Shown here: positions 1-64,000 of the stretch, one piece after another
Layout: each line of letters begins with the position of its first letter
Numbering within the stretch: the stretch's first letter is position 1
Source of the DNA: Clostridiales bacterium
Lineage (GTDB): Bacteria > Bacillota > DSM-16504 > Desulfitibacterales > JAICDB01
Assembly: GCA_020063565.1 (NCBI GenBank)
Contig: JAICDB010000007.1
Location: 62,001-126,000 of the forward strand
Direction of reading: 5' to 3'
DNA length: 64,000 bases
Position numbers and translations under genes: made by a program
The notes under the pieces: model-generated
Database searches by the model: none
What the model was told of the DNA's origin: nothing
The model's input: the letters and a program-made list of their open reading frames with translations, nothing else

Positions 1-60
1 AAAATCGTTATCTTAGCTGAAAAATCTAATAATATACTTTTTTAACCGCTCCTACATCGG

Positions 61-1573
61 CCTTCAATCCCCATTATCCGGGTCAATCGGATGTAACTGA
101 AAGCAACCGTTTTGCCGTTAAGAAATATAATAACTTTCAATCCCCATTATCCGGGTCAATCGGATGTAACTTTTTTCTTATGATTCTCTTTCAATGATTC
201 TCTTTCTTTCTTTCAATCCCCATTATCCGGGTCAATCGGATGTAACACACGAACTAGGCCACAGCGTATGGTATCAACTTGTAAACTTTCAATCCCCATT
301 ATCCGGGTCAATCGGATGTAACGTCCACCCGGAGGGAACCGGGGATATTTTCAACCCGCTTTCAATCCCCATTATCCGGGTCAATCGGATGTAACGGAGG
401 CAAAATGGTTGGCTAAGCGCAAACGATATACTTTCAATCCCCATTATCCGGGTCAATCGGATGTAACGCTGTCGATATGATTCGAGAAGGGAAGGTTATT
501 GAGCACTTTCAATCCCCATTATCCGGGTCAATCGGATGTAACTCAAAGCTTTGTATATCAATGTTTTTAGCGTATCCGCTTTCAATCCCCATTATCCGGG
601 TCAATCGGATGTAACACCTTGAAGTTTATCATTATGTTGATGGTTCTTCTTTCAATCCCCATTATCCGGGTCAATCGGATGTAACCAAAATTATATCCAT
701 CAAAGTTGGCGCAATAGGTTCCCCTTTCAATCCCCATTATCCGGGTCAATCGGATGTAACCGCTTGCATGTGTGCTTTTGTGGGCGCTTGGAGTGACTTT
801 CAATCCCCATTATCCGGGTCAATCGGATGTAACCTCATGCCACCTTGTCATGACTAAAATGATGGTTCCTTTCTTTCAATCCCCATTATCCGGGTCAATC
901 GGATGTAACGAAGAAAAAGAGCCTGGCTAGCCAGGCTAATAAGCTTTCAATCCCCATTATCCGGGTCAATCGGATGTAACACCATCTATATCCCACCTGT
1001 CCCTGGCCCAGAGGTCCTCTTTCAATCCCCATTATCCGGGTCAATCGGATGTAACTATGACACCATACCAGGAACACCGAAACCGACCTTGCTGCCTTTC
1101 AATCCCCATTATCCGGGTCAATCGGATGTAACAATCATGCGAAAACCGGTTTATATTATTCACCCGTTCAACTTTCAATCCCCATTATCCGGGTCAATCG
1201 GATGTAACGAGTGGTACGAGTAAGCCGACTAAAGCCGACGTTGAAACTTTCAATCCCCATTATCCGGGTCAATCGGATGTAACCCTGGCTTAAGGTCTTG
1301 CCGTGGGTTATAAGGAGCCCTTTCAATCCCCATTATCCGGGTCAATCGGATGTAACATGATTACTACACCGTGGTGGCGAGGAATAAGCAGGCTTTCAAT
1401 CCCCATTATCCGGGTCAATCGGATGTAACTAGGTACACTTTTGTCATCCTCATCGCCTCCCTTCTTTCAATCCCCATTATCCGGGTCAATCGGATGTAAC
1501 CTGGTGGTATGGGCGGAGGTGGTGAATGTTGACCAGCTTTCAATCCCCATTATCCGGGTCAATCGGATGTAAC
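61..1573 (-). CRISPR. CRISPR array, 21 repeats of 37 bp and 20 spacers
   Basis: There are 21 copies of a 37-bp repeat that begins CTTTCAATCCCC and ends CGGATGTAAC on the + strand, with 20 unique spacers of 33-40 bp. All copies look identical except the first (61-97), which has C for T at its second base. Read on the minus strand the repeat starts GTTACATCC and ends GGATTGAAAG, so processing would leave an ATTGAAAG 5-prime tag, as in many type I-B and type III systems. The degenerate copy at the left end also fits a leftward array with its trailer at 61. Inside the repeat ATCCG and CGGAT can form a 5-bp stem with a 7-nt loop. No cas gene is visible in the window, so the subtype is not assignable; cas genes may lie left of base 1. 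Confidence 0.98.
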
Positions 1574-1711
1574 CGACCTCAGTATGTGCTCTCATGCCTC
1601 TGGAATATCAAACTTTAAAGCATTATTAAATTTTGAAAGAACTCTATTTTTTTCGCAAATTTACTTTTTGCATTAAAACCCGGTTTATTTGCGAAATTCA
1701 AAAAAATTATT
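1574..1711. other. Right flank of the CRISPR array (possible leader, or a last spacer with a broken repeat)
   Basis: If the array is read leftward, this is the leader side. The first 39 bases (1574-1612) have the length and base composition of a spacer. They are followed by CTTTAAAG, which shares its outer bases with the repeat end CTTTCAAT, and then by an abrupt switch to AT-rich sequence. Either this is the leader, or a terminal spacer-repeat unit was cut and fused to the neighbouring toxin-antitoxin remnant. A minus-strand 60-codon open frame here (1615-1797) has no recognisable start signal or family and is not called. Confidence 0.4.
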
Positions 1712-1852
1712 CTACCTACTTCTGTACCATTGATCAATAATCCTTCTACCATCTTTAGTTTTCCCCACATGTCGAATAATCTTGATAATGTTTCCATTTT
1801 TATTTATATCAATGAAACTGATTTTGTGTTGTATAACCTCTCTATCTACCAT
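1712..1852 (-). pseudogene. HepT-like HEPN toxin, truncated start only
   Basis: An ATG at 1852 overlaps the end of the MNT gene by 11 bp, the usual MNT-HEPN arrangement. The first residues read MVDREVIQHKISFI, which resembles the N-terminus of HepT/DUF86 HEPN toxins. After that the frame drifts into unrelated sequence and stops after 46 codons, whereas HepT proteins are about 130-145 aa. No RX4-6H catalytic motif is present. I read it as the 5-prime stub of a toxin gene whose remainder was lost next to the CRISPR flank. The family call rests on about 14 residues plus the gene order. Confidence 0.55.
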
Positions 1853-2282
1853 TTCGGTAGGCCTCCTTTAAAGCCTTACTTCTCTCTTGCTCAAATACTT
1901 TGAGATCATAAGCATAGTCCAGATAGTTTCGGTATGTTTTCTCTAAAAAGTTACTTGTTGCTACATAGTCCCCTTCATATATTAGATCACCATCTGTTAT
2001 AGCTCGATAGCAGAGCTGTATAGGAGTTTTGTTAAGGTTTACCAAATCTATTTTATTAGTCCCTAAAGCCAAACTTAAAGCAGCATCTAACTCCAATTCT
2101 TCCTTAAGCCCTACTTTTGTATCAGGCAAGAAAAGTATACCAAGATCAATATCACTGTATTCAGTTTGATATTCTGTTCCAAAGGAACCAAATAAAAAAA
2201 CCGCAGCTACATCTTTATGTTTTTTAAAAAATAAAATTATTTTAGTAGTTATTTCTTCAACTTTTTTACCTTTCCTTTTCAT
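1842..2282 (-). CDS. MNT-domain nucleotidyltransferase (antitoxin of MNT-HEPN type)
   Basis: The 146-aa protein has a minimal nucleotidyltransferase domain. GSFG is at residues 32-35 and SDIDL at 43-47, the glycine-serine and Asp-x-Asp signature that binds nucleotide and metal. MNT proteins of this size work with HEPN toxins; MntA antitoxins can AMPylate HepT. The start at 2282 follows a GGAAAGG ribosome site. The gene is transcribed toward the CRISPR array, and its partner survives only as a stub that overlaps its stop. It is therefore an orphan antitoxin here, either relic or still acting on a HepT elsewhere. Family assignment is firm; the role is inferred. Confidence 0.85.
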   Translation of the reverse strand: MKRKGKKVEEITTKIILFFKKHKDVAAVFLFGSFGTEYQTEYSDIDLGILFLPDTKVGLKEELELDAALSLALGTNKIDLVNLNKTPIQLCYRAITDGDLIYEGDYVATSNFLEKTYRNYLDYAYDLKVFEQERSKALKEAYRNGR

Positions 2283-2409
2283 ACCTTTCCATCCTTCAAT
2301 TGGTAATATTTTATTACTTTTTACATTAGCTTTCGATATATCTGATTATATATCCTAACATATGTTCGGATATTCCTCAAGGTATTTCCAGATCCTAATA
2401 AATTATGAC

Positions 2410-2568
2410 TTAAATTTCTTTCTTTTTTAATAATAATACTTGACAAAAACTATCACTTAATGCCTTTGAGACATCTTCAGAAATGAGATTTGATCTAACA
2501 GCTGCAAAACCGCTAAATATAAGTATAAATACAACAATTATCTCATTTATTACTTCACTGTAAAACAT
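2410..2568 (-). pseudogene. AEC-family transporter, N-terminal fragment
   Basis: A 52-codon frame starts at 2568 after a GGAGG site. It encodes one hydrophobic segment followed by the motif ISEDVSKALSD, which matches the first helix and loop of auxin efflux carrier (AEC, Mem_trans) permeases. Full members have about 300 aa and ten membrane segments; this frame ends after KKKEI. A second fragment with the same motif lies at 13665-14022. The good ribosome site means a 52-aa membrane peptide could still be made, but nothing suggests that it functions. Confidence 0.6.
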
Positions 2569-2590
2569 CTCATCAGTACCTCCAAAACTC

Positions 2591-2869
2591 TTACTCTATT
2601 CCATTATAATACTTTGACACGATTATGTCTTCAAAAAAAACCGAAGTCATTAAACCTCGGTCTTCCTCCAGGTCGGTAGGGTCATATTGGTTTAAGCGGA
2701 ACCAAAACGTCGTCACTTTGGACATATTATTCATATGAGTTAGAGCTGACCAAACAGAAGGTTTTTCATTTTTACCTGAAAAAATTACAAGTTTATGTCC
2801 CACATAAATATTATCTTTTTTAAAACCGTTTTCTGTTTTTATTGCAGATATTGTTGTATCAAATAATTT
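2591..2869 (-). pseudogene. LysM-domain protein fragment, 5-prime truncated
   Basis: The frame is open from 2869, just after an in-frame stop, to 2591. Its first residues (ending DNIYVGHKLVI) match the second half of a LysM peptidoglycan-binding domain. About 65 further residues of unrecognised sequence rich in aromatic and acidic residues follow. No start codon with a ribosome site precedes the LysM half, and the first half of the domain is missing. It is probably the C-terminal end of a secreted cell-wall protein whose front was deleted. GTG at 2803 could start a 70-aa product, without a convincing Shine-Dalgarno sequence. Confidence 0.5.
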
Positions 2870-2923
2870 TTAAATTGTATTTAGATTTCAAAAAATATGC
2901 CTGTCTTACTAAATCAAGATATA

Positions 2924-2952
2924 AAAAACCCTTCTGAAAATCAGAAGGGTAA
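2924..2952 (-). terminator. Rho-independent terminator after the cyclodeaminase gene
   Basis: Inverted repeat CCCTTCTGA / TCAGAAGGG, followed on the minus strand by a run of six T. It sits about 15 bp past the stop codon at 2965 and ends the leftward hutU-remnant/cyclodeaminase unit. Confidence 0.85.
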
Positions 2953-2964
2953 ATTTGAGTTCTA

Positions 2965-3591
2965 TTAATTTATCTTCTCTTTCACCTTTCCCAAAAGCTT
3001 TTTTTCCAGTTCGCCAATTGCCTGCATTACACCATCCAGGCTTTCCTTAAGCTCCTTTTTCTTAGCCTCATCTTTAATAGCTCCCAAGTTGATTTCCACG
3101 TTTAGGGCTGCTGCTTTAGCTCCCGCACCGGCCATCAGGACGGATACTCCGGCATCACTGGCTGCATTTGGGTTACCGTTGTCTATAACCTTTTCGCTTA
3201 ATTTCATTGCTTGCAGGCAGCATTTTGCAACTCCCAGGGGAAGTTCAGCTGCGCCTACAAAAGCCTTCTGGATAGCTTGTGATCTTATCCTTTTATCCTC
3301 GTCAGTTTCCTTTGGCATCTTAAATGCTGCCATTACTCTGTTGAAGGCATCCGTATCATCATCCACGAGTTGAAGAAGCTTTTTCCTCAATCCTTGAGCT
3401 TCTTCTAACACTTCCTTTAACTCGTCTTCATATTCCTGATATTTTTCCTTGCCAACAGTAAGATTACTGACCATCGACACCAGGGAAGCAGCTATGGAAC
3501 CTGCCAAAGCTGCCACACTGCCTCCGCCCGGTGCTGGAGACTCTGATGCAAGTTCTTCAGTAAAGCCCTGCACTGTTTTTTCAACTAGCAT
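2965..3591 (-). CDS. Cyclodeaminase/cyclohydrolase family protein (formimino-THF cyclodeaminase, FchA-like)
   Basis: The 208-aa, largely helical protein belongs to the FTCD_C family, whose members convert 5-formiminotetrahydrofolate to methenyl-THF and ammonia in histidine or purine degradation. The family N-terminal motif SPAPGGGSVAAL is at residues 18-29, and the length equals that of stand-alone bacterial enzymes. I chose the ATG at 3591 because GGGAG precedes it; a longer frame to 3645 would overlap the upstream gene without its own ribosome site. It directly follows a urocanase remnant, so the pair came from a histidine-degradation locus. The cyclodeaminase itself looks intact. Confidence 0.85.
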   Translation of the reverse strand: MLVEKTVQGFTEELASESPAPGGGSVAALAGSIAASLVSMVSNLTVGKEKYQEYEDELKEVLEEAQGLRKKLLQLVDDDTDAFNRVMAAFKMPKETDEDKRIRSQAIQKAFVGAAELPLGVAKCCLQAMKLSEKVIDNGNPNAASDAGVSVLMAGAGAKAAALNVEINLGAIKDEAKKKELKESLDGVMQAIGELEKKLLGKVKEKIN

Positions 3592-3613
3592 GTTATCACT
3601 CCCGGTTCCTTGA

Positions 3614-4201
3614 CTATTTGCCTTTTTTACTGAAGGCTTCCTCAACTACCCCTTTTACCAAATCTTCTTTGGGCAGATACGGTATTGTAATATGGTCCTG
3701 TCCCACATTCATCTTGTTGTATTCAATACATGTGCTGATTGAATTTTCATTTCTGGCCCAGGCGCGTCTTGCTACCCCGCCCATTACGTCCCAGGGCATA
3801 GCTGATTTAAGAATATTGTCTACCCTCTGACTGCCGTCAAGTACCATTCCGAAACCGCCGTTTATTGCCTTACCGATACCTACACCACCACCGTTATGGA
3901 GTGCAACAAGGCTCATGCCCCTGGCGGCATTTCCTGCAAAGCACTGGGTTGCCATATCAGCCATGACATTGCTGCCTTCGATACCTAGTTTTGCCCTGCC
4001 GGCGATGAGGAGTGTATTATATGTGCCGTGTACGATTCCCTGCGGGCCAATATACATCCAGCCGCCGGCAGTCATCTGACCGTAGTTTGCCACACCCATT
4101 TGGGTTACCCTCTGCCAGTCATGCGGGTTATCGAACATACCAACCATTAGACCATTGGTTATGATCACCCTTGGGGCACCGGGCTTGAACTTGAAAACTC
4201 C
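3614..4201 (-). pseudogene. hutU: Urocanate hydratase remnant with a large in-frame deletion
   Basis: The frame encodes two separated pieces of urocanase fused together. The first (VIITNGLMVG through YIGPQGIVHGTYNT) belongs near residue 100 of the normal enzyme. The second (CFAGNAARGMSLVALHNGGG to the end) is the conserved C-terminal part. About 250-300 residues between them, including most of the NAD-binding core, are gone, yet the reading frame is kept across the join. The first hundred or so residues are also absent: an in-frame TAG lies at 4202-4204. Normal HutU has 550-680 aa. A GTG at 4168 could start a 184-aa product that cannot be an active hydratase. Confidence 0.85.
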
Positions 4202-4237
4202 CTATACTAATTTTTCCCTGAATAGTCAAAACAAGGT

Positions 4238-4274
4238 AAAAGCACCTACGAGGGGGACAAGTAGGTGCTTTTTT
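4238..4274 (-). terminator. Terminator after the psp operon (bidirectional look)
   Basis: Inverted repeat AAAGCACCTAC / GTAGGTGCTTT with an 11-nt loop. T runs follow on both strands, so it can end the leftward psp operon and would also stop rightward transcription. Confidence 0.85.
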
Positions 4275-4307
4275 ATATTTAAATTTATTGATGTAAAATT
4301 ATAAATT

Positions 4308-4718
4308 TTAGTGAAGAAAATCCATTTTTAAATTTAATAAATCATTTTGACAATCATAGATGTCTTGCTCAATACTTCCTATCTCGTATTGTCTCCTCCA
4401 TCTTTCCAATTCAAGGACATCCTGTTGGAGAAGCTCTCTTTTAGCCTCTAACCTTTTAAGCTGACTTTTACAAAATTCGATTTCAAATTCATATTGTTTC
4501 TTAAGATTATCGCTAATTTTTTCATCTTCGATCTTAGCTTCCATCTGGACAATTCTTTGTTGGCTAGCGTTAATAGCGCTATACAACTTGCTTTGCAGAT
4601 CCAGCAGCTTGACTTTTTGCACCTCCAGCTGCTCTTCAATACTTTTTGGTTTTTTTTCCTCTTCCGGATCTTCACCTGCCAGAAGAATACTTAATAAACG
4701 CCAAAAATTTTTAAACAA
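4308..4718 (-). CDS. Small coiled-coil protein, psp operon
   Basis: This 136-aa protein has a short hydrophobic N-terminus (WRLLSILLAG), an acidic linker, and then a long heptad-like region from about residue 25 to the end. I do not recognise a named family. The start at 4718 is 13 bp past the pspA stop, so the two are co-transcribed. Its likely role is as an accessory or structural partner of the PspA coat at the membrane, inferred only from operon position and coiled-coil character. Confidence 0.7.
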   Translation of the reverse strand: MFKNFWRLLSILLAGEDPEEEKKPKSIEEQLEVQKVKLLDLQSKLYSAINASQQRIVQMEAKIEDEKISDNLKKQYEFEIEFCKSQLKRLEAKRELLQQDVLELERWRRQYEIGSIEQDIYDCQNDLLNLKMDFLH

Positions 4719-4731
4719 GGGCCATCACCCC

Positions 4732-5406
4732 TTATTTGTCCAGTTCCTCTTTAAGACAGGCCAGTTGATCTTCTACTTTTTTATGAATCCGTCCATTTGT
4801 TAAATGACGATCGCTACCTTCATTAAGAATGTTGTTGTTTGCCAACTCTTTTATGGCGCCTGATCTTGCCTTTAGCTTTATAACCTTTTCCTCAGCTTTT
4901 TCCAATTTTCGCCAATGGCCTTTTTCATCCAGCCCTGAAATCATTTCTTCTACTGCTACCTGCGCCTCAGAAGATGTATATAAAGCCTTTAATTTTTCCT
5001 TTTTCACAAGCACTTCTGATTTTTGTAAGTACAATTCCTCCAAATGACCCTGTATTGCTTGGAGTTCGTCTTGTATTTCCGGAATGGTAGCTCTTACCGC
5101 ATCCCTTTGTTCTTCTTTGAGCACCTTTTGGTAAAGCAAAAATTTTGCACTTTCTTCATCACTATCCTCAAGAGCTTTCTTGGCTCTAATTTCCAGGTCC
5201 TCTATTTCACTATCCAGAATAGAAGCTTTATGTTCTAGTTCTTTTTTGGAAGTTGCAGTTTGAAGCGCTTTCTTTTTGACCTCTGTAATTAAATCCTGAA
5301 TTTCTTCATAACTCTGATCCAGCATCTCCCTAGGATCTTCCCATCTATCGATGACCCTGGTTACTTTGCTCTGCACTATAGTCCTGATCCGCCTGGTAAT
5401 TTTCAC
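4732..5406 (-). CDS. pspA: PspA/IM30 family membrane-stress protein
   Basis: This 224-aa protein is almost entirely helical and coiled-coil and carries the family N-terminal pattern DPREMLDQSYEEIQDL near residues 25-40. PspA/Vipp1 proteins (ESCRT-III fold) assemble on the inner membrane face and protect it during envelope stress. The GTG at 5406 is the better start: AGGAGG lies 6 nt upstream, whereas the frame extension to 5427 would place that ribosome site inside the gene. The upstream neighbour is a 56-aa His/Cys-rich membrane protein and the downstream one is a coiled-coil protein. No pspF or phage-shock kinase is nearby. Confidence 0.88.
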   Translation of the reverse strand: MKITRRIRTIVQSKVTRVIDRWEDPREMLDQSYEEIQDLITEVKKKALQTATSKKELEHKASILDSEIEDLEIRAKKALEDSDEESAKFLLYQKVLKEEQRDAVRATIPEIQDELQAIQGHLEELYLQKSEVLVKKEKLKALYTSSEAQVAVEEMISGLDEKGHWRKLEKAEEKVIKLKARSGAIKELANNNILNEGSDRHLTNGRIHKKVEDQLACLKEELDK

Positions 5407-5445
5407 TTTATCCCTCCTTTTTTCCAAGCTAATATCTCTTAACTA

Positions 5446-5616
5446 CTATGAAAAAAAGTAGATTACTCCTGCTATTGCCAAAATAAAGATCGCCCACATT
5501 AAGAAGTTTCGTTTACTATCACTATGCCCTTCATGATGATCATTTGAATGGTTATTACCTACCTTATGCTGTTTAGGTTTATGATTCTTGTGTCCACCTC
5601 CGCAGCAACCGCCCAT
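5446..5616 (-). CDS. His/Cys-rich single-pass membrane protein, 56 aa
   Basis: A short gene beginning at the ATG at 5616, preceded by GGGGGTGAT. The product starts MGGCCGGGHKNHK, continues with a hydrophilic stretch holding eight histidines by residue 31, and ends in one membrane helix from about residue 38 to 55. Paired cysteines plus many histidines before a single helix suggest a metal-binding membrane peptide, but I know of no named family. It lies 39 bp upstream of the pspA start on the same strand and probably heads that operon. Confidence 0.7.
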   Translation of the reverse strand: MGGCCGGGHKNHKPKQHKVGNNHSNDHHEGHSDSKRNFLMWAIFILAIAGVIYFFS

Positions 5617-5713
5617 AAGACTATCACCCCCTGTTTTAATCAGTATATCTTTTAAAAGTGAAAAAACTGTGAAGGAATTTTAAAGATAATAGTAAACTTC
5701 ATCTAATATTTAA

Positions 5714-5744
5714 AGGTACCTACCGCTGGAATCGGCAGATACCT
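5714..5744 (-). terminator. Terminator after tusA
   Basis: Imperfect stem GGTATCTGCCG / CGGTAGGTACC on the minus strand, followed by TTTAAATATT, just past the tusA-like stop. Confidence 0.55.
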
Positions 5745-5757
5745 CTTGAATAATAAA

Positions 5758-6000
5758 TTATCCCGCTTTTTTGATAAAGGCAGTATACGTCCCATCTTCA
5801 TTCTCAATTACTTTGATTACCTGCGCTCCTTCCTCTTTGAAGCTGCGCGGAACATTTTGTAATGGTTCTCCTGCTTTCATTCTTATCTCCAAAATCTGTC
5901 CTTCGGAAAGTCTTGCCATGGCCACCTTGGCTTTGGCAAATGTGGTAGGACATACAACATCCGTAATATCTACAAAAGCATCAGCCTTGATGTCATTCAC
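5758..6000 (-). CDS. TusA-family sulfurtransferase
   Basis: This 80-aa protein has the TusA/SirA fold signature: DITDVVCPTTFAKAKV places the sulfur-carrying Cys at residue 17, followed by Pro 18, and a later half with the usual conserved glycine and proline. TusA proteins pass persulfide sulfur between enzymes, in tRNA thiolation or in dissimilatory sulfur metabolism. The GTG start at 6000 overlaps the end of the siroheme reductase gene by 8 bp, so translation is coupled. Being fused in an operon with a sulfite-reductase-like protein and a ThiF/MoeB enzyme points to handling of reduced sulfur rather than tRNA modification. Confidence 0.88.
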   Translation of the reverse strand: MNDIKADAFVDITDVVCPTTFAKAKVAMARLSEGQILEIRMKAGEPLQNVPRSFKEEGAQVIKVIENEDGTYTAFIKKAG

Positions 6001-6862
6001 TCTCCAGCACCTCTTTCAAATATTTTTGCAGCTGTGAATTTCCTACCCTTTGCAAAATATCTGCGAATCGTTCTTCGTTATTTCCATAATCGGCTATAAA
6101 CTTTAGAGTATGTTCAATAACACTTAACACTTTTTCCTCTTTATAAATTACCGGCACCACTTGCTTCCCTCGCGTTATTACATTCCCATTCCGGCCACCA
6201 AAGAGCAGCAAATAACCTTCCCTACCCTTCCAGGCATCGGAAGAACATGAAGTTACGCACCTGCCACATTTTATGCATTTTTGAGGATTAAAAATCACAT
6301 CTCTATTTTCATAATTAATTTTAATTGCATCTACAGGGCAAATCGCTTCACATAAGCCACAGAAAATACAGTTAGCTTGTAACCATTCAGGTTCCATACA
6401 GCCTTTTATTCCCAAATCATTTTCTTCTGCTTTAAGGCAGTTGTTAAGGCAGCCGCTGATGGAAATTTTAAATTTACACTTTAAATCCCTTCCGAAAAAT
6501 TTCTCGTCAATTTTTTTAGAAAATTCTTTTGTCTCAATTAAACCGTTGGGGCAAATTTTACAACCTTGGCAGGCTGTTACAGTTCGTACCCTAGGACCGC
6601 ATGCCCCGGGCTCCAGTCCCACCTGTGCAAGTTTATTTTTTATAGTTTCAAAATCCTGCAATTTTATAAAAGGTATTTCTACACCCTGCCGAGCAGTTAA
6701 ATGAATTTCTCCATTACCAAAATCCTTTGAAACCTGTGCAATCATCTGAAGTTGGTTAAAAGTCAACTGACCTCCAACAATATGAAGCCTTAAGGAAAAA
6801 AACTCCTTCTGAACCTGTTTTAATAACCCTCCTTTTTTGAGTTGCTGCAAGTCCACGCCCAC
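5993..6862 (-). CDS. Siroheme/[4Fe-4S] sulfite (or nitrite) reductase-like protein with inserted ferredoxin domain
   Basis: The 289-aa protein has an N-terminal ferredoxin-like half domain (residues 1-60, ending LTARQGVE). Siroheme-cluster ligands follow: C98/C104 and the CX3C pair C138/C142. Then comes a two-cluster ferredoxin insert with CX2CX2CX3C sets at 165-175 and 196-206. This matches small single-subunit anaerobic sulfite reductases (AsrC-like, or the C-terminal part of Fsr). The six-electron reduction of sulfite to sulfide is the likely reaction, but nitrite cannot be excluded. The GTG start follows GGAGG. It is followed by tusA (8-bp overlap) and preceded by moeB 30 bp away. Confidence 0.82.
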   Translation of the reverse strand: MGVDLQQLKKGGLLKQVQKEFFSLRLHIVGGQLTFNQLQMIAQVSKDFGNGEIHLTARQGVEIPFIKLQDFETIKNKLAQVGLEPGACGPRVRTVTACQGCKICPNGLIETKEFSKKIDEKFFGRDLKCKFKISISGCLNNCLKAEENDLGIKGCMEPEWLQANCIFCGLCEAICPVDAIKINYENRDVIFNPQKCIKCGRCVTSCSSDAWKGREGYLLLFGGRNGNVITRGKQVVPVIYKEEKVLSVIEHTLKFIADYGNNEERFADILQRVGNSQLQKYLKEVLESE

Positions 6863-6892
6863 TTTGATTCCTCCCCGTTTCCAGGTAGTGAT

Positions 6893-7699
6893 TTACCCTG
6901 TACAACAGTTGTTCTGATAATCTGTCAGCTCTATTTCCGCCGGCACTTGGCTACAGATTCGGCAACTCTTATTGGTAACAATCTCAATTTTTCTAAAATC
7001 CATATTGAGCCCTTCATAAATTAATAGTTGTCCCGTTAAGAGTTCACCTATCCCAGCAAGATATTTTATAGCTTCCGTTGCCTGTAATGTTCCGACAACC
7101 CCTGCTGTCACTCCCAAAACACCTGCCTGGCTGCAAGTGGGAACTGCATCCGGAGGAGGTGGGGAATCAAATATACAACGGTAACAGGGTCCCTTCCCGG
7201 GCACATAAGTCATCAGCTGCCCTTCAAACCGTATTATTCCGGCATGGACAAAAGGTTTTCTGAGTTTCACACATGCATCATTAATTAAAAATTTTGCTGC
7301 AAAGTTATCGGTGCCGTCTATAATAAAATCGTAATCTCTGTCAGTTATTAAATCCTCTATGTTTTCCAAATCCACCCTTTCCCTGTAAGTAACAACATTT
7401 ATATCAGGGTTAATAAGACCGATGGTTTCACAGGCTGACTGCACTTTATATTTTTCTACATCACCTGTAAAATGCATAATTTGCCTCTGCAGATTTGACA
7501 ATTCCACTTTGTCAAAATCCACGATACCTATAGTACCAACTCCTGCAGCAGCAAGATACATAGCTGCCGGTGAACCTAAACCTCCCGCTCCGATAATAAG
7601 AACTTTTGAGTTTAAAAGTTTGTGTTGCCCTTCCGGTCCAAAATCCTTCAAAATAATATGGCGGGAATATCTTTCCAGTTGTTCATTACTAAAATTCAT
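6893..7699 (-). CDS. ThiF/MoeB/HesA family adenylyltransferase
   Basis: This E1-like enzyme of about 268 aa adenylates the C-terminal Gly-Gly of small sulfur-carrier proteins. Visible motifs are the nucleotide loop GAGGLGS near residue 37, the IDGTDNF segment near 128, zinc cysteine pairs near 173/176 (GPCYRC) and 247/250 (CRIC), and a candidate catalytic Cys at about 190 (VPTCSQ). No ThiS or MoaD gene lies in the window. The protein ends with Cys-Cys-Thr-Gly, an unusual tail. The ATG at 7699 has AAGGAGG upstream. It heads the three-gene operon with the siroheme reductase and TusA protein, so it may feed sulfur to a carrier in that pathway. Confidence 0.88.
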   Translation of the reverse strand: MNFSNEQLERYSRHIILKDFGPEGQHKLLNSKVLIIGAGGLGSPAAMYLAAAGVGTIGIVDFDKVELSNLQRQIMHFTGDVEKYKVQSACETIGLINPDINVVTYRERVDLENIEDLITDRDYDFIIDGTDNFAAKFLINDACVKLRKPFVHAGIIRFEGQLMTYVPGKGPCYRCIFDSPPPPDAVPTCSQAGVLGVTAGVVGTLQATEAIKYLAGIGELLTGQLLIYEGLNMDFRKIEIVTNKSCRICSQVPAEIELTDYQNNCCTG

Positions 7700-7835
7700 A
7701 GTTTACACCTCCTTAATTTATATATTATTACTTATCCGATAGAATTAGTAGTTCTTAATTAAGCATAAGTATATCGAATTAGTTGTATTTAAGCAAGTAT
7801 AACTTGATTTTTTTAGAAAATTAATTATTCATATA

Positions 7836-7957
7836 ACCCGTATGGGCAGCAAAAGATAGCTGAAAAGAGTGGAAATAAATACGAAGAAGGCTTCTTCCAA
7901 CAAATGTATGATTACTGTAATGGAATGATGGGTGGTTATGGTATGATGGGTTGGTAA
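7836..7957 (+). pseudogene. Fragment of DUF2680-type Met/Gly/Tyr-tail protein
   Basis: On the + strand an open stretch without a start codon encodes QQKIAEKSGNKYEEGFFQQM followed by YDYCNGMMGGYGMMGW and a stop. This is the C-terminal third of the secreted protein at 11817-12086, with the same MMGGYGMMGW ending, in opposite orientation. The signal peptide and N-terminal half are missing. A terminator follows directly. Confidence 0.8.
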
Positions 7958-7965
7958 TCTTTTTT

Positions 7966-7997
7966 AAGATGGTATCGATGAGATACCATCTTTTATT
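7966..7997 (+). terminator. Rho-independent terminator
   Basis: Stem AAGATGGTATC / GATACCATCTT with a 5-nt loop, then TTATTTTT on the + strand, 8 bp after the stop of the DUF2680-type fragment. Confidence 0.85.
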
Positions 7998-8052
7998 TTT
8001 TAAAACAGTATTTCTTTAAGAAGTACCATTATTATGGCAAATGTTATATTTC

Positions 8053-8370
8053 TTATAATCTAGTAGGTGTTGCATTATTTATTTCTGTAATATTTTTATC
8101 AAAACAAGCTCTGTTTAATAACCCTGTCAACTTATCAGTCTTAAGTTCATCATGCAAAAATTTGTTTGTCTCTTTTAAAGTAGCGAATTTTTCAAAAAAC
8201 ATATGGGCGATAAAAAAGTTAAATATTCCAAACAGCAAGCCCATCAATATACAATGCAGCAATTGATTACGCATAAAAGGCATAACTATATAATGAAAAG
8301 TTAAGCCATAAATAATACCAATTAAAAGCATACTTAATAATAGCTGAAATTGTATTGAGTTTTTAGACAT
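8053..8370 (-). pseudogene. Diguanylate cyclase truncated at the start of its GGDEF domain
   Basis: The 105-codon frame encodes two or three membrane helices (residues about 8-60), a short linker, and then TDKLTGLLNRACFDKNI. That is the conserved D-x-LTGLxNR opening of a GGDEF domain. Soon afterwards the frame ends, without the catalytic GGDEF loop or the remaining 140 or so residues. A plausible promoter lies just upstream. A membrane-anchored signalling enzyme was probably cut off here, and the product cannot make c-di-GMP. Confidence 0.75.
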
Positions 8371-8420
8371 GCGCCTCTCTCCATCCCAAATTTAACCTTC
8401 AATAATTATTTCTTATCTAT

Positions 8421-8449
8421 AAAGTATTGTACTTGCCTTCAATTGTCAA
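8421..8449 (-). promoter_or_regulatory. Sigma-A-like promoter of the truncated cyclase
   Basis: Minus strand TTGACA (8444-8449), 17-bp spacer, TACTTT (8421-8426). The ATG of the truncated gene is about 50 bp further on. Confidence 0.5.
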
Positions 8450-8514
8450 TATATTATAATCTAAGCGCGAACTTTTGCCTGCTTTTTAGGGGAGAGAAGT
8501 TATAAAAAAAATTA

Positions 8515-8548
8515 AAAAAGCGCTACTGGTAAGCGAGTAGCACTTTTT
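8515..8548. terminator. Bidirectional terminator-like hairpin
   Basis: AAAAAGCGCTACT / AGTAGCACTTTTT with one C-A mismatch and an 8-nt loop. The rest of 8371-8697 shows no gene apart from the promoter described separately. Confidence 0.6.
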
Positions 8549-8697
8549 ATAAAAGAGGATTAGAAATTGAACAAAATTGTCTTCAGATAAGATTATATCT
8601 ATTAATTTTGAAGATATTGTAATAACATGATGAAGTAAATCTAAACAATTTCATATCCAGCATTTATGTTTGTAAAATTAAGTTTTTTCAATGGTTA

Positions 8698-9204
8698 CTA
8701 ATTTTGCAAAAACTTCTCCATTCTTGGATCTGAAACCATCTCTAACATAAAGTCTTCCATTTCCGGATTAAACATAATTTCAAGCATATCCTTTTTAAAA
8801 CTTTCATCACTCATAATTCTAATCATTTGTGATTGTATTTCCGGGTTATGCATCATATTCATCATAAATCCAGTCATTTTAGTATCTGACATGATTTTAA
8901 ACATATCTTCCTGGACTTTCTGATCACTCATAATATTAATCAATTGAGACTGCATTTCGGGAGTATGCATCAAATCCATCATCATTGGCATCATTTCCGA
9001 AGAACTCATTATTTCTACCATTGTATCTCTATTTTCAGGTGAAGACATGAGATTCATAATTGTTTCCGGATTTTGCATCATATAACTACTCATTTCTGAA
9101 TAATCCATCATCATTTCCCGGTTATTTGATGATGAAGAACAACCTGTAATAAGAATACCAAAAAGTAAAACTACCATCATAAGACCTAGCATGATTTTCT
9201 TCAT
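8698..9204 (-). CDS. Methionine-rich repeat lipoprotein
   Basis: This 168-aa protein has a signal peptide ending in the lipobox LITGC (Cys 22), so it should be anchored outside the membrane. I count 37 methionines (about 22 percent). The mature part is built of roughly 39-residue repeats; two near-copies run from MMMDLMHTPEMQSQ and from FMMNMMHNPEIQSQ, each continuing with IMSD and a further IMxx unit, plus partial copies on both sides. No cysteine occurs after the lipobox. Such Met clusters typically bind Cu(I) or Ag(I), or act as oxidant scavengers. The function is inferred from composition; I do not know a named family. Neighbours are a CcdA-like membrane protein and other island genes. 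Confidence 0.8.
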   Translation of the reverse strand: MKKIMLGLMMVVLLFGILITGCSSSSNNREMMMDYSEMSSYMMQNPETIMNLMSSPENRDTMVEIMSSSEMMPMMMDLMHTPEMQSQLINIMSDQKVQEDMFKIMSDTKMTGFMMNMMHNPEIQSQMIRIMSDESFKKDMLEIMFNPEMEDFMLEMVSDPRMEKFLQN

Positions 9205-9523
9205 AAATTAAACATCCTCTCTAAATTATGTAGTTTGATAAAGTGAATTTCTATCAGATGGAGTTTTAGACTCCACCTGAATGATAGTTGAAAAAATCCA
9301 GGAGCTAAGCGACGGTTAGCTATAGGATAAACTTACAATGATAAGATATATTCGTCATATTTTAACAAAATCCTCCTGAACTTTTTAGATTTTCAAACTG
9401 CAACTTTTCATGTACATATTTAACAACTTGTAAATTGTAAGTGCAGCTTCAGTCTCTATAGTTGTTTCCATTATGGACAGAATTTATGTAATCGAATCAA
9501 GACTTATATAAGCTCGTTACTCC
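9205..9523. other. Intergenic region without a recognisable gene
   Basis: AT-rich, with small hairpins (GGAGT / ACTCC near 9260-9275 and AGCTAA / TTAGCT near 9303-9321) and only very short frames. One minus-strand AGGAGG is followed at 13 nt by an ATG opening a 12-codon frame. Nothing supports a gene. Confidence 0.5.
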
Positions 9524-9555
9524 AAAAAGCCGTAGCTTATATTCGCTGCGGTTTT
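9524..9555. terminator. Terminator-like hairpin
   Basis: AAAAAGCCGTAGC / GCTGCGGTTTT with one bulged G and a G-T pair, with T runs on both strands. Between it and the ccdA stop (9556-9664), a minus-strand AGGAGGGG followed by ATG opens a 5-codon frame, and an overlapping frame reads MVVAAVLFTVAPWII. This could be a tiny membrane peptide or debris. Confidence 0.5.
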
Positions 9556-9664
9556 AATGTTAGATAATCCATGGCGCTACTGTAAATAATACCGCTGCTA
9601 CAACCATCAAAACGGAACATTCATACTAACCCCTCCTGAGCCATGTTTCAAAAAAGTTTGTTGA

Positions 9665-10420
9665 CTACATACCCAGAGGCAATCTATAGGGAAGCAACTG
9701 CTGAATATATGAAGTAATCAATGTAAAACGACCCGTAAGCATTAAGAAACCAAAAATAATCATAATGCCACCGGTAACTGCAGCAACAATTTTATAGTGT
9801 TTTGAGATTCTTTTCAGGATAGACAACCCTTGAGGACTGGTAATTATAAATGCTACCGCCATATACGGTAATGCCAATCCAACAGAGAAAATAAACATCA
9901 TTACCATTCCTGTACTTCCTGCTCCTGTTGCACCTGCTAAAATGAGCATTGAATATAATGTAGGTCCTATGCAGTGGGAACAAGCAATTGCAAAAAATAC
10001 ACCTATTAAAAAAGAGTTCAAATAGCGATTCTTGGCCTGAAATTTTTTTAAATTAACACGCTCCTCAAGATTTAACTTATCTAAAAATTGAGGTTTAAAA
10101 ACTCCAAGTAAAGTTAATCCAAAGAAAATTATAAAGGTACCTCCGATGATATTTAACACAGGCATGTAACGGTTAAATATGTTTCCTATAATACCTGCCG
10201 CTCCACCGGCCAGTGTGAAAATCAAAATAAATCCCAGTACAAAGAAAACAGTACTCATCATAATTCTTCGTCTAAATCCTGCAGTATGCTTTTGACGCTG
10301 CAGTTCTTCCACTGACATTCCTGTTATAAGTGAGAAATAGACCGTAATCATAGGTATTATACAGGGTGACAAAAATGAAAATATTCCTGCCAAAAAAGCA
10401 AGCCACAACAAATTCTCCAT
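9665..10420 (-). CDS. ccdA: CcdA/DsbD-family thiol-disulfide transmembrane protein
   Basis: The 251-aa protein has about six membrane helices and the two conserved half-sites of the family: FLSPCIIP with Cys 20 in the first helix, and ACSHCIGP with Cys 147 and Cys 150 in the fourth. CcdA passes reducing electrons from cytoplasmic thioredoxin to extracytoplasmic thiol proteins, for cytochrome c maturation, spore proteins or metal resistance. The extra Cys (SHC rather than one Cys) is a variation of the second site. Start chosen at the ATG at 10420, which has GGAGG 6 nt upstream; the longer frame would swallow that site. No thioredoxin-like partner lies next to it, so the substrate is unknown. 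Confidence 0.85.
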   Translation of the reverse strand: MENLLWLAFLAGIFSFLSPCIIPMITVYFSLITGMSVEELQRQKHTAGFRRRIMMSTVFFVLGFILIFTLAGGAAGIIGNIFNRYMPVLNIIGGTFIIFFGLTLLGVFKPQFLDKLNLEERVNLKKFQAKNRYLNSFLIGVFFAIACSHCIGPTLYSMLILAGATGAGSTGMVMMFIFSVGLALPYMAVAFIITSPQGLSILKRISKHYKIVAAVTGGIMIIFGFLMLTGRFTLITSYIQQLLPYRLPLGM

Positions 10421-10625
10421 AGTATCCCTCCACTTCACTTCTAAAAAATTTATACTTCATAATGTAAACCAAAAAATTGAAGAAACAGTGAAGGATTTTT
10501 AAAATTTACAGTAAGATTTTCGACATCATCTAAAAAAAGTTCTAAATTTTTTTATAAACTCTTCAAAAATTCTTCAATATCCTGTGTTACCTTTACAGTA
10601 CAGTATTATAGAAAGGAGAATTTGT

Positions 10626-11282
10626 TTGGTTTATGAATATGGCTTTTGGCCCATTGTGGTAATAAATGTAGCAATATTTCTTTTATTTGCTATCAGTTTT
10701 TTAAAACCCAGAAAAAAGTTTGAATGGCGTTCTATGGGTGTCTTCAGTGCATTCATAGTAGCACTTTTTACCGAAATGTACGGTTTTCCACTTACAATTT
10801 ACATCCTGACCTCCTATTTTGGCTACCAGCTTCCTGTATTTCAACCCTTTTCACATGTCAACGGACACTTACTGGGGACATTACTTGGCGTCTCAGAGAA
10901 TATGAAAATTGTCATATGCCAGATAGGCAGCATTTTTATGGGAGCGGGTATCGGAATTATGGGCTGGGGGTGGTGGTTCATTCACAAAGCCGATGGTGAA
11001 CTTGTAACAACGGTCCCCTACAAATATGTAAGACACCCGCAGTATACCGGGCTCTTCCTGGTTACTATCGGAATGTTAATTCAGTGGCCAACCATAATCA
11101 CCTTAGTTATGTGGCCCGTTTTAACCCTAAGCTACATTCGACTTGCTAAAAAAGAAGAAAAAATAGTTATTGAAGAATTCGGGGAGAAGTATTTGGATTA
11201 TCGGAGCAATACCCCTGCATTTTTCCCAAATTTAAGGCAAATTTTTACAAATACTAAGGCAGGTGATAATATTGAAGGGTAA
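10626..11282 (+). CDS. Isoprenylcysteine carboxyl methyltransferase-like membrane protein
   Basis: This 218-aa protein has about five membrane segments and ends with the ICMT/PEMT signature: PYKYVRHPQYTG near residues 140-150, followed later by EEFGEKYLDYRSNTPAFFP. These are SAM-binding features of the bacterial ICMT-like family, whose substrates are mostly unknown. The TTG at 10626 has AGGAG 7 nt upstream; the frame before it lacks a ribosome site. Genes of this type are often seen near copper or mercury genes. The next gene overlaps its end. Confidence 0.8.
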   Translation: MVYEYGFWPIVVINVAIFLLFAISFLKPRKKFEWRSMGVFSAFIVALFTEMYGFPLTIYILTSYFGYQLPVFQPFSHVNGHLLGTLLGVSENMKIVICQIGSIFMGAGIGIMGWGWWFIHKADGELVTTVPYKYVRHPQYTGLFLVTIGMLIQWPTIITLVMWPVLTLSYIRLAKKEEKIVIEEFGEKYLDYRSNTPAFFPNLRQIFTNTKAGDNIEG

Positions 11283-11469
11283 GTTTGGCTGGTTGATGAG
11301 TCTATGTTGTATTTTGCCACTACTAGCTGTAATGTACTTTATTCATCAGGGAGATACCAGCAGCAGTCCCTTTTTCTGGATATTAATTCTTTTATGCCCC
11401 CTGATGCACCTCTTTATGCACAGAAATATGAAGCATGGAGACGAAAATGATGAAACAAAAGAAAATTAA
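11272..11469 (+). CDS. DUF2933-type small membrane protein
   Basis: The 65-aa protein has two hydrophobic helices and the ending CPLMHLFMHRNMKHG, typical of DUF2933, a family often found in metal-resistance islands. The histidine and methionine spacing could bind metal. The TTG at 11272 follows AGGTG by 6 nt; a GTG at 11263 is possible but lies too close to its ribosome site. Its start overlaps the methyltransferase gene by 11 bp, so the two are translationally coupled. Confidence 0.75.
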   Translation: MKGKFGWLMSLCCILPLLAVMYFIHQGDTSSSPFFWILILLCPLMHLFMHRNMKHGDENDETKEN

Positions 11470-11510
11470 TATATTTGATACAAAAAGGCGCCCGTTAGCT
11501 TATGAGCGCC

Positions 11511-11720
11511 TCAATTTATTGTAAAACCTTGCAGAAATTCGCTCCTACTTTCTTTAACGCTCAATTCTTTACGATCTAGTCCATTTGCTGTTTCCTGCTC
11601 CGATCCATCCCCGGCACCACTAGCGTCAGTTTCACTCGTGTCAGATAGACTAGCTTCATTAATCTGCGAAGAAGGAAGAAGATTGTCGGGTTTTATCTTC
11701 TTAACCTTATAATTTTCTAT
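11511..11720 (-). pseudogene. Open-frame remnant, unrecognised acidic/serine-rich protein end
   Basis: A minus-strand frame stays open from 11720 to the stop at 11511-11513 but has no usable start codon. A nearby ATG at the same junction reads only MNRKL before a stop. The 66 or so residues are hydrophilic and rich in Ser, Glu and Asp (for example SLSDTSETDASGAGDGSEQE). It looks like the tail of a larger gene that was cut. I recognise no family. Confidence 0.4.
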
Positions 11721-11782
11721 TCATACTTCTTTTCCTCACATTCATATTATTGCTAGCGCAATGTATAAAATCACGAAAAAAA

Positions 11783-11805
11783 ACGGCAACCAGCTAAGTT
11801 GCCGT
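11783..11805 (-). terminator. Terminator of the DUF2680 gene
   Basis: Stem ACGGCAAC / GTTGCCGT with a 7-nt loop and a run of eight T on the minus strand, 12 bp past the stop. Confidence 0.9.
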
Positions 11806-11816
11806 AATCTAAGGAA

Positions 11817-12086
11817 TTACCACCCCATCATGCCGTAGCCACCCATCATTCCGTAACCACCCATCATTCCATTGCAATAGTCATACATTTGACGATAGAA
11901 ATTTTCATTATACTCCGGTAGCTCTACACCTCTTTTTTCTGCAATCTTTTGTCTTAATTGCCACATTTCTTCATAAAGCGCTTTTAGTTCATCATCTTCT
12001 GCAGCTATGTTATTTGCAGCAAATGCAGGTACAGCCATCACCACCAATAGAGCTATCACCAACAAACCTATAAATTTTTTGTTCAT
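11817..12086 (-). CDS. Secreted DUF2680-type protein with Met-Met-Gly-Gly-Tyr tail
   Basis: The 89-aa precursor has a Sec signal peptide ending AFA (cleavage near residue 23). A short helical domain follows (LKALYEEMWQLRQKIAEKRG), of the kind found in DUF2680 proteins. The C-terminus repeats GMMGGY and ends MMGW. The tandem Met-Met/Tyr tail is unusual and could bind soft metals. The start at 12086 follows GGAGGAAG. A truncated relative lies at 7836-7957 in the opposite orientation, which suggests a past duplication and rearrangement of this island. Confidence 0.8.
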   Translation of the reverse strand: MNKKFIGLLVIALLVVMAVPAFAANNIAAEDDELKALYEEMWQLRQKIAEKRGVELPEYNENFYRQMYDYCNGMMGGYGMMGGYGMMGW

Positions 12087-12412
12087 TTATACTTCCTCCT
12101 TTGTTTATTTTTTATGTGCCTTTTATTTACTTACATTCTAACAACTCTTTGTAATGAAACTTTGAAATAATATTGAAGAATTAGTGAATTTTTCTTCCCA
12201 TACAAAAAACTACGCTTTCAAAAAGCGCAGCTGTCCTTTTTACGTCCACTAAAATGTATGAAAAACTCTATCAAAACCTCTTTTCTGCAGCTTATCGGGA
12301 ATATTTCCTTATCTATCGCCACCTACCACCAAGTTACTCATAATAATCCTCCCTCTTTTGCTAATTGATAATGACTGTCAACCAAATATAATAAATTTTT
12401 TTAGGGTCTCCC
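12087..12412. other. Intergenic region without a recognisable gene
   Basis: AT-rich sequence. Only a small hairpin (CGCTTT / AAAGCG near 12210) stands out. No coding signal was seen. Confidence 0.4.
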
Positions 12413-12655
12413 ATGACTCAAAGCATTATCTGGAGCTATATAGCAGCATTTCTAGTAAATGCACTTATTTTCGTTCCGCTCATGCTAGGCTTAAATGAAA
12501 AGCCAAGCTATCTGGATACAAGTATTGCCAACTGACCACTTGATGCCTTTACCTACCTCATGGGTCCACCGCTAATAGAATCAAGTTCCATTGCCTTGCT
12601 GAACTCATCATTGTTTAAATTATTGGTGATATCCCGCAATTCTTGCTGTTGTTAA
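12413..12655 (+). pseudogene. Small membrane-protein frame interrupted by TGA
   Basis: An ATG at 12413 starts a frame with one hydrophobic helix (WSYIAAFLVNALIFVPLMLG). It reaches TGA at 12533-12535 after SIAN and then continues in the same frame through PLDAFTYLMGPPLIESSSIA to a TAA at 12653-12655. One TGG-to-TGA change would explain the interruption. The ribosome site is weak (AGGG). I recognise no family and see no evidence that the TGA is read as selenocysteine. Confidence 0.4.
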
Positions 12656-12951
12656 AGTTGTACAAAAGCATTAATTTGATCATCTGTAAACTTTTCAATT
12701 TCTTAACGTACTTATCGACCTCCAGGTCACTTAACTGTTGATTAAAAATTTTGATGGTTTCAACGCTAAAAATTCTTAGGGAAGACGAGTTAATTGAAAA
12801 GAAAGAAGTAATAGAGGCTGAATAAGTCTCTTTTTTTATGCCCAAAAGAGGAGCATTCCTGTAAAGAAAAGATATCTCCTGATAAGCCGGAAATATATTT
12901 ATATGCCAGAGCCATATGTATAAAATTACTTGATTAACGGAGAGAATGATA
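12656..12951. other. Intergenic debris upstream of the toxin-antitoxin pair
   Basis: Contains short coherent peptides in shifting frames on the minus strand (for example ETIKIFNQQLSDLEVDKYV, then EIEKFTDDQINAFVQL one frame over) and a + strand 23-codon frame at 12754-12825. This is what a frameshifted small gene would look like, but I cannot name it. Confidence 0.35.
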
Positions 12952-12979
12952 TTATCATTAATGTAAAGATTAATGATAA
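12952..12979 (+). promoter_or_regulatory. Operator of the toxin-antitoxin operon
   Basis: Perfect inverted repeat TTATCATTAAT, 6-nt spacer, ATTAATGATAA. It ends one base before the AAGGAG ribosome site of the antitoxin gene, the position expected for autorepression by a Phd/YefM-type antitoxin. Confidence 0.75.
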
Positions 12980-12995
12980 CAAGGAGAGATATTTT

Positions 12996-13277
12996 ATGGA
13001 AAAGATTATTGGAATTGATAAAATACGTCCCCAATTAGGAAAGTATCTTAGAGAAGTTGAAAAAAATGAAGATGTAGTAATCATCTCTTCACGCTCAAAA
13101 CCAAGAGGAGTTCTAATTAGTTACTCATCATATGAAGAATTAAAAAAACTTTCCGAAAAGGCAAAACAAATGGAAGTTAAAAGTATATTAGATGAAATGC
13201 GTAAAAAAGCAGAAAAAGTCGGTTTGACTGAAGAGGATGTGTTAAAAGAAGTAAAGGAAGTACGATCATGCGAGTAG
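12996..13277 (+). CDS. Phd/YefM-family antitoxin
   Basis: The 93-aa protein has the Phd/YefM N-terminal fold (IDKIRPQLGKYLREVEKNEDVVIISSRSKPRGVLI) and a charged helical C-terminus that would wrap the toxin. The start at 12996 follows AAGGAG at 9 nt; the in-frame extension to 12930 crosses the operator and is unlikely. The gene overlaps the PIN toxin by 10 bp. It probably represses its own promoter through the inverted repeat at 12952-12979. Confidence 0.88.
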   Translation: MEKIIGIDKIRPQLGKYLREVEKNEDVVIISSRSKPRGVLISYSSYEELKKLSEKAKQMEVKSILDEMRKKAEKVGLTEEDVLKEVKEVRSCE

Positions 13278-13681
13278 TCATAGATACTAATGTCTTAATA
13301 TCAGGCATGTTGAGTAAAAAAAGTTATCCTGCTGCAATTCTTGATGGTTGGATTATGAATAGATTTCAACCTGTCGTAAGTCCGGAATTAGTTGAAGAAT
13401 ATAGTAAAGTATTAATCCGAAAAAAGTTTGAAAGATTAGGATCTGTGAGAAAACGTTTAGCATTATTAGAAAAATTATTAAACTTTCCCTGGATAACGTT
13501 AGTTTATCCAGAAGAAAAATTAAAAATTATCGCTGAAGATCCTAAAGATGATATGGTTTTAGAATGTGCCGTTGCTGGTAAAGCTAAGCGTATTGTTACC
13601 GGCGATGAACATTTACTTAAGTTAAGATTTTTTAGAAAGATAGAAATTGTAACATCTAGACATTTCATAGAAGATATTTAA
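13268..13681 (+). CDS. PIN-domain toxin (putative RNase)
   Basis: The 137-aa protein belongs to the PIN family of putative toxin components. The acidic metal-binding residues are in place: D6 in VIDTNVL, E40 or E44, D94/D95 in KDDMVLECA, and D113 in VTGDEHLL. PIN toxins are Mg-dependent ribonucleases that cut tRNA, rRNA or mRNA. The start overlaps the antitoxin end by 10 bp, so synthesis is coupled. The gene looks intact, and the pair is probably active. Confidence 0.9.
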   Translation: MRVVIDTNVLISGMLSKKSYPAAILDGWIMNRFQPVVSPELVEEYSKVLIRKKFERLGSVRKRLALLEKLLNFPWITLVYPEEKLKIIAEDPKDDMVLECAVAGKAKRIVTGDEHLLKLRFFRKIEIVTSRHFIEDI

Positions 13682-14022
13682 GCTGGTTAGGAAACCAGAT
13701 TTTTTGTCTGTTTCCCTCATAAGTAGAATAACCAGCCAAATCACAACAGGCAGTGTGAAAGTTCCCAAATATTAAAATAAATCTCAATTCTTCCTGTGGA
13801 ATTTTAAAAAATTTCCACCATAACCACGCCAAAATAATTAGCCCGGTATATACAAAAATAGAAATTAAAATTAACTGCACACTGTTACTAAAGAGTTCAG
13901 GTGAAAACTGTTTATTGAAGGATGCAATCAATAGTACCGGCATAGTAATTTTTCATGACAACATCACTTAACGCCTTTGAAACCTCTTCTGAAATATGAT
14001 TTCCTCTAACAGCTGCAAAGAC
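13665..14022 (-). pseudogene. AEC-family transporter remnant with frameshift
   Basis: Reading leftward from about 14022, the sequence encodes FAAVRGNHISEEVSKALSD in one frame. It then shifts to MPVLLIASFNKQFSPELF, a membrane helix and KFFKIPQEELRFILIFGN in another frame (13943-13665). Together these match the N-terminal third of AEC permeases, in order. A further shift near HTACCDL leads to a frame resembling a later helix. The first helix and the C-terminal half are missing. The ISExVSKALSD segment is shared with the fragment at 2410-2568. Confidence 0.7.
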
Positions 14023-14053
14023 AAATACCGGAGGTTAAAAACCCCGGTATTTG
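14021..14053. terminator. Strong hairpin, probable terminator
   Basis: ACAAATACCGG / CCGGTATTTGT is a perfect 11-bp stem, with an inner GGTT / AACC stem. It lies 165 bp beyond the metH-like stop on the minus strand; T-richness after it is modest in both directions. Confidence 0.6.
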
Positions 14054-14217
14054 TAAAATTAATTTATTTGATATCAGCACCGGATCACCGGCCTTACTTT
14101 CGTGAATTTTGCCCTTTCGACTTCACGATTAAATTTTAAATCTATTAAATAATTAACTGTACTGGGAAAAAATCCTTCTTTTTTTGACATATATTTTGCC
14201 GTCTTTCCCCATTACCT
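14054..14217. other. Intergenic region without a recognisable gene
   Basis: No coding signal. It lies between the hairpin and the end of the methyltransferase gene. Confidence 0.4.
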
Positions 14218-16077
14218 TCATGATACTTCCCAGCTCCTCCCGAAGGTAGGAGAGGTTTTTTTCACTATATATTTTGTCAGCTCTGCGGTCATCTCATATC
14301 TTAAGAATGGAGTAATCAAATAAACTCCATTGAACCGCTCAATTATCGCATCAACAATTTCCCGGGCAATTTCAACTCCTTCCCTGCGCGCTGCTTCGCC
14401 ATTTACCCGTGACATCCGCTCGCGCACTTTATCGGATAGCCTGATTCCGGGTACCTCATTATGAAGAAATTCAGCGTTTCGTGAGCTAGTGAGCGGCATA
14501 ACACCAACGAAAATCGGCACTTCGATATGTTTAGTAGCCTGATAGAGTTCCTCGACTTGTTCGGTAGAATAAACAGGCTGCGTCATAATATAATCGGCCC
14601 CTGCGGCAACCTTTTTTTCCAAACGCTCAATTGCCTTATCTAAATTCTTGACATTTGGATTAAATGCCCCTCCCACTATAAAGGATGCAGCACTTCCAAG
14701 GGGCTGTCCCGAATAGGAGATCCCTTTGTTCATTTCTTTAATCAACCGGATCATTTCAAAGGAATTCAGGTCATAAACAGAGGTAGCACCCGGAAAATCA
14801 CCAAAACGAGTCGGATCTCCCGTCACAACTAAAACATGGTCAATCCCCAGGGCATGTAGTCCCATGAGATGGGACTGCTGGGCAATCAGATTGCGATCCC
14901 GGCACGCCACATGAAGAAGAGGTCTGATACCGATTCTTTCCTTAACCAGGGTGCCGAGAGCCATATTACTCATCCTCATCATAGCCAGGGAATTGTCTGC
15001 CAGAGTCACCGCATCCGCACCCGCATCCTTCAAAGCCTGACAGCCGTATAAGAATTCTTTATAATCCAGATTTCTCGGAGGATCCAACTCTACAATAACC
15101 GTATGGCGTCTTTGTATACATTCCGGCAGGGTTGGCTTCATCCACCGCCGGGTGCTTTCAGCATTTGGAATTGAATTTTCTCCAACCAGTAATCTTTTCT
15201 TCTCATCCTTGCTATTTGCAACAAGCTTTTCCGTTACAGGCGATAAATCTTTCAGCGCCTGGGCAATTTTACGGATGTGATCAGGTGTCGTACCGCAACA
15301 TCCGCCAATTAAACGAACCCCCTGCTCCCGTAAACGCAGTGCACTTTTAGCAAAGTATTCCGGAGTCGACTCATACTCGTACCGCCCATCTACATAATCG
15401 GGTAATCCAGCGTTCGGATAAGCGGAAAAATACACATCCTGTAAAAGGGGCACCCTTTCAAATGCTTTAATGATCTTATGCGGGCCCGTTCTGCAGTTGA
15501 GTCCCACTACATCGGCACCTTCGTCCTTCAATTGCGTAAAGGCATCTCTTAAATCAAGACCTTCGTATCTTGAAAGCTGGCAGATAATGGGCAGGTCGGT
15601 TTTCTGCCTTGCTATCTTTAGAACCGCAAGTAATTCTTCCAAATCCAAATATGTCTCAAAGAGCACTGCATCCACATTTTCCTCAAGGAAAACTTCCAGC
15701 TGTTCCTGTACACTGCCGGTGATTTCTTTTAAATCAGGTTCTTTTCCTCGTAAGCCTTGCATTCCTCCAATAGTACCCGCCACGAATACATCTGAATTGG
15801 CTGCCTGTTTTGCAATCCTCACTGCTGCGCGGTTTATTTCTTTAAGTTTATCCTCCAAACCAAAGCGGGCTAATTTTTCGCGGTTTGCCATATACGTATT
15901 TGTTTGAATTAACTTGGCGCCGGCAGCAATGTATTGACGATGGACATTAGCTATTAATTCGGGATTTGTCAAATTTAACTCCTCGAAATTCATCCCTACA
16001 GGGGTGCCCAACTGATAAAGATAAGTCCCCATAGCACCATCACCGATTAATATGTGATTTTTTAAATATTCTCTCAT
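14218..16077 (-). CDS. Bifunctional homocysteine S-methyltransferase / methylenetetrahydrofolate reductase
   Basis: The 619-aa protein has two parts. Residues 1 to about 290 form a homocysteine methyltransferase barrel: GDGAMGTYL near the start, and the zinc ligands Cys 195 (GLNCRTGP) and Cys 260/261 (IGGCCGTTP). Residues about 320-600 form the FAD-dependent MTHFR barrel (VELDPPRNLDYKEF, HVACRDRN, VVTGDP). Such fusions (YitJ type) make methionine from homocysteine and reduce methylene-THF. Start set at the ATG at 16077 behind GGGAGAGG; the frame extension to 16152 runs through the riboswitch terminator. Expression should be off when S-adenosylmethionine is plentiful. Confidence 0.93.
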   Translation of the reverse strand: MREYLKNHILIGDGAMGTYLYQLGTPVGMNFEELNLTNPELIANVHRQYIAAGAKLIQTNTYMANREKLARFGLEDKLKEINRAAVRIAKQAANSDVFVAGTIGGMQGLRGKEPDLKEITGSVQEQLEVFLEENVDAVLFETYLDLEELLAVLKIARQKTDLPIICQLSRYEGLDLRDAFTQLKDEGADVVGLNCRTGPHKIIKAFERVPLLQDVYFSAYPNAGLPDYVDGRYEYESTPEYFAKSALRLREQGVRLIGGCCGTTPDHIRKIAQALKDLSPVTEKLVANSKDEKKRLLVGENSIPNAESTRRWMKPTLPECIQRRHTVIVELDPPRNLDYKEFLYGCQALKDAGADAVTLADNSLAMMRMSNMALGTLVKERIGIRPLLHVACRDRNLIAQQSHLMGLHALGIDHVLVVTGDPTRFGDFPGATSVYDLNSFEMIRLIKEMNKGISYSGQPLGSAASFIVGGAFNPNVKNLDKAIERLEKKVAAGADYIMTQPVYSTEQVEELYQATKHIEVPIFVGVMPLTSSRNAEFLHNEVPGIRLSDKVRERMSRVNGEAARREGVEIAREIVDAIIERFNGVYLITPFLRYEMTAELTKYIVKKTSPTFGRSWEVS

Positions 16078-16101
16078 GATATCCTCTCCCTTTTTAAGTA
16101 A

Positions 16102-16268
16102 ATAAAAAAGACCTCTCGAAAGAAAGGTCCTTGTTTGTTCAGATATTAACAAAGGCCTTTCTTATCTTTCAGATACCAAAAAGGTACCTGCAGGAATTGG
16201 CACCATGGCTTTTGCCTGGTTGCCGGGTTTCATAGGGCCAGTCCCTCCACCTCTCTTGATAAGAAATT
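16102..16268 (-). promoter_or_regulatory. SAM-I (S-box) riboswitch with terminator
   Basis: On the minus strand the canonical S-box blocks occur in order: CTTATCAAGAGAGGTGGAGG, GGACTGGCCC, ATGAAACCCGGCAACC, GGTGCCAATTCCTGC, and the closing GATAAG. The aptamer spans about 16156-16266. The expression platform is a hairpin GACCTTTC / GAGAGGTC followed by TTTTTT (16104-16130). It sits 25 bp before the methyltransferase start and should terminate transcription when SAM is bound. Confidence 0.95.
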
Positions 16269-16300
16269 CCTATAATTTTAACTTTATTCAATTAAATAAT

Positions 16301-16329
16301 ATAATACATAATATCCTTTGCTTTGTCAA
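16301..16329 (-). promoter_or_regulatory. Sigma-A promoter for the SAM riboswitch transcript
   Basis: Minus strand TTGACA (16324-16329), 17-bp spacer, TATTAT (16301-16306). Transcription would start near 16294, about 30 nt before the aptamer. Confidence 0.8.
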
Positions 16330-16339
16330 TAGGAAAAAA

Positions 16340-16513
16340 TTATTGCAATGAAGCCTTCCTGTTAATAAATACATAATTCTGTAAACCAAATTCAGCCAGT
16401 AAAGCCAGTGCCTCGTTAAGATTATCTCCCAATTGTTCCAGACGATGTGCGTCGGAACCAATGGTAAAAACCAGGATACCGGCTTTTATCAACACATCAG
16501 TAACCCTCAAAAA
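16340..16513 (-). pseudogene. Histidinol-phosphatase (PHP family) C-terminal remnant
   Basis: A minus-strand frame encodes VLIKAGILVFTIGSDAHR followed by LEQLGDNLNEALALLAEFG, ending in NRKASLQ and a stop. TIGSDAH is the metal-binding segment near the C-terminus of PHP-type histidinol phosphatases, and the following residues fit that family. The N-terminal 200 or so residues are absent, cut close to 16513. The riboswitch promoter lies inside its 3-prime flank. Confidence 0.75.
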
Positions 16514-16610
16514 AAGCGTAATAAAAAATTCAAAAAAGGAAATTACAGGTCAAAAGATGAAGAAGAATAATAATGACTTTCCTGAAAAATGTTTTATAAG
16601 GAGTGTACGT

Positions 16611-19118
16611 ATGAAAATAGCGTTTTGTGGTGGAGCAGAGGAAGTAGGAGCAAGTTGTTATCTTATAAATATGGATGGTAAAAACATTTTGTTGGATAGC
16701 GGTATAAGGATGAAGTCCGGAAAGGATGCATTGCCGGATTTCAGACGAATCCAGGAACATGGGGGAGTAGATGCAATAATAGTAAGTCATGCACACCTGG
16801 ACCATACGGGTTCCTTACCTGTAATCAGCAGAGAATACCCTGGTGCTAATATATACATGACTCATGCTACTAAGGACCTGATTAGAGTGCTATTATATGA
16901 CAGCCTGAAGATTATGCATCGTAATGAAGCAGAGATACCCATTTATGCAGAAAATCACGTCCGCAGCATGTTGGACAGGATCGTATGCTATTCCCCTCAA
17001 TTTTCCTTCAATCCACTAAGTGGAAGTGATATAAAGGTGACGTTTTATAACGCAGGACATGTGGCAGGTGCGGTCCTCATTTATATCCAGGGAAATGAAG
17101 GTACCATCCTTTATACTGGCGATATATCGGGAGTAGACCAGCAAACGGTAAACGGCGCTTCAGTACCAAAACTCAGGCCGGATGTAATTATGATTGAATC
17201 AACCTATGGAGATAAACTCCATTCCAACAGGCAGGTAGAAGAAAAAAAGCTTGTGGAATCTGTAGGAGAAGTAGTTTCAAGGAAAGGCAAAATATTGATA
17301 CCTGCCTTTGCACTGGGTAGAGCTCAGGAAATTATATTGCTTTTAAAAAAGGCTATAAACAAAGGAGAATTGCCAAAAATTAAAATATATGTAGACGGTA
17401 TGGTAAAGGATATTAATAGAATGTACAAGCTGAATCCCAATTATCTTAAGAGGCATTTAGCGAAAAAAATATTTAGAGGTAATGATATATTTTATGATGA
17501 TAATGTCATTCCTGTAGATAGCGATGAAATGAGGCAAGAGATTGTTAATTCTGCTGATGGACTCTGTGTCATAGCAAGCTCCGGTATGTTAAAGGGCGGT
17601 CCCAGCTCATTTTATGCTGAAAAGTTTGCAGCAAATCCTGATAACTTCATAGCCATAACAGGCTACCAGGATGAAGAATCACCTGGCAGAGAAATATTGA
17701 ATCTACTGAATTCAGAAGAAGAAAAAAAATTTTTAAAGATTAATGATAGAAACATCCCACTAGTTTGCGGGATAGGAAAGTATGGCTTGTCAGCTCATGG
17801 AGACAAGGGAGAACTGGTAGGCATTATCAATCGAGTTGCTCCCAGAAAAATCTTTTTGGTCCATGGAGAAAAGGAAATAATACAGGGTATGGCCAAGGAA
17901 TTGAATAAAGAAGTACGAGCTCAAATTTATGTGCCTATTAATGGTGAAGAATATGATATCAGATTTAAAAATCCCAGGAAGCAGTTAAATATAGAAAAAG
18001 AAACTCCACCCTTAAATAAAAAAGAAGAACTGACTGAAGAAAACATACCTGAGCTTTGGGAGCATATTTACAAAACTACAGGTATTGAGGCAGGATATTC
18101 TATTGAAGAGCTCATTTATATCTGGAGTGGAAACAATGATTTCACAAATGAAAGGATAAACAAGTACCGGGATTTATTAAATAAATCCAAATATTTTACT
18201 CCCAACTCCAGAAGGTTATTTCTTTACCACCCGGTAAAAGAGGAAGAATTAGCTGTAGATGATAATCAGGTAATGGAAATGAATGAAATGCTGAATTTTG
18301 TTGATGAAATCTTTCCAAAGGAAGCCAGACTGTATAAAAAGGGTGCAAGGTATGATGAGAAAGTTGCCGTCCTCTATTTTGACTTCCCTAACAAGGCAAA
18401 GAAGGTGTATAAGGAACAAATTAAGAAATTAGAAGAAAAATCAGGCTGGAAGGTGGAAATAAACGCTGATTGCAATCAAGGTGCGGCTGAAGAATTAATT
18501 TATTCACTTCTTCCTGTTGGAACAGGGATAGATAAGCTTTCTTACTACAGGGATAAGGGTTATTTTGCAGTGACCCTGGATAGAAAAATAGACGATATGG
18601 AAAAGTTGCAGGATAAATTTGAAGATATAACGGGTCTTAAACTACAAATAGGTTCGGGGAATAAAGAAGAGTTAAATGGAGTCTCATTAAAACCTGTTGA
18701 TACGGAAAAAATGATGGAACAAAATAAAGCCTTTGCAGTGATAGATAAATCATTTAAGGATGAAAAGCATAAGATATTTAAGATGAGCAAAAAAGTTGCA
18801 GGAAATTTGCCATATATAGAGCTTTCTTTTATATCCCCGCAGGTAGGAGAGAGATATAAGGATTTAATTAAAAATCTGGAAATTGAGACCGGCTGGAATA
18901 TTACCATAGCACAAAATCCAAATCAAAATGAAATAATTAAGGTGGTTAAAGGCCTCTGTAAGGAAATGGGAATCGAGCTAAAAAAGAATCCCAGTATATA
19001 TACCAATGAAGGAGTAGTTGCAATCAAAATAAAAGAAGATTTCGACCCCGGGATTGAGGTGGATATTGTAAAGAGATTTCAAGAAGAAACAGGTTATAAA
19101 TTAAAAATAAATGCATAA
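16611..19118 (+). CDS. Metallo-beta-lactamase/beta-CASP nuclease with duplicated C-terminal module
   Basis: The 835-aa protein opens with a metallo-beta-lactamase domain (VSHAHLDHTG: H60, H62, D64, H65; H150; D171). A beta-CASP domain and an RMMBL end follow (LSAHGD H396, LVHGE H418). This is the core of RNA-processing nucleases such as RNase J or CPSF-like enzymes and normally ends near residue 450. Here about 370 more residues follow. Residues about 583-680 and 733-834 look like two copies of one module: a beta strand, a helix with YKxxIKxLExxxGW, NQ, then a second strand-helix with F-E-TG. Start set at the ATG at 16611 behind AAGGAG. It is probably an RNase with added RNA-binding modules. 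Confidence 0.85.
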   Translation: MKIAFCGGAEEVGASCYLINMDGKNILLDSGIRMKSGKDALPDFRRIQEHGGVDAIIVSHAHLDHTGSLPVISREYPGANIYMTHATKDLIRVLLYDSLKIMHRNEAEIPIYAENHVRSMLDRIVCYSPQFSFNPLSGSDIKVTFYNAGHVAGAVLIYIQGNEGTILYTGDISGVDQQTVNGASVPKLRPDVIMIESTYGDKLHSNRQVEEKKLVESVGEVVSRKGKILIPAFALGRAQEIILLLKKAINKGELPKIKIYVDGMVKDINRMYKLNPNYLKRHLAKKIFRGNDIFYDDNVIPVDSDEMRQEIVNSADGLCVIASSGMLKGGPSSFYAEKFAANPDNFIAITGYQDEESPGREILNLLNSEEEKKFLKINDRNIPLVCGIGKYGLSAHGDKGELVGIINRVAPRKIFLVHGEKEIIQGMAKELNKEVRAQIYVPINGEEYDIRFKNPRKQLNIEKETPPLNKKEELTEENIPELWEHIYKTTGIEAGYSIEELIYIWSGNNDFTNERINKYRDLLNKSKYFTPNSRRLFLYHPVKEEELAVDDNQVMEMNEMLNFVDEIFPKEARLYKKGARYDEKVAVLYFDFPNKAKKVYKEQIKKLEEKSGWKVEINADCNQGAAEELIYSLLPVGTGIDKLSYYRDKGYFAVTLDRKIDDMEKLQDKFEDITGLKLQIGSGNKEELNGVSLKPVDTEKMMEQNKAFAVIDKSFKDEKHKIFKMSKKVAGNLPYIELSFISPQVGERYKDLIKNLEIETGWNITIAQNPNQNEIIKVVKGLCKEMGIELKKNPSIYTNEGVVAIKIKEDFDPGIEVDIVKRFQEETGYKLKINA

Positions 19119-19120
19119 CA

Positions 19121-19266
19121 TGAAAACCATAAGCTTGTCGTTTAATAACCTTAATTTCGTTGTTTATACCTTCCAGCTTGCCTGTATGTATCGGATAATA
19201 AGCATGATTTAGAATTCCATCCTTATGTCTCTGTAGGGTTTCTGCAAATTTACTTAGCGAGATATA
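19121..19266 (-). mobile_element. ISL3-family transposase remnant
   Basis: A minus-strand frame encodes KFAETLQRHKDGILNHAYYP followed by IHTGKLEGINNEIKVIKRQA and YGFH. The GxLEGINNxIKxIKRxAYG motif is the highly conserved C-terminal part of ISL3-type DDE transposases. A TGA lies at 19267-19269 and the rest of the transposase is missing. The fragment abuts the end of the nuclease gene. The adjoining 19270-19410 holds no recognisable gene. Confidence 0.8.
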
Positions 19267-19413
19267 TCAAGCATACTGTAGGCATCTGGAGTTATTTTCT
19301 ATAAATACGAGTTATTTATCCTTATTGTGGTATACCATTAATTAAACTTATCTAAGACGCCTATCTCCCATTTGCTTCCAGAAAATTGAAATGGTAAGAT
19401 ATCCTTGTATACG

Positions 19414-19445
19414 ACCTTTAGTTATATAACTAAAGGTTTTCTTTT
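19414..19445 (+). terminator. Palindromic hairpin upstream of kamA
   Basis: ACCTTTAGTTAT / ATAACTAAAGGT is a perfect 24-bp palindrome followed by TTTTCTTTT on the + strand. It ends about 30 bp before the kamA start. It can terminate read-through from the left, or act as a leader attenuator if the promoter lies upstream of it. Confidence 0.7.
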
Positions 19446-19475
19446 GTAAAAATAATTCTCAAGGAGGTTTTAGTC

Positions 19476-20720
19476 ATTTTAGAACAAAAAAGTGATGATT
19501 GGAACGATTGGAAATGGCAATTGAGGAACAGGATCACCAAACTAAAGGATTTAAAGGAAATAGTTCAACTAACCCCGGAAGAAGAAAAAGGTGTCAAAAG
19601 CTGCCTGGATAGTTTAAAGATGGCAATTACACCCTACTACGCATCACTTATCCACAAGAGTGACACTTCCTGCCCCATCCGCAAACAGGCCATTCCCACC
19701 GAGCAGGAACTACAGAAATCCCACTGCGATATGGAAGACCCTCTCCACGAAGATGCCGATTCACCTGTACCCGGGATCACCCACAGATATCCCGACAGGG
19801 TCCTCCTACTAGTCACCGATCAGTGCGGTATGTACTGCAGGCACTGCACCAGGAGAAGGCTTGCAGGAACAACTGACAAACACTTACCGATGAAACAGAT
19901 TGAAAAAGCAATTAATTATATCAAAAATACGCCTCAAGTCAGGGATGTCTTGCTTTCCGGCGGTGATCCTCTGCTTTTATCCGATAACCGTTTGGATTTT
20001 ATATTATCTAAACTCTATTCCATACCCCATGTGGAAGTTATTCGAATTGGAACCAGGACACCGGTGGTTTTACCGCAGCGAATTACGGATTCACTGGTTA
20101 GTGTCTTAAAAAAATACCATCCTCTCTGGATTAATACACATTTTAATCATCCGAAAGAAATAACTCCCGAAGCTATAGAAGCCTGTAATAAACTCAGTAA
20201 TGCAGGAATACCTCTGGGAAATCAAAGCGTCCTTTTAAAGGGAGTCAACGATTGCCCCCATATCATCAGAAAATTGGTTCAAAAATTAGTAAGCATCAGG
20301 GTAAGACCTTATTACATTTACCAGTGCGACCTCTCAACCGGAATAGAACACTTTAGAACTTCCGTATCACGGGGAATAGAAATAATTGAATACTTACGGG
20401 GACACACCTCCGGATTTGCAGTACCGACCTTTGTAGTTGATGCACCGGGCGGAGGCGGCAAAATACCTGTCAATCCGCAGTATATGATTTCTCAATCTCA
20501 AGATAAAGTCATCTTAAGAAATTATGAAGGTATGATTACAACATATACGGAACCTGAAGATAAAAAAAGTACCTGCAGAGAGTGCGGAATTTGCAAGGAC
20601 AAAGCAAAAGCCGGTGAGACAGGTGTTGCAGAGCTTATAAACAAAGAAGGAACAGCAACACTCGTTCCCAAGGGATGTACAAGAAGCAAGAGACGGGAAA
20701 AACATGCGGTAGGTGAATAG
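19476..20720 (+). CDS. ablA: Lysine 2,3-aminomutase (KamA/AblA), radical SAM
   Basis: The enzyme converts L-lysine to beta-lysine using SAM, an Fe-S cluster and PLP. CGMYCRHC is the radical-SAM CX3CX2C motif, and DAPGGGGKIPV carries the PLP lysine. A C-terminal region with four cysteines follows. The TTG at 19521 gives 399 aa but begins in the middle of the family-conserved stretch WNDWKWQLRNRITK. That stretch is encoded intact upstream, and AAGGAGG (19461-19467) lies 8 nt before an in-frame ATT at 19476 with no ATG/GTG/TTG between. I therefore place the start at ATT (414 aa). It pairs with ablB 2 bp downstream. Confidence 0.9.
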   Translation: MLEQKSDDWNDWKWQLRNRITKLKDLKEIVQLTPEEEKGVKSCLDSLKMAITPYYASLIHKSDTSCPIRKQAIPTEQELQKSHCDMEDPLHEDADSPVPGITHRYPDRVLLLVTDQCGMYCRHCTRRRLAGTTDKHLPMKQIEKAINYIKNTPQVRDVLLSGGDPLLLSDNRLDFILSKLYSIPHVEVIRIGTRTPVVLPQRITDSLVSVLKKYHPLWINTHFNHPKEITPEAIEACNKLSNAGIPLGNQSVLLKGVNDCPHIIRKLVQKLVSIRVRPYYIYQCDLSTGIEHFRTSVSRGIEIIEYLRGHTSGFAVPTFVVDAPGGGGKIPVNPQYMISQSQDKVILRNYEGMITTYTEPEDKKSTCRECGICKDKAKAGETGVAELINKEGTATLVPKGCTRSKRREKHAVGE

Positions 20721-20722
20721 TA

Positions 20723-21601
20723 ATGAACACTATCAAAGCCGGACAAATTATTTTTGACAGCGCCCCGGAAATAATTACTGAAACTACCTCTGATTTTAAA
20801 GTTTCAGTAAAGCTTGATTTTTTAAATAAGCGACTTAAGGTCCTTAACTATAAAACAAGAAACTATACCCGCTTAACAAATTTTTTGAGTCAAATAGCAG
20901 CTCAAAATAATCTGGAAAAAATTATTATTATTGCCAGGGAAAAGGATTGGAGTATGTTTGTAAAGAAAGGCTTTTCTTTAGAAGCATTTAACCCATATCA
21001 CTTTAAAGGCAGGCCCGGTTACTATCTTGCCGGGTTTCTTACGGTAAAAAGAAGGAAAAGTAGTCAAGTAGCAAAAAAAGATGAGATAGTAAGGATAGCA
21101 AGCGCTAAAGGAAAGTACAAAAGTGAGCGGTTGAAAAAAAATTTTTCCCTAAGGCCGGCAAAAAAGGAAGATATTCCGGAGCTTATTAATCTCTACCGGA
21201 ATGTATTTGCAAGCTATCCAACGCCCATATATGAAAGAGAATATCTTGCAAAAGCAATGGCTAATGATACTTTCTTTATGCTAGTCTCCGACCGGGGCGG
21301 TAAAGTAGTAAGTGCAGCATCAGCAGAAATGGATAGGGAAAATTTATGTGCTGAAGTCACCGACTGTGCAACGCTGCCTGAATTTAGAGGCAACAAACTG
21401 ATGTATTATCTGATTAAGGAAATAGAGAAAGAAATGAAGAAAAGAAATCTCATCAGCCTCTACACAATTGCCAGGGCAATATCTCCCGGGATTAACACCG
21501 CCTTCAGCAGGAATAACTATAAATATTTTGGGCGGTTTATCAAAAACTGTCACATTTGCGGAAATTTAGAAGATATGAATCTATGGGTAAAAAAAATTTA
21601 A
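20723..21601 (+). CDS. ablB: Beta-lysine N-acetyltransferase (AblB)
   Basis: This 292-aa protein has an N-terminal family-specific half and a C-terminal GNAT domain (from about residue 140, FSLRPAKKEDIPELINLYRN; acetyl-CoA loop LPEFRGNKLMYYL). AblB acetylates beta-lysine at the epsilon amine. Together with KamA it yields N-epsilon-acetyl-beta-lysine, a compatible solute known from methanogens and some anaerobic bacteria. The start follows the ablA stop by 2 bp (GTGAATAGTAATG), so the two are coupled. This suggests salt or osmotic stress in the habitat. Confidence 0.9.
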   Translation: MNTIKAGQIIFDSAPEIITETTSDFKVSVKLDFLNKRLKVLNYKTRNYTRLTNFLSQIAAQNNLEKIIIIAREKDWSMFVKKGFSLEAFNPYHFKGRPGYYLAGFLTVKRRKSSQVAKKDEIVRIASAKGKYKSERLKKNFSLRPAKKEDIPELINLYRNVFASYPTPIYEREYLAKAMANDTFFMLVSDRGGKVVSAASAEMDRENLCAEVTDCATLPEFRGNKLMYYLIKEIEKEMKKRNLISLYTIARAISPGINTAFSRNNYKYFGRFIKNCHICGNLEDMNLWVKKI

Positions 21602-21628
21602 GCCCCCACTGGGGCTTAAATTTTTTTT
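21597..21628. terminator. Shared terminator between ablB and the carboxylase gene
   Basis: Stem TTTAAGCCCC / GGGGCTTAAA with a 4-nt loop. A T8 run follows on the + strand, and the minus strand also reads into T. It serves the two convergent operons. Confidence 0.85.
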
Positions 21629-21630
21629 GA

Positions 21631-22998
21631 TTAACTCGAACTTACTGTTACTGACTCTCTGCTCATCAATTCCTCGGTAAATAACGTATACGCATTACCG
21701 TTCAAAAAAACAGGATGATTTAAAACCTGCATATGAAAGGGTATCGTGGTATTAATTCCTTCTATCCTAAAACCTTGAAGCGCTGCTTTCATGCGGTCAA
21801 TTGCCTCATTACGCGTTCTACCCCAGACTACAACTTTGCCTAAAAGAGAATCATAATACGGGGGAATATTATAACCCGCATAAACATAGTCATCGATACG
21901 AACTAAAACTCCTCCAGGCGGCACATAAGCTGTTATTGTACCGAGACTGGGCATAAAATTTTGCCCGGGATCTTCCGCATTAATTCGGCATTCAAGCGCC
22001 CAGCCGTCCAGCGTCACATCCTTCTGGGAATACTGCAGCTTTTCACCTGCTGCAATCCGGAGCTGTTCTTTTACTATATCAATTCCACTTACCAGTTCTG
22101 TAACGGGATGCTCCACCTGAATCCGGCTGTTCATCTCAATAAAGTAAAAATTACCTTCCTGGTCCAGTAAAAATTCCACAGTACCGGCATTAGTATAATT
22201 AATGCCTTTCACAAGCTTTAAAGCAGCTTCTGTAATCCTCCTGCGCAGGTTTTCATCCACTACCGGTGATGGGCTTTCCTCAATTAGTTTTTGGTAGCGG
22301 CGCTGGATAGTACAATCCCTTTCACCTAAATGAATCGCATTACCATAGTGGTCTGCCAGCACCTGCACTTCAATGTGGCGCGCTTTTTCCAAATATTTTT
22401 CAATAAATACGCCGGCTGAAATAAACGTCATACCTGCTTCCCGCGCAGAGGATTCCAGTTGTGCTTTTAATTCCTTTTCACTGTGGACAGTCCGTAAACC
22501 TCTACCGCCTCCGCCGGCAGCCGGTTTAATCAGTACGGGAAAACCTATCTCACGGGCAATTTCAGCTGCGTCTTCAACATTATCAACCGGTTCTGAACTC
22601 CCCGGCACCACCGGCAACCCTAAATTCATTGCCAGTTTTCTCACCTTGACCTTATTTCCGGTAAGATCCAAAGTTTCGGGTTTAGGTCCGATAAATTTAA
22701 AACCGTACCTCTCGCAGATAGAAGCAAACTCCCCGTTTTCCGATAAAAATCCATATCCCGGGTGAATGGCGTCAACATGTGCTGCCATGGCTTTGGCCAG
22801 TATTTTTTGGATATTTAAATAACTGCTGGCAACAGGCGCCGGGCCCACACAATAGGCTTCATCTGCCTCTTCTACATGCCTGGAGAGCCTATCAGCCTCT
22901 GAATAGATAGCTACCGCTTTAATCCCCACTTCCCGGCACGCACGTATAACCCTTAAAGCAATTTCTCCTCTATTGGCAATAAGTATTTTTTTAAACAA
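21631..22998 (-). CDS. Biotin carboxylase subunit (AccC/PycA type)
   Basis: The 455-aa ATP-grasp enzyme opens with KILIANRGEIALRVIRAC, has the glycine loop AAGGGGRGLR and the active-site stretch EMNSRIQVEHPVTE, and has the normal subunit length. It would carboxylate biotin on a carrier protein using bicarbonate and ATP. The TTG at 22998 follows GGGAGTG. No biotin carrier (BCCP) or carboxyltransferase gene is adjacent; the only operon partner is the PurE-like protein upstream. It could serve acetyl-CoA, pyruvate or another carboxylase whose other subunits lie elsewhere. Confidence 0.88.
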   Translation of the reverse strand: MFKKILIANRGEIALRVIRACREVGIKAVAIYSEADRLSRHVEEADEAYCVGPAPVASSYLNIQKILAKAMAAHVDAIHPGYGFLSENGEFASICERYGFKFIGPKPETLDLTGNKVKVRKLAMNLGLPVVPGSSEPVDNVEDAAEIAREIGFPVLIKPAAGGGGRGLRTVHSEKELKAQLESSAREAGMTFISAGVFIEKYLEKARHIEVQVLADHYGNAIHLGERDCTIQRRYQKLIEESPSPVVDENLRRRITEAALKLVKGINYTNAGTVEFLLDQEGNFYFIEMNSRIQVEHPVTELVSGIDIVKEQLRIAAGEKLQYSQKDVTLDGWALECRINAEDPGQNFMPSLGTITAYVPPGGVLVRIDDYVYAGYNIPPYYDSLLGKVVVWGRTRNEAIDRMKAALQGFRIEGINTTIPFHMQVLNHPVFLNGNAYTLFTEELMSRESVTVSSS

Positions 22999-23051
22999 TA
23001 CTATGTCACTCCCTGATGATAATTTTTGGAAAAGATGTTCGAAAACTCATT

Positions 23052-23501
23052 TTATGGTGCATGATTCCTTAGTTTCTCTAATGTGTTGTAGATAGGCCAG
23101 TGGTCAGCAGCCAGCTTTTGGGCAGCCCAGAGGCCGGCAACGTGAGCGTCCCCGGGGTTAGTAGTTATAAAGGGCGAACCTGTACCGGAATTCTGCCAAT
23201 CCGAAATTCTGGAACATTTCTTGTCTGTACCAGGTATCGGAACATGAATAACGGGAATTGAAGTAATTGATGTAAGTAGAGAAATCAAGTAAGGCTGGTC
23301 ACTTTCTCCCGCTATTATTACCTCAACCCCTTTTCTTTCCGCGCTCATGGCATAGATATGTAGTTTTTCCAAAGGGTCCGGGTAATCAGACAGGACAATT
23401 ACTTCAGTGGGCACATTTACTTCCACCAAAACATCCTGTGCCAGTTCAAGCACCGCCAGATCCGATCGGTTACCCGCAATAATACCTGCTAAAACTTTCA
23501 C
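23052..23501 (-). CDS. PurE-like (AIR carboxylase fold) protein with altered active site
   Basis: This 149-aa protein follows the fold pattern of PurE: MKVLAGIIAGNRSDLAVLEL at the start, EVIVLSDYPDP where PurE has the SAHRTP loop, KGVEVIIAGESDQPYLISLL where PurE has the AGGAAHLPG loop, and DAHVAGLWAAQKLA near the end. The PurE catalytic His of the AHRTP motif is replaced, and the GSxSD phosphate motif reads GNRSD, so normal N5-CAIR mutase activity is doubtful. Start set at the GTG at 23501; the GTG at 23513 overlaps its own ribosome site. It lies 53 bp upstream of the biotin carboxylase gene, behind a candidate attenuator. Confidence 0.7.
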   Translation of the reverse strand: MKVLAGIIAGNRSDLAVLELAQDVLVEVNVPTEVIVLSDYPDPLEKLHIYAMSAERKGVEVIIAGESDQPYLISLLTSITSIPVIHVPIPGTDKKCSRISDWQNSGTGSPFITTNPGDAHVAGLWAAQKLAADHWPIYNTLEKLRNHAP

Positions 23502-23544
23502 TTTTATAAACACCTCCGGAGCCTACAGAACTAAATTTGTGCTT

Positions 23545-23591
23545 AAAAAAACCAACGCCAAAAACTAAATTACACGTTGGCCACTAATTTA
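23545..23591 (-). promoter_or_regulatory. Candidate transcription attenuator before the PurE-like gene
   Basis: Minus-strand reading: arms TAAATTA and TAATTTA (23585-23591, 23566-23572) can pair around a loop that contains CCAACG. Alternatively, CCAACG (23575-23580) pairs with CGTTGG (23552-23557), followed by seven T (23545-23551), making a terminator. The two hairpins exclude each other. The element lies about 45 bp before the PurE-like start, and no gene in this direction lies upstream of it to terminate. Confidence 0.6.
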
Positions 23592-23762
23592 TTATTTCAA
23601 TTGTTAGCTGTTTTTATTACCTAGTACTAAAATAAATTATAACTAATTCACCAGCTTCTGTCAATAGATTGCATATATGTATACAAAATACGTTTCACGC
23701 ATATTTTTTCCTATTATAGAAATACTATCTAAAATAGAACACCTCTATAGGGAATGGTAATT

Positions 23763-25373
23763 ATGCTGCGTTTCTTAGCCAAGAAATTACATTTTTTACA
23801 GTTACTTAGCCAAAATAGCGAAGATAAACAGGAATCTAAATCACGGGAATCATCTCAAACCAGTCTTTCTCGTGATATAACACAAAACCTGAAAGTTCTT
23901 AAAGATATTTTAGGCCCAAGTAATGATATCAATATCCGCGAGTTCAGCTTCGGATATGAGGAGAAAGTAGATGCAGCCATTATTTTTGTAGATGGCATGG
24001 TGGAAAAAACTACAATAAATGAAAGTATCATCAAGCCTTTAATGTATGACAGCCACCTCTTTACTCCCAAAGAATCACAGACCATTACAACCAGTATTGA
24101 TCTGATCCAGAGGTCAATGATTTCCGTTGGGGATGTAAAAAAAGTCGACTCTTTTGATGAGCTAGTTGATGACTGTTTATACGGAGATACTGTTTTGTTA
24201 ATTGACGGTTCCCACGAGGCTCTGGTTATTAGTACCAAGGGTTGGGAATCTCGCGGCGTACAGGAACCGAAAACCGAAGCTGTTGTCAGGGGGCCCCGTG
24301 AAGGCTTCACAGAGACTTTGCGCACCAACACAACCCTCTTACGACGTAAGATTAGGGACCCTAATTTTATCTTTGAATCAATGCAACTGGGTCAAAGAAC
24401 AAAAACTTCTGTTTGTTTAGCTTATATCAAAGGAATAGTCAACCCCAAACTTGTAGAAGAAGTTAGGCGCCGCCTAAAAAGGATAAAAACAGATGCCATC
24501 CTGGAATCAGGTTATATTGAAGAATTTATTGAAGATGCTCCTTTTTCTCCCTTTGCCACCGTTGCCAACAGCGAAAAACCCGATGTGATTGCAGCCAAAC
24601 TACTGGAAGGCAGGGTAGCCATCCTGGTTGACGGTACTCCCATGGTACTAACGGTACCAATGCTTTTTATCGAAAGTTTTCAATCAGCAGAAGACTATTA
24701 TTCCCGGCCTTATTATGCCAGTTTAATTAGAACGCTGCGATTTATTGCTTACACAATCACTATCCTGGCTCCGGCAGTATATGTAGCGCTAACCACATAC
24801 CACCAGGAGTCGATTCCTACCCCGCTGCTGATTACCATGGCGGCTGCAAGAGAAGGTACTCCTTTTCCTGCAATTGTTGAAGCACTTATGATGGGAACAA
24901 TTTATGAAATCCTGTGGGAAGCAGGTATACGCCTTCCCCGCCCGGTCGGCTCAGCAATAAGCATTGTGGGAGCTCTGGTCATCGGTGAGTCTGCCGTATC
25001 TGCCGGACTAATAGGCGCCCCAATGGTCATTGTGGTTGCTTTAACAGCTATTACTTCCTTTGTGGTTCCGGCCCAGTCCGACACGGCAACTATGCTGCGA
25101 TTTGTCCTTACTGTCTTTGCCTCAGTTCTGGGCGCCTTCGGGATTATGATTGTATTACTGGGAGTTTTAATTCACCTCTCAGCTTTAAGGTCCTTTGGAA
25201 CTCCCTACTTTTCACCTTTAGCGCCCTTAAGTCCCCGTGACTTGAAAGATGTCTTCGCCAGAGTCCCTTTGTGGGCCATGTTTACCCGTCCCAGAACCAT
25301 CGGCTGGCATGACCCGCAAAGGCAGGAATTCAGACTAGATCCCCACCCGCCCCCGGAAGAATCGGAAAAATAA
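23763..25373 (+). CDS. Spore germination protein, GerA/GerKA family (A subunit)
   Basis: The 536-aa membrane protein is the A subunit of a nutrient germinant receptor. Its hydrophilic N-terminal domain (to about residue 300) has family motifs such as GPREGFTETLRTNTTLLRRK. About five membrane helices follow (residues 320-480), then a cytoplasmic tail with APLSPRDLKD. The receptor sits in the inner spore membrane and triggers germination. The ATG at 23763 is preferred because the ATG at 23754 sits directly against its ribosome site. It is the first gene of a four-gene operon. Confidence 0.93.
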   Translation: MLRFLAKKLHFLQLLSQNSEDKQESKSRESSQTSLSRDITQNLKVLKDILGPSNDINIREFSFGYEEKVDAAIIFVDGMVEKTTINESIIKPLMYDSHLFTPKESQTITTSIDLIQRSMISVGDVKKVDSFDELVDDCLYGDTVLLIDGSHEALVISTKGWESRGVQEPKTEAVVRGPREGFTETLRTNTTLLRRKIRDPNFIFESMQLGQRTKTSVCLAYIKGIVNPKLVEEVRRRLKRIKTDAILESGYIEEFIEDAPFSPFATVANSEKPDVIAAKLLEGRVAILVDGTPMVLTVPMLFIESFQSAEDYYSRPYYASLIRTLRFIAYTITILAPAVYVALTTYHQESIPTPLLITMAAAREGTPFPAIVEALMMGTIYEILWEAGIRLPRPVGSAISIVGALVIGESAVSAGLIGAPMVIVVALTAITSFVVPAQSDTATMLRFVLTVFASVLGAFGIMIVLLGVLIHLSALRSFGTPYFSPLAPLSPRDLKDVFARVPLWAMFTRPRTIGWHDPQRQEFRLDPHPPPEESEK

Positions 25374-25396
25374 AGAAGTGTTGCGAGGTGCAATAT

Positions 25397-26566
25397 ATGC
25401 CAAAGCGTAGAAAAATACTATTTAAGTTAATAATTTTTATTATCTTCATTCTTAGTATAGCCGGCTGCTGGAACCGGCGGGAACTGGATACTCTGGCAAT
25501 TGTATTCGGTGTGGGAATAGATAAGGCTAAGAAACCGGGCAATATTGAGATAACAGCTCAGGTCATTAAACCGGGCGAGATGAAAAGTCCTCAAGGAGGC
25601 AGCGGTGGCGGCGGTGAAAAGCCTTACTGGAACCTGACCAGCAGCGGAAAAACTATTTTCAGTGCAGTTAGAGAATTTACTCATAAATCCAATCGTAAGC
25701 TGTATTTCCCACATAATGAAATTATTATCTTTAGCGAAGACATCGCTAAAGAAGGAATCAGAAAATATATGGATTTCTTTATCCGTGACCCTGAAATTCG
25801 CCGCCTAGTGTGGGTTCTGGTTGCCAAAGGTAATGCAAGTGAAGTTTTGGAAACAAAAGCGATTCTGGAAAAAGTACCGGCAAGAAATATCGCCCAGTTA
25901 ATTGAAGCCAGGGCTGCCACGTCTCAGGCAAGCGCCGTTAGGCTCCAGGAATTTTTAACTCGTTTGATGAGTAAAACCACTGCACCCATAGCCTCTGTTA
26001 TTGAAATTACGCGTGAGAAAAAAGAAAAAATAGCTCGCCTTATAGGAACAGCAGTATTTAAAGACGATAAATTGGTAGGTTATTTAAACAAGTCGGAAAC
26101 AAGAGGCCTTCTCTGGGTCATCGGTGAAGTAAAAAGCGGCATTATAGTGGTTAAATCTCCCGGTGGTAACGGTGAAGTAAGTTTGGAAATCATTTGCGCC
26201 AGCAGTAAAATTATTCCGGAAATAAAGGATAATAATATCCACATCAGGGTTGAAATCACTGAAGAAGGAAATCTGGGGGAGCAAACGTCCGCTGAAGACC
26301 TAACATCACTACCAGCATGGACAGTCCTGGAAAGACGCCAGTCCGAAGCCATCCACAATGAAGTAAGAAGAGCTTTGAAAAAAGCTCAGGAGCTGAACAC
26401 AGATATTTTTGCTTTTGGAGAAGCTGTCCATAGAAAATACCCTGAACTCTGGAAAGACATAGAAAATAGATGGGATGAGTATTTCCCAAATATTGAAGTA
26501 ACTATCAACGTAAATGCTAAATTGCGCAGGTCAGGCATGACAACAAAACCGCCAAAACCGGAATAG
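25397..26566 (+). CDS. Spore germination lipoprotein, Ger(x)C family (C subunit)
   Basis: The 389-aa protein has a lipobox signal (ILSIAGCWNRREL), and its mature sequence starts with the strongly conserved CWNRRELDTLAIVFGVGIDK. The rest follows the GerC domain pattern, with a Gly-rich insert (GGSGGGGEK) near residue 75. It is the lipid-anchored C subunit of the germinant receptor. The ATG at 25397 has GAGGTG 6 nt upstream. It follows the A-subunit gene by 23 bp. Confidence 0.92.
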   Translation: MPKRRKILFKLIIFIIFILSIAGCWNRRELDTLAIVFGVGIDKAKKPGNIEITAQVIKPGEMKSPQGGSGGGGEKPYWNLTSSGKTIFSAVREFTHKSNRKLYFPHNEIIIFSEDIAKEGIRKYMDFFIRDPEIRRLVWVLVAKGNASEVLETKAILEKVPARNIAQLIEARAATSQASAVRLQEFLTRLMSKTTAPIASVIEITREKKEKIARLIGTAVFKDDKLVGYLNKSETRGLLWVIGEVKSGIIVVKSPGGNGEVSLEIICASSKIIPEIKDNNIHIRVEITEEGNLGEQTSAEDLTSLPAWTVLERRQSEAIHNEVRRALKKAQELNTDIFAFGEAVHRKYPELWKDIENRWDEYFPNIEVTINVNAKLRRSGMTTKPPKPE

Positions 26567-26577
26567 GAGTTGTAGTT

Positions 26578-27663
26578 ATGAAGCTTGAAGGAGGCAAAAT
26601 ATCCAGTTCTCATTTAACTTTTTTAATGATTGGCTTTATGATAGGGTCCAGCTTAATCTTTATCCCCGGGCAAACCGCCGGGCATGATGCCTGGCTGGCA
26701 ATTTTGGCTGGACTGGCTGAAGGCCTGGTTTTTGCTGTTATTTATACGACTCTGGCCATGCGGTTTGCCGGTAAAACTTTAGTGCAATTCAATGACATCG
26801 TCTACGGCCCTTATCTGGGAAAGGCAATTTCCATTGCCTACCTGTGGTATTTTTTTCATCTGGCCAGCTTAGTTTTAAGAAGCTTTGGGGACTTTTTTAC
26901 AGCAATAATATTTCCGGAAACTCCCATGATTGTGTTTATAGTTCTAACTGCCTTAATCTGTGCTACGGCAGTACGAAACGGATTGGAAGTAATAACGAGA
27001 TGCGGTTTAATATTGGTAGTTACCATGTCTCTTGCAGTCTTAACTACAACAATTTTACTGTTTAAAGATATGAAGTTAACCAACTTTTTACCTGTTTTTG
27101 ACATTCCTTTAAAGGATTTTATCAAGGCCAGTCATTCTGCTGCAACCTTTCCCTTTGGCGAAACTGTAGCCTTTCTGATGGTTATTTGCTTTTTAGAAAA
27201 TGTCAAATTCGCAAAATCCTCCGCTATAAAGGCATTGATTATTACCGGTTTACTCTTGGTTATGGCTTCAGTACGAAGTATAGGCGTCCTGGGGGTTACT
27301 GCTCCCATCCATACCTATCCTTCCTTCCAGGCAGTACGCTTAATTAATATAGGAAACATATTAACCAGACTTGAAATCATAGTGGTCGGTAATCTATTAG
27401 CCATGGGATTTTTAAAGATTTCCGTTCTCTACTATGGAACGGTGCTGGGTACGGCGCAGCTTTTAAAACTGCGTTCCTACCTACCCCTGGTACTACCCAT
27501 TGGCGCCATGCTGGTAAGCTTTAGTATCCTGCAGTTTGACAGTGTAATAGAAAATATATTTTTTACCTTTGAGATCTACCCTTACTACGTTATTCCTTTT
27601 CAAATCGGGCTCCCTCTCCTTTCACTCATTATAGCTATTGTACGGGGACTACCCAAAGATTAG
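26578..27663 (+). CDS. Spore germination permease, GerB family (B subunit)
   Basis: The 361-aa protein has ten predicted membrane segments of the amino-acid-permease-like endospore germination family. Its opening is KISSSHLTFLMIGFMIGSS, with the typical GQTAGHDAW loop near residue 40. The B subunit forms the germinant-binding part of the receptor. Gene order A-C-B is common in clostridia. The start follows AGGAGTTGTAGTT. Confidence 0.92.
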   Translation: MKLEGGKISSSHLTFLMIGFMIGSSLIFIPGQTAGHDAWLAILAGLAEGLVFAVIYTTLAMRFAGKTLVQFNDIVYGPYLGKAISIAYLWYFFHLASLVLRSFGDFFTAIIFPETPMIVFIVLTALICATAVRNGLEVITRCGLILVVTMSLAVLTTTILLFKDMKLTNFLPVFDIPLKDFIKASHSAATFPFGETVAFLMVICFLENVKFAKSSAIKALIITGLLLVMASVRSIGVLGVTAPIHTYPSFQAVRLINIGNILTRLEIIVVGNLLAMGFLKISVLYYGTVLGTAQLLKLRSYLPLVLPIGAMLVSFSILQFDSVIENIFFTFEIYPYYVIPFQIGLPLLSLIIAIVRGLPKD

Positions 27664-27677
27664 AAAGGAGAATACAA

Positions 27678-27893
27678 GTGATAGCCCTGTTGATTATAGC
27701 TTTTATAGGTATAGCATTATTTGAAATTCCAGACCTGATTCAAAGAAAACGCTGGCGCGAACTGCTAGTTTTTTTGGTATTTTTGCTTTTTGCCTTTATA
27801 GTAAGTCTTTTACAGGTTTTAGAAATTAAATTGCCCAACCCTGTAAAAGGCATCGAATTTCTTGTAAAATATCTTCTATCAGTAGTAGGGTAA
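27678..27893 (+). CDS. Small two-helix membrane protein of the ger operon
   Basis: The 71-aa protein has two hydrophobic helices (residues 1-18 and 30-48) around a basic loop (QRKRWRELL). A GTG start at 27678 follows AAAGGAGAA, 14 bp after the gerB stop, so it belongs to the operon. Small membrane proteins are known as extra subunits (D subunits) of some germinant receptors; whether this is one is an inference from position. Confidence 0.7.
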   Translation: MIALLIIAFIGIALFEIPDLIQRKRWRELLVFLVFLLFAFIVSLLQVLEIKLPNPVKGIEFLVKYLLSVVG

Positions 27894-27920
27894 GAAGGAA
27901 ATATGACAAATTTTATTTGC

Positions 27921-28379
27921 TTATATTTTAAATGGATTGGGCCCAAATTCCTCAATTAGCGAAACATACTTCGCTAACCTTTCACTTAATATATTGCTTG
28001 GGTGGGTAAATTGTCTTGTGTATTTTACATTGCTAATAGCGAGCTCAATAATATCTATGCAATGCTTATCGGCAATGTCAGATTTTTCATATACCCAGGC
28101 ACATTGCTCTCTTATATTTGCAATCTCTACAGGTACATCAAAGAGTGCTTTTATCCTTCTTTCCATAACAAGTGGAGAACAGCCTGCGAATACTACAGGG
28201 TTTACGGAGTCACCAAAAGGAAGCACAAACTCCTTCGTATCCCTTATTTCATCACAAAAATTGCTATGAATAATTACCCGGTGTCCCTTTTTCTGAAAGT
28301 GTTTCTTTATCCCGGGCAAATCCATTTTATCCCCCAAGCATTCTTTATGACCACAAATCAAGATATTGACTTTCTGCAT
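27921..28379 (-). CDS. Stand-alone HdrA-like N-terminal domain protein
   Basis: The 152-aa protein resembles the N-terminal domain of heterodisulfide reductase HdrA without the flavin domain: VVFAGCSPLVMERRI, then VEIANIREQCAWVYE, parallel to the same stretches in its upstream neighbour. It holds a few cysteines but no CX2CX2CX3C ferredoxin motif. ATG at 28379 behind AAGGGGGA, 12 bp after the neighbour stop, last gene of the Apr-like operon. Its role is unknown; it may be a docking subunit. Confidence 0.6.
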   Translation of the reverse strand: MQKVNILICGHKECLGDKMDLPGIKKHFQKKGHRVIIHSNFCDEIRDTKEFVLPFGDSVNPVVFAGCSPLVMERRIKALFDVPVEIANIREQCAWVYEKSDIADKHCIDIIELAISNVKYTRQFTHPSNILSERLAKYVSLIEEFGPNPFKI

Positions 28380-28391
28380 TTTTAATCCCCC

Positions 28392-29579
28392 TTAACCAGC
28401 CAGAATGGAGTCTAGAGCCGCAAGGATTTTTTCATCACTCCAATTTGGCAACTCTATGGCTCCGGGCCTACAAACCCCCGCACAGTTGCCACAACCGCGA
28501 CAAGCACTGCTATAGACTTCATACTTACCGTCCGGAGATACTTGAATTGCTCCGTACGGGCAAACCTCCAGGCACTGTCCGCACCCGGTGCACCTTTCCT
28601 GAGCAATACCTGCCGGGGCCACAAAGCCTTCTCCAAGTGAGATGTAAGTCAATCTTTCTTTTTCCAAAAATTCCTCTTCCAAGCTCTGCTGACAGTTTTC
28701 AATTCTACATGTGGCAAGCTCATTTCCTTTCCTACGCTGGCACTGGCTGGCGTTACATCCCGCTACCAGTATTCCGTCCAATCCTTCCGCAATTGCATCA
28801 TTAACCATAATCATATTAACCGCACCTGTGCACGGTACTTTAATTATATATATATTGGGAGAATACTTTTCTCCTACCTGGCCCATTACATCCGCCTCTT
28901 CATAGGCAAATTCACAGAACATGCCTACTACAGCCGGAGAGTCCGCTTTGGCTACGGGCTTAAGCATGGCACTTATTTCCTCCAGCCTGAACTCGGGTAG
29001 GGAAATAACTCCAAGGGGGCAACCCCCGACGCAAATTCCACATTTCTGGCAGAGGTCGGGGTTAACCTGCGGGTAACCGTCCTTTTCCCGTAAACTAATT
29101 GCATTGTTAGGACACTCTTCAACACAGCGCTTACATTTATCACACTTGATTTCATTAATATGTGCGCAGTTAAGATTCCAGTTGCCTACATCCTTGGACT
29201 TGGCCACCCTGGCAACTCCCATTTTTAAAAGTATAACGGCCTTTTTGGTAGCGCTTTCGCTATCGTGGACCCAGGCACACTGTTCACGCAAATTAACAAC
29301 TTCCATATGCTGTTTTGGCATATGGAAGTCAGCGGCATAAACTTTAAAAATTGCCCCTTTAGCAAGCGGAGAGCAGGCCGCTACAACCAGCCTGTCAACT
29401 TCCTCTTGAGCTGCCAGCTCTGCAATTGCCTCTTTCCCCCGGGGACTGCAGGCCATGTTAACCTTAATTACTGCATGGACATTTTTATTTTTTGCTATTT
29501 TTTCACTCAGTGTATTGAAATCGATTGTACTGTCAATATGGGAGTTGCAGCGGCACAAAACTACTCCTACTTTGGACAA
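28392..29579 (-). CDS. Iron-sulfur protein: HdrA N-domain, ferredoxin, MvhD domain, ferredoxin
   Basis: The 395-aa protein has four parts. Residues 1-125 resemble the HdrA N-terminal domain (VVAACSPLAKGAIF, VVNLREQCAWVHD). Residues about 140-190 hold two 4Fe-4S motifs (CDKCKRCVEECP, CQKCGICVGGCP). Residues about 205-330 are an MvhD/FlpD-type domain (FCEFAYEEADVMG, CTGAVN, AGCNASQCQRRKGN). Residues about 340-380 hold two more clusters (CTGCGQCLEVCP, CRGCGNCAGVCR). The FAD domain of HdrA or QmoA/B is absent. It likely carries electrons to or from the AprA/AprB-like pair encoded just upstream (11 bp). TTG start behind AGGAGG. Confidence 0.82.
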   Translation of the reverse strand: MSKVGVVLCRCNSHIDSTIDFNTLSEKIAKNKNVHAVIKVNMACSPRGKEAIAELAAQEEVDRLVVAACSPLAKGAIFKVYAADFHMPKQHMEVVNLREQCAWVHDSESATKKAVILLKMGVARVAKSKDVGNWNLNCAHINEIKCDKCKRCVEECPNNAISLREKDGYPQVNPDLCQKCGICVGGCPLGVISLPEFRLEEISAMLKPVAKADSPAVVGMFCEFAYEEADVMGQVGEKYSPNIYIIKVPCTGAVNMIMVNDAIAEGLDGILVAGCNASQCQRRKGNELATCRIENCQQSLEEEFLEKERLTYISLGEGFVAPAGIAQERCTGCGQCLEVCPYGAIQVSPDGKYEVYSSACRGCGNCAGVCRPGAIELPNWSDEKILAALDSILAG

Positions 29580-29590
29580 TTTGCTACCTC

Positions 29591-29911
29591 CTAATCGTTA
29601 CGTGTTTTCACAACAAATCTCTCCACCTTACCATTGATATCAACACAGGTCCACATAATTTTATTGGTGCCTACCCTCGGAATCAATTTGGCGGGGTAAT
29701 ACCCTAACTGGTAAGGCAATCTTGTTTCTATGGCTCCCTGGGGGCAGATTTTCGTACAGCACATGCAGTCCCAGCAATCTCCGGCATCCCTGCACATGGC
29801 TTTTCCGTCTTCGTTTAAAGTCATTAAATCTCCAGGGCAGACCTGCTCGCATAATGGTTCTTCTTCAGCTTTACATCCATCACATTTTGTTAAATTTATT
29901 TTTGGAGGCAT
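29591..29911 (-). CDS. AprB-like ferredoxin subunit
   Basis: The 106-aa protein has two 4Fe-4S motifs with the long first spacing typical of AprB: CDGCKAEEEPLCEQVCP and CWDCMCCTKICPQGAIE, followed by a C-terminal strand segment (NKIMWTCVDINGKVERF). Sulfate-reducer AprB is about 150 aa, so the C-terminal tail that wraps AprA is shorter here. It would pass electrons between the AprA-like flavoprotein and the Hdr/Mvh-like protein. It starts 27 bp after the aprA-like gene. Confidence 0.78.
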   Translation of the reverse strand: MPPKINLTKCDGCKAEEEPLCEQVCPGDLMTLNEDGKAMCRDAGDCWDCMCCTKICPQGAIETRLPYQLGYYPAKLIPRVGTNKIMWTCVDINGKVERFVVKTRND

Positions 29912-29938
29912 ATCTAAGTCACTCCCCTATCGTAAATT

Positions 29939-31711
29939 TTAATTAGGCTTTAGCCTGTCTCCTGGTACAATTTGTTTATATTCCCTGGTAAAGACTTCGA
30001 TTTTTCCTGTTTCGGGATTTTTCCTTGAGTTAACGAAGCAGTCAAACTCTTGATCGTTCTTTTCAGGATAATCCGTTCTTGTCTGCCAACCGGGCCACCT
30101 TGTTTCCTTTCTGTACATCAAATGGTAAATCAATACTTCTGCTACATCCAGCCTGTCAATTACTTCATGGGCACTCATTAGTTCATGCAGGTCGTTAGCT
30201 ACAAGATATTTCACCTGGTCCTGAAGAATTTTGATATGTTTCAGTGCATACTGCAATTGTTCCTCACTCATCCGGAAGAACTGATGGACACCGCCAGCAT
30301 ATTCATCCATCAGCCTCTGCATTCTTTCTTCCATCTCTTTGGGCTTAATTCCTTCACCTTCATTAATCATTCTAAAGAGAGGGGCATATACTCTTTCCTT
30401 CTCAGCTTCGATTTGGGATTCGTCAATTTCGATATCATCTTCCAGTTTCGCTATATATTCAACTGCTCCCCGTGCAGCCAGAAGTCCTTCTGCAGCACAG
30501 CCGCCTACAAATTTATTGGGAACACCTCCTGCCACGTCACCGCAGGCAAATAAACCGGGAATTGTAGTACTCCAATCCTCGGAATTGAGCCAGTACCCGC
30601 TTGCAGTATGGCCTCCCACTATATAGGGGTCGTTGCCATAGATTTCGATGGGCTCTTTTTTCAGGTCCTGACCTCTGGCAGCAAGGAAAAGCACATAACT
30701 CGGTCTTTCATTGAGATAATCGGTTTTCATCTGTTTGATATCCTCATCGCTCATTTCCCTCGTATCCACAAAGCAGGGACCTCTACCTTCCATCCATTCT
30801 TCCATGGGAGCATTAGCCCTGATAAACCTTGGCGCGGCATCTCCTCCCATATCTGCATATCTCTTCTGGAGAATCTTCTCACCCTTTGCATTGATCATCG
30901 GTGTGCCGTAACCTACCGAAATGGTATCTATTGGGCCGTTAAAATCCTTGGTTCTGGTAGCACACCATCTCATTTCAAAGGTGGTCATTTCTGCCCCCGC
31001 CCTGATACCCATGGCATATCCTGCTCCTGTGTTGAAAGGACAGTACCACAGCTGGTGATGACTGCCGGAACCGTCATTTGTATAAGGTTTGTAGAGTCCG
31101 GCAGCTCCACCAGTAGCTATACAGGTAGCCTTTGCCTTAACCACATACATTTTGCCGTTTCTTACTCCGAAGCCCATAGCTCCCACTACCCTGCCGTCCT
31201 TTGTCAGATAATTGGTTGCTACGACCCTATTAAGTACTTCACAGCCATATTCCCTTACTTTTTCTGCAATAATGGGTTTCATGGACTCTCCCTGAATGGT
31301 GATATCCCACTTACCCCTATTGGCATACTCTTCGGTATCCTCGTCTTTCTTGATGGGCAGGCCCCATTCTTCCCATTCTTCCACCGGCTTGTTTAGGTTT
31401 TCAGCTACCTTGATTGCAAGATCCTCTCTCAGGAGCCCGCCTGCCTGAGACCTGCTCCATTTTATAAAGTCCTCTATTGTTTTACCTTTTTTTAGATAAG
31501 TATTGATAGCATCCATACCTGCTGCCAGACAACCGCTTCGGTCGATATGCGCTTTTTCCAGTAATGTAACCTTTAAATCGGGATTTTTTCTTTTAGCTTC
31601 AATTGCTGCAAAGCAACCTGCATTTCCGGCGCCTATAATTAAAAAGTCTGTTTCATGGACTACTACCTCAATATCTTCGATAGTTTTGGGTAATTTCTTG
31701 TCAGCACACAT
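29939..31711 (-). CDS. AprA-like FAD oxidoreductase (adenylylsulfate reductase alpha family)
   Basis: This 590-aa flavoprotein of the fumarate reductase/AprA superfamily has FLIIGAGNAGCFAAIEAKRK for FAD binding, the AprA-like HIDRSGCLAAGMDAINTY, ATGGAAGLY, and GGHTASGYWLNSEDWSTTIP with GLFACGDVAGG near the end. The stretch AGAEMTTFEMRWCATRTKDF lies where AprA has its substrate arginine. AprA interconverts APS and sulfite plus AMP. The best reading is an Apr-type enzyme because an AprB-like gene follows, but the protein is about 60 aa shorter than sulfate-reducer AprA and the gene order is A then B, so another substrate is possible. An ATG start follows GAGGGG. Confidence 0.75.
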   Translation of the reverse strand: MCADKKLPKTIEDIEVVVHETDFLIIGAGNAGCFAAIEAKRKNPDLKVTLLEKAHIDRSGCLAAGMDAINTYLKKGKTIEDFIKWSRSQAGGLLREDLAIKVAENLNKPVEEWEEWGLPIKKDEDTEEYANRGKWDITIQGESMKPIIAEKVREYGCEVLNRVVATNYLTKDGRVVGAMGFGVRNGKMYVVKAKATCIATGGAAGLYKPYTNDGSGSHHQLWYCPFNTGAGYAMGIRAGAEMTTFEMRWCATRTKDFNGPIDTISVGYGTPMINAKGEKILQKRYADMGGDAAPRFIRANAPMEEWMEGRGPCFVDTREMSDEDIKQMKTDYLNERPSYVLFLAARGQDLKKEPIEIYGNDPYIVGGHTASGYWLNSEDWSTTIPGLFACGDVAGGVPNKFVGGCAAEGLLAARGAVEYIAKLEDDIEIDESQIEAEKERVYAPLFRMINEGEGIKPKEMEERMQRLMDEYAGGVHQFFRMSEEQLQYALKHIKILQDQVKYLVANDLHELMSAHEVIDRLDVAEVLIYHLMYRKETRWPGWQTRTDYPEKNDQEFDCFVNSRKNPETGKIEVFTREYKQIVPGDRLKPN

Positions 31712-31835
31712 AATTAATTTTTCCCCTCGCCTTCATTAAGATATTTAACTAGTTTTATAAACATTTTAAATGCTTGTGTTGATTTTCACAGCTTGCTTCT
31801 TTACTAAATCGAGGTATTTTAAATTACATCAAAAA

Positions 31836-31851
31836 AGTCTTTCAGCCGACT
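31836..31851. promoter_or_regulatory. Candidate Crp/Fnr-type operator before the apr-like operon
   Basis: AGTC TTTCAGCC GACT, 16 bp, about 125 bp upstream of the aprA-like start. It has the same layout (GTC, 8 nt ending GCC, GAC) as the motifs at 33601 and 34436. Here flanking A and T runs extend it to a 9-bp inverted repeat, so it might also be a terminator. Confidence 0.5.
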
Positions 31852-31866
31852 TTTTTACAATTTAAA

Positions 31867-31899
31867 ATGAATCAAACACCTTTGGGGTGTTTGATTCAT
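31867..31899 (-). terminator. Terminator after the anion transporter gene
   Basis: Stem ATGAATCAAACACC / GGTGTTTGATTCAT with a short loop, followed by TTTT on the minus strand, 10 bp past the transporter stop. It separates the transporter from the apr-like genes, at least partly. Confidence 0.7.
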
Positions 31900-31908
31900 A
31901 CCTATTCT

Positions 31909-33384
31909 TTACTTCATTAACGGATAACCTATAATTGGTAACCAGATACTTAAAGTTATAATTGTATATAGATTGCAAATTATAGAGAGCGGAGCTCCAA
32001 ATTTGATAACCCTGCCCATGGACATACCTGATGCGCCCCACGCAATAAAGAACGCTGTGATAGACATTGGCAGGAAAAATGCATAACTCAAGGAATTTAC
32101 CGTGATTAAGGTAAAGGGTAAAACATTAAATCCTAATTCAGGAGCCATCTCCATCATGAGAGGAATAAACATGGCTCCCATGGCAGCAGCACTAACAATA
32201 CCTGCCCTCGCAACCTGGATACCGGCTACAATCAGTATAAGAATTACTATTGCCGGTAATCCAATCAATGAATCTTTTAATGGAGAAAGTATAAGGTCTA
32301 CCATCCATTCTACTGTACCTGACTTGTACAATGCTGTACCAAGGGAAACTGCCCCACCCAGTAAAATCCATACATCCCACATAATGTGAGGAGCAACTTC
32401 TTCAAATTTGATTTTGCCGAATGGTAAAAATACCAAGAAGATAAGTACTATAGCTACCATACCGGTACTGATATTGTGAAGGCTTTTTTCGGTAATCCAA
32501 AGGAAAAGAGCAATTCCCAGGGAAATTAATGCCCACTTTTCAGGCCAGGTCATTTTACCAAGTTCTTTTTTCATCCTGGGTAATTCTTCAGTAGCACCCG
32601 GAAGCTCAACCTTTCCAAGCTTAAAATACCAAATTGTGTAAAAATAAACTACAGGAAGGAGTCCCCATAATGGCAGATTAAGTTTTACCCAGTCCATCCA
32701 TGTAATGGTAATGCCTGCCTCTTCCAAAAATCCTGCCATGAGAATATTGGGAAAATGGGCAGTTAAGATCAAAAGGCTGGTAAAAAGAGGCATGAGGCCG
32801 CAAATAAGCAAGAACATTCCTTCATTAATTCTTTTCACTTCCGGCAGATGCTCCTTACCTTCGGTAAGTCCGCTAAAACCCTTTGCCAGAGGCAATAAGA
32901 GACCAGTTTCCGCAACCGTAGGCAAAAATCCGCTAATACAAAAATCCGCCGCAGATAAGCCCAAGAGAATTCTTGTTACCTTGACTGACCTGAACATATC
33001 GGTAATTCCGATGGCAATACGTTTGCCTAAAGGAGTAGCAACCATGATTCCCGCGAAGGTAAATGCTCCGATTGCCAGGAAGAATGCCTTACCTGTAAAA
33101 GCGGAAAATGCTTCCTTTACTTTCATATCAGTCAGTATGGTTATAAATAAGGGTGAAGCAAATCCCACTACAAAACGATTCAAACTTCCTGAAATCATGA
33201 CGATAATGAACCACAAAAATACACCTAATATTGACTGTGCCTGCGGGGATAATCCCGGGAGCTCGGGTGCAAAATGAAATCCTAACATCACTACAAAAGC
33301 TGCTATTAAACTGACAAACTTTTTGGCTTCCATTCCAAATATTTCTTGAGTGTTCTGAACTGCCGTCGACGTTTCAGTGTTCAA
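31909..33384 (-). CDS. DASS-family anion symporter (SLC13-like)
   Basis: The 491-aa protein has about 12 membrane segments and DASS signatures: LPTVAETGLLLPLAKGF in the first half, PLFTSLLILTAHFPNILMAGF, then GIVSAAAMGAMFIPLMMEM and LSYAFFLPMSITAFFIAWGAS in the second half. DASS proteins import dicarboxylates, citrate or sulfate with sodium. Next to an Apr-like operon, sulfate or an organosulfonate is a reasonable guess but not proven. A TTG start follows GGGGG. A candidate operator lies 217 bp upstream. Confidence 0.85.
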   Translation of the reverse strand: MNTETSTAVQNTQEIFGMEAKKFVSLIAAFVVMLGFHFAPELPGLSPQAQSILGVFLWFIIVMISGSLNRFVVGFASPLFITILTDMKVKEAFSAFTGKAFFLAIGAFTFAGIMVATPLGKRIAIGITDMFRSVKVTRILLGLSAADFCISGFLPTVAETGLLLPLAKGFSGLTEGKEHLPEVKRINEGMFLLICGLMPLFTSLLILTAHFPNILMAGFLEEAGITITWMDWVKLNLPLWGLLPVVYFYTIWYFKLGKVELPGATEELPRMKKELGKMTWPEKWALISLGIALFLWITEKSLHNISTGMVAIVLIFLVFLPFGKIKFEEVAPHIMWDVWILLGGAVSLGTALYKSGTVEWMVDLILSPLKDSLIGLPAIVILILIVAGIQVARAGIVSAAAMGAMFIPLMMEMAPELGFNVLPFTLITVNSLSYAFFLPMSITAFFIAWGASGMSMGRVIKFGAPLSIICNLYTIITLSIWLPIIGYPLMK

Positions 33385-33600
33385 GTCATAACCCCCTTTT
33401 TAAATTATTGCACGCTCCGTATCCCAGAAAGGTGACTGCCTTCAGTATAAACTACTTACCTCCTTTCTTTTAGCAGATAGACAGTCTTTGATAAATATTT
33501 TAGATATTATTGATTAAATTCATTTATATTTTATAGGAATGTACTAACATTCACAGTCATACGTTTTGCCGAGGTGCTGTCTTTTAATTTGCATTATAGC

Positions 33601-33616
33601 TGTCATTTAGCCGACT
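33601..33616. promoter_or_regulatory. Candidate Crp/Fnr-type operator before the transporter gene
   Basis: TGTC ATTTAGCC GACT, matching 12 of 16 bases of the site upstream of the Crp/Fnr gene itself. It lies between the regulator gene and the transporter gene, on the promoter side of the transporter. A weaker look-alike with a 3-nt insertion is at 33555-33573. Confidence 0.55.
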
Positions 33617-33645
33617 TATAGTAAAAAATTACCATGACATTTATT

Positions 33646-33678
33646 AAAAAAATACCCTTGATGCCAGGGTATTTTTTT
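33646..33678 (-). terminator. Terminator of the Crp/Fnr regulator gene
   Basis: AAAAAAATACCCT / AGGGTATTTTTTT with a 7-nt loop; T7 follows on both strands. The stem overlaps the regulator stop codon. Confidence 0.88.
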
Positions 33679-34345
33679 AATAGACCCTACTTTGAAGTTT
33701 TTTCCTATCCTGTAGTATAATCTTTTTATTTTTGACTATAATAGCCCCGTCTTCCTTGAATTCCTGCAGCGTTTGGGTAACGCTCTGCCTTGTTGAACCG
33801 ATTATGTTGGCTATATCCTTGTGAGTTAGTTTAATATCCAACATAATACCTTCCTTGCAAGGATAGCCGCATTGCTCCTGCATGTTTAATAGAAAGCTTG
33901 CCAGTCTTCCGGAGACGTTATAATTAATCAGATCATAAATAACTTCTTCTGCACGCCGTAATCTGTGGGACAATACTTTGTTAACTTTTATGGATAATGC
34001 CGGCGTTGACTTTAATATTTCCTTACAAACATCCTTTTTAACAGCCAGAAGAGAAGTTGTTTCCAGGGTCTGGGCAAAACATTTCCTGGGTTCTTCCATT
34101 AAAGCCTCTGCCAATCCAAAAAGTTCTCCCGGGTGCCGAATGGAAACTGTAATGGTCTGACCATCCTTGGTAAGACGGTAGATCTTCAGCCTTCCACGCT
34201 CTATGAAGTACACATAATCGGGGGAATCCCCGTTAGCAAAAACAATATGATCCTTTTGAAAGACTAGCGGCATTGCATATTCTCGAAAAATTTCCTCTTC
34301 CCGGGGATCCAGGCAAACAAAATATTTGTTGCAATCCCTACGCAA
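33677..34345 (-). CDS. Crp/Fnr-family transcription regulator
   Basis: This protein of about 222 aa has a cyclic-nucleotide-like sensor barrel (residues 20-120; ERGRLKIYRLTKDGQTITVSI, PGELFGLAEAL), a dimer helix, and a winged HTH (LTHKDIANIIGSTRQSVTQTL). Cysteines occur near the N-terminus (DCNKYFVC) and in QEQCGYPCKEG, which could be redox- or cluster-related, though not in the FNR pattern. The recognition helix STRQSVTQ differs from Crp (SRETVGR). TTG at 34345 with GGAGG 8 nt upstream. A motif resembling those before two neighbouring operons lies before its own gene, suggesting autoregulation and control of the Apr-like cluster. Confidence 0.88.
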   Translation of the reverse strand: MRRDCNKYFVCLDPREEEIFREYAMPLVFQKDHIVFANGDSPDYVYFIERGRLKIYRLTKDGQTITVSIRHPGELFGLAEALMEEPRKCFAQTLETTSLLAVKKDVCKEILKSTPALSIKVNKVLSHRLRRAEEVIYDLINYNVSGRLASFLLNMQEQCGYPCKEGIMLDIKLTHKDIANIIGSTRQSVTQTLQEFKEDGAIIVKNKKIILQDRKKLQSRVY

Positions 34346-34435
34346 AAAAATTACCTCCACTTTATAAATTAAAATTATTATAGATATCATTTCGATTTAT
34401 ATCGACTTTTTCCTGCATTCTTTAATTGTAAAAAG

Positions 34436-34451
34436 TGTCATCTTGCCGACA
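34436..34451. promoter_or_regulatory. Candidate autoregulatory Crp/Fnr-type operator
   Basis: TGTC ATCTTGCC GACA: outer TGTC/GACA arms with an 8-nt centre. It is about 90 bp upstream of the regulator start (34345) and 92 bp upstream of niaR on the other strand, so it could affect both divergent genes. Confidence 0.55.
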
Positions 34452-34542
34452 TTCGTAAATATCCATTTAACTTCAAACAGCTTTATCTTATTAAATTGAG
34501 AAATTTATGTTAAACTAGTATTAAAAAGAAAGGGAATCAAAA

Positions 34543-35076
34543 ATGAATGCTGAGAAAAGAAGAAAAGAAATTCTCAACAAGCTGGTTGCTTCCCAGGAAC
34601 CCATTACAGGTAACGAATTATCTACCGTTTTTAACGTCAGCAGGCAGGTTATTGTTCAGGATATAGCCGTCTTACGGGCTGCAGGAAATGAAATACTGGC
34701 TACTCCCAGTGGCTACCTAGTCATTAATACCGGCACGGACAACAAAATAAAAAAGATTTATGCAGTAAAGCATTCCTCAGATGAATTGGAAAAAGAATTA
34801 TTGATCATGGTTGACTCAGGTGGAAAAGTGCTCGATGTTATTGTGGAACATGCCCTGTACGGTGAATTAAAGGGCTTGTTAATGCTTGCCTGCCGAGAAG
34901 ATGTCTATGCTTTCGTGAAAAAACTTAAAGAAACAGGTGCCAAGCCTTTAAGTAGTTTGACTACCGGAATTCATCTACACACAGTGGAAGCCCCCAATGA
35001 AGAAATCCATAACAAAATTGCCGAAAAGCTAAAAAAAGAAGGAATTCTTTTGGAAGATGATTACAAAGCTTTGTAA
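34543..35076 (+). CDS. niaR: NiaR-type NAD-biosynthesis repressor
   Basis: The 177-aa protein has an N-terminal HTH_11 domain (RRKEILNKLVASQEPITGNE, VSRQVIVQDIAVLRAAG) and a C-terminal 3H domain. Its conserved histidines (VEHALYGEL, TTGIHLHTVEAP) bind metal and nicotinic acid in this family. NiaR represses NAD synthesis and niacin uptake genes when niacin is present. It sits directly upstream of nadABC, which carries a NiaR-like palindrome in its leader. ATG behind AAAGGGAATC. Confidence 0.9.
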   Translation: MNAEKRRKEILNKLVASQEPITGNELSTVFNVSRQVIVQDIAVLRAAGNEILATPSGYLVINTGTDNKIKKIYAVKHSSDELEKELLIMVDSGGKVLDVIVEHALYGELKGLLMLACREDVYAFVKKLKETGAKPLSSLTTGIHLHTVEAPNEEIHNKIAEKLKKEGILLEDDYKAL

Positions 35077-35084
35077 AATTTCTG

Positions 35085-35113
35085 TTGACTACAGTTAGTC
35101 CCTGAAATAGAAT
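35085..35113 (+). promoter_or_regulatory. Sigma-A promoter of nadABC
   Basis: TTGACT (35085-35090), 17-bp spacer, TAGAAT (35108-35113). Transcription would start near 35120, just before the operator. Confidence 0.7.
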
Positions 35114-35136
35114 AATGACAAGGCTTCTTTTTTTAT

Positions 35137-35160
35137 TTACAGGTGACAAGACACCTGTAA
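35137..35160 (+). promoter_or_regulatory. NiaR operator of nadABC
   Basis: Perfect inverted repeat TTACAGGTG, ACAAGA, CACCTGTAA, 18 bp before the nadA start and just downstream of the promoter. The ACAGGTG-spacer-CACCTGT pattern fits NiaR sites known from other Firmicutes, and the niaR gene is adjacent. Confidence 0.85.
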
Positions 35161-35178
35161 TAACAGGGAGGGGTTAGT

Positions 35179-36084
35179 ATGAAATCAGAAATCAAAGAAG
35201 CAATTAAAAAATTAAAAAAAGAAAAAGATGCCGTCATCCTGGCCCATAATTATCAAATTGAAGACATTCAGGATATTGCAGATTTTGTGGGGGATTCGTA
35301 TGATTTGAGCAAAAAAGCAGCCTCGTCTCAAGCAGATGTAATTGTTTTTTGCGGGGTTTATTTTATGGCCGAAACTGCCAGCATACTTTCCCCGCAAAAA
35401 ATCGTTATATTGCCGGAGAAAACTGCAGGCTGTCCTCTGGCGGATACCATTGAGGCAGAGGACGTCCGGGAAATTCGTACCCGTCATCCCGAAGCTGCTG
35501 TTGTATGTTATGTAAATTCGTCTGCTGCCGTCAAAGCTGAATGTGATGCTTGTTGTACATCTTCAAACGCGGTTAAAGTTGTCAACTCTCTACCCCACAA
35601 AGAGGTGATTTTTGTTCCGGATAAGAATTTAGCAAACTATGTAAGCTTAAATACTATAAAAGAGATAATTCCCTGGAAAGGCTGCTGCAATACCCACCAC
35701 AGGGTTACCATTGAAGACCTTTGGAAAGTACGCGAACTTTATCCGGATACACCCATCCTGGTGCATCCCGAATGCAGGCCTGAGGTTGTTGAGGAAGCGG
35801 ATTTTGTAGGTGGAACTACTGCAATCATGAACTTTGTAAAAAAAAGCTGCCACGAGAAATTTATTATAGGTACCGAGATGGGTATGCTTTATCCTTTGCA
35901 GAAACAAAATCCTGATAAGGAGTTTTTCCTTCTCTCACAAAAACTCATTTGTCCTAACATGAAAAAAATATCCCTTGAACAGGTCTACCATTCTTTAAAA
36001 AATCTGGAACCCCAAATTAAAGTCCCCCCAGGTATTGCAGAAAAAGCGCTTAAAGCTGTAAACAAAATGCTTGAGGTTTCTTAG
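35179..36084 (+). CDS. nadA: Quinolinate synthase NadA
   Basis: The 301-aa enzyme condenses iminoaspartate and DHAP to quinolinate. Family landmarks are DAVILAHNYQIEDIQDIADF, the Cys-containing CYVNSSAAVKAECDACCTSS, GCCNTHHR, HPECRPEV, and CPNMKKI. Three of these cysteines bind the 4Fe-4S cluster. The ATG follows AGGGAGGGG. It is the first gene of nadA-nadB-nadC under NiaR control. Confidence 0.96.
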   Translation: MKSEIKEAIKKLKKEKDAVILAHNYQIEDIQDIADFVGDSYDLSKKAASSQADVIVFCGVYFMAETASILSPQKIVILPEKTAGCPLADTIEAEDVREIRTRHPEAAVVCYVNSSAAVKAECDACCTSSNAVKVVNSLPHKEVIFVPDKNLANYVSLNTIKEIIPWKGCCNTHHRVTIEDLWKVRELYPDTPILVHPECRPEVVEEADFVGGTTAIMNFVKKSCHEKFIIGTEMGMLYPLQKQNPDKEFFLLSQKLICPNMKKISLEQVYHSLKNLEPQIKVPPGIAEKALKAVNKMLEVS

Positions 36085-36096
36085 GAGGAAGTGAGA

Positions 36097-37725
36097 ATGT
36101 TAGATACTCTGCCACGGTATTTGTATATCCCTCAGGATGCCAAGCAAGAAGAAACAGATGTTGTGATTGCAGGTGGCGGCATTGCTGGACTGACAGCGGC
36201 TCTGCAGTGCGGTAGACACAAAAGGGCGCTTTTGGTAATGAAAAATACTTTTCCAGAGTGCAACACTTACTATGCTCAGGGAGGCATTGCCGCAGCTTTA
36301 CCCCCTCATGATTCGCCTATGGAACATTTTAAGGATACTCTAAGAGCGGGAAATTATTTTTGTAATAAAAAGCATCTAAAAATTTTAACTTCGGAGGCTC
36401 CTTCGGCAATAGACTTTTTAATAAAAAACGGTGTCAAATTTGATAAGGATAGAGATGGTTTTTCCCTTGCCAGGGAGGGCGGGCACTACACGCGCAGAAT
36501 TTTACGGGTAAATGGTGATGGTACGGGTCAAGGTCTGGTAAAGGCTTTAAAAAAGTGCGTCTTGCACGACCAGAATATAAAAGTTGTCCAAAACACCTTT
36601 TTAGTAGATATTCTAACTAAAGATAACCATGTCACCGGCGTAATCCTTAAAGATAAAAATACTTTTTATGATATTAAATGTCAAGCTGTAATCATAGCAA
36701 CCGGCGGTTACGGAGGGATTTTCTCAAACACCACTAATCCACAGTACACTACCGGAGATGGTATTGCCGCCGCCTTTCGTGCCGGAGCACAATTATCAGA
36801 TCTTGAGTTTATCCAGTTTCATCCTACAGCTTTCCACCATCCCAAAGCGCCCGGGTTTCTTATTTCTGAAGCAGTAAGGGGTGAAGGCGGTGTCTTAAGA
36901 AACCCTTCCGGTGAAAGATTTATGCTAAAAGTTCATCAGGATGGCGAACTTGCTCCCAGGGATGTAGTTGCAAGGGCAATTTTTAAGGAGATATCCGCTA
37001 CAGAGTATAATCATGTTTATCTTGATGTTACCCACCTTGCAAAAGAATTTTTGGAAAAAAGGTTTCCGCAAATTTTCAGTCACTGCCTACAATACGGTGT
37101 TGATATCTCCAAAGAGTGGATACCGGTTGTACCTTCCGCCCACTATACAATCGGGGGAATAATTACCGATTCAGACGGTACAACAACTATAAACGGACTC
37201 TACGCAGTGGGAGAAGCAGCCTGCACAGGCGTACACGGCGCAAATCGCCTTGCAAGTAACAGTCTTCTTGAAGGGGTTGTTTTTGGACTTAGAGCCGGTA
37301 TAAAAGCTGCCGAGTACTGTTCAGGAAAACAATCGGCCAAAGGTACCCGTTGTTTAAAATTAGCTAAAGAAAAAAATCCAGCTAGTAATAGTCCGGCAAG
37401 CTTTAATGAACCGCTTTTTTATAAAAAGATGCAGCATGTTAAGCAGCTTAACTCAAAATATCTCGGATTAGTTCGCAATGAAAGAGATCTCTTGAAATTG
37501 TTAAGAATCCTTTCTGAAAATTGCTTGTATCTGAAACTGAATTCCCCGGACACCAGGTTCTGGGAATTTCAAAACATGCTTCTTTTATCATATTTATCGG
37601 CGTATTCGGCCTTAGTCAGAAAAGAGAGTCGCGGGGTACATTATAGAAGTGATTATCCGGAACCAAACAGCCTTAAGATTCATTACGTTGCAGACAGGCA
37701 GGGTATAGAGGAGGTAATCATTTGA
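36097..37725 (+). CDS. nadB: L-aspartate oxidase NadB
   Basis: The 542-aa FAD enzyme oxidises aspartate to iminoaspartate; under anaerobiosis fumarate is the usual acceptor. Visible motifs are DVVIAGGGIAGLTAALQC, YYAQGGIAAALP, FIQFHPTAFHHP, RGEGGVLRN and HGANRLASNSLLEG. ATG at 36097 chosen (GGAGGAAGTGAGA before it); the GTG at 36091 sits inside the ribosome site. Its TGA overlaps the nadC start by one base (TGATG). Confidence 0.95.
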   Translation: MLDTLPRYLYIPQDAKQEETDVVIAGGGIAGLTAALQCGRHKRALLVMKNTFPECNTYYAQGGIAAALPPHDSPMEHFKDTLRAGNYFCNKKHLKILTSEAPSAIDFLIKNGVKFDKDRDGFSLAREGGHYTRRILRVNGDGTGQGLVKALKKCVLHDQNIKVVQNTFLVDILTKDNHVTGVILKDKNTFYDIKCQAVIIATGGYGGIFSNTTNPQYTTGDGIAAAFRAGAQLSDLEFIQFHPTAFHHPKAPGFLISEAVRGEGGVLRNPSGERFMLKVHQDGELAPRDVVARAIFKEISATEYNHVYLDVTHLAKEFLEKRFPQIFSHCLQYGVDISKEWIPVVPSAHYTIGGIITDSDGTTTINGLYAVGEAACTGVHGANRLASNSLLEGVVFGLRAGIKAAEYCSGKQSAKGTRCLKLAKEKNPASNSPASFNEPLFYKKMQHVKQLNSKYLGLVRNERDLLKLLRILSENCLYLKLNSPDTRFWEFQNMLLLSYLSAYSALVRKESRGVHYRSDYPEPNSLKIHYVADRQGIEEVII

Positions 37726-38555
37726 TGCTCGATCCCTTTCTAATTGAAAAAATTATTGAGATCGCTTTACAGGAAGACATTGGATTTAACGATATAACTA
37801 CAAACTCTATCTTTTCAGAAGAAATAAGCTCAGGAGTACTCATTGCAAAAAAACCAGGTGTAATTGCCGGACTTCCCGTTGCAAAACAGGTCTGGAAAAA
37901 GTTGGATGACAACATTAATTTTGAAGCACTTGTCAGTGACGGTCAGAAGGTAGAATCAGGAGAAAAAATTGCCCTGGTAGAAGGAAAAATAAGGTCTTTA
38001 CTTACCGGTGAACGAGTAGCGCTTAATTTTTTACAACGTCTTTCAGGAATAGCAACTCTAACATCCCGCTATGTTGAAAAAGTGAAAAATTATAAAGCTA
38101 TAATAGTCGATACACGTAAAACTACACCGGGCCTCCGTATACTGGAAAAATATGCAATTACCCAAGGCGGTGGCAGAAACCATCGCTTAAGGCTTGACAA
38201 TGCAGTCATGATCAAAGATAACCATATTGCAGGATGCGGTTCTATTGCAGAAGCTGTTGAAAGGGTTCGTAAGAAAACTCCCTTTACAATTACAATTGAA
38301 GTGGAAACAAAAAATCTTGAAGAAGTAGAAGAAGCTTTAAGAGCAGGAGCGGGCATCATAATGCTGGATAACATGGAACCGGAAACTATGAAAAAAGCAG
38401 TAGAAATCATAAAAGGTTCAGCATTAGTAGAAGCTTCCGGCGGTATAACACTTGAAAATGTACAGGAAGTGGCGGAGACAGGAGTAGATTTTATATCCGT
38501 TGGCGAATTGACACATTCGCCTAAAGCGCTAGATATATCATTTAATTTATTTTAA
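37725..38555 (+). CDS. nadC: Nicotinate-nucleotide pyrophosphorylase NadC
   Basis: The 276-aa quinolinate phosphoribosyltransferase shows QEDIGFNDITTNSI, the active-site VDTRKTTPGLR with the catalytic Arg/Lys, GGGRNHRLRLDNAVMIKDNH, and IMLDNM near the C-terminus. AGGAGG precedes the ATG at 37725, which overlaps the nadB stop. It completes the de novo route to nicotinate mononucleotide. Confidence 0.95.
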   Translation: MLDPFLIEKIIEIALQEDIGFNDITTNSIFSEEISSGVLIAKKPGVIAGLPVAKQVWKKLDDNINFEALVSDGQKVESGEKIALVEGKIRSLLTGERVALNFLQRLSGIATLTSRYVEKVKNYKAIIVDTRKTTPGLRILEKYAITQGGGRNHRLRLDNAVMIKDNHIAGCGSIAEAVERVRKKTPFTITIEVETKNLEEVEEALRAGAGIIMLDNMEPETMKKAVEIIKGSALVEASGGITLENVQEVAETGVDFISVGELTHSPKALDISFNLF

Positions 38556-38649
38556 AACTTCTTATATATTCTAATAAAATTTATTTGGTATGGCAAAAAT
38601 AATATTTGGTGATATTTCAATTATAAGCAAGCCTGAGGTGATAGTATTT

Positions 38650-39336
38650 ATGTTACTTTTAATAATTAGAACAGCAATTCTCTATCTAGCAGTAGTACTC
38701 GCCATGAAGGCAATGGGTAAACGCCAGGTGGGGCAATTACAACCCTTTGAGCTGGTAGTGGTTATAACAATTTCTGCTATGGCTGCTATAGCTATGGAAG
38801 ATGTAGGCGTCCCACTAGTAAATAGTATTATTCCTATCATTACTGTAATGGTCCTCCAAGTTATTTTATCTTTAATTAACCTCAAAAGTGAAAAGGCAAG
38901 AGGAATAATTTGCGGTAAGCCAAGTATAGTGGTGGAAAACGGGAAAATAGTTGAAGAGGAGTTAAGACGGTTAAGGATCAATGTTAACGACCTTTTAGAG
39001 CAAATGAGATCTAAAAATTATTTTAATATAGCAGATGTGGAATACGCTATATTTGAAACCAACGGCCAATTAAGTGTTATTCCAAAATCCCAAAAAAGAG
39101 CCGTGCAGCCTGAAGATTTACAAATTGAAACAAAATACGAGGGGCTACCTACAACACTTATTATTGATGGTAAAGTTAATTATAATAATTTGAAAAAAAT
39201 TAACCTTGACGAAAACTGGTTAAAAACTGAACTGAGTAAGTTCGGTATTAACGATATTAGAGAAGTCTTTTTTGCCAGTTTAGATACCCTTGGTAATTTA
39301 TTTTTCCAAACTAAAAAAGCTCCTAGTAGGAGGTAA
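38650..39336 (+). CDS. DUF421 (YetF-like) membrane protein
   Basis: The 228-aa protein has three membrane helices at the N-terminus (residues about 1-75) with the family motif AMKAMGKRQVGQLQPFELVV, then a soluble DUF421 domain (GKPSIVVENGKIVEEELRRL, VEYAIFETNGQLSVIPK). Function is unknown; members are common in spore formers. The ATG at 38650 with GAGGTG at 9 nt is preferred over 38590, which has no ribosome site. A DUF4363 gene follows 5 bp later. Confidence 0.85.
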   Translation: MLLLIIRTAILYLAVVLAMKAMGKRQVGQLQPFELVVVITISAMAAIAMEDVGVPLVNSIIPIITVMVLQVILSLINLKSEKARGIICGKPSIVVENGKIVEEELRRLRINVNDLLEQMRSKNYFNIADVEYAIFETNGQLSVIPKSQKRAVQPEDLQIETKYEGLPTTLIIDGKVNYNNLKKINLDENWLKTELSKFGINDIREVFFASLDTLGNLFFQTKKAPSRR

Positions 39337-39341
39337 AAAGT

Positions 39342-39722
39342 ATGAAACTATATGGAACTCTGATTTTTTTGGTAGTTTTGATAGTTGCCTTTGGAATATT
39401 CACCTCAAATTTTCTTACAGAAACTACAAAAGATATAACAAGCAATTTTGATAATGTTTATACTGCAATAAACAACGAGAACTGGAAGTTGGCCCAACAA
39501 CAAATTGCACATTCAGAAAAATTATGGAATAAACATAAAAAATGGTGGACCGTGTTTATTGACCATCAAGAAATTGATAATATAGATATGTCTTTTGTTA
39601 GAATAGGAGAATATATAAAATACCATAATAAAGCATTATCGTCCGGGGAGCTTGTAGTTCTAAAGCAATCCTTCGAGCATATTCCTGAAAAAGAAGTAGT
39701 TAACTTAAAAAATATTTTATAG
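39342..39722 (+). CDS. DUF4363 family protein
   Basis: The 126-aa protein has one N-terminal membrane helix or signal anchor (residues 4-25) and a helical extracytoplasmic domain (NWKLAQQQIAHSEKLWNKHK), typical of DUF4363, which is regularly paired with DUF421. It starts after AGTAGGAGG. Its stop is followed within 5 bp by a c-di-GMP-I-type aptamer. Confidence 0.85.
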   Translation: MKLYGTLIFLVVLIVAFGIFTSNFLTETTKDITSNFDNVYTAINNENWKLAQQQIAHSEKLWNKHKKWWTVFIDHQEIDNIDMSFVRIGEYIKYHNKALSSGELVVLKQSFEHIPEKEVVNLKNIL

Positions 39723-39726
39723 AAAA

Positions 39727-39795
39727 ACAAAACCGGCGAAAGCCGGTGACGCAAAGCCATGGGTCTAAGTTTCTATTTATTAGAAATATGACCGT
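39727..39795 (+). promoter_or_regulatory. c-di-GMP-I (GEMM) riboswitch-like aptamer, orphan and possibly 3-prime truncated
   Basis: AACCGGCGAAAGCCGG forms a stem with a GAAA tetraloop, followed by the hallmark TGACGCAAAGCC, ATGGGTCTAAG, a hairpin TTTCTA / TAGAAA, and TATGACC. These blocks are in the order and spacing of GEMM-I aptamers. The expected 3-prime part (AGCCGGGTTACC-like) is not seen; the sequence runs into the end of the convergent activase gene. No + strand gene begins before 43738, so there is nothing obvious to regulate. Confidence 0.8.
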
Positions 39796-39799
39796 TCTT

Positions 39800-40561
39800 T
39801 TAACTTTCCCTGGCCAGAAGAGCTGCACCGATGGCTCCTGCAAATTGGGATTTTTCGGAAACCACTAAATCTGCATTCAAATGCTCCTGAAGCATTTCCT
39901 GTATTCCTCTGTTTAAGGCTACTCCCCCTGTAAATGCTATTTTTGCTTCGCTGCCAAGTTTTTTACTCATATTTGCTATCCGGGAAGCTATTGAATTATG
40001 AAGTCCGGCAACAATCTTTTCCTTTGCAGTTCCCTGAGCCAGGAGGCTTATTACTTCAGACTCGGCAAATACGGTGCACATACTGTTGATGGAAACCATA
40101 TTTTGAAAGTCACAATGCCGGGCCATTTCACTCACATCAAGACCCAGGGCAGTTGCTGTAACTTCCAGGAACTTACCTGTACCTGCAGCACATTTATCAT
40201 TCATTATAAAATCTATGACCCTGCCGGAATCATCAATTTTTATTACTTTACTGTCCTGGCCTCCTATATCTATAACTAAATCCGCCCCGGGAACAAGGTA
40301 AGAAGCACCTTTTGCATGACAGGTTATTTCAGTAATTACCTTCTGGGCAAAGGAGATAGTTTCCCTGCCGTAGCCAGTAACTACAATTTTATCAATATTT
40401 TTTTCAGCACATCCGGAAATCTCAATGATCTTTTTATATATCTCTTCTCCTGTAGTTTTCGGACTCCAGCCGGTCGGCATTACATGATAAAATTCCTCTT
40501 TTTCAGTGAAGAGCACTGCTTTAGTTGCTGTAGACCCTATATCTATACCTACCGTAATCAT
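39800..40561 (-). CDS. Acyl-CoA dehydratase activase-family ATPase (HgdC/YjiL-like)
   Basis: The 253-aa ASKHA ATPase opens with VGIDIGSTATKAVL. VIDIGGQDSK is the second phosphate motif. A bridging 4Fe-4S cluster of the dimer would be held by Cys in NDKCAAGTGKFLE and SMCTVFAESEV. Such activases hydrolyse ATP to push one low-potential electron into 2-hydroxyacyl-CoA dehydratases or double-cubane-cluster proteins. The gene follows the double-cubane gene by 12 bp, so that is its partner. Confidence 0.9.
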   Translation of the reverse strand: MITVGIDIGSTATKAVLFTEKEEFYHVMPTGWSPKTTGEEIYKKIIEISGCAEKNIDKIVVTGYGRETISFAQKVITEITCHAKGASYLVPGADLVIDIGGQDSKVIKIDDSGRVIDFIMNDKCAAGTGKFLEVTATALGLDVSEMARHCDFQNMVSINSMCTVFAESEVISLLAQGTAKEKIVAGLHNSIASRIANMSKKLGSEAKIAFTGGVALNRGIQEMLQEHLNADLVVSEKSQFAGAIGAALLARES

Positions 40562-40573
40562 ACTTTCACTCCA

Positions 40574-41725
40574 TTATTTAATCATTTCAAGGAAAGCAGC
40601 GATTCTGATTTTCAAGTTCTGCAAGTCGGAGTTTGAATAGTCCGTTTCAATGTGGAGATAAGGTAAATTTAGATCTTCCTTTACTTTCTTTTCCACCTGG
40701 TAGGATTCAATATTGTAAGTATGACAGGCTTGCCAGGTCAAATCAATTACACCATCAATCTGAAAATCATTACAAATTTTCTCTATCAGTTCCAAACGCT
40801 TGTTATTTGGAGACATCACCGAACACGGAATCTGCATGTAGCTTTCGGCAAGCAGATCCCAGACATCCCTCTCTTCATCTTCCGGGATTATGATATCTAC
40901 AGTTTTATAACCTGTACAGTTTTCAGAGCATACAACATTACCACCGCATTCTTCAACAAGTGTTAATACCTTTTCACTTCCTAAGCCAACTGGTGTTCCG
41001 GTTAAAAGAATACGTGGAGTATTTTCATCTCCGTAGCACTCACCCTTGGAAACCAACTCTTCTAAGCTGTTTTTAAAGTCACTGATCATTTCTATAACTT
41101 CGTTTTTATCGGGACTGAATGTGGTCAACCATGCTGCTTTTAGCATCTCCGTTCCTGATAATGCGGCAGGTTTTATTTTGTTCAAATCATATAAAGCTTT
41201 CCTGGCCCTTTTTTCCCGATTGGTTGTCCTTATTGCTTCTCGTAAACTATCTTCCGTAATCCGAACTCCAAGTTTTGCTTCCAAAACTTCTTTTGTTTTT
41301 TTCAGTTCATCTTTCCAGAGCTCACGTGAACTGTCGGCATCAGGGGTTTGGGGCATATTCATTACATGGGTATATTTGATTTCATTCATGATTTCAAACA
41401 TCTTTTTCTTACCATCACATGTTGTCTCCCCGATGATCATATCGGCAGCTGAAAAATACGGACAAGTATCAGTTGCAGCAAAACCATAGGATGATTTCAC
41501 CATGGGACATAAGTTACGTGGTAAATCCTTTTCTGCTGCCGGAATAGGTTTTTCATTCGTACCGCATAATCCGATGGGTATTGCTCCGGCTGCCAGCACA
41601 AGCTCCTGAGGAGCATATGTACAGTAAAGACCAACAACTTTCTTCCCGTTATCAAGTGCTCTCTGCAATTTCACCTGGTTTTCCTGTTTTAAATCTTCAA
41701 ATTTTTTAATTAACTCACTTCTCAA
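40574..41725 (-). CDS. Double-cubane-cluster reductase (DCCP, 2-hydroxyacyl-CoA dehydratase D superfamily)
   Basis: The 383-aa protein has the HgdB/DCCP pattern: VGLYCTYAPQELVLAAGAIP, NLCPMVKSSYGFAATDTCPY, IGETTCDGKKKMFE, and WQACHTYNIESYQV near the end. The cysteines of these blocks hold the cluster(s). With a single catalytic subunit and an adjacent activase, this matches YjiM/YjiL-type double-cubane systems (in Carboxydothermus, able to reduce acetylene) rather than a two-subunit dehydratase. The physiological substrate is unknown. TTG at 41725 behind GGGAGG. Confidence 0.85.
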   Translation of the reverse strand: MRSELIKKFEDLKQENQVKLQRALDNGKKVVGLYCTYAPQELVLAAGAIPIGLCGTNEKPIPAAEKDLPRNLCPMVKSSYGFAATDTCPYFSAADMIIGETTCDGKKKMFEIMNEIKYTHVMNMPQTPDADSSRELWKDELKKTKEVLEAKLGVRITEDSLREAIRTTNREKRARKALYDLNKIKPAALSGTEMLKAAWLTTFSPDKNEVIEMISDFKNSLEELVSKGECYGDENTPRILLTGTPVGLGSEKVLTLVEECGGNVVCSENCTGYKTVDIIIPEDEERDVWDLLAESYMQIPCSVMSPNNKRLELIEKICNDFQIDGVIDLTWQACHTYNIESYQVEKKVKEDLNLPYLHIETDYSNSDLQNLKIRIAAFLEMIK

Positions 41726-41898
41726 CCACAACACCTCCCAGTTAGTCATTTTAATAATAATTTATAGTAGGCGTTCAAGACAATTGCAATTATGTATAAT
41801 ATCTATTTATGCTATCTGTTTTTTCGATAGTTAATTTATTAAACTTTTTTTATCCCGTTCTAACTGGCGGTAACCCCCCCACTGAAAGAAGTTTCACT

Positions 41899-42810
41899 TT
41901 ATTCGATTTTTAAAAGGCTCTTAATTTCCCTCTGCAATTCCCTAGTACCTGCTGCAATTAATCTAAACTTAATTCGCGCCAGTAACTCCTCTTCCTCCAG
42001 AACCCTCTGCAGATACATATCCTCCAATACAGGTGACGGCTCGCCATCCAGGAGAAGCTGGTATTCAAAAATTCCTCCTGCTTCCTTAACGAGGTGGTAT
42101 GACTGGCTTACATCGGTAATCTTCAATCTCCCGGACTCAGAAATATAGGCATCGTACTGGCCTCCGGCCAGCTGACAGAAGTCCAGTATTGATGAACCAA
42201 GTCTTCTCTGGATAATTTCGGATTCCAGCAATCCTTTTAATTGAGGTGATACCTGCTCTCTATTATCCAAATCTATTCCAATAATACATTTCTGCCTGAC
42301 TGAACGTATCGGTGAAGTCTTAAGCTGAAAAATATTGTTTTTTTCCTGGTAAAAAGCACCCTTTCCACTTAAAGCATAATACATTCTATGCAAGAAAATA
42401 TCTCCATGTACACTGACACTTATAGCTTCCGGATTTTTATGTTTTTGTAAGTCTGCAATTGTTCCGATTCCCAAAGACATGGCTATAAAAGGAGGAGGTG
42501 TCCTAAAAGGTCTTACATTATTTGAACCGTCTACCGGATCCAGTAACATGAAATACCGGGGTTCACTGCCGAAATATTCCACTCCCGTCTCCTCACTTAT
42601 CAAAACTAAGGGGAGTTCACTCTTTTTGTCGTCAAGCAGTTCTCTAATAACTGTATTTGCTTCCTTATCAATAGCAGTAATTAAGTCACCCGACCTGTTT
42701 ATTTCTTCCAAATGCTCATATAAATTCCCGGTATTAAACTTTTCCTGCAGGTGAGTTGTTGCTTTTTTAAATATGTCTTGCCCCACTTCTAAAATTTTCT
42801 CTTCCCACAT
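41899..42810 (-). CDS. Inositol monophosphatase-family phosphatase
   Basis: The 303-aa protein has the metal-binding IMPase motifs: ISEETGVEYFG (E in the GEE-like site), LDPVDGSNNVRPF (DPxDGT/S), and a C-terminal ITDVSQSYHLVKEAGG in place of the usual WDxAAG. The last motif is atypical, so the substrate may be a sugar or nucleotide phosphate other than inositol-1-phosphate. It follows the nitroreductase gene by 12 bp. The substrate cannot be named. Confidence 0.75.
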   Translation of the reverse strand: MWEEKILEVGQDIFKKATTHLQEKFNTGNLYEHLEEINRSGDLITAIDKEANTVIRELLDDKKSELPLVLISEETGVEYFGSEPRYFMLLDPVDGSNNVRPFRTPPPFIAMSLGIGTIADLQKHKNPEAISVSVHGDIFLHRMYYALSGKGAFYQEKNNIFQLKTSPIRSVRQKCIIGIDLDNREQVSPQLKGLLESEIIQRRLGSSILDFCQLAGGQYDAYISESGRLKITDVSQSYHLVKEAGGIFEYQLLLDGEPSPVLEDMYLQRVLEEEELLARIKFRLIAAGTRELQREIKSLLKIE

Positions 42811-42822
42811 TACTCTTTAACC

Positions 42823-43440
42823 TCACTCTTTAACCTCGAAAACTTCTTCCAATGGTTTTCTGGGCCTAGCTTGTGGATTTTCAGCAGGTACTCCTACAGG
42901 TATAACGGCTGCAAGCTGCCACGGTTCTTCAATCTCTAGAATTTTTTCTATTTCAGGGGCAGCAACATTGGGGGCAGTCATCCAACAGGTACCGTATCCC
43001 TTAACGGTAGCTGCCAGGAGAAGGTTTTCTATAGCGCCACCAATACTTTGGATACCGGGGTGCACCCGCAAGCGGTTTATTTCTTCCCGTGATATCTTGT
43101 CACCTACAGCTTTATCCAAAAAACCCCTTGCCTCCTGATGGAAAACATAGATTACCGCAGGGGCAGAATTAAAAAAGGTGCTGTAATATTTCCAGCCCTG
43201 TACCGACTCTGTTATGTTATATTTCCGGACAAGCTGGTCTATTTTATCGGAAACTGCCTCAGAACACCTGTCATTGAGCTCTTTGTTTGTAACGGCAATA
43301 AATTTCCACTTTTGCTTGTTATGAGCACTGGGAGCCTTTGTGGCACATTCAACCAGGAACTTCAGATCTTCCACGGGGACGGGCTGATTTTTAAATTTTC
43401 GTATGCTTCTTCTCTTATTTATGGCTTCGAATAATTGCAA
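42823..43440 (-). CDS. Nitroreductase-family FMN protein
   Basis: The 205-aa protein has the family opening EAINKRRSIRKFKNQPVP, the substrate-loop ATKAPSAHNKQKWKF, and a C-terminal YGTCWMTAPNVAAPEIEKIL. It binds FMN as a dimer and uses NAD(P)H to reduce nitro-, quinone- or other acceptors. TTG at 43440 has GAGG 8 nt upstream; the tracked GTG at 43449 overlaps that site. It forms an operon with the IMPase gene. Confidence 0.85.
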   Translation of the reverse strand: MQLFEAINKRRSIRKFKNQPVPVEDLKFLVECATKAPSAHNKQKWKFIAVTNKELNDRCSEAVSDKIDQLVRKYNITESVQGWKYYSTFFNSAPAVIYVFHQEARGFLDKAVGDKISREEINRLRVHPGIQSIGGAIENLLLAATVKGYGTCWMTAPNVAAPEIEKILEIEEPWQLAAVIPVGVPAENPQARPRKPLEEVFEVKE

Positions 43441-43472
43441 TTTTATCACCTCATTTAGCTTTTAACCCTATT

Positions 43473-43637
43473 TTAGTTCATTATTTCCATGCTGGCAAGT
43501 TTCAACACCAGATTAACTAAAAGCTCTACTCCGTAAGAGAGTGCTTCTTCATCAAAATCAAAGTAAGCAGAATGTAATCCAGTAACTTGATTTGCTCCCA
43601 GGCTGATGCGGGTAGCCATATCTCCCTGTTCCTGCAT
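43473..43637 (-). pseudogene. M20-family amidohydrolase C-terminal remnant
   Basis: A 54-codon frame (start at 43637 behind AAAGG) contains RISLGANQVTGLHSAYFDFD and then EEALSYGVELLVNLVLKLA. This matches the C-terminal catalytic-domain end of M20 amidohydrolases, whose full length is about 400 aa. Everything before is missing. An intact M20 gene with a different sequence lies at 49235-50446. Confidence 0.7.
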
Positions 43638-43737
43638 CCTTTAAAAATTCTTCAAATATTAAACTTTCCTGGTTTGCAGGAATTGCAATCTATATCTAGA
43701 ATATTATTAGGGTGTGATAAATAGGAGGCTAGAAATT

Positions 43738-44265
43738 ATGCAGAAAACCAGAAGCATTGTAATGAAGATACTAACAAACGAAATAGTTCTCGCAATTATT
43801 ATTGCCCTATTTTTAAAGGCTTTTATAGTGGACAGCAGGTATGTTCCCAGCGCATCCATGTATCCAACTTTACAAATCAATGACCGCTTACTTGTCAATA
43901 AACTTGCTTACCGCTTTTCAGAACCTGAAAGGGGTGATATTGTAATTTTTACACCTCCACCGGTTGTAGACTCGAAATACGATTATGTTAAACGAATAAT
44001 TGGTTTACCGGGTGAAGTCGTTGAAATTAAAAATGGCAAAGTGTATATAAACGGCAACCCGCTGGAGGAAGATTATATAGCAGAGAATCCTAACTATCAT
44101 TTTGGGCCGGCAAAGATACCACCCGGGCATTTACTTGTTCTGGGTGATAACCGCAATAAAAGTTTTGACGGGCATTTATGGAAGCAATGGCTTTCCATAG
44201 ACTCTTTAAAGGGAAAGGTTTTTTTCCGCTACTGGCCACTTGACAGGATAGGTGTTGTAAAATAA
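43738..44265 (+). CDS. lepB: Type I signal peptidase
   Basis: The 175-aa protein has one N-terminal membrane helix (EIVLAIIIALFLKAFIV). The catalytic Ser is in VPSASMYPTL and the general-base Lys in DYVKRIIGLPGE, with the family box GDNRNKSFDGHLW. It removes Sec signal peptides at the outer membrane face. ATG at 43738 lies 9 nt after AGGAGG. It is a single gene with a strong terminator. Confidence 0.95.
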   Translation: MQKTRSIVMKILTNEIVLAIIIALFLKAFIVDSRYVPSASMYPTLQINDRLLVNKLAYRFSEPERGDIVIFTPPPVVDSKYDYVKRIIGLPGEVVEIKNGKVYINGNPLEEDYIAENPNYHFGPAKIPPGHLLVLGDNRNKSFDGHLWKQWLSIDSLKGKVFFRYWPLDRIGVVK

Positions 44266-44267
44266 TA

Positions 44268-44311
44268 AATTAAAGCCCTTTACTGCTACCATCAGTAAAG
44301 GGCTTTAATTT
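44268..44311. terminator. Terminator of lepB, also facing the convergent gene
   Basis: AAATTAAAGCCCTTTACTG / CAGTAAAGGGCTTTAATTT, a 19-bp perfect stem with a 6-nt loop. It works for both directions and overlaps the stop of the gene at 44310. Confidence 0.9.
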
Positions 44312-44480
44312 AAAAAATTATTTTTCTATTTGCCCTGGCATTAAGTACATTTTTGCCTTCCATGGGAAAATTGTTGACCGGAAATTCCTTTTCACCAGGG
44401 TCCTTTTTATGACGCTCAACATAATATCCTAAAGCCAGAAAAATACCTATCACAAATATGATTCCCCAGAGTACAAGCAT
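44310..44480 (-). CDS. Small membrane protein, unknown
   Basis: This 56-aa protein has one N-terminal membrane helix (LVLWGIIFVIGIFLALGYYV) and a charged tail of 35 residues. The ATG at 44480 follows GGAGGTG. It is not recognised as a named family. It is a single gene between lepB and the decarboxylase gene, with its own promoter region of about 90 bp. Confidence 0.6.
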   Translation of the reverse strand: MLVLWGIIFVIGIFLALGYYVERHKKDPGEKEFPVNNFPMEGKNVLNARANRKIIF

Positions 44481-44573
44481 TTCGCCCACCTCCACATTAC
44501 TTTCTGTCTAATTTATTATACCCCCAAAAGGTGAATTTATCCAGCTTTTAATGATTGGACAAAATTACTTAAC

Positions 44574-44597
44574 AAAAAACCCCGCTTTAATGCGGGG
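44574..44597 (-). terminator. Terminator of the decarboxylase gene
   Basis: Stem CCCCGC / GCGGGG with a 6-nt loop and TTTTTT on the minus strand, 14 bp past the stop. Confidence 0.88.
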
Positions 44598-44610
44598 ATA
44601 GATAACTCAA

Positions 44611-46101
44611 TTATCCTGCACTTCCTACTTCTTCCTCTATTAGAGTAAAAGCAGATTTCAGCACCTTTATTCTCTGAATTTCCGGATCTTCCGTTCCTTG
44701 CAGGTCTGCATTTTCAGATTTCAAAATTTTTACGTAATCCACTATCTCGGAAGTTATATATTCTCCGGGACAAACAATCGGAATTCCCGGCGGGTAAGCC
44801 ATTATTGTTTCAGCAGATACCTCTCCAACTGCTTCTTCCAAAGGCACTGTTTTAGTCGTGCTGTACCTGGCCTGCTGCGGGGAAACTGACATGGGCGGAA
44901 TAACAGGCCACGGAGGACAGTACTTGACAACATTTCTCGTGTTACGGGAAGAAACAATATCCTTTAAGGCCTTAACAAGATATGCAATGGTTTCTTCATT
45001 ATCCGCCAGAGATATTAAGAACATTACATTATACAAGTCCGACAGTTCAACCTGAATATGATATTTCGAACGTAATAAAGCCTCTACCTCATATCCCGAC
45101 ATGCCAAGATTTTGAACATTTACAGTAATCTTTGTAATATCAAAACTGTAGCATCCCGGCGAGGGATGCTCCGGTTCAAAAAGTTCCAGCCCCGGAATCC
45201 TTGCAATCTCTTTTCTGCAAAGTTCCGCAAGGTAGAGAGCCTTCGCTACCATTTCCCTGCCGTGCAGTGCAATTTGCTTTCTGGCAACATCCAGGGAGCT
45301 TAAAAGAATATATGAAGGGCTTGTGGTTTGAGTTATATTTAAGGTTGACTTTACAGTTTGAGAATCTATCAGCCCTTCCCTCAAAAACAACATTGAACTC
45401 TGGGTAAGGGAACCCAGCAATTTATGGGTGGAACTTGCACTTAAATCAGCTCCCAGCTCCATGGCGGAAGGAGGCAACTTATCACTTAAGTGGAGATGCC
45501 CGCCATGGGCTTCATCAACAAGCACGGGTATTTCTCTCTTATGGCATATCTCCACAATTTTTTTAAGGTTGGATGCAGTTCCATAATAGTTTGGGTTTAT
45601 TACAAAAACTGCCTTTGTATCAGGATGTTCCTGCAGTGTGGCTTCTATGGCTTCGGGAGTAACTCCCATTGAGATTCCAAATCTTTCACTGTATTCAGGG
45701 CGGATATAAATTGGCAGTGCACCGCTTAGCACAAGTCCACCAAAGGTAGATTTATGGGCATTTCTAGGGATAATAATTTTATCCCCGGGTTTACAAACTG
45801 ACATTATCATGGCCTGAATGCCACAGGTAGTTCCATTGGTTAGGAAAAAACATTTATCCGCGCCAAAGGTTTGGGCAGCCAGTTCCTGTGCCTCTTTTAT
45901 TACCCCTTTGGGGTTTAAAATATTATCAGTATCAGGAAAACAAGTCAAATCAATGGACATGGTATTATACCCAAGAAATTGAGTTAATTCCTCACAGCCA
46001 CGTCCCTGTTTATGACCTGGCACATGAAACGGTATTGTGTTGTCATTGACGTAATTTTTAACTGCAGTAAAGATAGGGGTCTCCTGTTGTTTTCTGTTCA
46101 T
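44611..46101 (-). CDS. Orn/Lys/Arg decarboxylase family PLP enzyme (SpeA-like)
   Basis: The 496-aa fold-type I PLP enzyme has IPFHVPGHKQGRG at the front, FLTNGTTCGIQAMIMSV, VLVDEAHGGHLHLSD, and the PLP lysine in SSTHKLLGSLTQSSMLF. A C-terminal domain follows (PPWPVIPPMSVSPQQARY, AYPPGIPIVCPGE). Bacillus SpeA/YaaO enzymes of this size decarboxylate arginine or lysine to agmatine or cadaverine. Which amino acid is used cannot be decided here, though arginine synthesis genes lie in the same window. ATG at 46101 behind GGGGG. Confidence 0.88.
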   Translation of the reverse strand: MNRKQQETPIFTAVKNYVNDNTIPFHVPGHKQGRGCEELTQFLGYNTMSIDLTCFPDTDNILNPKGVIKEAQELAAQTFGADKCFFLTNGTTCGIQAMIMSVCKPGDKIIIPRNAHKSTFGGLVLSGALPIYIRPEYSERFGISMGVTPEAIEATLQEHPDTKAVFVINPNYYGTASNLKKIVEICHKREIPVLVDEAHGGHLHLSDKLPPSAMELGADLSASSTHKLLGSLTQSSMLFLREGLIDSQTVKSTLNITQTTSPSYILLSSLDVARKQIALHGREMVAKALYLAELCRKEIARIPGLELFEPEHPSPGCYSFDITKITVNVQNLGMSGYEVEALLRSKYHIQVELSDLYNVMFLISLADNEETIAYLVKALKDIVSSRNTRNVVKYCPPWPVIPPMSVSPQQARYSTTKTVPLEEAVGEVSAETIMAYPPGIPIVCPGEYITSEIVDYVKILKSENADLQGTEDPEIQRIKVLKSAFTLIEEEVGSAG

Positions 46102-46215
46102 TTGACTGCCCCCTTTCACAAAAATATTTGCAAAGAAGAATATACACCATAAAACTCAAAAAGGCAATAAATATTTATTACAAATAATCAATTTATCTTT
46201 AAATCTTATTGTAAA

Positions 46216-47310
46216 TTATTTGATTTCTTCAAATTTATCCTTAAATTTCTCCATAACCAGCGGCAGCGTAGTATACTCCATTTCATCCAGATGAAGCCTG
46301 TGTGGTTCAAAGGGTCCCAGTTTCCTGAGATAATTTGCAATTTCATTTGCCATTTCTCTGGCTTTGTCAAAAGAAACATCGGCAAAGAAATCCTGCGGGC
46401 CTATCAATTTTCCTTTTGCAATCTGAAAACCAAGGGCAACCACCCTGGGCGGGCCATCAAACCTTGTAGGATTAGAATCTTTTACTGATACGGGCATTAA
46501 AGGACCGCTGTGTGAGCCCCGCATCCAACCGGAAACTAAATGCGGGTTAGCAAAAGGCTCCAGGGCTTCCCCCACGGCCGGCAAACCGCTTTGACAACGG
46601 ACTATGCAAACCGGGTCATCCTTTCCAACATAGCGTCCGGCCATAAGATTCAAACGTTGTGTGCTGGAAACCGAGGCTATTTCACCTGTCTTTTTGGAAT
46701 ACACTGATTTTATGCAATAATGCCCGGGCGCACCAATAAAGATAAGCAAATCATATAAATCTTCAGGTAATGAAAAAAATACTTTTTTATTGTTTATTAC
46801 GTCATGGACTTCAAATTTAAAACCATCGTGCATCTTGGGATCAATTACAAGCCCGATTGTATTGAAGGGATCCGCAAACATCTTATAAAGCGGAAAATTC
46901 CAGGCGCCCGGTTCTGTTTTGTCCGCCATAAAGATGATGACAGGTTCGCTTTTTCTTTCTACGAATTCCATTTCTGCAACCCCTGGTCCCAACCCTTTAA
47001 TATTGCCACTAAAAGCATCCTGTAACAGGTCCTGCCCTGCACCGTAAAGTTTCAGTTCTTTGGCTACCTCGGTACACCCCTTGAAAACATCCCATGCCAG
47101 CTGGTGAATTTCTTTGTTATCTATGCCATTACGATGAGTCAATATTAAGTTAATGTCGTCACCTACATGCGTTACATAAAAATCCTCCAAAAGCTCACTC
47201 TCTGATAGCAACTCCCTCGCCTTTTCCAAAAGTTTGGGATGAACACTGGAATGCCCTACATACCCTCCCACGTCAGCTTTAATCACCGACAAAGTTATTT
47301 TTTCACTCAC
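46216..47310 (-). CDS. Bifunctional fructose-1,6-bisphosphate aldolase/phosphatase
   Basis: The 364-aa protein is a class V FBPase of the archaeal and deep-branching bacterial type. Landmarks are SVIKADVGGYVGHSSVHP, HVGDDINLILTH, MADKTEPGAWNFPLYKMFAD, APGHYCIKSVYSKKTGE, and GPPRVVALGFQIAKGKL. It performs both aldol condensation of triose phosphates and dephosphorylation, the irreversible gluconeogenic step. A GTG start at 47310 follows GGGGGTC. It is divergent from the pyruvate-kinase-C-domain gene. Confidence 0.93.
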   Translation of the reverse strand: MSEKITLSVIKADVGGYVGHSSVHPKLLEKARELLSESELLEDFYVTHVGDDINLILTHRNGIDNKEIHQLAWDVFKGCTEVAKELKLYGAGQDLLQDAFSGNIKGLGPGVAEMEFVERKSEPVIIFMADKTEPGAWNFPLYKMFADPFNTIGLVIDPKMHDGFKFEVHDVINNKKVFFSLPEDLYDLLIFIGAPGHYCIKSVYSKKTGEIASVSSTQRLNLMAGRYVGKDDPVCIVRCQSGLPAVGEALEPFANPHLVSGWMRGSHSGPLMPVSVKDSNPTRFDGPPRVVALGFQIAKGKLIGPQDFFADVSFDKAREMANEIANYLRKLGPFEPHRLHLDEMEYTTLPLVMEKFKDKFEEIK

Positions 47311-47463
47311 AAAAAATGACCCCCTAAATAAATAAGTTATACTATATATTATTTATTCATAAATTGTATGACACATTCCTGCAAAATTTATAAATAATTT
47401 TTCTTTATTCAAAAAAGGGAAAAATATATAATGCCCAGAAATACATATCTTGGAGGTGAAAAA

Positions 47464-48015
47464 ATGATTGTAACTGAAAAAGGTGTTGCAGGTACTGAAA
47501 AAACTCTTGAGGTTGCCGTCCGTAAGGCACAGGAGCTGCAGATCAAGCATATTGTAATCTCTTCCCATACGGGTCAAAGTATTAGAAAGCTTTTGGAAAT
47601 GGCAAATGATCTTCAAATCACTTGTGTTACACACCACTCAGGGTTCAGGGAAAACGGCAAAAATGAAATGCCCGACGAAGTAAGAAGGGAACTGCTTGAG
47701 AAGGGAGTCAACGTACTTACAACCACTCATTTGATGGCCGGCCTGGACAGGGCGGTGAGAAACAAATTTGGCGGAGTATATCCTGCTGAAATAGTTGCAA
47801 CTACACTACGAATGTTCGGACAGGGAGTCAAAGTTTGCGTAGAAATAGCCGGAATGGCATTGGATGCCGGTATGATTCCCTTTGGAGAAGAAATTATCGC
47901 CATTGGCGGGCATGGCCAAGGTGTAGACACTGCAGCAGTAATCGTTCCGGCACATTCCAATCACTTTTTCGATACAAAAGTTAAAGAGATCCTCTGCCGC
48001 CCGAGGGAATTTTAA
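47464..48015 (+). CDS. Stand-alone pyruvate kinase C-terminal-domain protein
   Basis: The 183-aa protein has only the alpha/beta domain found at the C-terminus of pyruvate kinases (KTLEVAVRKAQELQIKHIVI, VTHHSGFRENGKNEMPDEVR). It has no catalytic barrel. Family members are widespread in Clostridia and archaea, with unknown function. ATG at 47464 behind GGAGGTG; the frame extension to 47431 lacks a ribosome site. It lies opposite the FBP aldolase/phosphatase gene, about 150 bp apart, so they may share control. Confidence 0.85.
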   Translation: MIVTEKGVAGTEKTLEVAVRKAQELQIKHIVISSHTGQSIRKLLEMANDLQITCVTHHSGFRENGKNEMPDEVRRELLEKGVNVLTTTHLMAGLDRAVRNKFGGVYPAEIVATTLRMFGQGVKVCVEIAGMALDAGMIPFGEEIIAIGGHGQGVDTAAVIVPAHSNHFFDTKVKEILCRPREF

Positions 48016-48025
48016 ATGAAAACTT

Positions 48026-48058
48026 GGCTTGCGCCAAGCCTTTACGTTGGCGCAAGCC
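48026..48058. terminator. Strong hairpin after the pyruvate-kinase-domain gene
   Basis: GGCTTGCGCCAA / TTGGCGCAAGCC, a perfect 12-bp G+C-rich stem with a 9-nt loop. There is no long T run, so it may be a weak terminator or an mRNA-stabilising end. Confidence 0.55.
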
Positions 48059-48115
48059 CTAGTTGAATTTATGCAAAAGCGCCGCCATAATAAACTAAAG
48101 AATTGCACAGCCAGA

Positions 48116-48538
48116 TTACATCTCACAGCATCTCACTTCTGTCCCACAGTTTGCACACTTTCTTCTCTTTTGCCTACAGATTTTAGGGTTTTCTGTCCAT
48201 TCGTTGTCACAATGCGGACAGCGGGCTCTACAGTTAGACACCGTATAGTCTCCACCACGAATACATATTGCTTTTCCTTCCATTAAAGCCTTTGTTACCT
48301 TTTTTCTTGCACAATTTAAAATTCTCTGGTATGTCTGCCGGGAAACCTGCATTACTGCAGCCGCATCCTCCTGGTTTAATTCCTCTATATCTTTCAACCT
48401 CATTGCTTCATATTCTTCAACCTTTAAAACTAATTTTTCTTCCTTGCATTCATTCCTACACCCTACTTTGCCGGCCGGAATGAAGCATTTATATTGCGGA
48501 ACTCCAGCTACGCTGCGTAGTTTTGTGGGTCTTGGCAT
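48116..48538 (-). CDS. DUF134-family DNA-binding protein with zinc-ribbon tail
   Basis: The 140-aa protein has the DUF134 pattern (MPRPTKLRSVAGVPQYKCFI, LKVEEYEAMRLKDIEELNQEDAA), an HTH (MQVSRQTYQRILNCARKKV), and a C-terminal Cys-rich zinc-ribbon-like end (CPHCDNEW, CANCGTEVRCC). DUF134 proteins are often found with NifX/dinitrogenase-cofactor-like proteins, but no such gene is adjacent. Probably a small transcription regulator. Confidence 0.82.
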   Translation of the reverse strand: MPRPTKLRSVAGVPQYKCFIPAGKVGCRNECKEEKLVLKVEEYEAMRLKDIEELNQEDAAAVMQVSRQTYQRILNCARKKVTKALMEGKAICIRGGDYTVSNCRARCPHCDNEWTENPKICRQKRRKCANCGTEVRCCEM

Positions 48539-48596
48539 AGTAGAAATAAACCTCCCGTTTTGCTTATCTACTCTTCGTATAGTAATAGTATATAAT

Positions 48597-48614
48597 AAAA
48601 AAGCCCTGAGGGCT
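48597..48614 (-). terminator. Terminator of the unknown 141-aa gene
   Basis: Minus strand AGCCC / GGGCT stem with a short loop followed by TTTTTTA, overlapping the stop codon region. Confidence 0.7.
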
Positions 48615-49038
48615 AGATTACTTCACCTTCAGGGTCGCTAAAGTAATTATAATAATATACAGTATACCGTTCTTCATGCATATAATCTTTATGATAATTT
48701 ATTACATCTTCTTCCTTAACCAGAACTGCATAAGCAGCTTCAGCCTCAAAGTGGGCGGGAACCTCATTTTGCTGGGAGTCAACCAACTCACCATAATCCA
48801 GGTATTCAAACTGACTGAGCTCACCTAACATAATATTTTCGGCTGTGGTTCCAACTGCAACCACCTCACTGTTATGCTCCCTTGAGCCTATCCATCCATA
48901 TTGCATCTTAATTGTTTTATTGGTAAGTACATCCTTTAACTCTTCAGCTGAGTTTAAGTATTTAGTATTCACAGATTTGGATTTATCAGATTCAACGCTT
49001 TGAATTAACTTTTCAATCTCGCTGATTGTTTTAACCAT
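48613..49038 (-). CDS. Unknown acidic protein, 141 aa
   Basis: This soluble protein shows no membrane helix or signal. It is acidic with a Tyr-rich C-terminal stretch (HEERYTVYYYNYFSDPEGEV). It has no cysteine and no motif that I recognise. The ATG at 49038 has AAGGGGGAAG upstream, its own terminator follows, and codon use looks like that of the neighbours, so it is probably a real single gene. Function unknown. Confidence 0.65.
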   Translation of the reverse strand: MVKTISEIEKLIQSVESDKSKSVNTKYLNSAEELKDVLTNKTIKMQYGWIGSREHNSEVVAVGTTAENIMLGELSQFEYLDYGELVDSQQNEVPAHFEAEAAYAVLVKEEDVINYHKDYMHEERYTVYYYNYFSDPEGEVI

Positions 49039-49227
49039 TACCGCTTCCCCCTTTTCGGTATGTAATTCTATTAATATTTTAGCACATTTGTATACAGTTA
49101 TTCAAGTGTTTTTGTGCGTTTTTATACATTTTTTTAATCTTTTTAAGAAAATTGTTTTAATTTAAAGTTTAGTATTCCCTAAAAAGCTAATATTTCTTCA
49201 TTAATTTTGTTTTTTTAAAAAAAAAAT

Positions 49228-49253
49228 AAACCCTTCAAGATTTGAAGGGTTTT
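49228..49253. terminator. Terminator of the M20 amidohydrolase operon
   Basis: AAACCCTTCAA / TTGAAGGGTTT with a 3-nt loop. A-rich and T-rich flanks on both sides. It overlaps the stop codon at 49235-49237. The upstream 49039-49227 shows no gene. Confidence 0.8.
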
Positions 49254-50446
49254 AAAAAATAGAAAAACGCAGTTAAAGCCATCACTGCTGTAGCTGTAAC
49301 CAGAGCATTTTCATCAATATCGAAGTGGGGATGATGGTGGGGATAGCAGTCGCCTCCTTCCCGCTTTCCGGCCCCTATAAAACAAAATGCTCCGGGAATT
49401 TCTTTCAAGTAATAGGCAAAATCTTCACTGCTCATCATTGCAGGCCCATTTTCTATCTTTTTAATTCCAACAACCTTTTCAGCAGCGGATTTAAAAATTC
49501 CAGCCATCCTTTTGTCATTGATTAAAGGTGGTACTACCTTGTGATAATTTATGTGATACTTGGCGCCAAACATTTCACATGTTAACCTTGTTCTTTCAAC
49601 GATCTCTTGATGGAAAAAATCCGCTCCCTTTTCAGTAAAACTTCTCACTGAACCTTCTAGAGTCACCTTTTCGGGGATAATATTAAAGGTTTCCCCACCA
49701 TGAAACTTGCAAACACTGATAACCCCCGATTCCAAAGGATCAAGTTCACGGCTGACAATACTTTGCAGGTTTATAACAAGGTGGGAAGCTACTACTATGG
49801 GATCAATCCCCTGGTGTGGCAGGGAGGCATGGCTCCCCTTCCCTATAATTTCTATCCGGAACTTATCTGCTGCCGCCATCATGGGTCCATCAACAATCCG
49901 GACCACTCCTTCCGGAATATGAGACCAGACATGAAGTCCAAATATTGCATCAACTCCATCAAGACAGCCTGCTTTTATCATGTCTTGAGCGCCTCCGGTA
50001 GCTATTTCTTCAGCAGGTTGAAAGATAAACTTCACCTTTCCCTTCAGCTGTTCCTTTCGCTGACATAAAATTTTTGCCGCACCAAGTACAGCAGCCATAT
50101 GCGCATCATGCCCACAGGCATGCATTACACCTTGATGCAGTGATCTGTAATCATTTTCCCCCATTTCGGTTATCGGCAGTGCGTCCATATCAGCCCTCAG
50201 AGCTATTGTAGGGCCTGGTTTGCCACCAGTTAAAGTCCCTATAACCCCGGTCTTTGCTATCCCTGTTTTCACATCTATTCCGAAGCTTTTTAAAATGCCT
50301 GCAATTTTAGCAGATGTCCGTTTTTCCTGGAAAGCCAGCTCCGGATAACGGTGAAAATCCCGGCGCCAGTTAACAAGTTGAGATTTAATATTTTTACTTT
50401 CCTGCAAAATTTCCGAAGGTAATCCAACTACTTTTGTCAACTCCAT
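49235..50446 (-). CDS. M20-family amidohydrolase (N-acyl-amino-acid or aminoacylase type)
   Basis: The 403-aa protein has WRRDFHRYPELAFQEKRTSA, the metal-site stretch HACGHDAHMAAVLGAA, FQPAEEIATGGAQDMI with the catalytic Glu, GLHVWSHIPEGVV, and near the end MMSSEDFAYYLKEIPG. This is the IAA-amino acid hydrolase/hippurate hydrolase branch, which cleaves N-acyl amino acids or amide conjugates. ATG at 50446 behind AGAGGAG. It is the second gene after the amidohydrolase at 50469, 22 bp apart. Confidence 0.9.
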   Translation of the reverse strand: MELTKVVGLPSEILQESKNIKSQLVNWRRDFHRYPELAFQEKRTSAKIAGILKSFGIDVKTGIAKTGVIGTLTGGKPGPTIALRADMDALPITEMGENDYRSLHQGVMHACGHDAHMAAVLGAAKILCQRKEQLKGKVKFIFQPAEEIATGGAQDMIKAGCLDGVDAIFGLHVWSHIPEGVVRIVDGPMMAAADKFRIEIIGKGSHASLPHQGIDPIVVASHLVINLQSIVSRELDPLESGVISVCKFHGGETFNIIPEKVTLEGSVRSFTEKGADFFHQEIVERTRLTCEMFGAKYHINYHKVVPPLINDKRMAGIFKSAAEKVVGIKKIENGPAMMSSEDFAYYLKEIPGAFCFIGAGKREGGDCYPHHHPHFDIDENALVTATAVMALTAFFYFLKPFKS

Positions 50447-50468
50447 ACTCCTCTCCCCAAGTTTCTAA

Positions 50469-51620
50469 CTAACCAACCCTCTTACCGTCTATAAAAGTCA
50501 TTTCTACCCGGGACTTATAATGGAACGGGTCTCCTGACCAGATAACGAGATCGGCATCTTTTCCGGGTTCTATAGAGCCTAACCTGTCCTCCATACCCAG
50601 GTGCTCTGCAGCGGTTATTGTAATTGCCTTTAAGGCCTCATCTTCATCTAATCCTGCACGGACTGCCATCGCTGCATTTATTGTCAGGTACTGAACAGGA
50701 ATCACCGGGTGATCGGTTGTAATAGAAGTTTTAACTCCCGCTTTATTTAAAGCAACCACAGTATGCCATCCCATATCCTTTAATTCCAGTTTCGAGCGAC
50801 TGGACAGGGTTGGGCCAACTGCAGCCCTGACATTTTTTTGTGCCAGATAACCTGCTATTTTATCACCTTCCGTACAGTGCTCTATTGTATATTGTAAATT
50901 AAATTCTTCCGCTATCCTGATGGCTGTCACAATATCGTCGGCACGATGAGCATGTGCCCTTAGCGGAACTTTACCTGCAAGCACATCAAGTAGTGCTTCC
51001 ATTTTTAAATTTCTCTCGAATCCTTCTGTACCTTTTTCCTTTGCACTAGCCATTTTTTCCCGGTAGTTTTGAGCTTCAATTAAAGTCTGCCGGAGACAGG
51101 CAGCCGTCCCCATACGTGTAGAAGGAAGTTTCTTTTGTTGCCAGTAGACCCTTTTGGGATTTTCCCCAAAGGCAACCTTCATACCTGAAGGGCTTTTGAT
51201 AATCATTTCATCCACTACTTGACCGTTTGTCTTCAAAACAGCGCCTTGCCCCCCTACCACATTGGCGCTTCCCGGAACCACCTGTACGCAGGTTACCCCG
51301 CCCTTAACAGCTTCCAGAAAACCCGGATCAGCAGGGTTAATTGCATCAACCACCCGCATGTGGGGAGTTACCGGATCAGTCATTTCATTGACACTGGCAT
51401 CTTCCACAGGAGAGCCTTCTTCCATCAAGCCAAGATGGGTATGGACATCTATCAACCCGGGAGTGATGATTTTTCCCGCAGCATCAATTTTTTCAATACC
51501 ATTCGGAATATCACCGCAAGTTATGATTTCCTTTATTTTTGTACCTTCAATAAGAACTGTTGCCCCTTCAAGGGTACCCTTTGTTATTGTTTTTACTGTA
51601 GCACCTGTGATTGCCAGCAT
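50469..51620 (-). CDS. Metal-dependent amidohydrolase (imidazolonepropionase-like)
   Basis: The 383-aa protein has a composite-domain start (ITGATVKTITKGTLEGATVL), PGLIDVHTHLGLMEEGS with the HxH metal pair, RAHAHRADDIVTAIRIAEEF, IEHCTEG, and ITTDHPVIPVQYL with the conserved Asp. PGKDADLVIWSGDPFH closes the family pattern. Substrate unknown: possibly a cyclic amide or dipeptide. Upstream of and co-transcribed with the M20 hydrolase, so the two may act in sequence on a peptide-like compound. ATG behind AGGAGG. Confidence 0.85.
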   Translation of the reverse strand: MLAITGATVKTITKGTLEGATVLIEGTKIKEIITCGDIPNGIEKIDAAGKIITPGLIDVHTHLGLMEEGSPVEDASVNEMTDPVTPHMRVVDAINPADPGFLEAVKGGVTCVQVVPGSANVVGGQGAVLKTNGQVVDEMIIKSPSGMKVAFGENPKRVYWQQKKLPSTRMGTAACLRQTLIEAQNYREKMASAKEKGTEGFERNLKMEALLDVLAGKVPLRAHAHRADDIVTAIRIAEEFNLQYTIEHCTEGDKIAGYLAQKNVRAAVGPTLSSRSKLELKDMGWHTVVALNKAGVKTSITTDHPVIPVQYLTINAAMAVRAGLDEDEALKAITITAAEHLGMEDRLGSIEPGKDADLVIWSGDPFHYKSRVEMTFIDGKRVG

Positions 51621-51739
51621 AAAAATTCCTCCTATCGCTAAGTAGTAATGTAAAATTTATTAAATTTTATCACAATGTTGTTTCATTTTTACTATAATTT
51701 AATTAGAAAATTTTACACGATTGTCTCTTCTAATGAAAA

Positions 51740-51773
51740 AAAAGCCTGAGAAAGTAAATTCTCTCAGGCTTTT
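51740..51773 (-). terminator. Terminator of alanine dehydrogenase
   Basis: AAAAGCCTGAGA / TCTCAGGCTTTT with a 10-nt loop, with T on both sides. A second hairpin (AGAGA-AGCCC / GGGTT-CTCTCT) lies at about 51801-51830, nearer to the stop. The rest of 51621-51847 is empty. Confidence 0.85.
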
Positions 51774-51847
51774 AAACAATTGGCTTTTTTGCCCTACTTT
51801 TTAGAGAAAGCCCTTTCAAGGGTTCTCTCTTTAAAATACATTTTCAC

Positions 51848-52954
51848 TTAAACGAGCGGCTCATAAGGATAACCTAATTCTCTAGCCACTACTTCATGGG
51901 TCACTTTTCCATCATGAACATTTAAGCCTTTAGCCAGAGCTGAATCTTCCTTAATGGCCTCTAAATAACCTTTATTAGCTATTTTCAAGGCATATGGCAG
52001 AGTGGCATTGGTTAATGCAAAGGTAGAAGTTCTGGCAACTGCGCCAGGCATATTGGCAACAGCATAATGAACAACTCCATGTTTGACATAAGTTGGATCA
52101 CTGTGTGTTGTAACTCGATCAATGGTCTCGATGCATCCGCCCTGGTCAATTGCCACATCGACAATTACCGATCCGGGCTTCATGGTTTTTACCATTTCTT
52201 CTGTTACTAACTTTGGTGCTTTGGCTCCCGGTAAGAGTACCGCACCAATCAGCAAATCGGCATTTTGCACTGCTTTAGCTATGTTGTAACTATTTGACAT
52301 AAGGGTAGTAATTTTGCTGCCGAAGATGTCATCAAGATATCTTAATCTGTCTGCACTAATATCTAAAATAGTAACTCGAGCTCCCATACCTACAGCCATT
52401 TTAGCTGCATTGGTACCTACTACTCCACCACCTACGATAACTACATTTGCCGGGAGCACTCCTGGTACCCCACCCAGAAGAACACCCTGGCCTCCATGAG
52501 GTTTTTCTAAAAACCGGGCTCCGATCTGGACACTCATGCGGCCTGCTACTTCACTCATGGGAGCAAGTAGAGGCAGCGCTCCATCTGGAAGCTGCACCGT
52601 ATCATAGGAGATACCTACAACTTTTTGTTCAAGCAGAGCTTTAATCAGCTCCGGCTCTGCAGCTGCATGGAGGTAGGTAAACAGTACCTGACCCTCTTTA
52701 AAGAGCTTATACTCCTGCGGTTGCGGTTCCTTCACCTTAAGAATCATTTCCGCTTCAGCATAAATTTCTTCAGCGGTTTCTCGAATAGCTGCTCCAGCCT
52801 CAATAAAATCTTCATCACTAAAACCGCTGCCCATCCCGGCCTGTGTTTCAATTATTACCTGGTGATTATTGTTTACAAATGCTTCCACCCCGGCCGGCGT
52901 AATTGCAATTCGATTTTCATTATTTTTAATTTCTTTAGGTACTCCAATAATCAT
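51848..52954 (-). CDS. ald: Alanine dehydrogenase
   Basis: The 368-aa NAD enzyme has the typical opening [40 protein letters not shown], the Rossmann segment [20 protein letters not shown], and [12 protein letters not shown] with the active-site region. It interconverts alanine and pyruvate plus ammonia. Start set at the ATG at 52954: AAGGAG is 10 nt upstream, and a sigma-54 promoter ending near 52998 excludes the longer frame to 53017. Probably activated by the adjacent sigma-54-dependent regulator. Confidence 0.94.
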
Positions 52955-52997
52955 GAGCAAAACACTCCTTATATAAAAGTTGTTTGTTAACTTATAT

Positions 52998-53014
52998 TGC
53001 AATTTTTGTGCCAA
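52998..53014 (-). promoter_or_regulatory. Sigma-54 promoter of ald
   Basis: Minus strand TTGGCACAAAAATTGCA, a match to the TGGCAC-N5-TTGCA consensus (GG at -24, GC at -12). The predicted start near 52987 leaves a 33-nt leader before the ATG at 52954. Confidence 0.85.
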
Positions 53015-53022
53015 CATTTTTA

Positions 53023-53069
53023 CAGGCGCGCTAATTTCGCCTGAACCCTGTAGTTCTTAGGTTTCAGGG
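53023..53069. promoter_or_regulatory. Inverted repeats upstream of the sigma-54 promoter
   Basis: CAGGCG-N9-CGCCTG (53023-53043) and CCCTG-N14-CAGGG (53046-53069) lie 10-55 bp upstream of the -24 element. They may bind the neighbouring activator, although enhancer sites usually lie farther away. Confidence 0.4.
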
Positions 53070-53095
53070 AAACTAAAATAATTATATTTCTAAAC

Positions 53096-53140
53096 AAAAA
53101 GGGGCTTGGCGGCAACATTTCTTGCCGCTAAGCCCTTTTT
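53096..53140. terminator. Terminator between the sigma-54 activator gene and ald
   Basis: AAAAAGGGGCTTGGCGGCAA / TTGCCGCTAAGCCCTTTTT, near-perfect stem with a 6-nt loop and T runs on both strands. Confidence 0.92.
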
Positions 53141-53208
53141 AATTTAAAAATATGTTAATTTTCTTACTACTATTTCACTTGCGATGCTGGCAACTATTCT
53201 TTACAGCG

Positions 53209-54771
53209 TCAAGGATTATTGCCAAGATTTGTCTTGTGCTTTTTTACTTTGTTCATAATGGTTGTGTGGGATACTCCCAAAGCCTTAGCTGCTTTTCTAA
53301 TGGAACCGTTATTTTCCAAAGCCTGTTCTATCACTTGCTTTTCAACCTTATTTATTATAGCTGCCAGTGTTTTTTCTCCATCTCCGCTCTTTTCAAAGAT
53401 ATCTATTTTAGAATCAATTATGATTGCGTCTTCAGTCAGCCATTTCCCGGTAACCAGGTTGACGGCCCGTTCTATCACATTTTCAAGTTCTCTAACATTG
53501 CCGGGCCAGTGATGATTGTAAAGTTTCTCTAAGGCTCCCTTGGTTACAAATTCAACATTTTTTCCAAAGCGAATATTCTTAATTTCTAGAAAGTGCTTAA
53601 CAAGAAGGGGTATATCTTCTTTTCTTTCTCGTAAAGGAGGCAAGTAAATCGGAATTACATTTAAACGGTAATACAAATCTTTCCTAAATTCATTTTTCTC
53701 AACCATTTCCTCCAAATTTCTGTTGGTAGCTGCAATTACCCTTACATCAACAGCTGTTTCCTCTTGACCGCCTATCCTTCTAACCTTTCCTTCCTGCAGC
53801 ACTCGCAGTAGTTTTGCCTGTAGATGGGGGGAAATTTCTCCAATCTCATCTAAGAAAATTGTACCCCCGTTTGCAAATTCAAATAAACCCTGCTTACCGT
53901 TTCTCTGGGAGCCGGTAAAAGCTCCTTCGGTATATCCGAAGAGTTCACTTTCCAGTAGTGAATCAGGTAATGCAGCACAGTTTATCGGTACAAAGGGCTG
54001 ATCGCTCCTTGAGCTTGCCATATGAATAGACCTGGCAAATAATTCTTTTCCGGTACCGCTCTCTCCCCTCAACAATACAGTCGAACTTCCTTCCGCTACC
54101 TTTTTTCCCATTTCAATAATATTTTGGAGCTTTTCACTCTCACCAATAATATCTTCAAAGGTTACCATGGCCGGCTTGGTCACAGAATAGACCAGCTGTC
54201 TAACATCAGTCATGTCCTTTATGGTGGCAACAGCCCCGATTATATTGTTATACTTGTCCCTAATCGGACGACCGCTTGTCAGGTAATGATATCTTTTAGA
54301 TCCCTTTTTAAGACAAATTTCCTGGTGGTTGTATATTTCTCCTGTTTTTAAACAGTTCAGCATGGGGACATCCTCTACCAAAACATCTGCTATTTTTTGA
54401 CCAAGCAATTCTTCTTTACTTAAGCTGAGAAGTTTTTCTGCATTTGAGTTTACCGTTGAAATTTCACCTTTAGAGTTTATTGCCAGTACTCCCTCACTGA
54501 TTGCATCCAATACTGCATGCAACCTTTGATTTATTTCCTCCCATGGCAGCAATTCGATTTCGACACACTTTTTAACATCAGGAATCTCTTCTAATTCCTT
54601 AAATAAGGCTTTTTGATCAATATCGTCCTTTCTGCCAACTTCAAAATACATGGTATTTGGCACCACTTCCAAATTAATTACATTAATATCTTGAGCTGTC
54701 AAAACTTTGGAAAGATCCAATAACATACCGATCCGATCTTTGTAGAGCACTTTAAACTTTAATATTGTCAT
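53209..54771 (-). CDS. Sigma-54-dependent activator with ACT and PAS domains (TyrR-like)
   Basis: The 520-aa regulator has an ACT domain (residues 1-75, amino-acid sensing), a PAS domain (about 80-190), an AAA+ domain (about 205-440; Walker A GESGTGKE, Walker B GTIFLDEIGE) and a Fis-type HTH (SIRKAAKALGVSHTTIMNKV). The sigma-54 contact loop reads GAFTGS instead of GAFTGA. Layout matches TyrR-like sensors of aromatic or other amino acids. It is 15 bp after argH on the same strand. The adjacent ald gene has a sigma-54 promoter and is the obvious target. Confidence 0.9.
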   Translation of the reverse strand: MTILKFKVLYKDRIGMLLDLSKVLTAQDINVINLEVVPNTMYFEVGRKDDIDQKALFKELEEIPDVKKCVEIELLPWEEINQRLHAVLDAISEGVLAINSKGEISTVNSNAEKLLSLSKEELLGQKIADVLVEDVPMLNCLKTGEIYNHQEICLKKGSKRYHYLTSGRPIRDKYNNIIGAVATIKDMTDVRQLVYSVTKPAMVTFEDIIGESEKLQNIIEMGKKVAEGSSTVLLRGESGTGKELFARSIHMASSRSDQPFVPINCAALPDSLLESELFGYTEGAFTGSQRNGKQGLFEFANGGTIFLDEIGEISPHLQAKLLRVLQEGKVRRIGGQEETAVDVRVIAATNRNLEEMVEKNEFRKDLYYRLNVIPIYLPPLRERKEDIPLLVKHFLEIKNIRFGKNVEFVTKGALEKLYNHHWPGNVRELENVIERAVNLVTGKWLTEDAIIIDSKIDIFEKSGDGEKTLAAIINKVEKQVIEQALENNGSIRKAAKALGVSHTTIMNKVKKHKTNLGNNP

Positions 54772-54786
54772 CTTAAATCACCAGGC

Positions 54787-56193
54787 CTATTTATCTAAAT
54801 TATTCTCTAACCAGTCCTCTACTTGCTGCAGTCTTGCACTCGCCAACTCTAGAGCCTCCTTAACAGCTTCCGGGGCAGGACCGCCCGGTACATTTCTTCT
54901 TTTTACACAAGATTCTATAGAAATTGTATCATAGATATCCTCTTCAAAGACGCTGGAAAAATTTTTATACTCTTCAAGGGTAAGTTCTTCCAGGTTCTTC
55001 GAATTGTTTATTGAATACAATACAAGTTCCCCTACAATCCGGTGGGCTTCCCTGAAGGGAGTACCCTTAGCCGCCAGGTAATCCGCTACATCCGTGGCGT
55101 TGGTAAATCCTCCTTTAGCGCCTTCAGCCATACTCTCTTTATTTATCTTCATTGTTTCTATCATTGGAGCAAAGGTTAATAAGCAGCCCTTTAGAGTATC
55201 CACAGTATCAAAAAGAGCTTCTTTATCTTCCTGCATGTCTTTGTTATATGCGAGGGGTAGAGATTTCATAACAGTTAAGATGCTGATAAGATTCCCATAA
55301 ACCCTTCCCGTTTTGCCCCTAATCAATTCAGCCACATCAGGATTCTTTTTCTGGGGCATAATACTACTACCCGTACTGTATGCATCGTCCATTTCCACAA
55401 AGTTAAACTCATTTGTTGACCATAAAATAAGTTCTTCACAAAACCTGCTCAAGTGCATCATAATAGTTGCAGCAGCACCATTGAATTCAATTATAAAGTC
55501 CCTGTCACTTACGGTATCGAGGCTGTTATTTGTGATTTCTTGAAAACCAAGTTCCTCTGCAACCATATTTCTATCGATTGGAAATGTCGTACCCGCCAGA
55601 GCACCTGCTCCCAAAGGCATGACATTTATCCTTTTATAGCAGTCCCTAAGCCTGTCCATATCCCTCCAGAACATTTCCACATAAGCCAGGAGGTGATGGG
55701 CAAGTGTTATTGGTTGAGCCTTTTGCAGGTGGGTGTAGCCTGGCATAATGGTTTCAACATTTTCCGAAGCCTTTTTTAAAAGTATCCTTTCCAGTTTTAT
55801 AAGGAGCTCTATAACCCCACAGCATTCATTTTTTAGATACATCCTTACATCTAGTGCAACCTGATCGTTACGACTGCGGGCGGTATGAAGTTTCTTTGCA
55901 GCATCACCAATTTTCTCAGTAAGGATTGTTTCAATATTCATATGGATATCCTCAGCGCTTTTGGAAAACCGGACTCTGCCTGCTTCTATATCTTCCAGAA
56001 TTTCCTGTAAACCGGCTATAATTTTTTCACTTTCTTCCTTTGTAATGATCCCGGTTTTTCCAAGCATCCTTGCATGGGCAATACTCCCCCTGATGTCTTC
56101 TCTATAAAGTCTCTTATCAAATGAGATTGACGAATGAAAATCTTCCACCAAGCTGTCTGTTCCCTTGGTAAAGCGTCCTCCCCAGAGTTTCAT
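54787..56193 (-). CDS. argH: Argininosuccinate lyase
   Basis: The 468-aa enzyme splits argininosuccinate into arginine and fumarate. Visible are [52 protein letters not shown], and the flexible-loop signature [20 protein letters not shown] with the catalytic Ser. Normal length. It is separated from argG by the YeiH exporter and a small membrane protein, but on the same strand; it may be read with the downstream sigma-54 activator gene (15 bp). Confidence 0.96.
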
Positions 56194-56261
56194 ACTATCC
56201 CTTCCTTACCTAATTTAAATTAAAACACTCATTTAATTATAAGCCAAAATTTCCGGATAAG

Positions 56262-56296
56262 CAAAACGGGAGATGGCTTTTTAGCCACCTCCCGTT
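56262..56296 (-). terminator. Terminator of the YeiH-family exporter gene
   Basis: ACGGGAGGTGGCTAAAAAGC / GCCATCTCCCGT-type stem on the minus strand, followed by TTTTGC, 18 bp past the stop. Confidence 0.8.
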
Positions 56297-56313
56297 AAAA
56301 TAAATCTTTCTAA

Positions 56314-57645
56314 TTATACTACCAGGTTTGGAACTGGGAAGATAACTCCGCTTAGTAGCAGCCAAGCTACAAGTAGAGTTAATACTAAGTTAAATGACTG
56401 GCCAACAATGTACAACCATAATGGCTTTCCACCCTGAACAAGTGCAGCCATTTCCTTGAAGTTGGACTCAAGTCCGATGCTGATGAAGGCCATGCAGAAG
56501 AACCAGCCTCTAAATCCTTTAGTCATTTTTAGAATGCTCTTAGTTGCATCAGTACCCAGACTTGGTTCGATGATGAATGAGAATAATACAGATGCCGCAA
56601 TGAAACCGAGAATGAATTTAGGAAATCTATGCCAGATTTCACTAGCGCCTACAGAAGGACCGCCTTCCTCTCTATCAACCTTAGTTGCAAAGAAAATAGC
56701 AATTGCAAATGCAATAACACCGATTAGTACGTTCTGGATCATCTTAACCATAGCTGCTACCTGACCTGCAAGGGGTCCTAAAGCTTCACCGGCAAGTACA
56801 ACGGCACCTGTCGCGTCAATTGTACCGCCCATCCAGGCTCCACCAACCATGGGGTCCATTCCGACAGCGCTAACAAATAGTGGCATTGTTACCATCATAA
56901 TTACTGTAAAGATCAGAGTTAAACCAATTGCAAATGTTAAGTCCTCTTTTTTAGCCCTGGAAGCTGCTGCAGCAGCAATTGCGGCAGAAACCCCACACAC
57001 TGATGTAGCTGTTGCAATAATGATTACCATCGGCTTACTTACCATCTTTAGTACTCTAGTACCAAAGTACCACATGAAGATTACAACTATTGGAGTTACA
57101 AACCATGCAACACCTAAACCGTAAAGACCGAATTTTACAATGTTTGAAAAGAGAATTTCTGCGCCTAAGATAACAAGACCGGTCTTAATATAGTACTCCG
57201 TCTTAACTGCCGGCTTTATCCAGTCAGGAGTACCAATTGTATTACTTATTAAAAGTCCAATACCTAATGCCCAAAATGCATATCCCAGATAGTTTTTGAT
57301 AGTTGCCTGAGTTGAGAAGAAGTAAGCAATTAATGCCAAGATGAAAATTGCCGGGTAAGCTTTTGCAAACTTACCTGCATCTCCTCCCATAACCTTTACA
57401 CCAATTGTAAATAAAATTCCTGTAACAACAAGTAATAGAATAAGGCCGGGGAAAATTCCATCGAAAGCCTGTCCAATTGTTTCCCAACCTTTGTGAGTTT
57501 TAACTGCTTTAAAAGTAAATGCACCTGTAACTTGACTTATAATTTGGATAAGTATAAAAGTAAAGCCTAACCAAATAGCCCACCAGTCTTCTTTTTTAAC
57601 TAAATCTGACCACTGAAATTTACTTGCAGTTACTCGCTCAGACAA
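56314..57645 (-). CDS. YeiH-family putative sulfate exporter
   Basis: The 443-aa protein has about 10-11 membrane helices with family landmarks GLLISNTIG, KTGLVILGAEILFSNIV, ATSVCGVSAAIAAAAASR, MVGGAWMGGTIDATGAVV, and SIGLESNFKEM near the end. Members are annotated as putative sulfate exporters; the proof is thin. A TTG start follows GGAGGGGG. The gene is upstream of argH and downstream of a small membrane protein, an unusual place inside the arg region. In this genome it could export sulfate, sulfite or taurine-derived sulfonate. Confidence 0.85.
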   Translation of the reverse strand: MSERVTASKFQWSDLVKKEDWWAIWLGFTFILIQIISQVTGAFTFKAVKTHKGWETIGQAFDGIFPGLILLLVVTGILFTIGVKVMGGDAGKFAKAYPAIFILALIAYFFSTQATIKNYLGYAFWALGIGLLISNTIGTPDWIKPAVKTEYYIKTGLVILGAEILFSNIVKFGLYGLGVAWFVTPIVVIFMWYFGTRVLKMVSKPMVIIIATATSVCGVSAAIAAAAASRAKKEDLTFAIGLTLIFTVIMMVTMPLFVSAVGMDPMVGGAWMGGTIDATGAVVLAGEALGPLAGQVAAMVKMIQNVLIGVIAFAIAIFFATKVDREEGGPSVGASEIWHRFPKFILGFIAASVLFSFIIEPSLGTDATKSILKMTKGFRGWFFCMAFISIGLESNFKEMAALVQGGKPLWLYIVGQSFNLVLTLLVAWLLLSGVIFPVPNLVV

Positions 57646-57785
57646 TTTAATCCCCCTCCAATTGTTTTTTACCCATGATTTTAGCTACACTTGAAAAATT
57701 ATTAGTTCTGCCACTTTACTAAGCACCACTCCCTTCAGTAAATTTTTGTTTAAAAAATTTTAATTTTTTATTCCTGGAACATAAA

Positions 57786-58094
57786 TTATGGGGTTGAATC
57801 TTCCTTCCTCTTTTTCTCAATCTTTTTAAGAAAGTACCAGCAAATTGCACCCCAGCCAATAAACAGGACAGCAAAGATCACCGGATGTTCGGTACCTATA
57901 CTGGCATTTTCACCAAGGAAAATTTCTCCGAAGCCTTCAACATCAGTGTAATAATAGTCTCCTGCCCCGTACGGCTCGTCTCTAAAATCTGTAGGATCAT
58001 AAACAATTACATAGCCAACTGCTAAAAGTGTTGCTATCAAAGCAACAACACTAGCTATCTTAAATTTTCCGGAGGGTGCAGCATTTTTTTTCAT
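57786..58094 (-). CDS. Small two-helix membrane protein, unknown
   Basis: This 102-aa protein has two hydrophobic helices (residues 12-32 and about 72-92) around an acidic, Tyr-rich outer loop (FRDEPYGAGDYYYTDVEGFG). No family was recognised. Start at the ATG at 58094 behind GGGAGG. About 140 bp before the exporter gene and on the same strand; likely an accessory subunit by position only. Confidence 0.6.
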   Translation of the reverse strand: MKKNAAPSGKFKIASVVALIATLLAVGYVIVYDPTDFRDEPYGAGDYYYTDVEGFGEIFLGENASIGTEHPVIFAVLFIGWGAICWYFLKKIEKKRKEDSTP

Positions 58095-58338
58095 TCCCAT
58101 CCACCTCCCTGGGCAGTGGCAAATCAGATAGTAAGTACATTCACAAGGCTATTAAAAAAATAAATCGCTTATAGATAAATCATTTATTAATAAGTTTTTC
58201 TTATAACTGCTATGCTACTTGTATTATAAAAATAGCACAGCGCTATAGGGGTGTCAAAGCAATATAATGGAAATAATGTGATTAATTGTTATGGGCATTA
58301 GGAAATAAAGTCAATAACCAAGATATAGCAAGCATTAT
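58095..58338. other. Promoter-containing intergenic region without a gene
   Basis: AT-rich. It should hold the leftward promoter for the small membrane protein and exporter; I do not see a clear consensus promoter. No coding signal. Confidence 0.4.
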
Positions 58339-58366
58339 AAAGGGGTCCCAAGAAGGGCCCCCTTTT
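58339..58366 (-). terminator. Terminator of the arginine operon after argG
   Basis: AAAGGGGTCCC / GGGCCCCCTTTT with mismatch and short loop, about 55 bp past the argG stop. Works in both directions. Confidence 0.75.
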
Positions 58367-58420
58367 ATATTAAATATCTCAATGTTGTTGATAAGAGAAT
58401 TAAATTAATAGTAAGTATTA

Positions 58421-59617
58421 TTATTTTTTGAGCATCATAGCCCTTACCTTCAAAGGTAAACCAAAGAGATTGATAAAACCTTCCGCATCCTTTTGGTTAT
58501 ATACCTCATCTTCACCAAAGGTTACAAATTCCTCGCTATAAAGTGAATATGGAGAAGTTGCACCGGCGGGACTTACACTACCCTTATATAGCTTAAGCTT
58601 AACTTTGCCTGTTACAGTTTCCTGGGTACTGTCAACAAAGGCAGATATGGCTTCCCTTAAGGGATGATACCACACACCATCGTAAACGAGTTCTGACATT
58701 TTTTGAGCAACAAGCTCCTTAAAATGCATGGTCTGCCTGTCTAAAGTCAGGTATTCCAGTTCCCTATGGGCTGCATAGAGGAGTGTTCCACCTGGTGTCT
58801 CATATACTCCCCTGGATTTCATACCAACAAGGCGATTTTCAACTATATCTACAATTCCAACCCCGTTTTCCGCCCCGATTTTGTTAAGCTCCGTAAGCAT
58901 TTCGACAGGTGAATATTCCTGACCGTTTACTTTAACAGGAATCCCCTTTTCAAACTCTATTTCCACATAGGCAGGGGTATCGGGCGCCTTTTCCGGAGGA
59001 GTAACAATTTGCAACAAGGAATCATACTGCGGTTCATTGGCCGGGTTTTCCAAGTCCCCGCCTTCATGACTCAAATGCCACAGGTTACGGTCCCTGCTGT
59101 AAATTTTTTTCTTTGTTACAGGCACAGGTACTCCTTTTTCCTTGGCATAGTCAATGGCATCTTCCCTGGAGCGAATGTTCCACTCTCTCCATGGCGCTAT
59201 AACTTTTAAATCTGGGTTTAAAGCTTTCACAGTGAGTTCAAAGCGTACCTGGTCATTTCCCTTTCCGGTAGCGCCGTGAGCAACTGCTTCAGCGCCTTCC
59301 TTTTCGGCTATTTCCACAAGTCTCTTGGCAATTAAAGGCCTGGCAAATGAGGTACCCAGAAGATATTTTCCTTCGTAAACGGCCCCTGCCTTTAAAACAG
59401 GATAGATAAAATCAGTCACAAATTCTTCTTTCAAGTCTTCAATATAAATTTTGGAAGCGCCGCTTTTAATAGCCTTTTCATTTAAAGGTTCCAGTTCTTC
59501 ACCCTGGCCCACATCTGCAGCCATGGCGATAACTTCATAGCCGTAATTTTCCTTAAGCCAGGGGATGATAATGGATGTATCCAGACCACCTGAATATGCA
59601 AGAACAACTTTCTTCAT
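58421..59617 (-). CDS. argG: Argininosuccinate synthase
   Basis: The 398-aa enzyme joins citrulline and aspartate using ATP. The PP-loop is [14 protein letters not shown]; other landmarks are [36 protein letters not shown], and [20 protein letters not shown]. Normal length. The ATG follows AAGGAGCTGG. It is the last gene of carA-carB-argF-argG, 46 bp after argF. Confidence 0.97.
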
Positions 59618-59663
59618 ACTTACCAGCTCCTTACCATTTGATTATTGATTCAGGTTTAATATT

Positions 59664-60599
59664 TTACAGCAAGCAAGCTAAGAGCGCCTTCTGTGCATGC
59701 AACCTGTTTTCAGCCTGGTCAAATATTATTGAATGAGGCCCATCCATTACTTCAGAAGTTATCTCCTCCTCACGGTAAGCCGGCAGGCAGTGTAAAACTG
59801 ACACATCAGGCTTGGCAATCTTTAATACTTCAGAGTTGACCTGATAGTCTTTAAATATTTTGATCCTTGCCTCCCTTTCAGCTTCCTGTCCCATACTTGC
59901 CCAAACATCGGTATAAATTACATCTGCACCCTCCACACCTTCTTTTATGTCAGTGGTAAGTGTTATTTTACTTCCCGTTTCGGAGGCTATTTTGAGGGCA
60001 GTTTCATAAATTTTGGCATTTGGTTCATAGCCGGGAGGGGTAACCACCGCAAGATCCATTCCTACCTTTGTACAGCCGTTTAAAAGTGAATTCGCAATAT
60101 TATTGCCGTCGCCTACATATGCCATCTTCAGACCCTTAAGCTCTCCCTTATGTTCTTTAACTGTCATTAGATCGGCAAGTATCTGGCAGGGGTGTAACAA
60201 GTCTGTCAAACCGTTGATTACAGGTATATCAGCATATTCAGCCAGCTCCTCCACACTGGCATGGGAGTAGGTACGGATCATGATGCCGTCTATGTAGCGG
60301 GACAGTACCATGGCAGTATCAGCAATGGTTTCTCCCCTTCCAAGCTGAAGTTCATTTGCATTTAAAACTAGCGGGTATCCACCTAATTGTACCATACCTA
60401 CCTCAAAAGAAACCCGGGTTCTGGTGGAACTTTTATGGAAAATCATCCCTAATGTTTTACCCTTAAGAATAGGTTCACAGCATCCGCTTTTCTGCTGCTT
60501 CTTAAGCTCTATCCCGTAATCCATTAAGAACTCAAATTCCTCATTGGTAACATCATTTACAGATAGAAAGTCCCTTCCCTTTAATGCTTCTTTGACCAT
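59664..60599 (-). CDS. argF: Ornithine carbamoyltransferase
   Basis: The 311-aa enzyme makes citrulline from ornithine and carbamoyl phosphate. The carbamoyl phosphate loop is [20 protein letters not shown], followed by [13 protein letters not shown] and near the end [16 protein letters not shown] (HCLP ornithine motif). It starts 15 bp after carB behind AAGGAG. Part of the contiguous arginine operon. Confidence 0.96.
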
Positions 60600-60614
60600 T
60601 TTTTCACAACTCCT

Positions 60615-63600
60615 TCACATACTAGTTTGTGTTTTGATAAAGCTTTTATAATATTCTTCCAGCGATGAGCACCCTGGCTCCACTCCATTTTTAAAGGATG
60701 TGAGGGCTCTAACCATTGCCCGGGCTGTATCTAAAGAAGTAAGCAAACTTATACCGCTTTCTATGGCTCCCCTTCTGATTTTAAAGCCTGTTGTCTCCTG
60801 CCGTCTACCCTTTGTCGGAGTATTAATTACAAGTTGTATTTTCTGTTTGAGGAGTTCCTTTTTAAATTTATCCGCCGGAACCCTGGTATTTACCATATTA
60901 GCTTTTACGCCATTATCGTTCATAAAAACAGCAGTTTCTTGCGTTGCCGCAATTTCATAACCCAACCTTTGGAATTCCTTTGCAATATCCAGGCCTTCTT
61001 TTTTATCTTTATCTGCCAGCGAAAAGAAAACACCGCCCTTTTTCAACTTAAAGCCACTCGCCAGTAATGCCTTGTAAACTGCAATTTCAGGTGTCCCGTC
61101 TATTGCAAGTACCTCTCCGGTGGATTTCATCTCCGGTCCCAGGGAAACTTCAACTCCCTTTAGCTTTTCAAATGAAAATACCGGCGCCTTGACTGCCACA
61201 AAGGGAGGATTCGGACCAATGCCGTTTTTATAGCCCTGTTTTAAAAGCGACTCTCCAAGCATAACTTTCGTTGCCAGTTTAACAAGCGGTACACCCGTCA
61301 CCTTGCTGATTATAGGCACAGTTCGCGATGCCCTGGGATTTACTTCCAGTACATACACTCCATCATCATTAACCACAAATTGAATATTTATTAGTCCCTT
61401 AATTTTAAGTGCCTTTGCTATACTACACGTATATGCAGCTATTTTTTCCTTTTCTTCCGGACTTAATGAAATTGCAGGATAAATAGCCATACTGTCCCCG
61501 GAATGGACCCCGGCCTTCTCTATATGCTCCATGATACCCGGAATAAATGTTGTTGTACCGTCACTAACCGCATCCACTTCTATTTCCCGACCCTGGAGGT
61601 ACTTATCAATCAATACTGCACGGTTAGTATCAAATTTCAGCGCCGAATCAATGTATTCAACGAGTTCTTCACTGCTGCGGACAACTTCCATGGCCCTTCC
61701 CCCTATCACATAAGAAGGACGTACCATAACCGGATAGCCAATTTTTTCTGCAATTTCGAGCGCTTCATCCTTAGACCGTGCTGAAGATGCCTTGGCCTGG
61801 GGAATACGGAGTTTTGTAAGTAACTTTTCAAACTTATCCCTATCTTCGGCACAGTCTATGGACTCAGGGGGTGTTCCAAGGATGTTCACCCCGTACTCTT
61901 TAAGATTTTCCACAAGGTTGATAGCTGTTTGTCCTCCAAATTGTACCATTACCCCCAGCGGTTTTTCCAGTTCAATAACATTCAACACATCTTCCGGGGT
62001 TAACGGTTCAAAATATAACTTTCCTGAAGTGTCAAAGTCGGTACTGACAGTTTCCGGGTTATTGTTTATGATAATCGATTCCACTCCCGCTTCTTCCAGA
62101 GCCCAGGCACAGTGAACAGAGCAATAGTCAAATTCTATTCCCTGACCGATCCTGATGGGACCTGAACCCAGTACCACTACTTTCTTCTTGTCATCGGGTA
62201 TTGATTCATTTTCCTCATCATAGGTTGAATAGTAGTAAGGAGTGGTTGCTTCAAATTCTGCTGCACAGGTATCAACCATTTTATAAACAGGAGTTATTCC
62301 TGACTTTCTTCTTTTCTTCCTAATCTCCCGTTCACTTGTTCTCATGGTGTTGGCAATTTGCTTATCGGATATCCCCAAATCCTTACACTCTTTTAATATT
62401 TCCGGAGTTAAGTTTCCTTCTGCAAGTTTTTCCTCAATCTCAACAATTTTCCTTATCTTAACAAGGAAAAAATAATCTATGGCTGTTAAATTATAAAGCT
62501 CCTTTAAGGTCCATTTCCTACGAAAGGCCTCTGCTATTACAAAGAGTCTTTCATCATCCGGATGCTGCAAACGGTGTTCAATCTGCATATCGCTCCAGCT
62601 ACCCGCTTCCGGATGTCGTAAACTCACAGTACCCATCTCCAGGGAACGAACGGCCTTCATCAAGGCGGCTTCAAAGGTCCTATCGATAGCCATTACCTCC
62701 CCTGTCGCCTTCATCTGGGTACCCAGGTTGCGGTCTGCGTACGAAAACTTATCGTAAGGCCAGCGGGGTATTTTAACAACAACATAATCCAACGCCGGTT
62801 CAAAACAGGCTGTGGTTTTGCCCGTTACAGGGTTTTTGATTTCATCCAGCCTTTTACCTATTGCTATTTTAGCCGCCACTTTGGCAATTGGATATCCTGT
62901 AGCTTTGGAGGCAAGCGCACTGGAACGACTTACGCGGGGATTCACTTCAATTACATAGTAGCGGTTGCTATACGGATTTAAAGCAAACTGGACGTTACAA
63001 CCTCCTTCAACCTGGAGCGCCCTGATAATTTTAATGGAAGCAGAACGCAAAAGCTGGTATTCCATATCGCTCAAAGTCTGGGAAGGGGCCACCACAATAC
63101 TGTCGCCGGTGTGGATTCCAACCGGGTCGATATTTTCCATGTTACAAATGGTAATACAGTTATCTGCTCCATCGCGAATCACTTCATATTCAATTTCTTT
63201 CCAACCGGCTACACTTTTTTCCAAGAGCACCTGGTTTACAAGACTGTTTCTCAGACCACTGTCCACAATTTCCTCAAGCTGCACCCGGTTATGAGCAATA
63301 CCTCCTCCGGTGCCTCCCAGGGTATAGGCAGGCCTTACAACCAGCGGGTAACCAACCTTCTCCACAAATTCCAATGCTTCTTGCAGGTCATTTACAATGG
63401 CGCTTTCGGGAACAGGCTCACCTATTTCCATCATTGTCCTTTTAAACATTTCCCTGTCTTCAGCCTTCATGATTGCTTCGACCGGAGTCCCCAAAAGCTC
63501 GACATCATACTTTTTGAGTATACCCCCTTTTTCGAGCTCCAACGCCAGATTCAACCCTGTCTGTCCCCCTAGGGTTGGGAGAAGACCCCAGGGTTTCTCT

Positions 63601-63836
63601 TTTTTTATTACCTCTTCTAAAAATTCTACCGTTAAAGGTTCCAGGTAAACTTTATCTGCAATATTGCTGTCAGTCATGATGGTGGCAGGATTGCTGTTAA
63701 CTAAAACTACTTCCATTCCTTCTTCCTTTAGTGCCTTACAGGCCTGAGTTCCCGCATAGTCAAATTCGGCAGCCTGGCCGATCACGATGGGACCCGAGCC
63801 AATGACAAGTACCTTTTGTGCTGTTTTAGGTGCCAT
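60615..63836 (-). CDS. carB: Carbamoyl phosphate synthase large subunit
   Basis: The 1073-aa enzyme has the two homologous ATP-grasp halves ([20 protein letters not shown] at the start; [20 protein letters not shown] in the second half), an oligomerisation part, and a C-terminal MGS-like allosteric domain (from about residue 930, [19 protein letters not shown]). It makes carbamoyl phosphate from bicarbonate, ATP and ammonia supplied by CarA. ATG at 63836 directly follows AAGGAGG, overlapping the gap after carA. With argF next, the product is likely dedicated to arginine. Confidence 0.97.
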
Positions 63837-63849
63837 TAGATTACCTCCT

Positions 63850-64000
63850 TTACGCCACCCCGGTCCTTTTGGACTCCATTAATTCAACAAATTTGGGAAA
63901 CAAGTAGCCCGAATCAAGTGGTCCCGGAGCAGCTTCGGGGTGATACTGAACTCCGAAAACCGGAAGCTCTTTGTGGGCAATGCCCTCTACAGTACCGTCG
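63850..64000 (-). CDS. carA: Carbamoyl phosphate synthase small subunit, C-terminal part
   Basis: The window ends inside this gene. The visible 49 codons include [20 protein letters not shown], the His-Pro-Glu end of the glutamine amidotransferase active site, and FPKFVELM near the stop at 63850-63852. It supplies ammonia from glutamine to CarB, 13 bp downstream. Confidence 0.93.

Follow-up and report, generated by a model that had tools for sequence, protein, structure and literature searches.

Several regulators of the Crp/Fnr superfamily have operators or targets that resemble those of the locus described here. The CooA consensus is TGTCGGCNNGCCGACA in Desulfovibrio (PMC545781) and TGTC-N8-GACA in Calderihabitans maritimus, and Moorella stamsii has no known CO sensors (PMC7306483). 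Cmr of Mycobacterium tuberculosis has the operator TGTCAGCGTGCTGACA and is autoregulated (PMC5499769). HcpR has the site TTGTGA-N6-TCACAA and is predicted to repress sat and apsAB in Desulfovibrio (PMC545781). In the open-access literature we found no described regulator for the cluster considered here, in which a crp gene stands beside genes for an anion transporter and an AprAB-like enzyme.

We analysed a stretch of 64,000 nucleotides (the window) from a Clostridiales bacterium. Our main reading, to which we give a probability of roughly three in four, is that three 16-mers of the form WGTC-N8-GACW are operators of the Crp/Fnr protein encoded at this locus, which would activate the genes of the transporter and of the AprAB-like/Hdr-like enzyme.

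Three sites in a Crp/Fnr gene cluster

The genes are transcribed from the minus strand in the order crp, DASS transporter, aprA-like, aprB-like and two HdrA/FlpD-like genes (Table 1). Divergent from crp, on its upstream side, are a 3H/HTH_11 (niaR-like) gene and nad genes. Elsewhere in the window, translations at 23754-27663 read as gerA-type spore germination genes, which makes the organism a probable spore former, and an AsrC/Fsr-like sulfite reductase-type protein is encoded outside the cluster at 5993-6862.

The earlier note had reported 16-mers starting at 31836, 33601 and 34436, and its coordinates were exact: the window sequence there reads AGTCTTTCAGCCGACT, TGTCATTTAGCCGACT and TGTCATCTTGCCGACA, respectively. 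All three sites lie upstream of minus-strand genes, and in gene orientation they read AGTCGGCTGAAAGACT before aprA, AGTCGGCTAAATGACA before the transporter and TGTCGGCAAGATGACA before crp. The aprA site is the core of a 26-bp inverted repeat, AAAAAAGTC-N8-GACTTTTTT.

A genome-wide scan, which the same note had proposed, found the pattern WGTC-N5-GCC-GACW (WGTCNNNNNGCCGACW) confined to the locus rather than scattered: the 2.36 Mb assembly contains three exact matches, all of them the window sites and together spanning 2.6 kb, and the reversed-pattern control gave none. Since this pattern was derived from the same three sites, we put the weight on the evidence from relatives, which provide the independent test. 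The looser symmetric form WGTCRN6YGACW, from which the aprA site departs at position 5 only, occurs at 13 places in the genome. Ten of these are in open reading frames, one of them 3.4 kb from dsrA, and three are intergenic: upstream of the transporter, upstream of crp and, on another contig, upstream of cooF-cooS. A wider regulon in this genome was rejected, since every match beyond the cluster and cooFS sits inside a reading frame. In most genomes TGTCRN6YGACA was no more frequent than its reversed control, so consensus counting by itself does not define a regulon. With two mismatches allowed, the window holds 23 matches against 21.8 expected, which is chance level; the case for the sites is their exact form, their clustering and their conservation in relatives, not their frequency at two mismatches.

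Table 1. Genes, predicted operators and putative promoter elements of the cluster (window coordinates)
Feature	Position	Strand	Details
Crp/Fnr-family regulator, 222 aa	33677..34345	-	TTG start behind GTGGAGG; longest ORF to 34390
DASS / Na+:sulfate symporter family transporter, 491 aa	31909..33384	-	PF00939, E 4e-44
AprA-like flavoprotein, 590 aa	29939..31711	-	closest solved structure 8a8o, PAPS reductase alpha of M. thermolithotrophicus
AprB-like ferredoxin subunit, 106 aa	29591..29911	-	TIGR02060 E 1.5e-24, under its cut-off
HdrA/FlpD-type iron-sulfur protein	28392..29579	-	follows aprB-like
Small HdrA-like protein, cluster end	27921..28379	-	last gene of the cluster
Candidate autoregulatory operator	34436..34451	-	TGTCGGCAAGATGACA; between crp and divergent niaR-type gene
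Predicted operator, transporter	33601..33616	-	AGTCGGCTAAATGACA; centre -87.5 from TAAAAT; counterpart in 34/40 homologous gaps
Putative degenerate companion site	33578..33593	-	TGCAAATTAAAAGACA; 23 bp downstream of transporter site, -64.5; 6/8 consensus positions
Putative weak companion site	33555..33570	-	GGCAAAACGTATGACT; 46 bp downstream, ~-41.5; 4/8 positions, GAC right half kept
Putative -10 box TAAAAT, transporter promoter	33528..33533	-	site-to-box +83, equal in L093, L094 and aprA
Predicted operator, aprA-like gene	31836..31851	-	AGTCGGCTGAAAGACT; centre -87.5 from TAAAAT
Putative -10 box TAAAAT, aprA promoter	31763..31768	-	site-to-box +83

The cluster and its motif are conserved in Clostridia

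About 40 loci in Clostridia share one gene arrangement: crp, DASS transporter, aprA-like, aprB-like and often also hdr. Their hosts are Desulfosporosinus, Desulforamulus, Desulfoscipio, Desulfovirgula, Desulfofundulus, Moorella stamsii, Anaerospora, Acididesulfobacillus and other Clostridia. These relatives were reached by AprA alignment; a scan of named genomes with Crp as a single-protein query returned none. AprA-like proteins below about 58% identity had no adjoining crp, and many had an asrC-like neighbour. In G036 (L041 10487-10945) an in-frame deletion inside the transporter gene joins its start to its last residues and leaves 152 aa. In Desulfoscipio geothermicus (L072 1654-6523; also L092) the apr cluster has three crp paralogs in its neighbourhood, and several TGTC-N8-GACA sites lie between these paralogs.

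Comparison of the relatives' intergenic regions, another check suggested beforehand, recovered the motif. GTC-N8-GAC was present in 34 of 40 gaps between crp and the next gene, where it was by far the commonest of the 64 trinucleotide palindromes at N8. At other spacings GTC..GAC occurred in six loci at most among these 40 gaps and none was enriched; shuffled gaps contained GTC-N8-GAC in a mean of 1.1 loci (maximum 6).

The recognition helix of the window Crp reads GSTRQSVTQ. Where the helix has Arg-Gln, every locus has GTC-N8-GAC (29/29), against two of eight with Arg-Pro (Fisher 1.2e-5), a statistic weakened by the tree, which permits one origin of Arg-Pro, so that the eight loci are not eight independent events. 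Several Arg-Pro loci carry TGTAAGCAARATAACA, TGTAAGCAAGATAACA, TGTAAGGAATATAACA or TGTTAGCTAACTTACA at the homologous place behind the crp terminator. This co-variation of motif and helix is supportive of the local Crp as the binder.

One relative, G228, bears the motif at further places; its gene names are our reading of translations. At L196 6329-6389 and 6418-7092, a paralogous Arg-Gln crp has a pair of TGTC-N8-GACA sites that stand 45 bp apart, in front of a DUF1847-like gene and a gene for a TauE/SafE-like exporter. The cluster of G228 has no hdr, and elsewhere in the genome an hdrC-hdrB-like pair has a TGTC-N8-GACA site (L197 5349) 583 bp upstream of it. These positions are consistent with a wider sulfur regulon.

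The local regulator and CooA

The window Crp is a member of the Crp/Fnr superfamily, with a cNMP-binding-type sensor (PF00027, E 1.4e-19) and a Crp-type helix-turn-helix (PF13545, E 3.3e-19). Assignments to described subfamilies were rejected in turn. As NtcA it reaches 102 bits in the curated model, with a cut-off of 245. FNR has four cysteines that bind an Fe-S cluster, with a conserved N-terminal set; the N-terminal cysteines of the window Crp are absent from close relatives such as L034, and the FNR operator TTGAT-N4-ATCAA is not the conserved signal, which is GTC-N8-GAC. Compared with M. tuberculosis Crp (3h3u), FGEL..PRTS is replaced by FGLA..PRKC with only the Arg kept, and two of the usual cAMP phosphate-binding residues (Glu and Ser/Thr) are missing. 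Neither the cAMP-type operator TGTGA-N6-TCACA nor the HcpR operator TTGTGA-N6-TCACAA (consensus from PMC545781) is the conserved signal of the crp-to-next-gene gaps. The half-site differs from those of Crp and Fnr, as the earlier note had observed, but it is not new, being of the published CooA (TGTC-N8-GACA; TGTCGGCNNGCCGACA) or Cmr (TGTCAGCGTGCTGACA) type.

The window sites conform to the CooA-type operator TGTC-N8-GACA, and a true CooA, which matches C. hydrogenoformans CooA-1 with E 2e-96, is encoded in the same genome at L189 3241-4059 (G000:C18), beside hydrogenase maturation genes. For these two reasons CooA needed testing as the owner of the sites. They could be operators of CooA, which senses CO through its heme, making the transporter and apr genes CO-responsive, or CooA and the local Crp could both bind them (cross-regulation). 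The published consensus matches (PMC7306483, PMC545781), and the GGC extension common to all three window sites agrees with that of Desulfovibrio CooA. A CooA-type site, TGTCAGCTAAATGACA, centred at -41.5 from a TATAAT before cooF-cooS (L191 6569-9091, G000:C13), differs from the transporter site at only two of 16 bases. The genome also has a second cooS and another Crp on contig 4 (L190).

The window Crp itself is not a CooA. It has Ala where CooA has the proximal heme His (PGD-x-x-S-x-H-T), a residue kept in the genome's own CooA and in the CooA of other cluster genomes. In the phylogeny nine CooA form a separate supported clade, and the cluster Crps form one other clade. Moreover, at least 11 genomes without CooA retain the site beside crp. 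It is kept without a recognisable CooA in G002, G003 (85% complete), G036, G228, G351, G387, G390, G401, G407, G408, G409 and Moorella stamsii, where absence means best matches of E 1e-13 to 1e-21, often to the cluster Crp itself, with no heme-His signature where checked; for L215, L216 and L218-L220 absence was judged by E-values only. As a general explanation, CooA as sole regulator was therefore rejected. The motif is also lost or altered together with the helix of the local Crp, and we consider ownership or co-ownership of the window sites by CooA unlikely. Taken together, the conservation of the motif, its co-variation with the helix and its retention in CooA-free genomes make the non-heme Crp/Fnr protein of the locus the most likely regulator to use these sites as operators.

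A broader generalization is possible though doubtful: Clostridia might possess a widespread, previously undescribed Crp/Fnr regulator of sulfur respiration that uses CooA-type operators in edge-to-edge 23-bp arrays, the operators being shared where CooA is present. If so, CO and sulfur-acceptor signals would be wired together at the DNA wherever both regulators occur.

Promoter geometry points to activation

Measured from a good -10 box, the strong sites of non-redundant loci are centred at -41.5, -63.5/-64.5, -87.5 or -110.5. This 23-bp register holds in 14-15 of 22 loci, most other shifts scoring 0-5. In the window both the transporter and the aprA site stand exactly at -87.5 from a TAAAAT box. 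Between a far-upstream strong site and its promoter, degenerate copies tend to recur at 22-23-bp steps, a signal of moderate strength (z ~2.9 for offset 22); G002 has TGTCATCCAGCTGACC and TGTCATGTAAATGACT at such steps, and in the window the transporter site is followed by TGCAAATTAAAAGACA and then GGCAAAACGTATGACT, both degenerate, at -64.5 and -41.5. The position -41.5 is that of class II activators of the Crp/Fnr family. The placement of strong sites in register with -10 boxes points to activation, which we infer would come from dimers bound next to each other, the one closest to the promoter at about -41.5.

The regulator could instead be a repressor, because the transporter site is followed after 2 bp by a TATAAT (33593-33598), which puts the centre of the site at -22.5, and a protein bound there would block RNA polymerase. 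Proteins of the CRP/FNR family can act in this way, as predicted for HcpR at Desulfovibrio sat and apsAB (PMC545781). This spacing is found in few loci only, whereas the relatives' strong sites at -41.5, -64.5, -87.5 and -110.5 have activator geometry, and we judge repression quite improbable. That short patterns close to an unrelated regulator are alike by chance, as the ordinary frequency of the two-mismatch pattern in the window and the scattered coding-region matches in the genome might suggest, is hardly credible against the clustering of the exact pattern, the 34 of 40 homologous gaps, the spacing specificity and the promoter phasing, and is already contradicted for the transporter site.

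The site before crp

The earlier note had also proposed that crp regulates itself. The site before crp does exist, but its centre is at -73.5 from the nearest TATAAT, off the 23-bp register, and it has no counterpart in relatives: none of those examined has TGTC..GACA upstream of crp, the only matches being two chance-looking ones (CGTC/GGTC) in L098. Autoregulation as a conserved feature was therefore rejected, and the case for it is weak because of this absence; at 34436 itself it is possible. The 16-mer there might also act on the niaR-like gene that diverges from crp.

The AprAB-like enzyme in sulfur metabolism

Among solved structures the AprA-like protein is matched best by the PAPS reductase alpha subunit 8a8o (E 3e-169); the dissimilatory AprA of A. 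fulgidus comes a long way behind. The curated models do not place the enzyme among the dissimilatory APS reductases, both subunits scoring under the cut-offs (AprA-like, 420 bits against 642 in TIGR02061; AprB-like, 86 against 136 in TIGR02060); AprA-like exceeds the cut-off only of the broader PRK06854 model. DsrA was above its curated cut-off in 14 of 14 cluster genomes tested, including the one studied here. ATP sulfurylase (PF01747) had no match in 11 of 21 cluster genomes, namely our own (G000, 81% complete) and ten others, several of them complete (G002, G003, G036, G351, G387, G390, G399, G401, G404 and G409), and was present in ten. All ATP-sulfurylase-negative genomes tested for DsrA, a set that did not include G409, were positive. 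With DsrA present and ATP sulfurylase absent, sulfate-derived APS may not be the substrate of the AprAB-like enzyme. In D. ruminis the APS reductase is Desru_3376-3377, described as single copy, and the genome paper does not count the cluster enzyme as an APS reductase (PMC3569383); the crp-transporter-apr cluster lies near 838 kb. Together with the distribution of DsrA and ATP sulfurylase, this separate reductase leads us to propose that the AprAB-like enzyme would yield sulfite from some sulfur oxyanion for DsrAB. As a guess, thiosulfate would suit the chemistry.

Discussion

The suggestion that the sites around crp form its regulon has gained from four computed results: the motif beside the cluster in most relatives, its co-variation with the recognition helix, its retention in CooA-free genomes and its promoter-phased positions. 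On this basis, a signal would act on the local non-heme Crp/Fnr protein, which belongs to a clade apart from CooA. A dimer of this protein, or more probably a row of dimers spaced by 23 bp, would bind ahead of both promoters, that of the transporter and that of aprA. Transcription would thereby be activated for the DASS anion transporter and for the AprAB-like/Hdr-like electron-transfer enzyme, the latter presumably feeding sulfite to DsrAB.

The half-site was already known as the CooA/Cmr type; three things are new, namely the conserved unit of regulator, cluster and operator, its 23-bp phasing relative to promoters and, within one genome, the overlap with CooA operators. The AprAB-like/Hdr/transporter cluster of DsrAB-bearing Clostridia thereby gains a specific and conserved candidate regulator and operator; the assignment predicts which genes should respond together and offers a handle on the substrate of the enzyme. 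In genomes of anaerobes, TGTC-N8-GACA should not be read by default as a CooA/CO site.

The HcpR regulon of Desulfovibrio (sat, apsAB, hcp) shares with the window the control of sulfur-respiration genes by a Crp/Fnr protein; the window differs in its TGTC-N8-GACA sites and in the probable activation of a different, AprAB-like paralog. Cmr is likewise a non-heme Crp/Fnr protein, but it belongs to another phylum and has other targets, and autoregulation of the kind suggested for the window is not conserved. The best match of the window Crp among solved structures and curated models is NtcA, the cyanobacterial nitrogen regulator (E 7e-28 and 3e-29), whose sites have the same N8 spacing class and read GTA-N8-TAC where those of the window read GTC-N8-GAC. 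The CooA regulon of R. rubrum, Desulfovibrio, Calderihabitans and Carboxydothermus has in common with the window TGTC-N8-GACA operators with TGTCGGC/TGTCAGC half-sites, a recognition helix that opens with Arg-Gln, and activator geometry. In contrast to CooA, the window Crp carries Ala in place of the heme His and falls in a separate clade; its linked cluster encodes a transporter and an AprAB-like enzyme, not CO dehydrogenase, and its strong sites stand at -87.5, whereas the cooF site of the same genome stands at -41.5.
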